This document shows, in pieces, positions 1-43,912 of a DNA stretch of 43,912 nucleotides. The stretch is taken from assembly GCA_017650905.1 (NCBI GenBank), contig JAGCDZ010000108.1:1-43912 (forward strand). Direction: 5' to 3'. Numbering within the stretch: position 1 is the stretch's first letter; the number at the start of each line of letters is the position of its first letter. The notes under the pieces are model-generated. The model had not been told where the DNA came from, did not search any database, and saw only the letters and a program-made list of their open reading frames with translations. The DNA is from Prevotella sp. (GTDB taxonomy: Bacteria; Bacteroidota; Bacteroidia; Bacteroidales; Bacteroidaceae). The position numbers and the translations under genes were made by a program.

Positions 1-32
1 ATAGGTTTTAAACATTAATATTTTAACTCAAA

Positions 33-287
33 ATGAAAAAAGGAATTCATCCAGAAAACTATCGCCCCGTCGTGTTCAAGGACATGTCCAACGGCGATAT
101 GTTCCTCTCGAAGTCCACAGCAAAGACAAATGACACAGTGGAATTCGAAGGCGAAACTTACCCAGTGGTAAAAGTCGAAATCTCTAGCACCTCTCACCCG
201 TTCTACACTGGTAAGAGCAAGCTCGTTGACACCGCAGGTCGTGTCGATAAGTTCATGAGCCGCTACGGTAAGGCTGCGAAGAAGTAA
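33..287 (+). CDS. rpmE2: 50S ribosomal protein L31 type B
   Basis: An 84-residue protein opening [20 protein letters not shown], the signature of bacterial L31 type B (RpmE2/YkgM). It binds the large ribosomal subunit near the central protuberance. The protein has no cysteine, so it is the zinc-free (C-minus) paralogue; in bacteria with both forms this type replaces the zinc form under zinc limitation, but whether this genome has both cannot be seen here. Length and the conserved tail [19 protein letters not shown] fit the family. The start follows an AT-rich leader. A hairpin lies about 27 bp after the stop. Confidence 0.95.
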
Positions 288-314
288 GATACAATATCAC
301 AGGATTATAACCGG

Positions 315-358
315 GAAGGTGCGTCGATGGTAGTTGCATATGCCATGGTCGCACCTTC
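315..358 (+). terminator. hairpin between rpmE2 and nuclease gene
   Basis: GAAGGTGCG (315-323) pairs perfectly with CGCACCTTC (350-358), with an inner ATGG/CCAT pairing. Only a weak T stretch (TTC) follows, so it may be a terminator for rpmE2 or a structured 5' leader of the downstream nuclease gene, whose start is 19 bp further on. Confidence 0.45.
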
Positions 359-377
359 TTCAGTCAAGATGATAAAT

Positions 378-1280
378 ATGAAATTGCTAAAAACCCTATT
401 ACCCTTGCTCATGCTGTTGACAGTTCTCTCTTGCAGCAAGGATGAAAACGATGCCAAATTGCCTGGCATCGCAGAAAACAAGAACAAAAATCTTACGAGT
501 GTCTATCCAGAAGCCGCTCGTCTGGAGTTTCCAAAATTAAAGGGAGGCCAGAGTATCGTTTTGATACACCGTACTAACGATATGTACGGTGTCAATTTCT
601 GTACAGAATGGGACACACAGAAAAAATCCCAACGTTGGTCATGCTACCAGATGCACAAAGGTAACTATGGCGGCAATGTCGGACGATACGATGGATATCC
701 ATTCGATGAGGATCTGGACTACAAATACTACTTTACTTCAGATCTTTACTATGGTTCAGGTTATGATCATGGTCATATCTGCCCTTCTGCAGACCGACAG
801 TATAGCAAAGAAGCCAATCGTCAGACCTTCTTCCTGACCAACATGCAACCCCAGCGCAACATCTTCAATGCTGGTATCTGGCAGAAGATGGAGCAGAAAG
901 TAAGAGACTGGGTTGACAATGGCATCAAAAGGGGAGCTCTCGACACGCTCTATGTCTGCAAAGGTGGTACAATCGACCGCGACGACCAAATCAAAGGCTA
1001 TATCCAGAATCAGATGATCATTCCCAAATTTTTCTTCATGGCACTACTTGCCAAGAATGCTTCCGGCTATAAGGCCTTCGCATTTTGGGTGGAACATAAG
1101 GACACCGACTATGATACCGACAAGCAAGGCAACTACCCACTTGCCAACTTTGTCATCAATATCCGCGAGTTGGAAACCCTTACCGGCATCGATTTCTTCT
1201 GCAATCTTGACGACGAAACAGAAGACCACGTGGAGACATTAGGTGTTGAGAACATCAAAAGCGCATGGGGGCTGAAATGA
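378..1280 (+). CDS. secreted DNA/RNA non-specific endonuclease (NUC1 family), lipoprotein
   Basis: A sugar-non-specific endonuclease of the ββα-metal (NUC1/EndA) superfamily, which cuts DNA and RNA using one divalent metal. The motif YDHGHICPSADRQ matches the family DRGHxxPxxD signature (first Arg is His here), with downstream Asn in FFLTNMQPQRNIFNAGIWQ as the metal ligand. The frame is open from 327, but the start at 378 gives a clean lipoprotein signal (MKLLKTLLPLLMLLTVLSC) with Cys at the lipobox, so the product is probably anchored in the envelope. Likely jobs are extracellular nucleic-acid scavenging or biofilm DNA turnover; this is inference. Length (about 300 residues) is normal. Confidence 0.85.
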   Translation: MKLLKTLLPLLMLLTVLSCSKDENDAKLPGIAENKNKNLTSVYPEAARLEFPKLKGGQSIVLIHRTNDMYGVNFCTEWDTQKKSQRWSCYQMHKGNYGGNVGRYDGYPFDEDLDYKYYFTSDLYYGSGYDHGHICPSADRQYSKEANRQTFFLTNMQPQRNIFNAGIWQKMEQKVRDWVDNGIKRGALDTLYVCKGGTIDRDDQIKGYIQNQMIIPKFFFMALLAKNASGYKAFAFWVEHKDTDYDTDKQGNYPLANFVINIRELETLTGIDFFCNLDDETEDHVETLGVENIKSAWGLK

Positions 1281-1290
1281 TTTTTTTCGC

Positions 1291-1328
1291 ATTTTATTTG
1301 GCATTGCCAAATAAAATACTTATCTTTG
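1291..1328 (+). promoter_or_regulatory. promoter and palindromic operator candidate of gpx-trxB
   Basis: A -33 TTTG (1297-1300), a 20-bp spacer and a -7 TATCTTTG (1321-1328) match the Bacteroidetes consensus well. A perfect 13-bp inverted repeat, ATTTTATTTGGCA (1291-1303) and TGCCAAATAAAAT (1305-1317), covers the -33 box and most of the spacer. It could be an operator of a redox regulator, or the terminator of the preceding nuclease gene; the T-rich TTTTTTTCGC lies upstream rather than downstream, which favours the operator reading. Confidence 0.7.
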
Positions 1329-1364
1329 TGCCCACGAACCTACACATATATTTTAATATAGAAA

Positions 1365-1916
1365 ATGAAGACTGTTTATGAATTCTCTGTCAAGGACAGA
1401 AAAGGTAAGGACGTATCCCTCAAGGAATACGCTAATGAAGTGTTGCTCATCGTGAATACGGCTACTAAGTGCGGCTTTACGCCACAGTATGATGAACTTG
1501 AAGCTCTTTACAAGAAATATCACGCCCAGGGCTTCGAAATTCTTGACTTCCCCTGCAACCAGTTTGGCCAGCAGGCTCCAGGCACCGATGAAAGTATCCA
1601 TGAGTTCTGCAAGCTTAACTTCGGCACTGAATTCCCCCGTTTCAAGAAAGTCAAGGTAAATGGCGATGACGCCGATCCTCTCTTCAAGTTCCTCCAGCAG
1701 GAGAAAGGTTTCGCTGGCTGGGATATGGAACACCCCATTGCCCACATTCTCGACGACATGCTTTCAAAGGCAGACCCCGATTATCAACAGAAGCCGGATA
1801 TCAAATGGAATTTCACCAAGTTCCTGATCAATAAAAAGGGACAGGTAGTAGCCCGTTTTGAGCCAACAGAGAAAACCGAGAACATCGCAGCACAAATCGA
1901 GTTACTGCTGCATTAG
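1365..1916 (+). CDS. glutathione peroxidase-family peroxidase
   Basis: A 183-residue thiol peroxidase of the GPx family. The catalytic tetrad is visible: Cys36 in NTATKCGFTPQY, Gln in FPCNQFGQQAPG, and Trp/Asn in IKWNFTKFLI. It uses Cys rather than selenocysteine; such bacterial enzymes usually draw electrons from thioredoxin, which fits the thioredoxin reductase gene 19 bp downstream. There is no signal peptide, so it acts in the cytoplasm. The start lies 36 bp after the -7 box. Together with trxB it forms a peroxide-detoxifying operon. Confidence 0.93.
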   Translation: MKTVYEFSVKDRKGKDVSLKEYANEVLLIVNTATKCGFTPQYDELEALYKKYHAQGFEILDFPCNQFGQQAPGTDESIHEFCKLNFGTEFPRFKKVKVNGDDADPLFKFLQQEKGFAGWDMEHPIAHILDDMLSKADPDYQQKPDIKWNFTKFLINKKGQVVARFEPTEKTENIAAQIELLLH

Positions 1917-1935
1917 TCATCTGAATAATTCGAAT

Positions 1936-2865
1936 ATGAAGACGAAATGCCTGATTATCGGCAGCGGTCCCGCAGGGTATACCGCTGCCATTTATGCCTC
2001 AAGAGCCAATCTGAATCCCATCGAGTACTGCGGTCTGCAGCCAGGTGGCCAGTTGACTCAGACTACGGAAGTCGAAAATTTCCCCGGCTACCCCCAAGGG
2101 GTAGATGGTAATCAAATGATGATGGACCTCAGAGAGCAGGCTGAACGTTTTGGCACAGATATCCGCGACGGCGAGATTATCAAGGTGGATTTCTCCAAGG
2201 CCCCCTATCATTGTACTGCAGATGATGGCACTGAAATCGAAGCAGATACCGTCATCATAGCCACGGGTGCCTCTGCCAAGTACCTTGGACTCGATGACGA
2301 GCGTAAATACAACGGCATGGGTGTCTCAGCCTGTGCCACCTGTGACGGTTTCTTCTACCGTAAGAAAACAGTGGCCGTAGTCGGTGGTGGCGACACAGCC
2401 TGCGAGGACGCCCTCTACCTCTCTAGTTTAGCAAAAAAGGTCTACTTAATTGTCCGCAAGCCTTTCCTGCGTGCCTCACAGGTCATGCAGCAGCGTGTCA
2501 AAGCAGCAGAGAACATTGAGATTCTTTTCGAGCATAATACAATTGGACTTTTTGGCGAGAACGGTGTAGAAGGTGCCCATCTTGTGAAGCGCAAGGGCGA
2601 ACCTGACGAATCGCTCGTCGACATTGCCATCGATGGCTTCTTCCTGGCCATTGGACACAAACCAAACACCGATATCTTCAAAGAGTGGCTGGAAACAGAT
2701 GAGGTTGGTTATCTGAAGAAGATTGACGGCACCCCCAAAACTAAGATTCCAGGCGTGTATGTTGCCGGCGATTGCGCTGATCCCGTTTACCGTCAAGCCA
2801 TCTCCGCAGCTGGCTCTGGTTGCCAAGCTGCCATCGAGGCAGAAAGGTTCCTGCTGAACAGATAA
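1936..2865 (+). CDS. trxB: thioredoxin-disulfide reductase
   Basis: A 309-residue FAD/NADPH enzyme that reduces thioredoxin. Seen in order: FAD-binding GSGPAGYTAAIYASRA near residue 9, the redox-active pair Cys133/Cys136 in ACATCDGFF, NADPH-binding VVGGGDTACEDALYLS, and the C-terminal FAD motif PGVYVAGDCADPVYRQ. The frame is open from 1858, but that would overlap gpx; the ATG at 1936 gives the usual N-terminus MKTKCLIIGSGPAG. It is the second gene of the gpx operon and supplies reduced thioredoxin, probably also to the peroxidase. Confidence 0.97.
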   Translation: MKTKCLIIGSGPAGYTAAIYASRANLNPIEYCGLQPGGQLTQTTEVENFPGYPQGVDGNQMMMDLREQAERFGTDIRDGEIIKVDFSKAPYHCTADDGTEIEADTVIIATGASAKYLGLDDERKYNGMGVSACATCDGFFYRKKTVAVVGGGDTACEDALYLSSLAKKVYLIVRKPFLRASQVMQQRVKAAENIEILFEHNTIGLFGENGVEGAHLVKRKGEPDESLVDIAIDGFFLAIGHKPNTDIFKEWLETDEVGYLKKIDGTPKTKIPGVYVAGDCADPVYRQAISAAGSGCQAAIEAERFLLNR

Positions 2866-2891
2866 GGTTCATATCTGAAAGTATTAGACGC

Positions 2892-2922
2892 AAAAAAGGC
2901 TCGTTTCACAACGAGCCTTTTT
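2892..2922 (+). terminator. intrinsic terminator after trxB (possibly bidirectional)
   Basis: AAAAAGGCTCGTT, loop TCAC, AACGAGCCTTTTT. The stem is perfect and A/T runs flank both sides, so it could also stop transcription arriving on the minus strand. Confidence 0.9.
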
Positions 2923-3170
2923 CATAAAAACTAAATTAATCAACCATAAACCTTAACCATTAAAAATCTTTTCTGATGCAAAGATAGGGTTTAATCAAAT
3001 AATAGGGGTTGATTAATAATTATTTGAGGTTTAAAAATCGTTATTTCATCTTTTTTCGACCTATTTTCACGTATTTTCTACTTTTTTTGATTAAAAACAG
3101 CATCTTTCTCGCTTAAAAAGTAGAAAAATCGAGTTTTTTTTTTATCTTTGCACCATCAAAACGAATCAAC
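2923..3170 (+). promoter_or_regulatory. AT-rich control region upstream of hybrid regulator
   Basis: No gene is seen here. The 8-mer TTAATCAA or its complement TTGATTAA occurs four times: 2936-2943, 2991-2998, 3009-3016 and 3087-3094, the middle two as an inverted pair 10 bp apart. A -7 box TATCTTTG lies at 3143-3150, 20 bp before the regulator ATG. On the minus strand a TATCTTTG lies at 2986-2979, pointing at the bidirectional terminator. Confidence 0.6.
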
Positions 3171-4865
3171 ATGAACCTGCGAATTATTCTTATTTTAGCC
3201 ATTTTAGTCATTGTGATGATAATCTTTCTATTTGGAAAGAATGTCTACCAGCGCAGTATACGCGTCAAACAGCGGCTACAGATGGGACAGGTTTTCACTA
3301 ATATCACCCACGAACTGCTGACACCACTCACGGTTATATCTGCTTCCGTGGACCAGTTACGAGAAGAAGCCCCCCAATACGACCAAAATTACGACCTGAT
3401 GCAGATGAACATCCAACGTATGGTCCGGCTACTCCAGCAGATCCTCGAAACCAGCAAGTCACAGGCTGGCGAATTGAAACTCCTCGTAGCTCAGGGTGAT
3501 GTCATGCAATACATATATAATACAGCTCTGTGTCTACAGCCACTCATGAACAAAAAACATTTGAAATTCTCTATTGAATGTAACCCCCAGAGTATGATGG
3601 GTTGGATAGATACTGACAAACTCGACAAGATCATCTATAACCTGCTGTCAAACGCAGCCAAATATACCAACGAAGGCGAGGTGACACTACAAGCCTGGAC
3701 CAGCCGCAATTACGACTATATATATATTAAAGTACGCGACACCGGCAGTGGTATCCCCAAAGAAAAAATGAAGAAACTCTTCCAGCGATTCTACGATGGA
3801 GAATACCGCCAGCACAAGACGATTGGCATAGGATTAGGTCTCGCTTTGACACGTGATTTAGTTCGTCTGCACAAGGGTTCCATAAACTGCGAGAGCGAAG
3901 AAAACAAAGGCACTACCTTCAACATCAGGATACCAATTACCAAAGAATCCTTTAGGCCTGATCAGATTGACGAGAAGCATGAGATTAACTTGACCATCCC
4001 CAAGGAAGTCATCACAGACATCGCGTCGACAGCAGCCGATATGAATGCCATGAATGCCGAGATGATCACCAACGATTTGCTGGTCGACGATGCCTACCGT
4101 ATCCTAGTCGTAGAAGATAACCCCGAGTTGCTCATGCTGATGCATCACATACTGAAGAGCCAATACCACGTTTTGGTGGCAAAAAACGGTAAAGAAGCTC
4201 TCAAGATCATCCACAAAACTCCACTCGACCTCATCGTTTCCGATGTGATGATGCCCGAGATGAACGGTTTCGAACTGACCCGCGAGATCAAGGAAGATCC
4301 CAACTACAGCCACCTGCCCATCATTTTGTTGACCGCTAATACCCAAGAGGAAAATGAAGAGGAAGCCCTCAAAATCGGTGCCGATGAATATCTCACCAAA
4401 CCCTTCCGTTTGGGCGATTTGAGACTACGTATCGACAACATCATCGAAAACCGCAGACGAGCCCAGCAAGACTTTATTCAAAAAATCGGTGAGAGTGATA
4501 TCGAACGACAAGAAACCCTCCTTTCACCAGAGCAACTATTTTTGGAGAAGGCCTTGAACTGCATCCACGAGCATCTTGACGACAGTAACTATGACCGTGA
4601 TGCATTTGCTGCCGACATGGGCGCCAGTTCATCAACCCTTTACAACAAGCTCCGAGCTATCACCGGTATGAATGTTACTACTTTTATCCGCGATGTTCGC
4701 ATGAAGGAAGCCCGCCGACTAGCAGAAAAGGACCCCAGCATGCGTGTCAGCGACCTCGCCTACAAGGTAGGATTTCAGGATCCGAAGTATTTTTCCACTT
4801 GTTTCAAGAAGTATTTTGGCATCCAGCCCAAGGAGTTTATGGAGAGCCTTAACCCCCAAAACTGA
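3171..4865 (+). CDS. hybrid two-component regulator (HTCS-like) without periplasmic sensor domain
   Basis: 564 residues combining a sensor kinase and a transcription factor. In order: one membrane segment (about 4-22), a HisKA domain with phospho-accepting His47 in FTNITHELLTPLTVI, an HATPase with IIYNLLSNAAKYT and DTGSGIPKEKM, a receiver domain with VVEDNPE, the phospho-Asp in LIVSDVMMPEMNG and Lys in EYLTKPF, and a C-terminal AraC-type double HTH ending in FSTCFKKYFGIQPKEF. Classical Bacteroides HTCS proteins carry a large periplasmic β-propeller sensor; here only about 5 residues precede the membrane helix. It must therefore sense something inside the membrane or cytoplasm, or rely on a partner protein. 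There are no sus-type genes beside it; the AT-rich upstream region with repeated TTAATCAA sites suggests autoregulation. Confidence 0.9.
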   Translation: MNLRIILILAILVIVMIIFLFGKNVYQRSIRVKQRLQMGQVFTNITHELLTPLTVISASVDQLREEAPQYDQNYDLMQMNIQRMVRLLQQILETSKSQAGELKLLVAQGDVMQYIYNTALCLQPLMNKKHLKFSIECNPQSMMGWIDTDKLDKIIYNLLSNAAKYTNEGEVTLQAWTSRNYDYIYIKVRDTGSGIPKEKMKKLFQRFYDGEYRQHKTIGIGLGLALTRDLVRLHKGSINCESEENKGTTFNIRIPITKESFRPDQIDEKHEINLTIPKEVITDIASTAADMNAMNAEMITNDLLVDDAYRILVVEDNPELLMLMHHILKSQYHVLVAKNGKEALKIIHKTPLDLIVSDVMMPEMNGFELTREIKEDPNYSHLPIILLTANTQEENEEEALKIGADEYLTKPFRLGDLRLRIDNIIENRRRAQQDFIQKIGESDIERQETLLSPEQLFLEKALNCIHEHLDDSNYDRDAFAADMGASSSTLYNKLRAITGMNVTTFIRDVRMKEARRLAEKDPSMRVSDLAYKVGFQDPKYFSTCFKKYFGIQPKEFMESLNPQN

Positions 4866-4916
4866 AAAAAAAACAAAAAACTTCATTCTACCTTCTTCAT
4901 TTATAATTAAATGTTG

Positions 4917-4924
4917 TACCTTTG
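4917..4924 (+). promoter_or_regulatory. -7 box of trpB2 promoter
   Basis: TACCTTTG, 35 bp before the ATG at 4960, matches TAnnTTTG. No convincing -33 TTTG is seen. Confidence 0.6.
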
Positions 4925-4959
4925 CACGCGGATATCTCTTAATCCAAAACTTAACAATT

Positions 4960-6318
4960 ATGGCTAAACAGAAAAAATTCATCCTCCAAGAGAGCGAAAT
5001 CCCAACACAGTGGTACAACATTCAGGCAGACATGCCCAACAAACCGATGCCTCCCATCCATCCTGCTACCAAGCAGCCATTGGGTGTAGACAACTTAGCA
5101 CACATCTTCCCCCGCGAATGCTGTGTGCAAGAGCTAGACACAGAGCATCGCTGGATTGATATCCCAGAAGATGTACTCGAAAAGTATAAGTACTATCGCA
5201 GCACCCCGTTGGTGCGTGCCTATGCCCTCGAAGAGGCCCTTGGCACCCCTGCCCACATTTATTTCAAGAACGAATCAACCAATCCTCTCGGCTCACACAA
5301 GATTAATTCTGCCTTGCCCCAGTGCTACTATGCCAAGCAGGAAGGCACGACTAATGTGACTACCGAGACTGGTGCCGGCCAGTGGGGTGCAGCCCTTAGC
5401 TATGCCGCCAAGATCTACGGTCTTGACTGTGCCGTCTATCAGGTGAAGATCACTATGCAACAGAAACCCTACCGCAGTAGCATCATGCGGACGTTCGGCG
5501 CCGTCGTTGAGGGTTCTCCCTCAATGTCAACTCGTGCCGGTAAGGACATTCTCACTAAGGATCCTACCCATAGCGGTTCTCTCGGCACCGCCATCTCAGA
5601 GGCTGTCGAGCTGGCTACAACGACTCCAAATTGTAAATATACGCTAGGCTCCGTGCTCAACCACGTAGGCCTGCATCAGACCATCATCGGTCTTGAGGCC
5701 GAGAAACAGATGCAAATGGCCGGTGAGTATCCCGACATAGTTATTGCTTGCTTCGGTGGTGGTTCAAACTTCGGTGGTATCGCTTTCCCCTTCATGCGTC
5801 ACAAACTGAGTGGCGAGCGCAATACAGAGTTCATCGCTGCCGAGCCCGACAGCTGCCCGAAGCTCACTCGCGGTCAGTTCCGTTACGATTTCGGCGACGA
5901 GGCTGGTTATACCCCGCTGTTACCGATGTACACTCTGGGTCATAACTTCAGACCCAGCAACATCCACGCCGGTGGTCTGCGCTATCACGGTGCCGGTATG
6001 ATCATCTCTCAGCTGATTAAAGATGGTTACATGTATGGTGTTGACATTCCTCAGCTTGAGACCTTTGAGGCCGGTATGATCTTTGCCCGTACGGAGGGTA
6101 TCATCCCTGCGCCCGAGAGCTGTCACGCTATTGCTGCAACTATCCGTGAGGCAAAGAAGTGTAAGGAGACTGGCGAGGAGAAAGTCATCCTCTTCAACCT
6201 CTCAGGTCACGGACTCATCGATATGCCATCATACGAGGCCTTCATCAAGGGTGACTTGCAGAACTACACTGTCACCGACGAGATGATAGCAGAGAACCTT
6301 GCTGAACTTGACAAATAA
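4960..6318 (+). CDS. trpB2: TrpB-like pyridoxal-phosphate enzyme (tryptophan synthase β, TrpB2 type)
   Basis: A 452-residue fold-type II PLP enzyme. PLP-binding Lys is in NPLGSHKINSALPQ; the phosphate loop is CFGGGSNFGGIAFPF. The extended N-terminus (PTQWYNIQADMPNKPMPPIHP) and RECCVQELDTEHRWIDIPE are hallmarks of the TrpB2 group, which converts indole and serine to tryptophan and is often found without TrpA. No other trp gene is nearby, so it is an orphan: indole salvage is likely, but this is inference. The frame is open upstream from 4816 inside the preceding gene; the ATG at 4960 after the TACCTTTG box is chosen. A terminator follows directly. Confidence 0.92.
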   Translation: MAKQKKFILQESEIPTQWYNIQADMPNKPMPPIHPATKQPLGVDNLAHIFPRECCVQELDTEHRWIDIPEDVLEKYKYYRSTPLVRAYALEEALGTPAHIYFKNESTNPLGSHKINSALPQCYYAKQEGTTNVTTETGAGQWGAALSYAAKIYGLDCAVYQVKITMQQKPYRSSIMRTFGAVVEGSPSMSTRAGKDILTKDPTHSGSLGTAISEAVELATTTPNCKYTLGSVLNHVGLHQTIIGLEAEKQMQMAGEYPDIVIACFGGGSNFGGIAFPFMRHKLSGERNTEFIAAEPDSCPKLTRGQFRYDFGDEAGYTPLLPMYTLGHNFRPSNIHAGGLRYHGAGMIISQLIKDGYMYGVDIPQLETFEAGMIFARTEGIIPAPESCHAIAATIREAKKCKETGEEKVILFNLSGHGLIDMPSYEAFIKGDLQNYTVTDEMIAENLAELDK

Positions 6319-6326
6319 CAATATCT

Positions 6327-6352
6327 AAAGCCCGCCACTTGGCGGGCTTTTT
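6327..6352 (+). terminator. intrinsic terminator after trpB2
   Basis: AAAGCCCGCC, loop ACTT, GGCGGGCTTTTT: a perfect 10-bp stem with a T run. Confidence 0.95.
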
Positions 6353-6497
6353 AAATCACCAACATATGAATATACAAGACGTCAGCTCATCTTCGCGCAT
6401 CCCGCCCCAAAAGAGACCACGCTAGACTAATTTTCCGGCAAAAATCAAAGCCTTAACCAAAATTTGAAAGTAAACTTCGAGTTTTGACCATTAAGAA

Positions 6498-7502
6498 TCA
6501 CTTCTTACCGAGGCGTAGACCAAAGTATGTGCGGATTCGCCATTTGATGTTGTGCAAAGCAAGGCTTTCCTCGTGGCCAATGTTAGTGAAATTGAATACC
6601 ATCGACATACCGAGGAACTTGTTGCCCCACTGGCGAACAACGGCACCACGCCCAGTAATGATAACCTCGGGGAAGTGGTAATGAAGGGGTACGCGATCGT
6701 CACCGAAAGACATAGATGTGTTGCTATAAACGATGAATGTAGGCAGAGCGGATATGTGCAGTAGCCAGCCCTGACGGGGCACGTAGTTGTAGCCGTAGCC
6801 CGCACCGATGCCAATGTTCGTCATCTTCAGTTGCATCTCCTGTTCCCAGTCGAGTGTGGCGTGCTGCCCCTGGCCCGACGCTGCCAACAGGATACTACCG
6901 GCAGACTGCCGCTGGATATAGCTCTGCGAGAAGGCGGCGGGATAGGAGAAACGCCGACTATTAAAGATGTAGAAGGCGTTAACGTTCAACGTCTTCACCT
7001 TCAGCATGTCGGCTGGAAGCTCTATGCGCTCCATGCCATCGTGGTCATGCCATCCCGTGAAGTTTTTGGCATCCTGATAAATAACATCGAAGCCGAAACG
7101 CTTGCCGTAGGAATTGAAGTTCAGTTCGTAATCGCGGTACTTGCCCATCAGCTTCGCCGGATTGAGTGATGCGCTGAGTGAAAGACCTAAATAGCTGACA
7201 GCCACGCTCAGCGTCGACTTGTAGTCGGCTTTCATCTCCGAGTTGAAATGCTGTCCGTTCTCGATTCCTTCGGTCTCTATCTTCGCCCCCGACACATTGA
7301 GACGCCCTACTACAGTCCACTTCGTTTGTGGTCGCATAATGTAGGCCGTGTCGATGCCCTTGTTGCGATTGTATCGAGAAGCAAGCGCACTGTCCATCCG
7401 CTCCCTCCTTTCGGTTTGGGTCAGCGTCTGGGCAGTGGCTTCACTCGTTAGAGCAAGAAGGGCGATAATCAGCAGCCAATGGCCGTTCACGATCACTCTC
7501 AT
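6498..7502 (-). CDS. DUF4421-like envelope protein, probable outer-membrane β-barrel
   Basis: 334 residues with a Sec signal peptide (cleavage after SEATAQ). The body has alternating polar/apolar strands rich in Tyr, Phe and Gly, such as LSVAVSYLGLSLSASLNPA and YELNFNSYGKRFGFDVIYQD, which fits a small barrel; I associate it with the Bacteroidetes family DUF4421 from memory. It is the last gene of a three-gene unit, 7 bp after the lipoprotein gene. The function is unknown. The gap of about 145 bp to the trpB2 terminator holds nothing I recognise. Confidence 0.7.
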   Translation of the reverse strand: MRVIVNGHWLLIIALLALTSEATAQTLTQTERRERMDSALASRYNRNKGIDTAYIMRPQTKWTVVGRLNVSGAKIETEGIENGQHFNSEMKADYKSTLSVAVSYLGLSLSASLNPAKLMGKYRDYELNFNSYGKRFGFDVIYQDAKNFTGWHDHDGMERIELPADMLKVKTLNVNAFYIFNSRRFSYPAAFSQSYIQRQSAGSILLAASGQGQHATLDWEQEMQLKMTNIGIGAGYGYNYVPRQGWLLHISALPTFIVYSNTSMSFGDDRVPLHYHFPEVIITGRGAVVRQWGNKFLGMSMVFNFTNIGHEESLALHNIKWRIRTYFGLRLGKK

Positions 7503-7509
7503 TCAGGTG

Positions 7510-8880
7510 TCATTTCTCTTCCATCAAAGGCATCATCCGCATGAATACGGAGTAGAACCTAAGTATAGAACTTGCAGAATTACCCGTAGGGATAAACGAC
7601 TGGCTGAAGGGCTTGTTGAACTGTTCCATCACTTGGCTGTCAACTAACTGGCTGACAGGAATGTAATCGTCGCTGTCCAAGTCTTTTAAGCCAGGCTCAA
7701 TCGCGTACAGGTTGTCCTTCTGAACTAAGCAGAACTTGACAGTCTCAGGCTTCATCTGTCCAGCAGACAGTTGCAGACTGCACGAGCTGTTGAGCGATTC
7801 TACCAGCTCGTATAAAGCATCGGCAGAGTCGACGGACTGTCGGTTCTTGATGACATTCACGAAATTCGTTGCAAATGACGCACCGTCGGCAACAGCGCCC
7901 GTCAGCGTGAGGTCATTGAGAATACGGATGGTGAAGGCCTTGAGGTCGGCGACATTAAGGGCATCCATAGACATCTGCCCAGTGAAGCTGCTCTCCTTCG
8001 GGAGCACCATCTGGGCATTGTTGTTTACAATGTTCTCTCCATCGCACGTAAAGCTATAGTCGAGAACCATATTGTCGTCTTCCATGCTAAGGCTGAAGTC
8101 GAGGGTACTCTCGTTTTGGGCATTCAAGTAGGAACTCTGCTTACCGGTTATCCGGAACGAACGGGCGTCAAGGCTTACATATTCCGACTCAGTACTCTCG
8201 GGTAATTCCAACTTGACAACGCTCTCGCTCAGTGTCTGCTCCTTATTGTCGATGAGACCTGTCAGCGTCATGGTGAACGACTTCGGCAGTCGGTTGATGC
8301 ACGCCAGCCGGTTCACGTTGGGGATGTTTGCATCAGAAACCGTCTGATAGTAATCATTGCTGTTCTTGACAATTACCTTGAAGAGTGTTGTGCCGATGCC
8401 ATCGACGGTAGCGGGGAAGATAAACTCCTGATGGTCGGCGGAAAGGAGGCGGCTGCCACCCTTTCCGTCTAATATGACCCGCACACCAAAGTTGCTGTTA
8501 TCAGCGGTGATGTATGCCAGATAGCCCATCTTGGCCAACTCCGAACCAGCCATGACGGGACTGATGCCGGCTAAGGCTTTCTTCTGGGCGATGGCCGCAA
8601 GAACGGTCCTCATGTTCACAATGAAACGCTGGTCGAGCTCTATCATTTCCAACAGCTGCGCGAATGCCTGAGAGCTTGCGTTGAGCGATTCGGTACTGAG
8701 GTTATCGGCCACCAGTTGGGCATCGTTCTCAATGTGACTGATCAGTACCTGGCGATTGACTACTGCTTCCTGATCGTCAGGAGAAGCCGGGTTATCTTTC
8801 TCGTCAGGCGCACATGCAGCGAACAGTCCTATGAAGCAGAGCCACGCTGCAACATATACAGTGTACTTCATCCTTTTCAT
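7510..8880 (-). CDS. hypothetical lipoprotein
   Basis: 456 residues; the signal peptide ends in a lipobox, FIGLFAAC, so the mature protein is lipid-anchored from about Cys23. I recognise no catalytic motif. The sequence is rich in β-type segments and Ser/Asn/Asp. Its ATG overlaps the TGA of the preceding anchor-J gene (ATGA), so translation is probably coupled; an alternative ATG lies three codons later. It is probably a surface or periplasmic partner of the large secreted protein upstream and the barrel-like protein downstream. Confidence 0.75.
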   Translation of the reverse strand: MKRMKYTVYVAAWLCFIGLFAACAPDEKDNPASPDDQEAVVNRQVLISHIENDAQLVADNLSTESLNASSQAFAQLLEMIELDQRFIVNMRTVLAAIAQKKALAGISPVMAGSELAKMGYLAYITADNSNFGVRVILDGKGGSRLLSADHQEFIFPATVDGIGTTLFKVIVKNSNDYYQTVSDANIPNVNRLACINRLPKSFTMTLTGLIDNKEQTLSESVVKLELPESTESEYVSLDARSFRITGKQSSYLNAQNESTLDFSLSMEDDNMVLDYSFTCDGENIVNNNAQMVLPKESSFTGQMSMDALNVADLKAFTIRILNDLTLTGAVADGASFATNFVNVIKNRQSVDSADALYELVESLNSSCSLQLSAGQMKPETVKFCLVQKDNLYAIEPGLKDLDSDDYIPVSQLVDSQVMEQFNKPFSQSFIPTGNSASSILRFYSVFMRMMPLMEEK

Positions 8881-11800
8881 CGTGCTATGTACTTCTTACC
8901 GTTTTCAATATAGATACCCTTGACACGCTTGTCGTTGAGCTGACGTCCCTGCAGGTCGAAGTAGCGGCGTGTACCGTCGCGGTCGATGGTCTGGATGGTG
9001 GGCTTGATACCTGTGGTGCCATTGTCGTGGAAGTCGGCAATATAGAGCAGGTCGGATTTTTCTTCCACCTCGCCACTGACCTCGCCATCAGGCTGGTAGA
9101 ATCGCGTGGTGAAGTTTCTGGCTTCGGATACGACGTCTTCATGCTGATATTCCACCACTTCCGGATTCTGCCGGAAAGGAATTGACAGAATGAACAGATA
9201 ATCAGGATCATTGGCAGAGAAGAGTCCACGGAAATTGTTAAAACGTTCCTGACTAGTACGTCGATCTATATATGCCCATATTCCTTTGTCGGTCAAGCCG
9301 TATATCAGTTCGTCTTTATCTAACATAAAGACCCTGTACGCACTCACCCATTTTCCAACCTCCGTATTATTGCCGTGCCAGTACCATTCTGAGAAATCAT
9401 AAACAGGAGAACCTTCTGGTACCTGGTTTGTGAACAGTGCATCGATGGCATTGAACCGCAGGTCGCCGTGGTTGACAATCACCAAATAGGGCTTCCAGGC
9501 CTCCATCTTATTGTTAGGCAGTTCCTTGAAGATGAACTGGCGGTAGACGGTGTCGACATACTCCAGCTGATAGGCCTGTGCTGTGCCCGGCACATAGTAT
9601 TCGTCGATATCGAAGTCGTAAGGCAGGCTGACGGTGCAGGCCACAGGCGATTCAGTGCCGTCCTCGTTGACGACTGCAGAAACAACACGGTCGTACGACG
9701 AATTGGAAATCTGGCCATTGAGTTCGTCAAGTACTTTCTGACTGAAAGTGAAATCGACGAATTGCACGGAATCCTTAGGCAAACTGAAGCCGAGGAAATC
9801 GTCGAGCGAGACACCCGAGCCCTGGAACTTCAGCCGATAGAAACCTGAATAGGGAGCCTTGAACACAATGGTGTCGCTCTGGAAGTAGGTATTGTAGAGC
9901 GTCCAGTCCTTGTCGTAGTCACGCTTATAATATACATTAAGGTAAGAGATGTCGCCGCCGCCCAAGCCGAACATCGCGAACATCTGCATGAAGCCGCCGC
10001 CCATATCGGCCGTGAAGCGCAGCAGATTACCCTGCTTGGCCTGCAGGCGCGGGGTGATGACCTCGTACTCCTTTGATTCGGTCTTGGCAACCCACGACTT
10101 TTCCTCGCCACCGCCGCTGAACATAGACATTATGTCGTCGCTGCCGCCTTCGGTGAGTATCCAGCCAGTGCTCTCCCAGCCTTCAGGGAAGCGGCGCGGG
10201 AAGGTCTGGTCTTCGATTACATAAATAGGTTCGAAATCCTCTGACCATGAGTCAGACTTGATGATGTAGGCACTGAAGGCAATAGCCTGTCCGCTTACCC
10301 GCTCATCGGCAGGCGTGAACATCAGCAGCTCGCGCACCTCGCCCTGACGCTCATCGTCGCGGAGCAGGGTGGCATTAAGCAGCAAAGAATCGCCAGCGGC
10401 AATCGACAGGCTGCTCTGGTCTAAGGCAAGACGTGTTGGATCTAAAGAAGAAACGGCAACGTCGAGCGTACCCGTTCCCGTGTTGATGACGGTAAAGGTA
10501 CTGGTGGTGTCGGCCCTGAGCATGCCGAAGTCAAGACTCTTCACCGCAGCACTGTCGAGGGTGACATAGAGGTCAGGCGCATTCATGTCAATCTGGAATC
10601 CGGCCACAGAGTCGATAACGATGCTGTCGGAAGCAACGAAGCGGAAACGGTATTCGCCCGGCTCCAGGTTGGAGAGCCACTGCGTGGTATAGGCGGTGTC
10701 GACTGCATTAGAGAAGTCCTTTGCCCTTTCCCATTTGCCGGAACCGTAGACAGACTTCTCGACGAAGAAGGTCGCACTATTGTCACCGCCACCCATCATA
10801 GAGCTGAAGTCCATGCCACCGCTGCCGGGTTTCTTGACAGAGAAGAGCAGAACGTCCGTCTCGTCGCTGACGGTCAGGGGCGGAGTCATCAAGTAATAGG
10901 TTTCGCTGCTGCCGCCGAACATCGACATCGAATTATCGCCGCCACCGTTCTTCACGGTAGCCACGCCTTCTTTTACTTCCCAGCCTTCGGTAAACCAGCC
11001 GTAAGGCAGCTCGTTGTTGTTGAAGTCCTCTGTCCATACGCCCGGCTGAGTGATGATAGCGTCTATCGGAAGGGGTATTTCCTCAACGCGCTCATCGGTC
11101 GTCGCAAAGACAAGCATCGTGCTGTTCCTGCCCTCATGGCCCTGGCCGTAGTTGAAGGTGAGGTTGACCTTTGCCGTATCGGCGTATTCAACGCTCACGC
11201 TCGTCTGGTCAAGCGTAAAGGGACTCTCGGCCGAAAGGTTCACCGTGAGCGTACCAGTACCCGTATTGATGACGCAGAACGTCACGGTCGTGTCTTCGGT
11301 ACAGAGCCCGAGGTCGACGGGCTGGATGTTCTTGTCCTTGTAAGCGGGGTAGATGTCAGGTGCATCATTGTCGATATGGAAGCCCGCCACAGAGTCAATC
11401 ATCACATTGCCGCCAGCTCTGAAGCGGAACCGGTATTCGCCCGCTTCGGTATTGCTGATGGTGAATGTCTTGTAGGTGGAATCGAGCTGCGAGGTGAGGT
11501 CGGCCACCTTCACCCAACGGTGTTCACCGTAGATGGCCCGCTCTACCACAAAGGTAGAGTCGCTTTCGCCACCCATAAAGGAAGTCATACCGCTGTCGTC
11601 TCCGCCTTTCTTGGCCGAGAACACCAGCACTTCGCTACCCTGGACGCTCAGGGGTGGGGTCATCAAGTAATTGTAAGAATCGTCACCTCCACCCAAGAGG
11701 TCGGCGAAGTTGAAGCCGCCGGACTCTTCCGAATCCTCCCCTTTCTGGGCAACGTTGTCCTTGACTACCCAACCTTTGGCAAACCAGCCGTAGGGCATCT

Positions 11801-11909
11801 TCCCGTCATTGAAACGCTCGTCCATTTGCCCAGAAGAAATGTTCTGGGACATCATGTTGCCTACTCCTAAAAATAAGGACAAGGCAAAAAGCATACTTCT
11901 TTTTTTCAT
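8877..11909 (-). CDS. large secreted protein with repeated choice-of-anchor-J and ASPM/SPD2/Hydin-like domains
   Basis: 1010 residues with a signal peptide (MKKRSMLFALSLFLGVGNMMSQ). Three jelly-roll domains begin with similar text (FNDGKMPYGWFAKGWVVKD, FNNNELPYGWFTEGWEVKE, FPRRFPEGWESTGWILTE), as in choice-of-anchor-J/cleaved-adhesin domains. The first two are each followed by an immunoglobulin-like module of the ASPM-SPD2-Hydin type (INTGTGTLTVNLSAESPF; INTGTGTLDVAVSS). Gly/Ser/Asp/Met-rich loops (MGGGDNS, MFSGGGEEKS) are inserted at corresponding places in each repeat. The C-terminus YFDLQGRQL...KGIYIENGKKYIAR is a tail common in secreted Prevotella proteins and resembles a short T9SS-type sorting tail. 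It is probably cell-surface; no ligand is known. Confidence 0.8.
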   Translation of the reverse strand: MKKRSMLFALSLFLGVGNMMSQNISSGQMDERFNDGKMPYGWFAKGWVVKDNVAQKGEDSEESGGFNFADLLGGGDDSYNYLMTPPLSVQGSEVLVFSAKKGGDDSGMTSFMGGESDSTFVVERAIYGEHRWVKVADLTSQLDSTYKTFTISNTEAGEYRFRFRAGGNVMIDSVAGFHIDNDAPDIYPAYKDKNIQPVDLGLCTEDTTVTFCVINTGTGTLTVNLSAESPFTLDQTSVSVEYADTAKVNLTFNYGQGHEGRNSTMLVFATTDERVEEIPLPIDAIITQPGVWTEDFNNNELPYGWFTEGWEVKEGVATVKNGGGDNSMSMFGGSSETYYLMTPPLTVSDETDVLLFSVKKPGSGGMDFSSMMGGGDNSATFFVEKSVYGSGKWERAKDFSNAVDTAYTTQWLSNLEPGEYRFRFVASDSIVIDSVAGFQIDMNAPDLYVTLDSAAVKSLDFGMLRADTTSTFTVINTGTGTLDVAVSSLDPTRLALDQSSLSIAAGDSLLLNATLLRDDERQGEVRELLMFTPADERVSGQAIAFSAYIIKSDSWSEDFEPIYVIEDQTFPRRFPEGWESTGWILTEGGSDDIMSMFSGGGEEKSWVAKTESKEYEVITPRLQAKQGNLLRFTADMGGGFMQMFAMFGLGGGDISYLNVYYKRDYDKDWTLYNTYFQSDTIVFKAPYSGFYRLKFQGSGVSLDDFLGFSLPKDSVQFVDFTFSQKVLDELNGQISNSSYDRVVSAVVNEDGTESPVACTVSLPYDFDIDEYYVPGTAQAYQLEYVDTVYRQFIFKELPNNKMEAWKPYLVIVNHGDLRFNAIDALFTNQVPEGSPVYDFSEWYWHGNNTEVGKWVSAYRVFMLDKDELIYGLTDKGIWAYIDRRTSQERFNNFRGLFSANDPDYLFILSIPFRQNPEVVEYQHEDVVSEARNFTTRFYQPDGEVSGEVEEKSDLLYIADFHDNGTTGIKPTIQTIDRDGTRRYFDLQGRQLNDKRVKGIYIENGKKYIAR

Positions 11910-11929
11910 GTGATACCTTTTTATTATAA

Positions 11930-11951
11930 TTAAGTCTATATTAAGTCTATA
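11930..11951. repeat. tandem 11-bp direct repeat
   Basis: TTAAGTCTATA occurs twice back to back in the 43-bp gap between the outer-membrane factor gene and the anchor-J gene. Only two copies; a minor feature. Confidence 0.6.
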
Positions 11952-11952
11952 T

Positions 11953-13362
11953 TTACTTTGTGCCGCCGCCTAGGGCAATATAGAGGGCGATAACAGCCTG
12001 GGCACCCTTGTACATGTTTGAGGCCTCGCTGAGCTGAGCATTCAGCAGACTCTCCTGGGCGGTTAGCACCTCAAGGTAGTTAGCCTTACCATTGTCCATC
12101 AGCTCGTGAGTACCTGTGTAAGCATCGTAGAGTACCTCCACCTGACGGCGATAGTAGCCGTACTTCTCGCGGGCAGCCTCACAGTCGGCCATGGCCTCGT
12201 TCACCTGGTTGCCGGCATCGATGACGGTCTGCACATACTTCTTCTGCAGATCTTCCTCCGTCAGCTGGTTAATCTTCAGATTGGCTTTCAGCTTGCCACG
12301 GGCAAAGATGGGTTGTGTGAGCTGTCCGACAAAGTTGAGCAGCAGCTTGCCTGGGTCGACAACTTGCCCACCACCACTGTTCGTCCAGCCGCCTGTTCCC
12401 GTCAGCGTGATACTGGGGAAGAAGGCGGCACGGGCCGTCTGCGTGTTGTAGAAAGCCTCCTCCATCTGGTGGTTGGCTATGCGGATGTCGGGGCGCAACT
12501 CAAGCATGGCGGCAGGCACGCCGACTTTCAGGAACTGCGTGTCAAACATACGCTGACCCGTGTCCACAGGCCTCTTCTCCAATGCCGAGGTGCCCCACTG
12601 CTTGCGCTCAATGTGCTGCGGCGGGATAGCCAGCAGACGGCAGAGGGCGTTCTCGGTGGCACGGATGTTGCGGCGCACGTCCACAATCTGCGTCTTCACG
12701 TTCAGATATGACGACTCCATCTGGTTGACGGCGGTGGAATAGGATTTTCCGTTCTCCCAAAGCGTCTTCTGCGTCTCCAATGAAGTGTTCCACAGACTGT
12801 CGGTCTTCGTTAGGATGTCCAACTGTCGGTCGAGCAGCTGCAGCATATAATACTGCTGGGCTGTAGCCGAGACCAGGTTTGCGCGAACGGCCTCCTCATA
12901 CACCTGGGTCTGCAGGAGCACGGCCTGCGAAGCGCGCTTCTTGTTGGTGATGGAGCCGAACACGTCAACATCCATCGACAACTGCAGCGGCAGGTTATAG
13001 CTCTTTGACCACGGGTTTTTGTCGAACTTGGCCAGCGTCCCCTGCGGCGAGAAATAGAGCGAAGGCAGGTAGGCCATCTTGGCAGCCTTCAGCGATGCCT
13101 CACTCTTCTCAACGGCAATGCGTGCGGAGTTCAGGTCGGTATTATTGGCCAGCACCTGCTCGATGAGCTGCTGCAGCACAGGGTCTGTGAAGAACTCACG
13201 CCACGACATCTGCGCCAGCGACTCATCGCCTACAGAGCCACCCCTAATCGTGCCGAAAGCATCAGCCGGGGTCTCAGCCTTCTGCTCGTACTTATCGTAA
13301 AGGCCGCAACCCGTGAGCATCAGGCTCACGGCTGCGACTGTGATGATATTCTTACAATTCAT
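11953..13362 (-). CDS. RND efflux outer-membrane factor (TolC/NodT family lipoprotein)
   Basis: About 469 residues from the ATG at 13362 (MNCKNIITVAAVSLMLTGC, lipobox LTGC). Two OEP repeats of long amphipathic helices, with typical NodT text LAQMSWREFFTDPVLQQLIEQ, GVPAAMLELRPDIRIA and LTGTGGWTNSGGG. It forms the trimeric outer-membrane channel for the RND pump encoded upstream. The frame opens 18 bp earlier (MKEVKI...), but that stretch is made of the heptad repeat between the two genes, so the later start is preferred. The order adaptor, pump, outer-membrane factor is the usual one for an efflux operon. Confidence 0.92.
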   Translation of the reverse strand: MNCKNIITVAAVSLMLTGCGLYDKYEQKAETPADAFGTIRGGSVGDESLAQMSWREFFTDPVLQQLIEQVLANNTDLNSARIAVEKSEASLKAAKMAYLPSLYFSPQGTLAKFDKNPWSKSYNLPLQLSMDVDVFGSITNKKRASQAVLLQTQVYEEAVRANLVSATAQQYYMLQLLDRQLDILTKTDSLWNTSLETQKTLWENGKSYSTAVNQMESSYLNVKTQIVDVRRNIRATENALCRLLAIPPQHIERKQWGTSALEKRPVDTGQRMFDTQFLKVGVPAAMLELRPDIRIANHQMEEAFYNTQTARAAFFPSITLTGTGGWTNSGGGQVVDPGKLLLNFVGQLTQPIFARGKLKANLKINQLTEEDLQKKYVQTVIDAGNQVNEAMADCEAAREKYGYYRRQVEVLYDAYTGTHELMDNGKANYLEVLTAQESLLNAQLSEASNMYKGAQAVIALYIALGGGTK

Positions 13363-13436
13363 AATTTTCACTTCTTTCACTTTTCACTCTTCACTTTTCA
13401 CTTCTTTCACTCTTCAATTTTCACTTCTTTCACTTC
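13363..13436. repeat. heptad repeat tract (TTTTCAC type) between pump and outer-membrane factor genes
   Basis: Roughly ten imperfect copies of TTTTCAC/TTCTTTCAC/TCTTCAC follow one another. On the coding strand this reads GTGAAAAGTGAAGAGTGA and so on, giving TGA stops and GTG codons in every frame. It supplies the C-terminal residues and stop of the pump gene (EVKEVKIEE). Confidence 0.85.
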
Positions 13437-16400
13437 AGCAACCACCTTGCCCTGGAACTTCTCGTGAAGCTTCTGGAATACGATGAAGAAGGCGGGAACG
13501 ACGAACAGAAGGGCAACGGTGCCGATGCTCATGCCGCCGATGACGCCAAGGGCGAGGGCACGGTTACCATTGGCACCGGCGCCACCCTCGATGACCAGCG
13601 GAACCATACCGATGATCATCGTGGCCACTGTCATCAGAATCGGACGCAGACGCTCCTGACAGGCAGCAAAGGCCGCATCGCGGATGGACATGCCCTGAGC
13701 ACGACGCTCAGAAGCGAACTCCGTAATCAGAATGGCAGTCTTCGATAACAGTCCGATGAGCATGATGACACCCGTCTGCAGGTAGATATTGTTATCCATG
13801 CCCGGCAAGTGGAGTAGTGAGCCGAGATAGGCGAACACAAAGGCGCCCATCAGTCCGAAAGGCACACTGAAGAGCACTGCCCACGGTGTGAACCAGGAGT
13901 TATAGAGCGATGCCAGAATGAGGTAGATAAGCACCACACATATTATATATATAAAGGTGGTGGTGTTCGAACCAGATGCTTCCTCCACCTCGCGCGACAT
14001 ACCACTATACTCATAAGTGGCAGTGGGAGGCATGGTCTCCTTAAACACCTCAGCGATAGCATCATGTGCCTGCCCCTCACTATAACCGTTGGCTGCCATA
14101 ATGTTGCAGGTGACACTCTGGAACAGGTTGAAATGCTCGATGTTCGACGGGCCTACGATTTCCTTCAACGAGACGAACTCTGAGATGGAGGCCATCTTAT
14201 CACCACGCACTTTGACGAAGATATTCTGGAGGGATGACGGGTCGAGACGGCTCTCGGGTGTAGCACTGGCCATGATGCGGTAGACCTTACCGAACTGATT
14301 GAAGTTACCTATGTAACTGCCGCCGCAGAAGGCACCAAGCGTACTGAGAACAGTCTTAGGTGACACTCCGGCGCGATCGCACTGGGTGGGATTGACTTCA
14401 ACCTGATACTTCGGAAAGCGCTCCGAGTATGATGACATGGCCATGCCTATTTCGGGCCGTTCAGACAGTTTGTTCAGGAAATTCTCCGTGTTTCTAGCAA
14501 ATTCTGACAGGTTGCCATCACTGGGATCCTCCACCACGAGACTCACGCTGTTGCTCGTACCATAGCCAGGCACTTGAGGCAACTGGAAGGGCAGCACCTG
14601 CACATTTTTGATATCCTTACAGGCGTAGTAGAACCGCCCGATGACGAGGTCAATCAGATGATTCATGCCAGGACGTTCGTCCCAATGTTTCAAACGGACG
14701 ATGAGCGTGGCGTAGTTAGAGCCATTGCCAGAGATCAAGCCATAGCCACAAGCTGTTGCGAAACTCTCCATTTCAGGAATTTCCTTCACTTTCGCTTCCA
14801 CCTGCTTTGTCAATTCTTCCGTCTGCTTCAGCGTATAGCCCTCCGGTGCGCGGACCTCTGCGAGGAAGACACCCTGGTCCTCCTGCGGCACAAGATCTGA
14901 TGGCAAGTTTTTCATGAAGAAGAAAAGCAGCACGGCAGCCACAATCAGCAGACCCCATGACAAGACGGGGCGCTTAATGAACTTCTCAACACTCTTTGAG
15001 TACTTCTTAAAAATGGCATTGTAACTCGCAGCATAAGCCTTCTTCGTATAATAGGTCAGACTCTTGCCTTCCTTTTTGCCTTCAGTTACTCGCAGCATGA
15101 TGGCACAGAGAGCCGGACAGAGTGTCAGGGCCGATACGCACGATAGACCTACGGACGAGGCAATCGTTACACCGAACTGCGTGAAGAACGTGCCAGATGT
15201 GCCTGAAATGAAGGTCACGGGGATAAAGACGGCCATGAATACCAGAGTACACGAGATAACAGCTACCGACACCTCGCTCATGGCCTGACGTGTGGCTTCA
15301 CGGGCATCGCTGATGCCACCCTCCATCTTGGCCATCACGGCCTCTACCACCACAATGGCATCATCGACCACCGTACCGATGGCGAGAACCAAGGCGAAAA
15401 GCGTTAGGATGTTGAGCGAGAAGCCTGCCAGCATGACGATCGCAAACGTACCCATCAAAGATACGATAATCGAAATCGACGGGATGATTGTAGCCTTGAA
15501 GTTCTGTAGGAAGAAGAACACCACCAGGATCACGAGGATGATGGCAATAATCAGCGTCTCCACCACGTTGTGGATAGCGGCGAAGAGGAAGTCGTCTGAG
15601 GTCTGCATCGTCACGAACTCCAGTCCGGCAGGCATCATAGGCTTCATGTCATCGCACATCTTCGAGATACGGGCATTCACCTCCGTTGCATTGGCCTCAG
15701 GCGCCTGGAATACCATGAGCAGCGTACCCGGCTTACCGTCGATGTTCGACAGGAAACTATAACTCTGGGCACCAATCTCTACCTCTGCCACGTCGGCCAA
15801 ACGCAACATATGACCACTGTCAGTTGTCTTCAGGACGATATCGTTGAATTCCTCGATGCTCTTCAGCGTACCCTTGTACTCCATCGAATACTGGTATTTG
15901 TTCTCCGACTGTTCACCCAACGAACCCGTAGGGGATACGAAACTCTGACTGCCGATGGCAGCGAACACGTCATTCGGCTCCAGACCGTACTGGGCCATCA
16001 CGTCGGGTTTCATCCAGATGCGCAGGGCATAGGTATTACCCAATGATGTCACAGAGCCCACACCAGTGATACGCTGCAAACGAGGTTTGATATTGATGTC
16101 GACATAGTTCGATATGAAATCTTCGTCATATTTCCCGTCTATGCTCTTAACACCGAGGATGCGCAGGATGTTGCTCTGCATCTTCATCACCTGAACACCC
16201 ACCCGCGTCACGTCGGCAGGCAGCAAGGCTTGTGCTAACGAAACGCGGTTCTGCACATTCACCGCCGCCATGTCGGGGTCGGTGCCTTGTTTGAAGAACA
16301 CGCTGATGCTCACATCGCCTGTAGACGAGGACTTCGAGGTCATATAGGTCATGCCAGGAACACCATTGATGCTCTCCTCCAACGGCTGGATGACGGACTT

Positions 16401-16577
16401 CATGATAGTGTTCGCATCGGCACCCGTATAGGAGGTTATCACCATCACTTGAGGCGGCGCGATGTTTGGATATTGCTCAATGGACAGCGACTTCATCGAG
16501 ATGAAGCCTACCAGCGCAATGACGATACTGATGGCACATGCCATCACGTATCTATTAATGAATATATTATTTTTCAT
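13407..16577 (-). CDS. RND multidrug efflux pump, HAE1/AcrB family
   Basis: 1056 residues, the normal length for an AcrB-type inner-membrane proton/drug antiporter. Twelve membrane helices are expected: one at the N-terminus (MACAISIVIALVGFISM), a group near 340-540 and a group near 870-1040. The proton-relay Asp pair lies in AIGTVVDDAIVVVEAV and the partner Lys in LLSKTAILITEFASER. Periplasmic porter domains carry the typical SYTGADANTIMKSVIQPLEE and PAGLEFVTMQTSDDF. It works with the adaptor (24 bp upstream) and the outer-membrane factor (downstream). Substrates cannot be told from sequence. The last residues are encoded by the heptad repeat. Confidence 0.96.
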   Translation of the reverse strand: MKNNIFINRYVMACAISIVIALVGFISMKSLSIEQYPNIAPPQVMVITSYTGADANTIMKSVIQPLEESINGVPGMTYMTSKSSSTGDVSISVFFKQGTDPDMAAVNVQNRVSLAQALLPADVTRVGVQVMKMQSNILRILGVKSIDGKYDEDFISNYVDINIKPRLQRITGVGSVTSLGNTYALRIWMKPDVMAQYGLEPNDVFAAIGSQSFVSPTGSLGEQSENKYQYSMEYKGTLKSIEEFNDIVLKTTDSGHMLRLADVAEVEIGAQSYSFLSNIDGKPGTLLMVFQAPEANATEVNARISKMCDDMKPMMPAGLEFVTMQTSDDFLFAAIHNVVETLIIAIILVILVVFFFLQNFKATIIPSISIIVSLMGTFAIVMLAGFSLNILTLFALVLAIGTVVDDAIVVVEAVMAKMEGGISDAREATRQAMSEVSVAVISCTLVFMAVFIPVTFISGTSGTFFTQFGVTIASSVGLSCVSALTLCPALCAIMLRVTEGKKEGKSLTYYTKKAYAASYNAIFKKYSKSVEKFIKRPVLSWGLLIVAAVLLFFFMKNLPSDLVPQEDQGVFLAEVRAPEGYTLKQTEELTKQVEAKVKEIPEMESFATACGYGLISGNGSNYATLIVRLKHWDERPGMNHLIDLVIGRFYYACKDIKNVQVLPFQLPQVPGYGTSNSVSLVVEDPSDGNLSEFARNTENFLNKLSERPEIGMAMSSYSERFPKYQVEVNPTQCDRAGVSPKTVLSTLGAFCGGSYIGNFNQFGKVYRIMASATPESRLDPSSLQNIFVKVRGDKMASISEFVSLKEIVGPSNIEHFNLFQSVTCNIMAANGYSEGQAHDAIAEVFKETMPPTATYEYSGMSREVEEASGSNTTTFIYIICVVLIYLILASLYNSWFTPWAVLFSVPFGLMGAFVFAYLGSLLHLPGMDNNIYLQTGVIMLIGLLSKTAILITEFASERRAQGMSIRDAAFAACQERLRPILMTVATMIIGMVPLVIEGGAGANGNRALALGVIGGMSIGTVALLFVVPAFFIVFQKLHEKFQGKVVAEVKEVKIEE

Positions 16578-16582
16578 GCGGA

Positions 16583-16620
16583 AGCAAATTTTTCACTTTT
16601 CTTACTTTTCACTTTTAACT
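16583..16620. repeat. short heptad repeat tract between adaptor and pump genes
   Basis: TTTTTCACTTTTCTTACTTTTCACTTTTAACTT: the same TTTTCAC-type unit as at 13363-13436, again at a junction inside the efflux operon and again forming the C-terminal codons (EEVKSEK) of the upstream gene. Confidence 0.75.
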
Positions 16621-17735
16621 TCCTCTGGAAACAGCACCTTTTGGCCTTCCTGCAAATTATTCGCACCGATGGTCACAATCTTGTCGCCAACGTTGAGACC
16701 ACTGACAACGATGACATCCTCACCATTGCCAGTATCTGCTGTCTTCACCGCAACGGCAGTTGCCGTGCTGTCGGGCTGCACCTTGTAGACCAGTTGCTTG
16801 TCCTGGAGTTTCACCACCGCTACCTGTGGGATCACCATGACATCATTCTCGTCAAATGGTAGCACGACCGTACCCTGAATGCCAGAGAAAAGATGGCCAT
16901 CGGGATTGGGAAACGATGCCTTAACGCCTAATGAACCTGTGGCTGCATCCACCACACCCGTCAAACTTGTAACGCGACCCTTATGCGGGTATTCCGTACC
17001 GTTTTTCATCACAAAAGTCACAGGCGGCAGATTAGCCATATACTTTTCCCTGTCAGCCTTGGTCAGGCCGGATGAGACCGATTCCTCGATGAGTGCCTCT
17101 GACACTGAGAACTCTGCTTCCATCGTCGTATTTCCACTGACAACGGTCATGCGTGTAGCTTGTGACACCTGATCGCCTTCACGAACAGGTATTTCACCGA
17201 TAGCACCCGTCACAGGTGCCATAATGGTACAGAAACCAAGATTCACTTTGGCACGGTTGACTGATGCCCGAGCCTGAGCAACGGCAGCTTTTGCCTGCTT
17301 ATAGGAGTTCTCGCTATTACTGAGCATATAACTGCTCACAATCCTTTTGTCAAACAGGTTCTTGTTAGACTCATACTCCAGTTTTGCAGAGTTCTCTGAG
17401 GCTAGCGCAGCCTGCAAGTTGGCTTGAGCAGCCTCGAGTTCCAACTGGGCGTTACGTGAATCGATGATAAAAAGTGTCTGCCCCTTCTTCACCTGCTGAC
17501 CTTCGCCCACACAGATTTTCATCAGCTGTCCACTAACCTGCGGCATAATGGTCACATCCGTCTGTCCCTTCAACTTGGCACTGAATTTCAGCGGCACCGT
17601 AATGTCTTTTTTCTCCACTGTCATTGTCTCAAACGATGTCTGGACTTCCTTAGGCAAGTCAAGGCCACACGAAGTCAGACCACTGACTACTGTTGCAAAA
17701 GCCACAGCCCATGTCATTGAAATTTTTGCTTTCAT
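16602..17735 (-). CDS. RND efflux periplasmic adaptor (membrane-fusion lipoprotein)
   Basis: 377 residues, lipobox VSGLTSC. Order: lipoyl/biotinyl-type half-motifs (VSGQLMKICVGEGQQVKKGQTLF and IMAPVTGAIGEIPVREGDQV) flanking an α-helical hairpin (LELEAAQANLQAALASENS...), then β-barrel and membrane-proximal domains. It links the RND pump to the outer-membrane channel. First gene of the efflux operon, with a -7 box 60 bp upstream. No regulator gene is adjacent. Confidence 0.95.
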   Translation of the reverse strand: MKAKISMTWAVAFATVVSGLTSCGLDLPKEVQTSFETMTVEKKDITVPLKFSAKLKGQTDVTIMPQVSGQLMKICVGEGQQVKKGQTLFIIDSRNAQLELEAAQANLQAALASENSAKLEYESNKNLFDKRIVSSYMLSNSENSYKQAKAAVAQARASVNRAKVNLGFCTIMAPVTGAIGEIPVREGDQVSQATRMTVVSGNTTMEAEFSVSEALIEESVSSGLTKADREKYMANLPPVTFVMKNGTEYPHKGRVTSLTGVVDAATGSLGVKASFPNPDGHLFSGIQGTVVLPFDENDVMVIPQVAVVKLQDKQLVYKVQPDSTATAVAVKTADTGNGEDVIVVSGLNVGDKIVTIGANNLQEGQKVLFPEEVKSEK

Positions 17736-17794
17736 ATTGTTTTATATTTTTAGTTGTTAATATTTCATTGGAGTTCTGTGTCAAAAACACGGTA

Positions 17795-17802
17795 CAAAGA
17801 TA
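17795..17802 (-). promoter_or_regulatory. -7 box of efflux operon promoter
   Basis: TATCTTTG on the minus strand (CAAAGATA as written), predicting a 5' leader of about 50-55 nt before the adaptor ATG. Confidence 0.7.
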
Positions 17803-17853
17803 CAAAAAAATCTTAAAACACCTACATAATCTTCTATTTTTTTGCATTTAGCA

Positions 17854-17887
17854 CAAAAAAATCCCCCGACATCGCGCCGAGGGATTT
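17854..17887 (-). terminator. intrinsic terminator after hsp20
   Basis: On the minus strand AAATCCCTCGGC, short loop, GTCGGGGGATTTTTTT: a GC-rich stem with a T run, 30 bp after the hsp20 stop. Confidence 0.9.
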
Positions 17888-17916
17888 CATCATTCAACAA
17901 CTAAAAACCTAATAAC

Positions 17917-18342
17917 TTATGCAATATCAATCTGTCTTGAAACCTTCACTTTCTCTTCGATGAGCTTGGGGAGTTCGACGGTGAGGACACCATGCTCGAC
18001 CTTGGCTGAAATAGCCTCCTTCTTTACGTCATCCGGCAGGATCAGCGTCTGCTCGAACTTTGAGTACGAGAACTCACGACGCAGGTAGCGCATGTTTTTA
18101 TCCTCTTCCTTCTTCTCGTTCTTCTGTTCCATCTTGATAATCAGGTTGCCCTCATCATTGATGTGCACATTGAAGTCCTCCTTTTTCATGCCCGGTGCTG
18201 CGACCTCTACCGTGTAGGCCTTGTCACTTTCTTTCACATTGATAGCTGGTGCCGTGCAATTAGCTTTCGGCATAAAGTCTGTGTCAAACAAATCATTAAA
18301 CACTGACGGAATCCAACTGTTTGTTCTCATAACTGGCATCAT
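17917..18342 (-). CDS. small heat-shock protein Hsp20/IbpA family
   Basis: 141 residues with one α-crystallin domain: APAINVKESDKAYTVEVAAPG opens it, KKEDFNVHINDEGNLIIKME is the core and VEHGVLTVELPK the A-x-x-x-G-V-L signature region. An ATP-independent holdase that binds unfolding proteins. A strong Shine-Dalgarno AGGAGG (18351-18356) lies 8 nt from the first ATG, unusual in Bacteroidetes and suggesting high expression; the second ATG (MPVMRTN) is 3 bp later. It is a single gene with its own terminator. Confidence 0.95.
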   Translation of the reverse strand: MMPVMRTNSWIPSVFNDLFDTDFMPKANCTAPAINVKESDKAYTVEVAAPGMKKEDFNVHINDEGNLIIKMEQKNEKKEEDKNMRYLRREFSYSKFEQTLILPDDVKKEAISAKVEHGVLTVELPKLIEEKVKVSRQIDIA

Positions 18343-18350
18343 AATCTTTA

Positions 18351-18356
18351 CCTCCT
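18351..18356 (-). promoter_or_regulatory. strong Shine-Dalgarno of hsp20
   Basis: AGGAGG on the minus strand, 8 nt before ATG 18342. Most genes in this window lack such a site. Confidence 0.75.
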
Positions 18357-18460
18357 AATTATATTTTTAAATTGTTAATACTATTCGCTGTGAACTTAGC
18401 TTGTTTGAAGCATCGCTCACAATGAATAAGGCAAGAAAAATGCCAAAGGAGAAGCAAATG

Positions 18461-21400
18461 TCAATCTGTCATAATTGTACGACAGATTGTCAGAGCAGTC
18501 TCTACGGAAGGAACAGGTGAAATAACGATAGAACGCTTACCATTGGTCTCACGGAAATTACATTGGCGGGGATTCCGAGAAACATAGTTGAGTACCTTAC
18601 CGAAGGCCTCGCTTTGGTAATAAGGACTTTCGGCATTACTGACAAAATAGAGATACATCTTCTGTTGTTTGAGCATGATCTTCTCAATACCGAGTTGTTT
18701 GCCATAAGCACGTAGAGGCACCACACAAATAAGCTCTTCGGCCACCTTGGGGATTTCGCCAAAACGGTCTCTCAGACGACTCCGATAGGCCTCAAGAGCT
18801 GAATTGAGATCGTTGCGGTTAGCCAGGTTATCGAGTTCGCGGTAAAGTAGCATACGCTCTGAATCGTTAGGGACATACTGATCAGGGAAATACATCTCGA
18901 TATCAGATTCGAGGGCACAATCATCGACGAAGGCGATATGGCTAGAAATTCTAGGAGAACCAGTATTGCTAGTCCGGCTAGTCTGACTAAAATTACTAGG
19001 ATGGCTTGCGGCGGATTCGGCCGCAGAGAACTCCGGCTCTTCGTTCCTCAGTTCAGCCATCGCCTGATTGAGAATCTTCTGATAGGTTTCGTAACCTAAG
19101 TCGGAGATGAAGCCCGATTGTTCGGAGCCGAGGAGATTGCCAGCACCACGGATATCGAGGTCCTGCATGGCAATATTGATGCCGGAGCCAAGGTCGGAGA
19201 AGTTCTCGAGGGCCTCCAAGCGTCGGCGCGACTCCGGATTAAGGGCAGCCAACGGCGGTGCCAACAAATAACAGAAAGCCTTACGATTGCCACGTCCCAC
19301 GCGACCTCTCATCTGATGCAGATCGGAAAGTCCAAAGTTATGTGCCCCGTTGATGATGATGGTATTGGCATTGGGGATATCGATTCCGTTCTCCACAATA
19401 GTAGTGGAGAGCAATACATCGTAGTCATAATTAGAAAAGTCGAGCACAATCTTCTCCAGTTCTTCAGGCTTCATCTGTCCATGTCCGATGGCGATTCGTG
19501 CATCGGGGATGTATTTATGAATCATTTCAGCGATGTGTGTCAGGTCACTGATGCGGTTGTTGACGAAATAGACCTGACCATTGCGCGACATCTCAAAGTT
19601 GATGGCATCGGTGATAATCTCCGCGCCGAAGGTATGTATCTCCGTTTGGATAGGATAACGATTAGGAGGCGGTGTCTGTATAACACTCAAATCGCGAGCT
19701 CCGACGAGTGAAAACTGAAGGGTTCTTGGAATAGGTGTAGCCGACATGGTGAGCGTATCGACATTCGACTTCATCTGACGCAGCTTCTCCTTCGTAGAAA
19801 CACCAAACTTCTGTTCCTCATCGATAATAAGCAGGCCGAGATCCTTGAACTTCACAGTCTTACCGATGAGCTTATGCGTACCTATAATAATATCTATTTT
19901 GCCATCAGCCAGGTCTTTGAGCACCTGCGTAGTCTGTTTGGCACTCTTGGCCCTTGTCAGATAGTCCACTCGCACAGGCATCTCCTTCAGACGAGAAGAG
20001 AAGGTACGGAAATGCTGATAAGCCAGAACGGTCGTCGGCACCAGTACGGCCACCTGCTTGCCGTCGCAAGCCGCCTTGAAAGCTGCACGCACCGCCACCT
20101 CGGTCTTTCCGAAGCCCACGTCGCCACAAACAAGACGGTCCATTGGACGGACACGCTCCATATCCTGTTTCACATCGAGTGTCGCCTTCAACTGATCAGG
20201 CGTATCTTCGTAAATGAAACTGGCTTCGAGTTCGTGCTGCAGATAAGAGTCTGGGCTGAATGCAAAGCCTTTCTCGCGACGACGCTTGGCATAGAGTTTA
20301 ATCAGGTCACGGGCGATATCCTTAATATGTTTCTTGGTTCGCTCTTTGAGTCGTTCCCATTGCCCATTGCCCAATGTCGAAAGGCGTGGCGGTTCACCAT
20401 TATCCTGCGACTTGTATTTCGACACCTTATAAAGGGAGTGGATAGAAACATAGATGCTACCGCCACCATTGTAGAGGATTTTAATCATTTCCTGATAGCC
20501 ATCCCCTTGGGGCATACGCACCAGACCACCGAACTTTCCTACACCATGATCGACATGCACCACAAAGTCGCCGATTTCAAACTGCTGGATTTCCTTCAAC
20601 GTAAGGGCCATCTTGCCACTACGGGCCTTATCGCTCTTTAAGTTGTACTTATGGAAGCGGTCGAATATCTGATGGTCGGTAAAGATGCATATTCTCAGGT
20701 CGTCATCGGCAAAACCCTCGTGGAGGGTCTTATCGACGGGGGTGAACTCAATGGGGACGGTTCCGAGTGAGTTTCCGTATGACGACTCACTTGAAATTGT
20801 CCCCATTGAATTCAGGATCTCCCGGAGGCGTTCATTCTGTTTCTGGCTGTCAGCAAGGATATATATCTGATAGCCTTTCAACTGGTAGTCTTCGAAAGTC
20901 TGTTTCAACAGATCAAAATTCTTATGGAAAAGCGGCTGGACGGTGATGTTGAACCGCAGCGTGGCATTAGGCTGCACTGACGGACGATGGCCGAACTCAA
21001 TCCGTCGGAACGTGTCGGCATCAGACATAAACTGTGCACCTGTAATAAGCTGCGACTCCTTATGCATTTGCCGTTCAATCTCCTGTCGTTCCATCTCTGT
21101 AGCCTCTTCCATCAACTCCATCCTGGCCTGAGAGGAGAAACCCTCCTGATAGACACGGTCAATCGCATCGCGCACATAATGATAATCCTTCGTCACTAGC
21201 ACCGTATTCTTTGGGACGAACGAGAGGAATGGCACCTTGTCGTCGACAGTCACCAGCTCTGGCACAATCTCGATCCTATCCCTTTGTTCTTTCGACAACT
21301 GGTCCTCTACTTCAAAAGTACGAATACTGTCAATATCCTCACCGAAGAAATCGATACGATAGGGATATTCGCAGCTAAAGGAATAGACATCAAGAATAGA

Positions 21401-21937
21401 ACCACGCAAGGCAAACTGACCTGGTTCATAAACATAATCCACTTCACGGAAGCCGAACTCACGCAAGGTCTTCTCAATATCCGCAACAGCAATCGTCTGG
21501 TCTTTCTCCAAGACCAATGTCCGTTCATCGAGACTCTTCTTCGACACCACCAGTTCAGCAACGGCCTCGGGATAAGTTACGACATAAAGTGACTCTCCCA
21601 TCCTTGCCATCACTTCTGTACGAAGAATCTCACTGGCCGCATCACGCTGGGCATACTTGATGGCACGACGATAACTCGAAGGGAAGAAGAGTACACGATA
21701 ACTCCCCATCAACTGCGTCAGGTCATGGTAGAAATAGCCGGCCTCCTCAGCATCTTGAAGAATAAAGAGCAAGGGATTCTTACACTTTGAAGACAGGCTA
21801 CCGAAGAGCATCGTGGCACTTGACCCCAACAGGCCTTCGAGGAAAATCGTCTTTGCCGAAGATTTTCCCATTGCCTGCGCCAAGGCCGATACCTGCGGCA
21901 ACTTGGCATAAACTTTCTCTAATTCCTGTATATTCAT
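18461..21937 (-). CDS. mfd: transcription-repair coupling factor Mfd
   Basis: 1158 residues. It removes RNA polymerase stalled at lesions and recruits UvrA. Domains in order: UvrB-like N-terminal region (GSSATMLFGSL, FFPSSYRRAIKYAQRD), the RNA-polymerase-interacting domain (FEIGDFVVHVDHGVGKFGG), SF2 helicase/translocase with Walker A GDVGFGKTEVAVRAAF, DEEQ box IIDEEQKFGV, and motif VI HQMRGRVGRGNRKAF, then the C-terminal D7 domain (VPNDSERMLLYREL). Two in-frame repeat-derived insertions are seen: a 9-bp-period tract (18942-19004) coding for a Ser/Thr/Asn/Pro linker before D7, and a palindromic segment (20744-20813) coding LNSMGTISSESSYGNSLG ahead of FTPVDKTLHEGF. Both sit in linkers, so the enzyme is probably functional. 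Divergent from the mannosyltransferase gene. Confidence 0.97.
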   Translation of the reverse strand: MNIQELEKVYAKLPQVSALAQAMGKSSAKTIFLEGLLGSSATMLFGSLSSKCKNPLLFILQDAEEAGYFYHDLTQLMGSYRVLFFPSSYRRAIKYAQRDAASEILRTEVMARMGESLYVVTYPEAVAELVVSKKSLDERTLVLEKDQTIAVADIEKTLREFGFREVDYVYEPGQFALRGSILDVYSFSCEYPYRIDFFGEDIDSIRTFEVEDQLSKEQRDRIEIVPELVTVDDKVPFLSFVPKNTVLVTKDYHYVRDAIDRVYQEGFSSQARMELMEEATEMERQEIERQMHKESQLITGAQFMSDADTFRRIEFGHRPSVQPNATLRFNITVQPLFHKNFDLLKQTFEDYQLKGYQIYILADSQKQNERLREILNSMGTISSESSYGNSLGTVPIEFTPVDKTLHEGFADDDLRICIFTDHQIFDRFHKYNLKSDKARSGKMALTLKEIQQFEIGDFVVHVDHGVGKFGGLVRMPQGDGYQEMIKILYNGGGSIYVSIHSLYKVSKYKSQDNGEPPRLSTLGNGQWERLKERTKKHIKDIARDLIKLYAKRRREKGFAFSPDSYLQHELEASFIYEDTPDQLKATLDVKQDMERVRPMDRLVCGDVGFGKTEVAVRAAFKAACDGKQVAVLVPTTVLAYQHFRTFSSRLKEMPVRVDYLTRAKSAKQTTQVLKDLADGKIDIIIGTHKLIGKTVKFKDLGLLIIDEEQKFGVSTKEKLRQMKSNVDTLTMSATPIPRTLQFSLVGARDLSVIQTPPPNRYPIQTEIHTFGAEIITDAINFEMSRNGQVYFVNNRISDLTHIAEMIHKYIPDARIAIGHGQMKPEELEKIVLDFSNYDYDVLLSTTIVENGIDIPNANTIIINGAHNFGLSDLHQMRGRVGRGNRKAFCYLLAPPLAALNPESRRRLEALENFSDLGSGINIAMQDLDIRGAGNLLGSEQSGFISDLGYETYQKILNQAMAELRNEEPEFSAAESAASHPSNFSQTSRTSNTGSPRISSHIAFVDDCALESDIEMYFPDQYVPNDSERMLLYRELDNLANRNDLNSALEAYRSRLRDRFGEIPKVAEELICVVPLRAYGKQLGIEKIMLKQQKMYLYFVSNAESPYYQSEAFGKVLNYVSRNPRQCNFRETNGKRSIVISPVPSVETALTICRTIMTD
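18942..19004. repeat. 9-bp-period minisatellite inside mfd
   Basis: Seven 9-bp units, five starting CTAG (18942, 18951, 18969, 18978, 18996) and two degenerate (CCAG at 18960, CTAA at 18987). It encodes HPS-NFS-QTS-RTS-NTG and so on, a three-residue period. Confidence 0.85.
20744..20813. repeat. 70-bp palindromic insertion inside mfd
   Basis: GAACTCAATGGGGAC (20744-20758) against GTCCCCATTGAATTC (20799-20813), one mismatch, with an inner AGTGAGT / ACTCACT pair. It lies in frame within mfd. Confidence 0.85.
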
Positions 21938-21948
21938 TAGAAATTGTG

Positions 21949-22011
21949 TGCAAAATTACTAAAATTTCTGCGATTAGCGCATGCTTGTCACAGATTTTTA
22001 GTAATTTTGCA
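21949..22011. promoter_or_regulatory. divergent mirrored promoters of mfd and the mannosyltransferase gene
   Basis: TGCAAAATTACTAAAA (21949-21964) and its exact complement TTTTAGTAATTTTGCA (21996-22011) form a 16-bp inverted repeat 31 bp apart. Each arm carries a -7 box TAATTTTG: minus strand at 21958-21951 for mfd, plus strand at 22002-22009 for the gene at 22029. Confidence 0.75.
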
Positions 22012-22028
22012 GCGTAATAACTCAGATT

Positions 22029-22781
22029 ATGCACGTAAGCGACAGTATTATTATTATTCCGACTTATAACGAGAAGGAAAACATCGAGAAGATTATCCGG
22101 GCTGTGTTCGGACTGGAGAAATGCTTTCATATCCTCGTTATCGACGATGGTTCCCCAGATGGAACAGCAGCTATCGTAAAGAGACTGATCAACGAGGAAT
22201 TCGGTGACAGGCTGTTCATTTTGGAGCGCAGTGGAAAACTCGGTCTCGGCACAGCGTATATCACTGGTTTCAAGTGGGCGTTGGAGCGCGACTACGAGTA
22301 CATTTTCGAGATGGATGCCGATTTCAGTCATGATCCCAACGATTTGCCTAGATTATACAGTGCCTGTCATGATGAAGGTTACGATTTGGCCATTGGAAGC
22401 CGGTATATCTCTGGCGTAAATGTTGTCAACTGGCCCATCGGACGTGTCTTAATGAGTTATTTTGCCTCGAAATATGTGCGTATTGTGACAGGCTTCAAGG
22501 TACACGACACAACGGCCGGCTTCAAATGCTACAAGCGTCGTGTGCTGAAAACCATCGAACTCGACAAGATACGTTTCAAGGGTTATGGTTTCCAGATTGA
22601 GATGAAATACACCGCCTATAAAATCGGTTTTAAGATCAAAGAAGTCAGTGTCATCTTCGTCAATCGCCGTGAGGGAACGAGTAAAATGTCGGGGGGCATC
22701 TTCGGTGAAGCCTTCTTCGGCGTGATGCAACTCAGATGGGATGGATGGACCAGGAAATATCCTAAACCGGTTGAGAGTTGA
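22029..22781 (+). CDS. polyprenol-phosphate mannosyltransferase (DPM1-like, GT2)
   Basis: 250 residues, a GT-A glycosyltransferase of family GT2. Nucleotide-binding IIPTYNEKENIEKIIRAVF and VIDDGSPDGTA open the fold; the metal-binding DxD is in YIFEMDADFSHDPNDLPRL; the family text AIGSRYISGVNVVNWPIGR and DTTAGFKCYKRRVL follows. The family moves mannose (or a related sugar) from its GDP/UDP form to a polyprenyl phosphate on the inner membrane. No membrane segment is obvious, as in soluble DPM1. The ATG lies 20 bp after the -7 box. The next gene, plsC, starts 23 bp downstream, so a lipid-linked envelope operon is likely. Confidence 0.9.
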   Translation: MHVSDSIIIIPTYNEKENIEKIIRAVFGLEKCFHILVIDDGSPDGTAAIVKRLINEEFGDRLFILERSGKLGLGTAYITGFKWALERDYEYIFEMDADFSHDPNDLPRLYSACHDEGYDLAIGSRYISGVNVVNWPIGRVLMSYFASKYVRIVTGFKVHDTTAGFKCYKRRVLKTIELDKIRFKGYGFQIEMKYTAYKIGFKIKEVSVIFVNRREGTSKMSGGIFGEAFFGVMQLRWDGWTRKYPKPVES

Positions 22782-22811
22782 AAGTTGAAAAATGAGAGTA
22801 GAGAGTGAAGA
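22771..22811. repeat. heptad-like repeat at the mannosyltransferase/plsC junction
   Basis: GTTGAGAGTTGAAAGTTGAAAAATGAGAGTAGAGAGTGAA-type text with a 6-8 bp period. It spans the stop of the upstream gene and supplies the GTG start of plsC at 22805. Confidence 0.6.
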
Positions 22812-23575
22812 GCATTGTTAAGATATTATATTGGGTTTATCAATTGGTGATAGGGTTGCCGTTATTGGTGATTCTGACGATTGTGACGGCAATAGTGGTA
22901 GGTATTGGAACGACCATCGGTAATGGTCACTTCTGGGGCTACTATCCCGGGCGCTGGTGGGGTAAACTTATTTTGAAACTGTTTCTGATTCCCGTCAAGG
23001 TGGAAGGTCGCGAGCATCTGGAGAAAGAGCAGAGCTATGTGTTTGTCGCCAATCATCAGGGGTCATTCGACATTTTCCTCATTTACGGTCACTTGGGCCG
23101 CAACTTCAAGTGGATGATGAAACAGCAGTTGCGCAAGATACCCGCCGTAGGCTATGCCTGTGAGAAATCACATCAGATATTCGTCGACAAACGGGGTCCC
23201 AGCAAAATCCGCAAGACCTACGAGGATGCTCGTGAGATATTGAAAGAAGGTTATAGCGTGACGGTGTTCCCAGAAGGTGCCCGCACTTTCACCGGCCACA
23301 TGGCCCATTTCAAAAAAGGAGCTTTTGCTCTGGCCGACGAATTGCAATTGCCCGTTGTTCCCCTGACCATCAACGGCAGCTTTGACATTCTGCCACGTAT
23401 GAAAGGGTTCAATTTCATCAACTGGCATCCGCTGACCCTGACTATCCATCAGGCCATCTACCCCATTGGTCAGGGACCGGAGAATATAGATGCCACCCTG
23501 CGACAAGCTTATGACTCTGTGATGTCATCGCTCAACCCTAAATATCAAGGATTCGTGGAAAACCCAGACCAATGA
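22805..23575 (+). CDS. plsC: 1-acyl-sn-glycerol-3-phosphate acyltransferase
   Basis: 256 residues. Acyltransferase motifs: HX4D in FVANHQGSFDIFLIYG and FPEGAR in VTVFPEGARTFTGHMAHFKKGA. It acylates lysophosphatidate to phosphatidate in phospholipid synthesis. The N-terminal helix (LVIGLPLLVILTIVTAIVVG) anchors it in the inner membrane. The start is a GTG (22805) within the repeat tract; the ATG at 22792 is out of frame and soon stops. Its TGA overlaps the ATG of the phosphoesterase gene (ATGA), so the two are translationally coupled. Confidence 0.93.
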   Translation: MKSIVKILYWVYQLVIGLPLLVILTIVTAIVVGIGTTIGNGHFWGYYPGRWWGKLILKLFLIPVKVEGREHLEKEQSYVFVANHQGSFDIFLIYGHLGRNFKWMMKQQLRKIPAVGYACEKSHQIFVDKRGPSKIRKTYEDAREILKEGYSVTVFPEGARTFTGHMAHFKKGAFALADELQLPVVPLTINGSFDILPRMKGFNFINWHPLTLTIHQAIYPIGQGPENIDATLRQAYDSVMSSLNPKYQGFVENPDQ

Positions 23576-24762
23576 TTGCACGTGCCCCCTATCTGTTCCT
23601 GCTGCTGATCATCATCCCTGATCTGTATTTCGACCTTCATTATTGGCGGCATAAGTATTCTGTCGGCCAACGTTTCTGTCGCTGGCTCCCCACCATCGGA
23701 CTGGTTGCCTATACCATCTACCTGATGTATGAGAAAAACTTCATTCCTGACAATCCTAACATTATATATATATACCTATTCTTATTAGGCTTCATTGCCG
23801 TTCCCAAGGTGGTATATATGCTCTTTTCCATTACTGGGTTGTCGTGCAGTCATCTGTTTCATCGGAAAAAGAGTCCCCGTCCTCATAAAAACTATGGCAA
23901 TCTGCTCGGACTGCTCTTTGTGCCTATTCTATGGTTTGTTCTCTTCTATGGTTCATTCGTCGGGTTCCAGAAATTGGACATCAACCGTCAGACCTTCACT
24001 TCGCCCGACCTTCCTAAGGCATTCAACGGCTATCGCATCGTACAGTTCTCCGATGCCCATGTCGGCACCTATACCGGCAAGCGGCAATGCTTGCTGCAAC
24101 GTGCCGTCGACAGTATCAACGCCTTACGTCCTGACTTAATTGTCTTCACAGGTGATATCCAAAATACCAAGCCACAAGAGTTATACCAGCAAATGGACAT
24201 TCTCTCAAAATTAAAAGCTAAGGATGGCATTTATTCCGTACTCGGCAACCACGACTATGCAAAATACGTGGACTGTAGCGAAGCAGAGAAAGAAGCCAAT
24301 TGTCGCGAGACCATCAGTTTGGAAAAACAATTAGGTTGGAATCTGTTGCTTAACAGTCACCAGATTATTGAGCGTGGGAAAAGCCGGATCGTCATTGCCG
24401 GGATGGAGAATGACGGCGACGGCAAGGTCTTTCCACAGAAAGGCGATATCAACAAGACCTTGAAAGGCGTGGATAATCATGATTTCATCCTGATGCTTGA
24501 GCATGACCCCTCTTCCTGGAAGCGAAAGATCATCCCTGACGGACGAGCACAACTCACCCTCAGCGGTCACACCCACAAGATGCAGTTTGCACTTTTCGAC
24601 TGGTGCCCCTTGTCTGTCACTGGCGCTGAGTTCAATGATTGGTATACTGAAGATCAGCAGTCGCTTTTCGTCACATCGGGTTTAGGTGGACTGATTCCAT
24701 TCCGTTTCGGTGCTCCAGGTGAAATCGTTGTCATCACCCTGAAAACCCAAGCTAAAGATTAG
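23572..24762 (+). CDS. membrane metallophosphoesterase (calcineurin-like)
   Basis: 396 residues. About four N-terminal membrane segments (to residue ~130) are followed by a calcineurin-like phosphoesterase domain with the metal ligands in order: FSDAHVGTYTG, VFTGDIQNTKP, SVLGNHDYAKY, LMLEHDPSSW and LSGHTHKMQ. Similar YkuE/YaeI-type proteins act on lipid-linked phosphates such as UDP-diacylglucosamine, but the substrate here is unknown. Operon with plsC fits a lipid role. Its 3' end overlaps the convergent MetH-activation gene by 11 bp. Confidence 0.9.
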   Translation: MIARAPYLFLLLIIIPDLYFDLHYWRHKYSVGQRFCRWLPTIGLVAYTIYLMYEKNFIPDNPNIIYIYLFLLGFIAVPKVVYMLFSITGLSCSHLFHRKKSPRPHKNYGNLLGLLFVPILWFVLFYGSFVGFQKLDINRQTFTSPDLPKAFNGYRIVQFSDAHVGTYTGKRQCLLQRAVDSINALRPDLIVFTGDIQNTKPQELYQQMDILSKLKAKDGIYSVLGNHDYAKYVDCSEAEKEANCRETISLEKQLGWNLLLNSHQIIERGKSRIVIAGMENDGDGKVFPQKGDINKTLKGVDNHDFILMLEHDPSSWKRKIIPDGRAQLTLSGHTHKMQFALFDWCPLSVTGAEFNDWYTEDQQSLFVTSGLGGLIPFRFGAPGEIVVITLKTQAKD

Positions 24763-25612
24763 CTGCGAGAAACTTTCGGCAGACTTCGACAGGCAATCCA
24801 CGACGACAGGCATAGTCCTGGAGCTGATCTTCTCCGATTTTCCCCAAATTGAAATAACGGGCCTGAGGATGGGCCATCATCAGACCGCTCACGCTGGCAT
24901 GGGGTTTCATAGCACCACTTTCTGTCAGACGGATACCAATCTGTTTCATATCAATCAGTTCGTCGAGCACGAAATTCAGGCTCGTGTCAGGCAGCGAAGG
25001 ATAACCAACGGCAGGACGGATACCTTGGAACTTCTCAACAAGCATCTCAGGAATTGTCAGTTGTTCTTCCTTTGCATAGCCCCAGAAATCCTTTCTTACT
25101 TGTTCATGCATCCGTTCCGCTGCAGCCTCAGCCAAACGGTCAGCCAATAACTGAGCCATCATCTTCTGATAAGGATCGGCATCGAAATCCGTTTCAAGCC
25201 CCATATCTGCAGAAGTGGTAAAGATGCCGATTCTAGAGGTGAGAGGTAAGAGGTGAGAAAGACTACGGGTAGGCGAGTTTCGCTCGGGAATGGTAAGAGA
25301 TATGTTTTGCGGACTGACGAAATCCGAGAGACAAAGGTATGGCGGTTCGCCCTGCTGCTGTCGCAAACAAGGTATTCTGTGAGGCTGAAATATTCTTTCA
25401 CCTCTAACAACTATATCATCCTCATCTGAATTTGCCTCAAAGAGCTCAAAGAGGGCATAGGCATGATAGTGTCCTTCCCATTGCGTCAGGAACGTTTCAG
25501 CCTCCTGACGTAGACGCGCCTTCTCTTCCTCATTCTTCACCTGCCAAGCAAAGAAGAAGTAGGCCCAGTTGATGTAAGGCGCTAACTCATGGATATCATA
25601 GGTGATAATCAT
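24752..25612 (-). CDS. standalone methionine synthase activation-domain protein
   Basis: 286 residues corresponding to the AdoMet-binding reactivation domain of cobalamin-dependent MetH, without catalytic modules. Family motifs: YLCLSDFV, WGYAKEEQLTIPEMLVEKFQGIRPAVGYPSLPD (RPAxGYP contacts AdoMet) and ESGAMKPHASVSGLMMAHPQARYFNLGKI. The domain normally reductively methylates inactive cob(II)alamin; as a separate protein it probably serves a split MetH encoded elsewhere. About 27 residues between SDFVSP and GIFTTSAD look inserted and are encoded by a repeat-like stretch (25228-25310). ATG overlaps the pyrC stop (ATGA). Confidence 0.88.
   Translation of the reverse strand: MIITYDIHELAPYINWAYFFFAWQVKNEEEKARLRQEAETFLTQWEGHYHAYALFELFEANSDEDDIVVRGERIFQPHRIPCLRQQQGEPPYLCLSDFVSPQNISLTIPERNSPTRSLSHLLPLTSRIGIFTTSADMGLETDFDADPYQKMMAQLLADRLAEAAAERMHEQVRKDFWGYAKEEQLTIPEMLVEKFQGIRPAVGYPSLPDTSLNFVLDELIDMKQIGIRLTESGAMKPHASVSGLMMAHPQARYFNLGKIGEDQLQDYACRRGLPVEVCRKFLAANL
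25236..25262. repeat. heptad-like repeat inside the MetH-activation gene
   Basis: GAGGTGAGAGGTAAGAGGTGAGAAAG: units close to GAGGTGA with a 7-8 bp period, in frame, encoding SHLLPLTS on the minus strand. A GCGA-GTT-TCGC mini-palindrome lies just beyond it (about 25272-25284). Confidence 0.65.
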
Positions 25613-26946
25613 CTGAAAACGACAGGTTGTCCGATATAGTCTGAATCCACCACGCCATCAGCATAGACCGTATGGCCATTACAGAGGGTGCGTTCCACAC
25701 GCCATAGGAACATATGTCCCTCCATCGGACTCCAACCACATTTACTCAGAATCATACTCTTCGTGCAGACCCAAGCCGTATTGGGACGCACCAATACCAA
25801 ATCTGCCTGATAGCCTTCACGGATAAAGCCACGATGGCGAACTTCAAAAAGGCGGGCCGGATTGTGGCACATCAACTCCACAAGCCGTTCTAAAGAAAGG
25901 ATGCCATTATCCACCAATTCCAACATCGTCACCAGCGAGAACTGAATCATCGGCATCCCGCTGACAGCCTTCGCACAGCCACCCTCCTTCTGCGAGAGCA
26001 GATGGGGCGCATGATCAGTACCGATAACCGTGATACGGCCATCGCAGAGAGCCTGCTGTAAAGCCTCACGGTCACGTTCGGTCTTAATGGCAGGGTTACA
26101 CTTGATGCGAGTACCCAGACTGACATAATCACGATCACAGAAATAAAGATGACTCACCGTCGCCTCGGCAGTGATATTTGAGAGATGAGAGGAATGGTTT
26201 GTTGGCAATAGGTCCAATTCCTTGGCAGTTGTCAGATGGGCAATATGCAGACGGGCGTGATGTTTCGTGGCTAATTCTACAGCCAAATGCGTGCTCTCAT
26301 AGCAAGCCTCCTCACTACGGATTTCCGGATGGTGGATCACCTTAGGGTCGTCACCATACTTTTCCTTCGCCATGGCCATATTTCGGTTGATGATAGCCGT
26401 ATCCTCGCAATGCGCCATGATGGGCAATTTCGCGGAAGAAAACAACTGTTCCAACGACTCTCTATGATCCACGAGCATATTACCCGTAGAACTGCCCATA
26501 AAGAGTTTGATGCCTGGGATGCGATGCGGATCCAGTTGCTCAAAGAGAGAGATATTGTCGTTGGTGGCGCCGAAGAAGAAGCTATAGTTCACGTGGCTCT
26601 TCTCAGCAGCCAAAGCAAATTTTCCTTCGAGTGCTTCAAGCGTCGTTGTCTGAGGCACCGTATTCGGCATATCGAAATAGGTGGTCACGCCACCTGCCGC
26701 TGCCGCACGACTCTCTGTGTCGATATCGGCTTTCTCCTTCAGACCTGGCTCACGGAAGTGTACATGATCATCAATAATGCCTGGTAATACGAAACACCCC
26801 GAAGCATCAATGACCTCATCAGATGATGCTTCGGGATCTTTATTTCCTTGAATAATCTGCGTTATCTTTCCGTCTTCGATGACGATCGTACCATCGAACG
26901 TCCTGCCTTCATTGACAATAGTTCCGCCCTGGACAATGGTTCTCAT
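25609..26946 (-). CDS. pyrC: dihydroorotase
   Basis: 445 residues, an amidohydrolase of the class-I/multifunctional-like dihydroorotase type. Zinc ligands are in DDHVHFREPGLKEKADIDTE; further metal His in IMAHCEDTA and LHIAHLTTAKELD; the catalytic Asp in GTDHAPHLLSQKEGG. It cyclises carbamoyl-aspartate to dihydroorotate in pyrimidine synthesis. Middle gene of a three-gene unit with ATGA overlaps on both sides (DUF4369 gene before, MetH-activation gene after). Confidence 0.95.
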   Translation of the reverse strand: MRTIVQGGTIVNEGRTFDGTIVIEDGKITQIIQGNKDPEASSDEVIDASGCFVLPGIIDDHVHFREPGLKEKADIDTESRAAAAGGVTTYFDMPNTVPQTTTLEALEGKFALAAEKSHVNYSFFFGATNDNISLFEQLDPHRIPGIKLFMGSSTGNMLVDHRESLEQLFSSAKLPIMAHCEDTAIINRNMAMAKEKYGDDPKVIHHPEIRSEEACYESTHLAVELATKHHARLHIAHLTTAKELDLLPTNHSSHLSNITAEATVSHLYFCDRDYVSLGTRIKCNPAIKTERDREALQQALCDGRITVIGTDHAPHLLSQKEGGCAKAVSGMPMIQFSLVTMLELVDNGILSLERLVELMCHNPARLFEVRHRGFIREGYQADLVLVRPNTAWVCTKSMILSKCGWSPMEGHMFLWRVERTLCNGHTVYADGVVDSDYIGQPVVFR

Positions 26947-27743
26947 TTCTGGGGAAGGTTAGTCAGAGGCACATGCATAGAGTCAGGCAACGTATGTGGA
27001 GGCTGAATGGGTGCAGCCTCAGCAGGAGCCACTTGCGGCATATCGTCGACCAGACCATTCTCACGGGCCTGAATCTCATTGGCAGTCCTATAATACTCAC
27101 TCACATAAGGGTCTGATTTAAACTTCTGCGTCGCCTTGCTCATGATATCCTCAATCTGAGGTGTCAGCACTGGGTAAGGATAACTGCTGGTCATCATCAT
27201 AAACACACCAGGTCCCAGCACATTATCAAAGTTCTCGACGATGAAGTTGGTCACCAGACTATCCTCCTTCTGGGCAATCACTGCAGCCTCAATGGTGAGC
27301 TGCTGATTGATCTCGTCTTCATCAATACCGTCGAGCAACATCTGACTCTGCTTATGCGACAGTTCGTTCATCTCATTGTTCAGCTGATTGTGCAGGGTGA
27401 TGAATTCATAGAGTTTCTCATTTAGAGGTGTACCACTCACACGCTGACTGGCATTATCGATCTTGATTTCAATCTCTCCCTTCTCTACAACGATGGGCAG
27501 GATGCTCTCATCATCCATATAGAGGCTGGCCATACGAATGGTATCGAGCAATCCGGCAAAGCGGAATTTACCATGAACCACGTCGCAGGAGTCGATACTC
27601 TTCAGTTCTTGATCCTTGATGGCTTTCAGATAGAGCTTGCTGCCATCTAGCGATGAAACCGTCGACGATCCCTGGATATTATAGGAGTCAGCACACGATG
27701 TCAGGGCCACAATGGCGATGATTGTATATACGAACTTATTCAT
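26943..27743 (-). CDS. DUF4369-domain lipoprotein
   Basis: About 266 residues from ATG 27743, giving a lipoprotein signal MNKFVYTIIAIVALTSC. The N-terminal half, QGSSTVSSLDGSKLYLKAIKDQELKSIDSCDVVHGKFRFAG, is the DUF4369 fold that precedes thioredoxin-like domains in many Bacteroidetes proteins; here no CxxC thioredoxin domain follows, and the C-terminus is a Pro/Ala-rich tail. The function is unknown. The frame is open to 27824, but that would run through a terminator and the promoter TACATTTG, so the later start is taken. Confidence 0.85.
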   Translation of the reverse strand: MNKFVYTIIAIVALTSCADSYNIQGSSTVSSLDGSKLYLKAIKDQELKSIDSCDVVHGKFRFAGLLDTIRMASLYMDDESILPIVVEKGEIEIKIDNASQRVSGTPLNEKLYEFITLHNQLNNEMNELSHKQSQMLLDGIDEDEINQQLTIEAAVIAQKEDSLVTNFIVENFDNVLGPGVFMMMTSSYPYPVLTPQIEDIMSKATQKFKSDPYVSEYYRTANEIQARENGLVDDMPQVAPAEAAPIQPPHTLPDSMHVPLTNLPQK

Positions 27744-27761
27744 TTCATTTTGTTTTCGTTG

Positions 27762-27769
27762 CAAATGTA
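27762..27769 (-). promoter_or_regulatory. -7 box of DUF4369-pyrC operon
   Basis: TACATTTG on the minus strand, 18 bp before the ATG at 27743. Confidence 0.6.
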
Positions 27770-27790
27770 CAACGTAATCTTGAATTGGGA

Positions 27791-27823
27791 AAAAAAATTT
27801 GCGCATTTTAAAACAAATGCGCA
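27791..27823 (-). terminator. intrinsic terminator after the small membrane-protein gene
   Basis: TGCGCATTT (27800-27808) pairs with AAATGCGCA (27815-27823); on the minus strand AATTTTTTT follows. It separates the ftsB-linked pair from the pyrC operon. Confidence 0.85.
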
Positions 27824-27839
27824 TTCTTTTATAGTTTTT

Positions 27840-28229
27840 TCATTCTTTTGCCAATTCCTGACCTATTCTATGGAAGGAATAGAGCTGTAAGATGGCAGCA
27901 ATCAGCAACGTCACTACCCATTTCTGATAGACATATTGAAGATAGGTGATGTGATCGAGTCCGAAGATGTTACGCTGACTGGCGAACATGAGCAAGGCTG
28001 ATACCAGAAACAGCACATCGCTCAGCAACATCATCCTGCGCAATCGGCGGATGGTTACGTTCTGGCCGTCGTAGCGTTGTTTCATCTGCATGGCGGTGAA
28101 GCAGAAGGCACCCAGGGCAAACACATAAGGCGCAGCACTCCATGCCAGCAGACTTGTGCCGGCTCCAATGACCATCAGCAGGCCACCCAACAGAAAGATA
28201 ATGCTCTCTACCCTACTCAGCTGTCTCAT
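27840..28229 (-). CDS. hypothetical small membrane protein
   Basis: 129 residues with four predicted membrane helices (about 9-30, 33-50, 66-84 and 104-122) and a basic loop (MKQRYDGQNVTIRRLRR) between the second and third. I recognise no family motif. It overlaps the ftsB gene by 17 bp in another frame and shares its transcript, ending at the terminator just downstream. A role near the divisome is possible only from position. Confidence 0.75.
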   Translation of the reverse strand: MRQLSRVESIIFLLGGLLMVIGAGTSLLAWSAAPYVFALGAFCFTAMQMKQRYDGQNVTIRRLRRMMLLSDVLFLVSALLMFASQRNIFGLDHITYLQYVYQKWVVTLLIAAILQLYSFHRIGQELAKE

Positions 28230-28572
28230 TGCTTACAATCGGTTTGGCTTCACGGTCATCATCACTGAGCACGAAGATGTCTTCATCATCAGCCTTCATA
28301 AAGTAACGCTCACGGGCGATCTTCTCCATTGCCTTCGGATTGCGGTTCAGTTCACGGATCTGAGACTGGTCGCGCTCATAAGCGGAATTGTACTTCGCAA
28401 TCTCCTCTTCCAGATCGCTGATGCGCTGCTTGTTCTTGAAGTGACTCCAGATGCTGTTTTCATCCAAGAAGCCCACGATGAGCACGCCCAACAGACAGAC
28501 TAACGTATATTTCGTAGCCTGCGCACGCAACACCTTTTGGGCAAAAAGTTTAATGTTACTTAATACTTTCAT
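28213..28572 (-). CDS. septum formation initiator FtsB/DivIC family protein
   Basis: About 119 residues: short cytoplasmic N-terminus, one membrane helix (YTLVCLLGVLIVGFL), then a coiled coil (KNKQRISDLEEEIAKYNSAYERDQSQIRELNRNPKAMEKIARERYFMKADDEDIFVL). This is the FtsB/DivIC layout, including the conserved Glu-Arg-Tyr motif after the coil; the protein links FtsQ and FtsL in the divisome. The ORF opens at 28584, but the -7 box TAATTTTG at 28589-28582 makes the ATG at 28572 (MKVLSNIKLF) the only plausible one, with a very short leader. Confidence 0.88.
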   Translation of the reverse strand: MKVLSNIKLFAQKVLRAQATKYTLVCLLGVLIVGFLDENSIWSHFKNKQRISDLEEEIAKYNSAYERDQSQIRELNRNPKAMEKIARERYFMKADDEDIFVLSDDDREAKPIVSNETAE

Positions 28573-28581
28573 ATTCGCCTG

Positions 28582-28589
28582 CAAAATTA
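28582..28589 (-). promoter_or_regulatory. -7 box of ftsB-like gene
   Basis: TAATTTTG on the minus strand. The predicted transcription start is only a few bases before ATG 28572. Confidence 0.55.
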
Positions 28590-28633
28590 CAAAAAAATCT
28601 ATAAACTATCAACAATAAACTACAAACTTTTTG

Positions 28634-28641
28634 TATCTTTG
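28634..28641 (+). promoter_or_regulatory. -7 box of dnaX promoter
   Basis: TATCTTTG, 22 bp before the dnaX ATG; it rules out the earlier in-frame ATG at 28631. Confidence 0.7.
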
Positions 28642-28663
28642 CACCAAAATTATAATAAATAAT

Positions 28664-30451
28664 ATGGAATATATCGTTTCAGCACGTAAGTACCGTCCTA
28701 CGACCTTCGATACCGTCGTTGGTCAGGCGGCACTCACCACCACCCTGAAGAACGCCGTGAAGAGCGGGAAACTGGCCCATGCCTACCTCTTCTGCGGCCC
28801 TCGTGGCGTGGGTAAGACCACTTGTGCCCGTATCTTTGCCAAGGCCATCAACTGCCAGAATCCCACGACTGAGGGCGAGGCCTGCAACGAGTGCGAGAGT
28901 TGCCAGTCGTTTAACGAGCAGCGTTCTCTGAACATCTTCGAGCTCGACGCTGCTTCCAACAACAGTGTAGAACACATCAAAACACTGATGGAGCAGACGC
29001 GTATCCCACCGCAGCTTGGCCGATACAAGGTCTTCATCATCGACGAGGTGCACATGCTCTCCACATCCGCTTTCAATGCTTTCCTGAAAACGCTGGAAGA
29101 GCCACCCGCACACGTCATCTTCATCCTCGCCACCACCGAGAAACATAAGATCCTGCCCACCATCCTCAGCCGTTGTCAGATTTACGACTTCGAGCGGATG
29201 ACTGTCCGCAACACGATTGACCATCTGAAGTCGGTCGCTGAGAAAGAAGGCATCCAATACGAGGAGCAGGCTCTGGCCGTGATTGCCGAGAAGGCCGACG
29301 GCGGTATGCGCGATGCCCTCTCCATCTTCGACCAGGCAACCTCATTCTGTCAGGGCAATATCACCTACGACAAAGTGATTAAGGATCTCAACGTGCTCGA
29401 TGCCGAGAACTATTTCAAGATCATCGACCTCTCTATTATTAATAAGGTAAGCGACATCATGGTGCTGCTCAACTCGATAATCAACAAGGGCTTCGATGGC
29501 GGTCTGCTCATCCAGGGCCTTGCCAAGCATGTGCGCAACGTGCTGATGGCGAAGGACCCGCAAACACTCCCTCTGCTCGAAGTGAGCGACAAGCAGCGCG
29601 AGCGTTATCAGGAGCAGGCCAAGAAATGCGAGACGCGTTTCCTCTATCAGGCCCTGAAACTGATGAACCAGTGCGACATCAACTACCGTCAGTCATCAAA
29701 CAAGCGACTGCTCGTAGAACTGACACTCATTGAAATCGCACAGATTACCCAGCCTGACGACGGGGCCAGCGCGGGGCGTCGCCCTAAGCGATTAAAATCC
29801 CTGTTTAAGCATCTGATACAGCAGTCTCAGCCCAAGTCAGCGACCCCGCAGGTAGTCGCTGCTGAGGCGCCTGTATCTACCCCCGCTGTTACCTCCGATC
29901 AGACTCCAAAGGCTGCAACGCCACAGGCCCCCAAGCCTGCCCAGGCTCCCAAACCAGCAGCCTCTGCCACATCCCTGAAGAATATCGGCTTCTCATGGAC
30001 AAAACTCCGTCAGGATAAGTCCTCGAAAGTGAACTTCTCCGACAGCTTAGCCGATACGAAAGACGGTCATACGAACGACCAGAAGTTTTCGCAGGAAGAC
30101 CTCGAACTGCAATGGATGTCGATGTGCAACCGTATGTCTGACAACCAGCCTCAGCTTATCGGCATCGCCACCCGTATGAAGAACATGAATCCTCAGATCA
30201 CAGAGTTCCCTCAAGTCGAGGTAATGGTCGAGAACGAGCTGATCAAGCAAGATATGGATGCCATCTACAAGAGCATCCTCAAAACTCTCCAACTGTATCT
30301 GCACAACAATCAGATTACCTTCACCATCCTTGTCAGCGACCAAAAAGAGCAGACCAGAATCCTCTCCCGTCGCGAGCAGTTCGAGGAAATGAGCAAAAAA
30401 AATCCTGCTGTAGCAAAGCTACAACAGGCATTTGATCTTGAACTCGCCTAA
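28664..30451 (+). CDS. dnaX: DNA polymerase III subunits γ/τ
   Basis: 595 residues from ATG 28664. Clamp-loader ATPase: Walker A GPRGVGKTTC (residues 45-54), zinc module CQNPTTEGEACNECESC, Walker B VFIIDEVHML, sensor-1 ILATTEKHKILPTILSRCQ. The C-terminal half (from about residue 370) has a Pro/Ala/Gln-rich linker and a domain likely to bind α polymerase. The protein loads the β clamp at the replication fork. A run of eight A at 30395-30402 lies near the 3' end; it forms part of the asnA terminator on the opposite strand. Convergent with asnA, 13 bp apart. Confidence 0.97.
   Translation: MEYIVSARKYRPTTFDTVVGQAALTTTLKNAVKSGKLAHAYLFCGPRGVGKTTCARIFAKAINCQNPTTEGEACNECESCQSFNEQRSLNIFELDAASNNSVEHIKTLMEQTRIPPQLGRYKVFIIDEVHMLSTSAFNAFLKTLEEPPAHVIFILATTEKHKILPTILSRCQIYDFERMTVRNTIDHLKSVAEKEGIQYEEQALAVIAEKADGGMRDALSIFDQATSFCQGNITYDKVIKDLNVLDAENYFKIIDLSIINKVSDIMVLLNSIINKGFDGGLLIQGLAKHVRNVLMAKDPQTLPLLEVSDKQRERYQEQAKKCETRFLYQALKLMNQCDINYRQSSNKRLLVELTLIEIAQITQPDDGASAGRRPKRLKSLFKHLIQQSQPKSATPQVVAAEAPVSTPAVTSDQTPKAATPQAPKPAQAPKPAASATSLKNIGFSWTKLRQDKSSKVNFSDSLADTKDGHTNDQKFSQEDLELQWMSMCNRMSDNQPQLIGIATRMKNMNPQITEFPQVEVMVENELIKQDMDAIYKSILKTLQLYLHNNQITFTILVSDQKEQTRILSRREQFEEMSKKNPAVAKLQQAFDLELA
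30395..30428 (-). terminator. asnA terminator embedded in the dnaX coding sequence
   Basis: On the minus strand CCTGTTGTAGC, loop TTT, GCTACAGCAGG, then ATTTTTTTT. The stem is 11 bp with one mismatch. It lies 37 bp after the asnA stop, inside the last codons of dnaX. Confidence 0.8.
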
Positions 30452-30464
30452 CAGTCTATAAACT

Positions 30465-31502
30465 CTAAATCAAGTTCATTCCCAGTGCCTTGCACTCCTT
30501 CCGCATATCGTCAGGCCAGATACTTGCCTGGATTTCGCCGATATGTCCCTTATGCAACAGCACCATACACAGACGACTCTGTCCGATACCGCCACCAATT
30601 GAGAGCGGCAGCTTATCGTTGAGCAACTGCTGGTGGAAGAAAAGCTGTTCGCGTTCCTCCTTGCCCTCAATCTTCAGCTGGCGCAGCAGGCTCTCCTTAT
30701 CCACACGGATACCCATCGACGACAACTCAAAACTGCGTCCCAAAACAGGATACCATATCAGGATATCGCCGTTCAGTCCCATCTTGCCGTTCTCGGCAAT
30801 GGTCGACCAGTCATCGTAGTCAGGTGCACGTCCGTCGTGCTTCTCACCGTTCGAGAGTTTGCCGCCAATACCAATGACAAACACAGCACCGTAAGCCTCG
30901 CAGATAGCATCCTCACGCTCCTTGGGGGTCTTGTCAGGATACATCTTCAACAGTTCATCAGCATGGATAAAGTGTATCTTCTCAGGCAGGAAGGGCTTAA
31001 TCTGCGGATAAGTCTCGCAGGTCAGATATTCCGTACGGCGAATAGCCGAGTAGATACGCTCCACGATATTCTTCAGGAACGACAGCGTACGATCTTCCTT
31101 ATTGATGACAGCCTCCCAGTCCCACTGGTCCACATAAAGCGAATGCAGATTGTCGAGTTCCTCATCAGCGCGGATGGCATTCATATCGGTATAGATACCA
31201 TAGCCTGGCTCTATCTGATACTCTGCCAGCGAGAGCCGCTTCCACTTGGCCAGCGAGTGAACCACCTCAGCCTGGGCATCACCCAGATCCTTGATGGGGA
31301 ATGTCACAGCACGCTCCACACCGTTCAGGTCGTCGTTGATACCCAGTCCCTTCAACACAAACAAAGGAGCCGTCACACGACGCAGCCGCAACTCTGTGGA
31401 GAGATTCTGCTGAAAGAATTCCTTGATGAGTTTAATACCCTGTTCCGTCTGCTTTGTACCGAGCAGCGGTTCATATTTTACAGGTTTGATTACTTGTCCC
31501 AT
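30465..31502 (-). CDS. asnA: aspartate-ammonia ligase (asparagine synthetase A)
   Basis: 345 residues of the class-II aminoacyl-tRNA-synthetase-like fold. AsnA text: LGTKQTEQGIKLIKEFFQQNLSTELRLRRVTAPLFV, VHSLAKWKRLSLAEYQIEPGYGIYTDMNAIR, DQWDWE and the C-terminal ATP-site SIGGGIGQSRLCMVLLHKGHIGEIQAS. It makes asparagine from aspartate, ammonia and ATP. Single gene; its terminator is inside the convergent dnaX gene. Confidence 0.96.
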   Translation of the reverse strand: MGQVIKPVKYEPLLGTKQTEQGIKLIKEFFQQNLSTELRLRRVTAPLFVLKGLGINDDLNGVERAVTFPIKDLGDAQAEVVHSLAKWKRLSLAEYQIEPGYGIYTDMNAIRADEELDNLHSLYVDQWDWEAVINKEDRTLSFLKNIVERIYSAIRRTEYLTCETYPQIKPFLPEKIHFIHADELLKMYPDKTPKEREDAICEAYGAVFVIGIGGKLSNGEKHDGRAPDYDDWSTIAENGKMGLNGDILIWYPVLGRSFELSSMGIRVDKESLLRQLKIEGKEEREQLFFHQQLLNDKLPLSIGGGIGQSRLCMVLLHKGHIGEIQASIWPDDMRKECKALGMNLI

Positions 31503-31727
31503 ATTTCAGTTTATGATTTAATCGACCTATTTCGTTTCAGTTGTCGAAGAATTTGCGTGCAAAAATACATAATTCTTATCAAACTGCAACCAAAAACCTC
31601 AAATTATTTGCAACATTTCAACATTTCCTTGATATTTGCTAACAAATTGCGCGGTTTTTCATCCAAAAGGATTCTTTTTCGTTGACCACTTATCCGTACT
31701 CCGTGTCACAAGAAAAGTTAATTTTTT

Positions 31728-31757
31728 CACTTTTCACTTTTCACTTTTCACATTTTT
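31728..31757. repeat. TTTTCAC heptad repeat upstream of tRNA-Arg
   Basis: Four near-perfect TTTTCAC units, placed where the -33 region of the tRNA promoter would lie. Same unit as in the efflux operon junctions. Confidence 0.8.
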
Positions 31758-31760
31758 CTG

Positions 31761-31768
31761 TACCTTTG
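31761..31768 (+). promoter_or_regulatory. -7 box of tRNA-Arg promoter
   Basis: TACCTTTG, 18 bp before the tRNA 5' end. Confidence 0.65.
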
Positions 31769-31786
31769 CATCCGCAATCACGCATC

Positions 31787-31860
31787 GGTCCCGTAGCTTA
31801 GCTGAATAGAGCGTCAGATTCCGGTTCTGAAGGTCCAGGGTTTGAATCCCTGCGGGATCA
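31787..31860 (+). tRNA. tRNA-Arg (anticodon CCG)
   Basis: A full cloverleaf: acceptor GGTCCCG/CGGGATC (one G-U), D arm GCTT...AGC, anticodon stem TCAGA/TCTGA with loop TTCCGGT (anticodon CCG), T arm CAGGG/CCCTG with TTTGAAT. The discriminator is A; CCA is not encoded. The integrase gene starts about 200 bp downstream on the same strand, so the 3' half is the likely integration site. Confidence 0.95.
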
Positions 31861-31902
31861 CGAGGGATAGGCGAAGCCAATCCATATTTGAAAAATCATT
31901 TG

Positions 31903-31942
31903 ATTATCGAGAATCCCTGTAAACAAAGGGCTTCTCGATAAT
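31903..31942 (+). terminator. long hairpin between tRNA-Arg and integrase
   Basis: ATTATCGAGAA (31903-31913) pairs with TTCTCGATAAT (31932-31942), extended by CCCT/AGGG; TTTTC follows. Likely the tRNA terminator, or part of the attachment region. Confidence 0.7.
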
Positions 31943-31999
31943 TTTCATTCAGGGGTATGGGCTTCCAACTTTTTGGTCTCAGTCCAACTTTTAGGGTGA

Positions 32000-32051
32000 A
32001 AAATCGGCGCAAAATCAGCGCAAAATGCCAAAATCGGCGCAAAATCGGCGC
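32000..32051. repeat. 11-bp direct repeats upstream of integrase
   Basis: AAAATCGGCGC at 32000, AAAATCAGCGC at 32011, a short AAAATGCC at 32022, then AAAATCGGCGC at 32030 and 32041. Regular 11-bp spacing (one helical turn) suggests protein-binding sites such as integrase arm sites or operators. Confidence 0.85.
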
Positions 32052-32066
32052 AAATTCTTAATTAAA

Positions 32067-33251
32067 ATGGCAACGATTACAACTGAGTACGGAAAGCTAA
32101 GTAGCAACAAGACAAGAACCGTTTATCTGAGAATCAGAAGCGGCAAGACTGAGAAGCGTATCAACACGCAAGTCAAAGTATTGGAATCCGAAATCTCGCC
32201 TCGCACCAAAAAGATTAAAGACTTTAGCAAGGCGAGGCAGATAGAGATGATGCGTCTGGACTGGGAAACTAAAATCAACCAATTAGGAATTGAAGCCTTA
32301 GGTGTCAAGGTGGATGCTCAAGACATCACTTCTGCCATCAGCAAGAAAGAAGAAGAAACAGACTTCTTTGCCTTTGCCAAGAACTGGCTGGCACACACCA
32401 GCATCAAAGGTAAGAAGAACTACCAATGCATGCTCAACACCTTTTCCTCATTTCTTGGCAAGGAGAATCTTCTCTTTTCCGACCTCACCTACACCCTACT
32501 GAAAGAGTTCGAGAACCACCTCGCCAAAAAGCCCAGAGCACAATCGCTTTACTTGGGCGAACTACGTCATCTGTTCCGTGAGGCGATGCTTGAATTCAAC
32601 ACAAAAGAAAAGACCATCATCAAAAGTGATCCGTTCATCCGCTACAAAGTACCTAAGCAAGTGATGAAGAAAGGAGTCCGTGCGCTTACTTTGGAAGAGT
32701 TGATGAAAGTCTATCACTATCAAGGTAAACCAGGAAGCCGTGCCCAACTCGCGCGTGATACCTTTATATTATCGTTCTGTCTGATGGGAATGAACTCCGT
32801 AGATTTGTTCTCGGCAACGAACTACAAAAACGGCTTCATCAAGTACAACAGAACGAAGACCAAAGACCGCAGAAACGATGAAGCCTACATCGAGGTAAAA
32901 GTTCATCCGTTTATCAAGCCGCTCATGAAGAAATATGCTGGCACCAAAACCGTCTTCAATTTCTGCTCACGTTACAACGACTACGAAGGCTTCAACAAGA
33001 ACTTGAACATCGGTCTGAAAACTGTTGGCAAAGCTGTCGGCATTAGCGACCTCGAATTTTATCAGGCTCGCCACACTTTTGCCACCCTATCCAGAAACCT
33101 GATGAAGTTCAGCAAAGGCGACGTTGATGAGGCCCTCAACCATGTTGGCAGTTTTGAAGTGGCAGACATTTACATTGCGAAGGACTTTTCCATCATCAAC
33201 GATAACAACTTTAAGCTCATCAAACGAGTCTTCAAAAATGAGCTTGCTTGA
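32067..33251 (+). CDS. tyrosine-type site-specific integrase
   Basis: About 394 residues from ATG 32067 (MATITTEYGKLSSNKTRTVY); the frame is open from 32025, but that runs through the direct repeats. Layout: N-terminal arm-binding domain, SAM-like core-binding domain (DFFAFAKNWLAHTSIKGKKNYQCMLNTF), catalytic domain with KTK loop (RTKTKDRRN), FYQARHTFATLSRN (Arg-His box) and the nucleophile Tyr in VADIYIAKDF. The position usually holding the first catalytic Arg (TGLR) reads LMGMNSVDL, a variant that I believe is common in Bacteroidetes integrases. It probably catalyses insertion of the downstream element at the tRNA-Arg. Confidence 0.93.
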   Translation: MATITTEYGKLSSNKTRTVYLRIRSGKTEKRINTQVKVLESEISPRTKKIKDFSKARQIEMMRLDWETKINQLGIEALGVKVDAQDITSAISKKEEETDFFAFAKNWLAHTSIKGKKNYQCMLNTFSSFLGKENLLFSDLTYTLLKEFENHLAKKPRAQSLYLGELRHLFREAMLEFNTKEKTIIKSDPFIRYKVPKQVMKKGVRALTLEELMKVYHYQGKPGSRAQLARDTFILSFCLMGMNSVDLFSATNYKNGFIKYNRTKTKDRRNDEAYIEVKVHPFIKPLMKKYAGTKTVFNFCSRYNDYEGFNKNLNIGLKTVGKAVGISDLEFYQARHTFATLSRNLMKFSKGDVDEALNHVGSFEVADIYIAKDFSIINDNNFKLIKRVFKNELA

Positions 33252-33284
33252 GTGTATCGTTTTTTCGATGGGGCAGCCTAATAC

Positions 33285-33309
33285 CCCTGAAAGTAACATT
33301 TCAGGGTTT
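33285..33309 (+). terminator. hairpin after integrase gene
   Basis: CCCTGAAA, loop GTAACA, TTTCAGGG, then TTT. A perfect 8-bp stem 34 bp after the stop. Confidence 0.7.
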
Positions 33310-33983
33310 GGGCGGGCTGTTAAAGAGCAAGCTCGCCCTTTATTTATGGGCATTTTCGCACATTGATATGATGTACCATTTCTGAATCTGTCAACTCTTT
33401 ATTTTGAGAGGCAAATAAAATGCGAAAACATTCAATTGATGACTCATTGCGACAACAATCTCAGGAAACATTTCATAGAAAAATAGTTCGATTTCTTTTA
33501 AAAAGTTACGGAGAATTTCGACTTTCTTTATGTTTTTTTACGTTCTTTGGCTTAAATTTATCTGACATTTATTTAGAGTTATAGATACAAGTTTGACTAA
33601 ACATTCAATATCTTCGACTAGATTCTGCGCCAACATTTATCCACTTCCAACTTTTAATTAGCAAGGATTTTACATCATTAAAATGGAAAGTTCGACAATA
33701 GTTCAACTAAACTGCGACTAACTCCCATCTTTATATTTCACTTAATTGATCTAAGCATTGTTTCGTCAATGCAAACAATGGATTACATCCACAATTTCCA
33801 CAAATGTACTGCATTTTTCACTTTGGTAATCCTTGAATTAATTCAAACTATAAGAAATCAATAATATAAAGATTATATAGTTTTTCCGAGAAAAAATATC
33901 TATTTTGCTATATTTTCTTAAAATATTTAGATTATTTAGAAACAAATTATTAACTTTGCATTCAAAATAATAAAATTATTAAG
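33310..33983. other. gene-free AT-rich stretch between integrase and ATPase
   Basis: About 675 bp with no convincing gene. A second hairpin (GGGCGGGCT near 33310 against AGCTCGCCC ending at 33338) lies at its left end; a -7 box TAACTTTG (33951-33958) at its right end. The rest is very AT-rich with no recognised repeat or RNA. The base composition drops sharply compared with the core genes to the left. Confidence 0.6.
33951..33958 (+). promoter_or_regulatory. -7 box of ATPase-nuclease operon
   Basis: TAACTTTG, 25 bp before the ATG at 33984. Confidence 0.65.
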
Positions 33984-35240
33984 ATGAAAATTAGCGTTTC
34001 TAATTTCGGTCCAATAAAAAAAGCAAATATTGAAACGAAACAATTCAATATTTTTATTGGTAATACATCTACAGGCAAAAGTGTAGTTGCGAAACTAATT
34101 ACGATATTTAATTCGCAACAATTTACGGACATACCAGTTGGTGATTTTGCATCTTTTCAAAAGTTGTTAGCCGATTACTGTATAGATTTTCAATTTAGTG
34201 ATACAACAACTATTAATGTTATTCAAGACAATATAGAATGGAATATTACGAAGAATTCTATTACACGTGTGGGTGAGCCTTCTACCCCATTGGATTTTAT
34301 AAAACCTGATGGCATTTCAGATTTCCACGACTTTTCCAAAGAATTTGCCAAACATTATGCAGATAAAAAAGAAGATGATGTTTTGCAAAATGCGAGAATT
34401 AACATGATGAAAGTGATAAAAGAGGGTGCTATCAAGGGGGAAATGGATTTTTCTCCAATGACGCAATTTCAAAAGGATTTAATGTATTATACAATCATCC
34501 AGTATGTTAATATAATGTACTCTCCTGTATATATTCCTGCAGAACGAATCTTAATATCCATTTACTCCAACAGTATATTTAACCTTCTCCGATCAGGATC
34601 TACCATTCCGCAAAGCATTAAAAATTTTGGCAGTTTATATGAAAACGCTAGAAATTCACTTAGCAAGATGGAAATTGATTTTTTGAAAATGAAAGTGACG
34701 TTCTCTAAAGAAAGCGATACTATTTTGCTAAATAATGGTACTGAATTAAAATTTAATCAAGCATCAAGCGGTATACAGTCGTTAATACCATTATGGGCTG
34801 TACTTGTCAATTGTTTTAGTAGCCATCCTAAATCTGTTGTTATAGAAGAGCCTGAATTGAACTTATTCCCAACTCTTCAAGTACATCTTATTTCCAATAT
34901 TGTCAAATTAATAAACAACTCCAAATCAAGCATTGTTATCACTACACATAGCCCTTACATCCTTTCAATAATAGACAATCTTATTTATGCTAACGATATA
35001 TATATCAAAGCCAACACTTTAGGCAAAAAGAATCAGAGGCAAAAAGTATTGAGATTAGTAAAAAAAGATACGCTAATTAATTATGAAAAAGTAGCTGCAT
35101 ATTGTTTTAATGATGACGGTACTGTACAATTAATTAATGATCCGGATATGCGAAGTACAGGGTCTTTTGCCATTGATGAAGCCTCAAATGAGACTTCCCG
35201 TTTGTTTAACAAACTTATGTCCATTGAAGATGAGTTGTAA
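33984..35240 (+). CDS. AAA/ABC-type ATPase, candidate defence component
   Basis: 418 residues of the SMC/OLD-like (AAA_15/AAA_21) ATPase class. N-terminal KISVSNFGPIKKANIETKQFNIFIG leads into Walker A GNTSTGKSVVAKL; near the C-terminus are a signature-like QASSGIQSLIPL, Walker B SVVIEEPELNLFP and the H-loop IVITTHSPYILSIID. The middle is helical with no known fold that I recognise. No Toprim domain follows, so it is not a full OLD nuclease; instead the next gene, overlapping by 11 bp, encodes a nuclease-like protein. The paired layout resembles ATPase-nuclease antiphage systems such as Septu or Gabija in plan but not in nuclease type. Strongly AT-rich, which fits recent transfer. Confidence 0.8.
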   Translation: MKISVSNFGPIKKANIETKQFNIFIGNTSTGKSVVAKLITIFNSQQFTDIPVGDFASFQKLLADYCIDFQFSDTTTINVIQDNIEWNITKNSITRVGEPSTPLDFIKPDGISDFHDFSKEFAKHYADKKEDDVLQNARINMMKVIKEGAIKGEMDFSPMTQFQKDLMYYTIIQYVNIMYSPVYIPAERILISIYSNSIFNLLRSGSTIPQSIKNFGSLYENARNSLSKMEIDFLKMKVTFSKESDTILLNNGTELKFNQASSGIQSLIPLWAVLVNCFSSHPKSVVIEEPELNLFPTLQVHLISNIVKLINNSKSSIVITTHSPYILSIIDNLIYANDIYIKANTLGKKNQRQKVLRLVKKDTLINYEKVAAYCFNDDGTVQLINDPDMRSTGSFAIDEASNETSRLFNKLMSIEDEL

Positions 35241-35775
35241 ATGCTTTGAGAAAAAGATTGTATTTAAATCTACAGATGCTTTCAACATAAGATTAAACGC
35301 GTCGAAGTGTAAATGCTCTTCAAGATTTACAGTACATGAGAAAAGAAGTTGTTTTTCTATTCTTTGCAAAGATTGTAAACTTGTTGACAAATATAAGATT
35401 GATGGATATTTCGATAGCGATAAAAGCCATAAAAAGTGTGATTATCTTTTCATATATTACGACAATAATAACAAGAATAATAGAACTATCATATTTGTAG
35501 AATTGAAAGGCAAAGATATAGAACATGCCATTAAACAACTTGATGCAACTATATCAACCTTTGACAAGGAGCATTTCTTTTCAGGGAAAGATGAAAAAGG
35601 GCTAATAGGAGCAGTCGTTTCTACAGGTTACCCGACAGATGATGCCACATTCCGAAAACTGAAAAAAAATTTAATCGACAAATTTAAGAAATACAATATA
35701 CAAGTAGAGCGAAAAACATATCATATGCGATACGACCCTAAAAAAAACAAATGTTTAGGAGTTAATGAGAAATGA
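35230..35775 (+). CDS. PD-(D/E)xK nuclease-like protein, partner of the ATPase
   Basis: 181 residues from ATG 35230 (MSCKCFEKK), overlapping the ATPase gene by 11 bp in another frame; a frame open from 35137 lies wholly within the ATPase gene and is not used. Asp71 in KKCDYLFIYY, then Glu91 and Lys93 in IIFVELKGK, then Gln103 in AIKQLDATI match the spacing of a restriction-like PD-(D/E)xK nuclease core. Upstream Cys residues (C27, C29, C41, C46, C49, with H36) may bind zinc. The family is not recognised by name. Translational coupling suggests a complex with the ATPase, which might control nuclease activity; this is inference. Confidence 0.7.
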   Translation: MSCKCFEKKIVFKSTDAFNIRLNASKCKCSSRFTVHEKRSCFSILCKDCKLVDKYKIDGYFDSDKSHKKCDYLFIYYDNNNKNNRTIIFVELKGKDIEHAIKQLDATISTFDKEHFFSGKDEKGLIGAVVSTGYPTDDATFRKLKKNLIDKFKKYNIQVERKTYHMRYDPKKNKCLGVNEK

Positions 35776-35910
35776 AGGATTGTTACTTTCCACCTCATAG
35801 TAATATGCTTATAAAAATAGAAACTAATTGTGTTTATTTTAATTGTAATTATAGTCATTTATCTTCTCCGTAAAATATTACACTTCACATTCAAAATGCC
35901 CTCTATTCTT

Positions 35911-35939
35911 GGATTATTCAGAAATAATCCTTATCTTCG
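35911..35939 (+). promoter_or_regulatory. possible promoter with perfect palindrome
   Basis: GGATTATT, CAGA, AATAATCC (35911-35930) is a perfect 8-bp inverted repeat directly before TATCTTCG (35932-35939), a near match to the -7 box. It could be an operator. Confidence 0.45.
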
Positions 35940-35950
35940 CATCGTTCATT

Positions 35951-35993
35951 CCTGGTAGTCCCTGAAGCGATTCAAACTATCAGGTGTTTTTTT
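35951..35993 (+). terminator. intrinsic terminator
   Basis: CCTGGTAGT (35951-35959) pairs with ACTATCAGG (35976-35984, one G-U), then TG and seven T. It may end the ATPase-nuclease transcript, or act on the short leader started by the promoter-like site just upstream. Confidence 0.8.
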
Positions 35994-36031
35994 GCCCTTG
36001 ACAATGCTTTTCCCCCATATTATATTGTACA

Positions 36032-36547
36032 ATGAAGCGATATTGCTTCAAAAACAAAATAATCGACAATATGACGAACAAAACAACAATCACGAAGTTC
36101 AATGTCGGCGACATTGTGACTATCGCCAGCGATTACAATGAGTTTGCGAAACTTGACATAGCTCAGCCGCAGATTCAAGTCTATTCTGTTATGTCCGTAA
36201 ACGCGGATGAGACGCTTTCTCTTGCAGGAGTGTTTTCTGACATACCGACAAAATTCATAGAAGGCGTGCCTATAGAAAGTGAACTTGCCAAGCAAATTTA
36301 CTATGACACGAATCATGTACGCCCTTATGAGATTGGGAAAATGTATCTGCAAGAGGACATTTATTCTCGACCGCATTTTACGGCAACGATGGAAGAAAGA
36401 TTACACAACACTCCAATATGGAAAAAGATGCAAGCAGAAGAATTCCACTACGTCCATGAGTTGCAGCACTGGCTTGTAGAACATATTGGTTATTCCAGAA
36501 TCTTTGTAAATCAATTCTGGGGCATGAGAAGGCCACTTGAAATATAA
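36032..36547 (+). CDS. conserved-looking hypothetical protein
   Basis: 171 residues, or 158 if the start is the ATG at 36071 (MTNKTTITKFNVGDIVTI), which gives a more natural N-terminus. A small β-rich opening (KFNVGDIVTIASDYNEF, VYSVMSVNADETLSLAGV) resembles SH3-like modules; the middle FIEGVPIESELAKQIYY and the end EEFHYVHELQHWLVEHIG recall a family of small proteins common in Bacteroidetes phages and islands, from memory only. The function is unknown. HELQH looks like a zinc-protease motif but probably is not one. Confidence 0.6.
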   Translation: MKRYCFKNKIIDNMTNKTTITKFNVGDIVTIASDYNEFAKLDIAQPQIQVYSVMSVNADETLSLAGVFSDIPTKFIEGVPIESELAKQIYYDTNHVRPYEIGKMYLQEDIYSRPHFTATMEERLHNTPIWKKMQAEEFHYVHELQHWLVEHIGYSRIFVNQFWGMRRPLEI

Positions 36548-36713
36548 TGAATAATTAGCGGGAAAACTTGGCGTGTGAAAGGATAACATCTGGATTTTTT
36601 TATTCGCCGTATGGAGTCAAAGGGTTTTTATGTACACCTTCACCGTCAAGAATTCCTATTATGATTTGTTTCTAATCGGAGGCTGTTTTAAACTATTTAT
36701 CACCAATAGATTT

Positions 36714-37163
36714 CTACTGTAATACCCCATTCTGAAATTTTGTTTCGCTAATCTCAAAGGTAAAATGTACACCATTTTGTTCATTTGGTAAAATGGTCGT
36801 TGCGCCGAGCATCATCAAGTCCATACCTATAACCAGTTTATTTCTCGAACCAGGTACGGCAACACCGTCGCGAATAAATACATAATGCTTATCAGAGAAT
36901 CGCAAATAGAATGAGCAATAACGCGATGGTTGGGTAACAGTGCCGAGTTGCATGACGGTTTCTTCACGAAGTGGTATACCCATCTCTATCGCAAATTCCA
37001 TCGGTATGCAAGTGTTTGTGGCCCCAGTGTCCCATAAAGCTTTCAACGTGCGAGTCTTTGCTTGCGTTGGTGATATGAATATACAGATACCAACCTCACT
37101 ACGGATTCTTAAGAATTCGTGTCTGCTAGAAATTACAGGAAGAGTATCAATGTCGATCAACAT
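36714..37163 (-). CDS. retropepsin-like aspartic protease
   Basis: 149 residues with the catalytic DTGA motif in LKALWDTGATNTCIPMEFA, followed by the typical β-flap region and the second family motif LVIGMDLMMLGATTI (hydrophobic-hydrophobic-G-x-D). This is the single-domain, dimer-forming retroviral-type aspartic protease fold. There is no signal peptide, so it should be cytoplasmic. The 18-bp gap to the lipoprotein gene upstream suggests one transcript. The target is unknown; self-contained versions in bacteria are little studied. Confidence 0.8.
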   Translation of the reverse strand: MLIDIDTLPVISSRHEFLRIRSEVGICIFISPTQAKTRTLKALWDTGATNTCIPMEFAIEMGIPLREETVMQLGTVTQPSRYCSFYLRFSDKHYVFIRDGVAVPGSRNKLVIGMDLMMLGATTILPNEQNGVHFTFEISETKFQNGVLQ

Positions 37164-37181
37164 TCGATACTAAACTCTTCT

Positions 37182-37550
37182 TCAATTAAAAAATATTGGA
37201 AATTCACTCTCAAGATCAATCTCATTCAGCAAATCCTTATATTTCGTTTCCCATTCGTGTTCTGTCATTTCATACCCATTAATGTCAAAATGTTTAAGGC
37301 CACCATTATGTAGGAATTTTGTGGATACTAAGGCTGGATTTCCATTTTTATGAAACAAAGTAATCTTTACAGGTCTTCCATCGCTGACTTCAACAACAAG
37401 GCTCTTACCATCCTTGGACCATACTTTACCTGTATAGTTCTTGTCCTTGTAAACTATTTCATTATTTACGCACTGAACGTCTGTGCTTTTGATTTTACTA
37501 TCACAAGAGCACAAGAGCACGGCCACCAATACAATTAAAAAATTCTTCAT
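37182..37550 (-). CDS. small lipoprotein with MORN/YwqK-like segment
   Basis: About 122 residues from ATG 37550 (MKNFLIVLVAVLLCSC, lipobox LCSC); an ATG two codons earlier is possible. The mature part has short antiparallel β text, VYKDKNYTGKVWSKDGKSLVVEVSDGRPVKITLFHKNGNPAL, which resembles MORN-type or YwqK-family repeats, then a helical tail. The function is unknown. Upstream of the retropepsin gene in the same unit. Confidence 0.65.
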   Translation of the reverse strand: MKNFLIVLVAVLLCSCDSKIKSTDVQCVNNEIVYKDKNYTGKVWSKDGKSLVVEVSDGRPVKITLFHKNGNPALVSTKFLHNGGLKHFDINGYEMTEHEWETKYKDLLNEIDLESEFPIFFN

Positions 37551-37617
37551 ATTCATAGTGTTTTGACTCTTTTATTTCATTAGTTTTATACGCTCCTTCA
37601 CTTCAGACAGAGTAAAG

Positions 37618-37911
37618 CTAAAGAGCAAGCCGGAAACCTATATCACTGTCCGCATGGGTTGGTTCGCTGCTACAGCGGTATGCAACACGGTAAACCGTAG
37701 CATCACCGCCGTACCAACTGCCTACGCGACATACACGATAAGAGCCTGAAGTAGGTCCAGTCGGATTGTGTTCGGGACTAATGGAAGAATAGTTCAAACT
37801 TGACCAGTCCTGACACCACTCATACACATTTCCGCTCATATCGTAAATACCCAATTCATTTGGAATCTGATTAGCCAAGAAGTTTTGCTTTTTGCATCTG
37901 AAACTCTTCAT
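37618..37911 (-). pseudogene. C-terminal fragment of a formylglycine-generating-enzyme (SUMF1) domain protein
   Basis: The frame encodes the typical end of an FGE-sulfatase domain: NELGIYDMSGNVYEWCQDW, then YRVCRVGSWYGGDATVYRVAYRCSSEP and the terminal DIGFRLAL. The N-terminal two thirds of the domain are absent. The homology begins right at the stop codon of the upstream SHOCT gene, and the first 13 or so residues (MKSFRCKKQNFLA) are merely the SHOCT codons in another frame. This looks like a deletion or recombination scar. A short expressed protein cannot be excluded. Confidence 0.75.
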
Positions 37912-39175
37912 CAGTCAAAATACCATCAGCTTTCAATTTAGCAAGTTTGGCTAATTCATCAGCAACGCTAGGAGATGGCGATGATACTTGCTGTACTAAG
38001 GGCTGAGCTACAGAAGCACTTACTTGTATCTGTTTTGCATTATCGATAATTACAGACAAGATGTCCTTCGCTTCATTGGCATTCTTTGTAAAAGTCTCAT
38101 ACATTTTCCTGTCGGCATCCTCTTTTGTCTTTAAAACTCGATCAATATCCTTGAAATGAAGAACACATGATGATCTACTTGTGCTACGAAGAAGGATCTT
38201 GACATCTATACTCTTGACTTCCTTGTTTTGCTTACTTGCACCGGAAAGACCACCTACTACAGCACCAGCTCCACCCATTAGGACGCCGCCAACTATTGCG
38301 CCACCAACAGTTCTACCCGCAGATTTTGTGTACAATTGGTTGCCATTCTCTTCATAAGAGACCTCAATAATGTCGGTGTAGTTAAATATTTCATGGGAAC
38401 TTTCTCCAATAATAACTAGGACTTTAAAGAAGTCGTCCATTATAAACAAATAATTTCCAACAGCCTTAGTGTTCACTGTTGATTTCTCTCCTCTTTTCTT
38501 GGGCAAGCTATTAGCATTTATATAATTAAATACCGAGCCGACCCCTCCTGACGCACAGTATGCTATTAAACCACGGTTTTCTTCAATGAGTATATGATAA
38601 ATATTATTTTTTACCATACCAGAAGCAGTTCGAGACGTCCTAAACATTCTAAAGCGAGGTTGGATAGAGTTATTTACAGCAACGTCTTTATTATTATCTT
38701 TTTCTGCAATTGATATTATTTGGTGATTGATTCTGTAATCAGAATAAGAACCAGACAGTAATCTACGTTTTACAGGGTCGTAGATGTTGAAAACAGGATT
38801 TGAATATATTGCGAGTTCATTTCCTGGGAATTCAAAATCATCAACGTATTCCTTCTTTATACCGTCTGTCGTGACTCTCATTAACATCACCTGTTTTTTA
38901 TTGGAATCAAAGTAAATCTTCAATCGATCATCTCCTATGAATACGCTCCTATCAAAATCAGTTGAACTCTCTTCATCTTCCTTAATTAATTGTAGCCTTT
39001 TCTTTTGGTTGTGGCTTTGCACTATTGCAGTTATTACCGCGCCAATAATAACAACTACTACAACTACGATAATCAAAGTGAAGAATACTCCTAATTCTTC
39101 TCCGCTGAACGAACCTCCACCTAGCAATGCAAATAAAAGTAAGGCTAGAGATGATAAAATAATTTTTGAATTCAT
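37871..39175 (-). CDS. membrane-anchored protein with C-terminal SHOCT domain
   Basis: 434 residues. Two N-terminal hydrophobic helices (IILSSLALLLFALLGGG and LGVFFTLIIVVVVVVIIG), then a long β-rich region. A Gly-rich helix hairpin AGRTVGGAIVGGVLMGGAGAVVGGLSG resembles the segment found in bacterial PH-like/GRAM-like envelope proteins. The last 30 residues, ADELAKLAKLKADGILTDEEFQMQKAKLLG, form a SHOCT domain, an oligomerisation tail. The function is unknown. It starts 6 bp after the gene for a membrane protein upstream, so the two are co-transcribed. Confidence 0.8.
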   Translation of the reverse strand: MNSKIILSSLALLLFALLGGGSFSGEELGVFFTLIIVVVVVVIIGAVITAIVQSHNQKKRLQLIKEDEESSTDFDRSVFIGDDRLKIYFDSNKKQVMLMRVTTDGIKKEYVDDFEFPGNELAIYSNPVFNIYDPVKRRLLSGSYSDYRINHQIISIAEKDNNKDVAVNNSIQPRFRMFRTSRTASGMVKNNIYHILIEENRGLIAYCASGGVGSVFNYINANSLPKKRGEKSTVNTKAVGNYLFIMDDFFKVLVIIGESSHEIFNYTDIIEVSYEENGNQLYTKSAGRTVGGAIVGGVLMGGAGAVVGGLSGASKQNKEVKSIDVKILLRSTSRSSCVLHFKDIDRVLKTKEDADRKMYETFTKNANEAKDILSVIIDNAKQIQVSASVAQPLVQQVSSPSPSVADELAKLAKLKADGILTDEEFQMQKAKLLG

Positions 39176-39181
39176 AGGTCT

Positions 39182-39667
39182 TTATTTTATTAGTTTTGTA
39201 ATTACATACAAAAGAATTGCGAATAAATAGCTTGCGACATCAACCCAGTCAAATACGCCGGGGAATAAGCCAAAATATTGCAAGAACTCTGATAACAAAG
39301 CAAAGAACGGTAAAGAGAAAATAAATATATATGAACTTATTGACTTTGTACCATTCCAGATAGCGTCAACTAAAAACAAATACGCAAATATCCATAGACC
39401 ATCAGGGAGGCTATTCTTAACCCAACCATAAACACCTCCAGAGTTTACCAACCCTCTAATTGCATCCACTTCACCACTAACGCCTAATTGTTCGAACCAA
39501 GTAAACATTAGTAATGACTTATCTCGGAATCCAACGTATATTAGGCCACCTATTATCAGAATTGCAAATGATAGGATAACCTTAACAATACGTTGTTTAT
39601 TTGTGTACTGTCGATAATATCGTTGTTTAATCATTGACATTTCCAAAGGGATAATATAGTTACCCAT
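39182..39667 (-). CDS. hypothetical membrane protein, weakly VanZ-like
   Basis: About 161 residues from ATG 39667 (MGNYIIPLEMSM); the frame opens at 39709, and ATGs also occur at 39640 and 39634. Four hydrophobic segments are visible: VKVILSFAILIIGGLIYVG, DGLWIFAYLFLVDAIW, ISSYIFIFSLPFFALLSEF and WVDVASYLFAILLYVI. The text SEFLQYFGLFPGVFDWVDVASYLFA recalls the E..Q / D..D pattern of VanZ-like proteins, a weak hint. It lies downstream of the structured RNA on the same strand. Confidence 0.55.
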   Translation of the reverse strand: MGNYIIPLEMSMIKQRYYRQYTNKQRIVKVILSFAILIIGGLIYVGFRDKSLLMFTWFEQLGVSGEVDAIRGLVNSGGVYGWVKNSLPDGLWIFAYLFLVDAIWNGTKSISSYIFIFSLPFFALLSEFLQYFGLFPGVFDWVDVASYLFAILLYVITKLIK

Positions 39668-39730
39668 ATTCCTTCTGCCTCTCCATCCTTTGCAGCACCA
39701 CCAAGGCAATTTCTATAAATTATTATTTGA

Positions 39731-39930
39731 AGAAGCGTGGAGCTGATACCACGTCTTCTAATGGAGGTCGTAGGATAACCTTGATGTGCAGATGCAGTAA
39801 CCAGTCCACGCTATAGCACGAACCGTTATCACTGTCCTTGCACATCTTTGGAAGTTTCCTACGTTTCCATTAGCAAGTCGAGCATAACGCTTCGTTGTTT
39901 CAATATGTCTTGTGTCTCTTACGAAAACAC
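39731..39930 (-). ncRNA. structured RNA candidate, about 200 nt
   Basis: Minus-strand transcript predicted from the -7 box at 39942-39935. From 5' to 3': hairpin GTGT...ACAC (39930-39912), hairpin around 39895-39880, then a long imperfect hairpin whose arms pair as 39873-39866 with 39765-39758 (CTAATGGA/TCCATTAG), 39863-39857 with 39775-39769 (CGTAGGA/TCCTACG), 39846-39839 with 39790-39783 (GATGTGCA/TGCACATC) and 39834-39831 with 39798-39795. A 3' hairpin CGTGG/CCACG (39753-39736) follows. No gene is supported here. It may be an independent RNA or the leader of the downstream membrane-protein gene. The Rfam family is not recognised. Confidence 0.6.
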
Positions 39931-39934
39931 GATG

Positions 39935-39942
39935 CAAATATA
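39935..39942 (-). promoter_or_regulatory. -7 box of structured RNA
   Basis: TATATTTG on the minus strand, with a TTG about 21 bp upstream as a possible -33 element. Confidence 0.55.
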
Positions 39943-40024
39943 ACAAATAAATCGCAAACATGGCAATGTTTGTCGAAAAAATGACGAAAATGAGCGCAAA
40001 AAACGCCAAAAGTCCATCCAGAAG

Positions 40025-40588
40025 CTACAAATTACGTTCATGAGCTGCTATAATCAACGCCCGTTCTTCGGTGAAGGTCTTGATACTCCTAATGATAGTC
40101 TGAGTATCGAAGTAGCTATAGAACCGCTCATAGAAGCCTGCCTTGAAATTGAAGAAGAACAGCATCAGTTCACTCGCCTTTAGCCAACGGAATCTACTAT
40201 AGATTGCCATTGCCGTGAACTGAAGTTGATCTTTTGTCACGTCTTCCTTTAATCCACAACTCAGACTGGCATCTGCAATCAATGGAATAAGCCATTTGGC
40301 AGAAGTGAATGAACCATACATGATATCGACCTCTGTCAATGTTGGCGAGGGACCAAAGAAGCAATATGTTGGATCCTGGCAAATGAGCAGTTGCCTTTGT
40401 GAACTAAAAATGTTAAAAAAGTATTCAACTGTCGGAAATCTCTGTAGCAACCACTGTCTCTGCTGGGATAGCTGTGGTTTCTGCAGCAAAGTTGAGACCG
40501 ACAATTGCCTGGACTGCGTTTTGATATACGTCCCGTTTTCTTCTTTCCGTTCCGCTAAGAGTTGGGTAAGTGTTTCTGGTTGTTTCAT
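40025..40588 (-). CDS. DUF6633-like hypothetical protein
   Basis: 187 residues; the only early Met is at 40588 (MKQPETLTQLLAERKEENG). It has no membrane segment or known catalytic motif. The C-terminal half is helical (KDQLQFTAMAIYSRFRWLKASELMLFFFNFKAG). I associate it with DUF6633, a family of mobile-element proteins in Bacteroidetes, with moderate certainty. Its first 164 bp overlap the end of the upstream gene in another frame, so it is probably translated by coupling from that transcript. Confidence 0.65.
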   Translation of the reverse strand: MKQPETLTQLLAERKEENGTYIKTQSRQLSVSTLLQKPQLSQQRQWLLQRFPTVEYFFNIFSSQRQLLICQDPTYCFFGPSPTLTEVDIMYGSFTSAKWLIPLIADASLSCGLKEDVTKDQLQFTAMAIYSRFRWLKASELMLFFFNFKAGFYERFYSYFDTQTIIRSIKTFTEERALIIAAHERNL

Positions 40589-41231
40589 TTTGAATGGTGT
40601 TTATGTTTAATGGATGTGTCTCCCAGTATCGCTCTGAGAGAAAGTTATCAAAGTTCTTTCTGTATCTGACTTCTGGCGTGGATGCGACATACAGAGGGAT
40701 GTAAGCAAGAATACTATCCCTATTCTTGGCAGACAGGGAATTCCATTTCTCTTTTAGAGTTTCAACATTCCCTACTGGCTTTCCATACATCTCCCAGACA
40801 GTCTCAAAAGAATAGTCCGCCCCACTCCCCTCACTGATGATAAGAGCGTTAGCGTTATCATCATCATTGTCAGTCTTATTGTCATTATCACTATTATTAT
40901 CATTTTGGCATGCGTTCGGATGCGGTGGCATGCGATCGCATGCAATCGCAGGTGGTTGCTCTTCCTGATGCTGCTTCTCATACCGTTTCTTGGCATTCGT
41001 AACATTACGTTCACAACGTTCTTCATACTTCTTGTGGTCACGATCTATCTGCGTGCATAACATCGTAAACAATGCAGTTAATGCAGTATCTGACGATTCG
41101 AGCATCTGACCATTCCTACCATAGCGCAGCACCGCTTTAAAAAGAATACCAGCCTGTTCGTCTGTCAAATAATCAATAGCAACGGCGCTATCAAGATAGA
41201 GAATAATACTTTTGATTTCTTTCTTAACCAT
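40425..41231 (-). CDS. DUF6291-like replication-associated protein
   Basis: About 268 residues from ATG 41231 (MVKKEIKSIILYLDSAVAIDYL), chosen because the promoter TACTTTTG lies at 41267-41260, after the earlier Met at 41273. N-terminal part: LTDEQAGILFKAVLRYGRNGQ and CERNVTNAKKRYEKQ, as in DUF6291 proteins related to phage replisome organisers. A low-complexity Asn/Asp linker (NDNNSDNDNKTDNDDDNAN) follows, then a DnaT-like helical end (FETVWEMYGKPVGNVETLKEKWNSL). It probably loads replication proteins on an element; this is inference. Confidence 0.7.
   Translation of the reverse strand: MVKKEIKSIILYLDSAVAIDYLTDEQAGILFKAVLRYGRNGQMLESSDTALTALFTMLCTQIDRDHKKYEERCERNVTNAKKRYEKQHQEEQPPAIACDRMPPHPNACQNDNNSDNDNKTDNDDDNANALIISEGSGADYSFETVWEMYGKPVGNVETLKEKWNSLSAKNRDSILAYIPLYVASTPEVRYRKNFDNFLSERYWETHPLNINTIQNETTRNTYPTLSGTERRKRDVYQNAVQAIVGLNFAAETTAIPAETVVATEISDS
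40928..40943. repeat. perfect 16-bp palindrome within DUF6291-like gene
   Basis: GCATGCGATCGCATGC, self-complementary, next to a further GCATGC at 40908-40913 and a triplet-rich Asn/Asp tract. It may simply reflect linker codons. Confidence 0.8.
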
Positions 41232-41259
41232 ATCAAAATACAATTTCAATTTTTGGCTG

Positions 41260-41267
41260 CAAAAGTA
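41260..41267 (-). promoter_or_regulatory. -7 box of DUF6291-DUF6633 pair
   Basis: TACTTTTG on the minus strand, 28 bp before ATG 41231. Confidence 0.6.
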
Positions 41268-41385
41268 AACCAATAAAGCGACGATACAAGTGATTATAGC
41301 AAAATCTCAAAAATTTAACATTTCAAGGCGATATTGTTCACAGAATTTCGGACTCTGCCTGAAAAAAGTACTCTTGAAATTTGGC

Positions 41386-43912
41386 TTATTTCAATGTCAA
41401 CTCCAATAGCTCTGCCGCAATTTCAGGACCATCAATCCGCATCAGACTATCTTCCTCCCGCCCTCTGGAGAGAAGGTTTAAACTGCCATACCAAACAAGT
41501 GATTGGTCAATTACAGCATAACGTTCATGACACTTATTCTGCACATTTACGATGAATCCTGCGTCACTCAACTGCTCCAGCAATTCTGCATGGTGTTCCC
41601 TACCGTCCTCTGGATAGTCCTCTGTACATAGAGAAAAAATGGTGAGAGTTACGCCTCTTTTCTGAATAGTCTCAGACTGGTCTGCAAGCCAGTCAACTTT
41701 CCTTGAACTAAGGTATGGACTGGAGATGACGATGCTCCTCTTTGCAGAAAGAATATCCTTCTCAAATATATGCCAATAGCCAGCATAATCAAAGATGGAA
41801 TTGTTCACCACCTGCTTATCCATCACTTCCGTACAAACCTCAAAACCTATTTTCTTATAAGTTCTCAAACGCCGATGATACATCCGTTCTAATACGGGAA
41901 TGTGTTTATCAATATAGTCGAAGATGATGACATCCTTTTTCCCTTCATAATCGCGGTTCAGTCGGCCTGCGTATTGCTCGACATTTCCTTCAAATGATAT
42001 CGGCATTGCCAATAGCATTGTGTCTAATCGTGGATAATTAAAACCCTCACCGATATATTGCCCTGTTGCGACGAGGATTACACTTTCGTCGCGACTCACC
42101 GATGCCATTTTCTCTCTCAATTCGGTTCGTGCTTTTAAGCCTGTTCCCCCTTGTAATAGGAAGACATGTGCTGCTGCACCTTGCAAAAGGGTATATAAAG
42201 TTTCAGCATGTTCCCTATATTTAGTCATCACTACTGGAGTCCTGCCTTTCTTGACACAATCTATCGCATCAGCCACGATTTGCATATTCCGCAACTCATT
42301 ATCGACAATTAACCGATTCAATTCTGAAATATGTCTATCTTCTGATGATGATAGGTCAACAATCCTCGTAAACCGAGGATATACATAATGACCAATACCC
42401 TGTTTCTCTGCCCGTTCTTTGGCGGTATACCTATGCCGAATAGGCCCTAACTGCATATACAGCTTACGTTCTTGTTTGTCACCCCGCTTCACGGTAGCGC
42501 TCATACCATACACATATTTGGCAGTCGATGCCCGCAGAACGTTTTCAAAAGTTGCTGCAGCTGCATGATGGCATTCATCCACTATTATCATCCCGTAATC
42601 GCGCACCATCGGATTGACGTCATCCATCTTCCCTAACGAACCTATCATGCCAACATCAATGATTCCCGTTGCCGCCTTCTTCTGAGAGGAGAAAGTACCA
42701 ATGACTGAATCTCTTTGTTTAATGCGACCTTTGGGTGTAGTATATGTCGGCAGTTCTTCATTGATTACAAGGAATCGTTCCAAATCTCTGACCCAGTTAT
42801 TCATAATCTCAGCGGTATGCACCAGTACAAGCGTATTGACCTTCCGTTTGGCAATCAGATTAGCGCCAATGACGGTCTTACCAAAAGCTGTTGCAGCTGC
42901 CAGCATCCCGTTATCATAATTCAGGAGATGTTCAACCGCAACAATCTGTTCTGAATACAGTTCCTCCCTGAAAGAAACATCTATAGTCTGTCCTTTCTGC
43001 CTCTTATCCTTGATATCATAGGGGATCCCGGCCTCAGACAAACGATTCTTCAGTTCTTCGAAACAACCTCGTGGCAAAACGATATAATCACCATTGTCAT
43101 ACCCGTCATATACTATTCGTGGTGTTTCACGAGTAGAGAATCCTAAGGCCAGATTCTGGTAGAACTGCGGATTTGTATAGGCAGCCAGTCTCCTGATGGC
43201 ATTCTGCAAACGTGGTTTCAAATTCCGTTTGTCAACATATACGCCATCAGCGAGAATAACTTTCACCGTTCCATCTACATCGTCTGTTTTAAAGTAACGG
43301 GGCAAAGGAAGGGGACTGGTTCCAAAGAGGAGCAAGTTTCCGTCTTCAGACTCATCCACCTTGTCACTTTGGAACAATTTCATGGTGTCAGCCTCTGGAC
43401 ACCATGCCTTGATGTACGTATCTACATCTGTTTCAGACAACTTCCGCGTATGCATCAACTTTTCCCATTGGTCATGGTATGGTCTCCATAGTTCATCCAC
43501 AAAAGCACTATTTCCTTTACGAAGTGCTTGTCCCTGAAGAGGCAGGGCGATGAGATTTCCCAATTTCCCTTCAGGTAGGCTATCCTGCATTGGCATCATC
43601 CTGTCATAATATTGGAAACTCTTCAGACTAACCGATTCTGATCCCTTAGCCAGTAATGCTTCACCAAATCTCCGAACTTTCGCCGCTTGGATAGCTTCAT
43701 TCATGAATATCCATACGTGGGCACCATGACCCGATCTGGAACGTTCTACCAATGCATCAATTCCGACCGATTGGCAAATTTTCCTCAGCGCATCAACTTC
43801 CCGTTCCCATCCTTCCTTTGGAGAAGCATCCTCTTCATGATTGTCGAAGTCAAAAACCAGGAACCAACATGTTCCATCTGGAAAAAGTGGATATAAACCG
43901 ATTACATCGGTG
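41386..43912 (-). CDS. TOTE-type primase-helicase-PLD conflict protein, 5' part outside window
   Basis: At least 841 residues; the frame stays open to the right edge, so the N-terminus is missing (TTG at 43752 is not the start). Domains in order: archaeo-eukaryotic primase with catalytic DxD in FLVFDFDNHEED and the SxH motif in SRSGHGAHVWIF; an SF2 helicase with Walker A AAATAFGKTVIG, Walker B IIVDECHHAAAATFENVL, SAT in YGMSATVKRG and motif VI VEQYAGRLNRDY; and a C-terminal phospholipase-D-type nuclease with CHERYAVIDQSLVWYGSLNLLS (HxRx4D in place of HxKx4D). This matches the primase-helicase of TOTE conflict systems, proposed to act against invading DNA. The final residues ELLELTLK end 112 bp before the DUF6291 promoter region. 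Confidence 0.85.
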   Translation of the reverse strand, partial: TDVIGLYPLFPDGTCWFLVFDFDNHEEDASPKEGWEREVDALRKICQSVGIDALVERSRSGHGAHVWIFMNEAIQAAKVRRFGEALLAKGSESVSLKSFQYYDRMMPMQDSLPEGKLGNLIALPLQGQALRKGNSAFVDELWRPYHDQWEKLMHTRKLSETDVDTYIKAWCPEADTMKLFQSDKVDESEDGNLLLFGTSPLPLPRYFKTDDVDGTVKVILADGVYVDKRNLKPRLQNAIRRLAAYTNPQFYQNLALGFSTRETPRIVYDGYDNGDYIVLPRGCFEELKNRLSEAGIPYDIKDKRQKGQTIDVSFREELYSEQIVAVEHLLNYDNGMLAAATAFGKTVIGANLIAKRKVNTLVLVHTAEIMNNWVRDLERFLVINEELPTYTTPKGRIKQRDSVIGTFSSQKKAATGIIDVGMIGSLGKMDDVNPMVRDYGMIIVDECHHAAAATFENVLRASTAKYVYGMSATVKRGDKQERKLYMQLGPIRHRYTAKERAEKQGIGHYVYPRFTRIVDLSSSEDRHISELNRLIVDNELRNMQIVADAIDCVKKGRTPVVMTKYREHAETLYTLLQGAAAHVFLLQGGTGLKARTELREKMASVSRDESVILVATGQYIGEGFNYPRLDTMLLAMPISFEGNVEQYAGRLNRDYEGKKDVIIFDYIDKHIPVLERMYHRRLRTYKKIGFEVCTEVMDKQVVNNSIFDYAGYWHIFEKDILSAKRSIVISSPYLSSRKVDWLADQSETIQKRGVTLTIFSLCTEDYPEDGREHHAELLEQLSDAGFIVNVQNKCHERYAVIDQSLVWYGSLNLLSRGREEDSLMRIDGPEIAAELLELTLK

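Follow-up and report, generated by a model that had tools for sequence, protein, structure and literature searches.

The window (the whole stretch of 43,912 nucleotides analysed here, from a Prevotella sp. contig) carries on its forward strand two overlapping genes that, judged from sequence comparisons, are probably a real and well-placed WonAB-type ATPase–nuclease phage defence pair, and no new kind of system. We consider it likely that they form an abortive-infection module of this type, corresponding to the PADLOC candidate system PDC-M29, which an integrative island at a tRNA-Arg carries as interchangeable cargo. What the analysis itself shows is the order and coupling of the genes, their conserved motifs and predicted folds, the island setting and the differing cargo found in the same slot of related islands. 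The initial annotation had also read the two genes as a defence module, and this is supported by their pairing, by the conservation of a PD-(D/E)xK motif, by the PADLOC matches to PDC-M29A and PDC-M29B, and by the Abi_2/PD-T4-5-like gene seen in the slot elsewhere; its statement that the pair could not be placed in a named system does not stand, as both PDC-M29 and WonAB fit.

The first gene (33984..35240, + strand, 418 aa) encodes an OLD/ABC-type, WonA-like ATPase that matches the Pfam family AAA_15 at 4.2e-24 and the PADLOC model PDC-M29A at 7.8e-40. The Walker A, signature, Walker B and H-loop motifs named in the initial annotation are all present, and are conserved in an alignment of 42 ATPases made up of the window protein and 41 of 79 ATPase references, the sequences left out being mostly near relatives. 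The Walker A motif GNTSTGKS (residues 26-33; 34059..34082, +) includes an invariant K32, while in the ABC signature SSGIQ (SSGxQ, residues 261-265; 34764..34778, +) G263 and Q265 are invariant and S261 and S262 are at least 90% conserved. Walker B E288-E289 (34848..34853, +) and R188 are likewise invariant, and the H-loop H322 (34947..34949, +) is at least 90% conserved. The most divergent ATPases, L026 and L027, have the Walker A sequence GENG[AS]GKT and were left out of this alignment. An AF2 model of the ATPase alone (pLDDT 85.7, pTM 0.83) has a lower-confidence C-terminal helix at residues 399-417, and its best Foldseek rows are PtuA and Rad50, at TM-scores of about 0.3-0.45, with AriA also among the 50 matches listed. 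PDC-M29A is matched at 1e-10 or better by all 42 aligned ATPases, but by itself the ATPase half does not discriminate, because 41 of the 42 fit the PARIS model AriA at 1e-10 as well.

A related OLD/ABC-type ATPase half is found in Septu and retron PtuAB, PARIS AriAB, Gabija and PD-T4-4, and in PADLOC the window ATPase matches AriA (7.6e-26), PD-T4-4_A (3.1e-21), PtuA (1.3e-13) and GajA (1.5e-10). PARIS was rejected because, for the small partner protein, PADLOC gives no match to AriB (E <= 1) and no Pfam family passes the cut-off; we take AriB to be of the Toprim/DUF4435 type. Septu was rejected because the partner has neither a PtuB nor an HNH match and instead carries a PD-(D/E)xK-type motif. 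Gabija combines a Toprim-containing GajA with the helicase GajB, and was rejected because the Pfam scan of the 418-aa ATPase does not match Toprim and the small gene has no GajB match. For PD-T4-4, the ATPase match is not accompanied by a matching partner, which instead matches only PDC-M29B.

This partner is a WonB-like, PD-(D/E)xK nuclease-like candidate effector of 181 aa (35230..35775, +), and its gene overlaps the ATPase gene by 11 bp, just as the initial annotation had described. The ORF list sets an upstream start that gives 212 aa, but the conservation of M-S-C-x-C at the corresponding position across its clade supports the start that yields 181 aa. Six residues, D58, C70, D71, E91, K93 and Q103, are invariant in an alignment of 26 homologues, comprising the window protein and 25 of the other 30 loci at that stage (near-duplicates L009, L010, L015 and L016 and the broken L020 were left out). 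The spacing of conserved residues noted from the single sequence is thereby borne out: presumed active-site residues are D71, within a C70-D71 motif (35440..35442, +), and E91-L92-K93 (35500..35508, +), which closes the predicted strand 85-93, and Q103 (35536..35538, +) lies in the predicted helix 97-113 that follows. Five of the 26 rows came via a search pattern holding E-[LM]-K. More widely, 68 loci were found by peptide patterns, in sets of 60 and 8, and conservation of the E and K is partly by construction because the patterns of most of these loci contain E-[LM]-K; the motif is present in 23 of 24 loci fetched without it as a search pattern.

The AF2 model of the small protein (pLDDT 85.4, pTM 0.83), a check proposed by the initial annotation, comprises strands 72-77 and 85-93, helix 97-113, strand 122-131, helix 139-151 and strand 157-163, a predicted fold compatible with a PD-(D/E)xK nuclease. 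This assignment follows from the motif and the model topology, rather than from a fold-library match. Foldseek gave nothing at E <= 0.001 against PDB and BFVD; acetyl-CoA carboxylase entries rank first by E-value in PDB without reaching significance, and the weak matches include XPF, EcoO109I, CdiA-CT and Cdn1. Sequence searches against solved structures were no more useful, with a best E of 0.38 for the small protein and no match at E <= 10 for the alignment profile. HSDR_N, a family of type I restriction enzymes, is matched by 2 of the 26 nucleases (best 5.8e-5), which lends weak support to the PD-(D/E)xK class.

The defence-system search proposed by the initial annotation places both genes, adjacent and in order, in a single PADLOC candidate system, PDC-M29A + PDC-M29B. 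The B match (1.9e-6) is limited to residues 64-118 and is the small protein's only PADLOC match at E <= 1. Among the 26 nucleases, PDC-M29B models are matched at 0.01 or better by 15 (PDLC04563) and 2 (PDLC04564), and at least 9 match neither at that threshold. PDC-M29 is a candidate label that the PADLOC table does not describe further, and our literature search found no mention of it.

The two genes also co-occur elsewhere. Counting from the nuclease side across 93 rows (the window and 92 fetched loci, duplicates included), the ATPase lies directly upstream in 90, of which 89 were counted and one, L087, was added by inspection; L011, L020, L022 and L030, in which the ATPase is short or in pieces, are counted as present. 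The remaining three rows stop at a contig edge less than 140 bp upstream. Wherever the upstream DNA is long enough the pairing holds, which supports the defence-module reading. We see neither a predicted small-protein fold lacking a PD-(D/E)xK core, although fold-library support for that core is weak, nor a failure of the genes to co-occur in other genomes. The contigs that carry relatives are titled Bacteroidota, Bacillota, Pseudomonadota, Cyanobacteriota, Verrucomicrobiota and Acidobacteriota; the tree made in this analysis is a quick one with SH-aLRT support only. In viral_contigs, the 181-aa nuclease retrieved no relatives and the nuclease profile retrieved seven. With tblastn, the same 181-aa query had two hits among 72,556 plasmid records and one among 50,697 phage records, and the protein of L013 matched two plasmid and two phage records.

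The pair sits on an island whose attachment site is a tRNA-Arg(ccg) gene (31787..31861, +), the 3' part of which recurs at the far end of sister islands as copies of 49 bp (L124) and 47 bp (L125) that are about 92% identical. The island's tyrosine integrase (32025..33251, +; Phage_int_SAM_5 at 4.8e-9 in Pfam) is the immediate neighbour of the pair, and not two genes away as was initially stated; its relatives in genomes G138 and G081 are 98% and 93% identical. We define a variable cargo slot at 33384..35908 (+). In two sister islands with the same tRNA-Arg and the same terminator, this slot holds other DNA in which an Abi_2/PD-T4-5-like gene replaces the pair, and one of the two additionally carries AbiH (the scan covered ten ORFs in total from the two islands). 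This island context supports a defence role for the pair.

The terminator proposed in the initial annotation is present: a hairpin at 35951-35984 is followed by T7 (35951..35993, +), the fold of 35935-36000 has a value of -16.7 kcal/mol, and the hairpin is about 90% conserved in the two sister islands and is also found close behind tRNA-Arg in two genomes. A simple terminator scan, allowing loops of 3-8 bases, did not return it. The proposed promoter stands only in part. On the basis of what we take to be the Bacteroidota-type consensus, TAACTTTG (33951..33958, +) may be read as a -7 element, which is weak evidence, and our script found no -33 partner at the 33951 site; the window has 12 copies of TAnnTTTG on its + strand. 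The described AT-richness of the pair is evident, with G+C at about 31% in bins 34001-36000 versus 41-57% for bins within the first 30 kb.

The closest described system is WonAB from the WASA-1 prophage of Vibrio cholerae (WonA, AWB73975.1; WonB, AWB73976.1), an abortive-infection system of an ABC ATPase and a PD-(D/E)xK nuclease that stops translation, and that was tested as this prophage copy (PMC12137116, 2025). PADLOC, the positions of key residues, the readings of primers and the description available in that paper suggest kinship of the window pair to WonAB itself. Both are operons in which an OLD-type ABC ATPase precedes a small PD-(D/E)xK protein, and both lie on mobile elements. Matched by motif, WonA residues K34, R182, E300 and H333 would correspond to K32, R188, E289 and H322 in the window ATPase, and the spacing of 33 from E289 to H322 equals that from E300 to H333; WonB K71, if it is the lysine of E-x-K, would correspond to K93. 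The wonB reverse qPCR primer reads CDWILS in its only open frame, and a wonA qPCR primer can be read as PQANGK in one of two open frames (PMC12137116); this CD motif and Walker A stretch resemble the window family's own motifs, although the window Walker A is GNTSTGKS. Exact searches found no match to the wonA and wonB forward primers in 32 loci, or to the wonA forward primer in viral_contigs. The window nuclease has 181 aa, compared to a predicted mass of 16.1 kDa for WonB, and differs in belonging to a Bacteroidales clade and in having an N-terminal CxC...CxC cluster. WonAB lies downstream of a putative regulator gene, whereas the window has no ORF of at least 70 aa between 33367 and 33983. 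The 'OLD-ABC ATPase + Novel REase' operons surveyed by Krishnan et al., as reported in PMC12137116 and PMC12409358, have by description the same two-gene organisation, and their homologues are stated to encompass all WonAB hits (PMC12137116). The accessions of an Anaerovibrio reference pair, SHI83489.1 and SHI83462.1, are also given there.

By analogy with WonAB, from which we take the sensor and effector roles, ATP-gated activation, RNA target and abortive infection, the ATPase, probably dimeric, would sense infection and act as a gate, and the small protein would be an effector held by, or activated through, the ATPase. In WonAB, a C-terminal extension of the ATPase binds the nuclease (PMC12137116). 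Infection would lead the ATPase to license the nuclease, which would cut cellular nucleic acid such that growth stops before phages mature; the target would most likely be tRNA or rRNA, leading to translation arrest. For WonAB, RNA is only a suggested target (PMC12137116).

There is a smaller but real chance that the same defence module instead has a nuclease that cuts phage or host DNA directly, by restriction or by DNA-end sensing in the manner of Rad50/Mre11-like or Septu-like complexes. PD-(D/E)xK is mostly a DNA nuclease fold, and the HSDR_N matches, together with the likeness of the ATPase model to PtuA and Rad50, point the same way. However, WonAB leaves the chromosome intact and its data point to translation arrest (PMC12137116), and no methylase was found by Pfam among the ten window proteins scanned. 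It is unlikely that the genes are a toxin–antitoxin system, with the ATPase neutralising the nuclease and the two together keeping the island stable. A small overlapping operon with strict pairing on a mobile island would suit such a role, but WonB is toxic only alongside WonA with intact ATPase (PMC12137116), which by analogy would be the opposite of an antitoxin. We consider it very improbable that the pair serves the island in housekeeping or recombination, such as DNA processing for integration or transfer: although it adjoins the integrase at the tRNA-Arg attachment site, islands whose integrases are 98% and 93% identical do not have this pair at this place and carry the Abi_2-like gene there, and homologues lie on contigs of several phyla.

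Returning to the WonAB-type reading, the kind of system is already known, and what is added here from sequence is a Bacteroidales member with a clade-specific Cys elaboration. The Cys cluster pointed out in the initial annotation consists of C3-x-C5 (35236..35244, +) and C27-x-C29 (35308..35316, +), both halves being invariant in the seven aligned clade members. The CxC...CxC arrangement (CxC-x21-CxC in the window) marks the nucleases of this Bacteroidales clade in 7 of 7 cases, and the full quartet is absent from the other nucleases inspected outside the clade. Given this Cys-rich N-terminus, the mode of action of the window's clade may differ from that of WonAB. We suggest, quite tentatively and with more doubt than confidence, that the pair belongs to a sub-clade of WonAB-type systems, in Bacteroidales, in which the nuclease carries an N-terminal metal- or redox-binding module. 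If so, such a module could control the activity of the nuclease or anchor it to the ATPase, and the variant would have a second trigger, linked to metal or redox state. Among Prevotella-type bacteria, the pair is seen on tRNA-Arg islands as cargo that can be exchanged, and its clade-specific Cys cluster offers a concrete handle on how such a nuclease stays silent until infection.

The gene pair likely belongs to the WonAB/PDC-M29 group, and a defence function is likely. Both open reading frames lie on the forward strand where the initial annotation had placed them, the ATPase gene at 33984–35240 (418 aa) and the small nuclease-like gene at 35230–35775 (181 aa), and their 11-bp overlap was confirmed. 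The ATPase matches Pfam families AAA_15 (4.2e-24) and AAA_21 (1.2e-10); the small protein gave no Pfam family above cut-off and nothing in NCBIfam at E ≤ 1. A PADLOC search of both genes, proposed as a check on defence, matched them to PDC-M29A (7.8e-40) and PDC-M29B (1.9e-6), respectively, which are the two parts of one candidate system. The earlier view that the pair could not be placed in a named system therefore does not hold, as it matches PDC-M29A/B and is probably of the published WonAB kind. Its noted AT-richness is seen in a G+C content of ~31% in the bins across 34001–36000.

A single-sequence search detected the small protein in 10 of 200 same-genus genomes, and a profile search across the order detected it in 13 of 393; each count includes its own genome. 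A viral collection yielded seven loci from one search and one more from another, on the same contig as viral locus L014. A peptide-pattern search of genome contigs gave 60 named loci, many from metagenome bins, which include Prevotella, Segatella, Bacteroides, Flavobacterium, Lachnospiraceae, Geobacillus, Kosakonia, Burkholderiales, Verrucomicrobiaceae, Pyrinomonadaceae and Cylindrospermum. Co-occurrence of the two genes, a further proposed check, is extensive: a script detected an ATPase ORF immediately before the nuclease gene in 89 of 93 rows (the window plus L001–L092, duplicates and the window's own copy counted). In L087, missed by the script, the upstream frame encodes an ATPase 47% identical to that of the window (P0002), and the stretches fetched for the remaining rows (L038, L048 and L059) extend 134, 75 and 139 bases upstream. 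Of 80 distinct nuclease ORFs, 79 carry the pattern C-D...E-[LM]-K...Q, in one case with two residues allowed between C and D, and the lone exception is a broken copy (L020). Because the seven viral and 60 genome-contig loci were found with a pattern containing E-[LM]-K, the genus and order searches give a fairer count (23 of 24 loci). Nuclease residues D58, C70, D71, E91, K93 and Q103 are invariant in 26 aligned sequences; the 42 aligned ATPases share K32, R188, G263, Q265, E288 and E289 without exception and H322 at ≥90%.

The reported Cys cluster is real, as C3, C5, C27 and C29 are invariant in all seven aligned nucleases of the window's clade (with L060 entering the alignment at its second residue). 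In the subset of loci inspected, other branches retain parts of it (M-x-C, CxC or single cysteines), so the quartet appears clade-specific among those sequences; it is a putative metal-binding site.

The AlphaFold check suggested for the small protein gave an AF2 model (26-row alignment; pLDDT 85.4, pTM 0.83) in which D71 leads into strand 72–77, E91 and K93 end strand 85–93, and Q103 sits in helix 97–113, followed by strand 122–131, helix 139–151 and strand 157–163. This predicted order fits the general description of a PD-(D/E)xK core. Against this fit, Foldseek returned nothing at E ≤ 0.001 from the PDB or BFVD; acetyl-CoA carboxylase gave the best rows in the PDB, and the weak matches included XPF, EcoO109I, CdiA-CT and Cdn1. 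For the ATPase model (pLDDT 85.7), the nearest structures are retron/Septu PtuA and Rad50, and AriA is among the rows listed; the E-values reach 7.7e-9, yet TM-scores are only ~0.3–0.45.

Of the expression signals claimed, the case for the promoter is weak, with a −7-like element and nothing beyond it, and TAnnTTTG occurs 12 times on the window's forward strand. The terminator is borne out by a stable predicted fold at 35951–35984 (+) followed by T7, a hairpin absent from the list of a simple terminator scan. The hairpin (35941–35999) recurs near tRNA-Arg elsewhere (L131:7314-7372 and L127:7715-7759) and, at ≤3 mismatches, in 9 of the 200 genomes of the genus, counting the window's own. It stands immediately behind tRNA-Arg in genome G040 and ~100 bp behind it in G031, where a second hairpin-like stretch bearing a T run intervenes; it may thus have originated as the terminator of the tRNA, which the island moved away, rather than having evolved with the pair. 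Imperfect 31-nt direct repeats (33824–33854 and 35953–35983; 25/31 identical) flank the pair, the downstream copy being part of this hairpin. Shuffling the two flanking stretches 1000 times, in a test made after the repeat was seen, never gave as many as 25 identities. A looser control on the 20-nt core was less clear, with at least two matches at ≤3 mismatches in 13 of 100 window shuffles; the two real core copies have 0 mismatches. The window's own genome (71.55% complete) holds only these two copies at ≤3 mismatches.

The pair adjoins an integrase (32025–33251) at tRNA-Arg (31787–31861), and sister islands occupy the same tRNA in two same-genus genomes, G138 and G081, with integrases 98% and 93% identical. 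Window positions 31787–33383 align to these islands at 92–93% and 35909–35997 at 90%, and the DNA between differs, being 0.86 kb in the sister islands and 2.5 kb in the window. In both sister islands the slot is taken by an Abi_2 gene (6.2e-7 and 5.2e-7 in Pfam; 1.1e-13 and 2.9e-14 for PADLOC PD-T4-5); the two stretches are not independent, as their DNA is 93% identical. G138 also has a WonAB-type pair elsewhere (L004, on G138:C1), apart from its Abi_2-bearing island (L124, on G138:C23). Among ORFs scanned, the G138 island encodes AbiH (8.8e-53), and its GH25 lysozyme-like, DnaB-like and LRR proteins gave no strong defence match; the G081 island has FRG/PDC-S15-like, Fic/PDC-S04-like and TOTE-like genes, and a 471-aa protein (L125:11523-12938) that matched nothing in Pfam at 0.01 or in PADLOC at 0.001. 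The far island end is marked by a ~92% identical copy of the tRNA 3′ part (49 bp in L124, 47 bp in L125), and in the window, which takes up its entire contig, this end would lie beyond the contig. On the window's reverse strand, a DUF6291 protein with an overlapping 187-aa ORF (40025–41273; ~92% DNA identity in both sister islands) is probably island backbone. An AEP-TOTE/helicase/PLD-like protein of a TOTE conflict system (41386–43752, reverse strand, listed from an internal start) runs towards the contig end, with a 972-aa copy at L125:3068-5986. Island cargo also includes a small clan-AA aspartyl protease-like protein (36717–37163, reverse strand; gag-asp_proteas 9.7e-6, below cut-off).

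As described in the main text on WonAB (PMC12137116), this system pairs WonA, an OLD-type ABC ATPase, with WonB, a PD-(D/E)xK variant of 16.1 kDa; defence requires both and is abolished by WonA K34A, R182A, E300A and H333A and by WonB K71A. Overproduced WonB harms cells only when active WonA is present, and the data there indicate that translation stops while the DNA remains intact. Our comparison comprised three indirect tests (residue positions, primer readings and mass) in place of sequence alignment, and these agree. Likely counterpart residues are K32, R188, E289 and H322 in the ATPase, with the same E-to-H spacing of 33 residues, and K93 in the nuclease. The published wonA primer can be read, in one of two open frames, as the Walker A stretch PQANGK, and the wonB primer, in its sole open frame, as CDWILS, with CDW found in L012 and L014; the WonB mass fits the 139–145-aa members L012–L014. 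On the ATPase tree the window groups with L002, L079 and L080 (support 99), and then with L060 and L070 (99), in a Bacteroidales clade separate from that of L013 and L014 (viral collection) and L058 (Kosakonia). The latter share a Walker A, GPQAQGKS, one letter off the primer reading, but so is GPQASGKS in several other rows, so this does not fix WonA's place. The pair in the window appears to be a WonAB-type relative and no close copy, for which an RNA target and translation arrest would be carried over by analogy. The terms 'Bacteroid' and 'Prevotella' are absent from the paper's main text; the window's pair is probably a published kind of defence pair, from a clade unnamed there.
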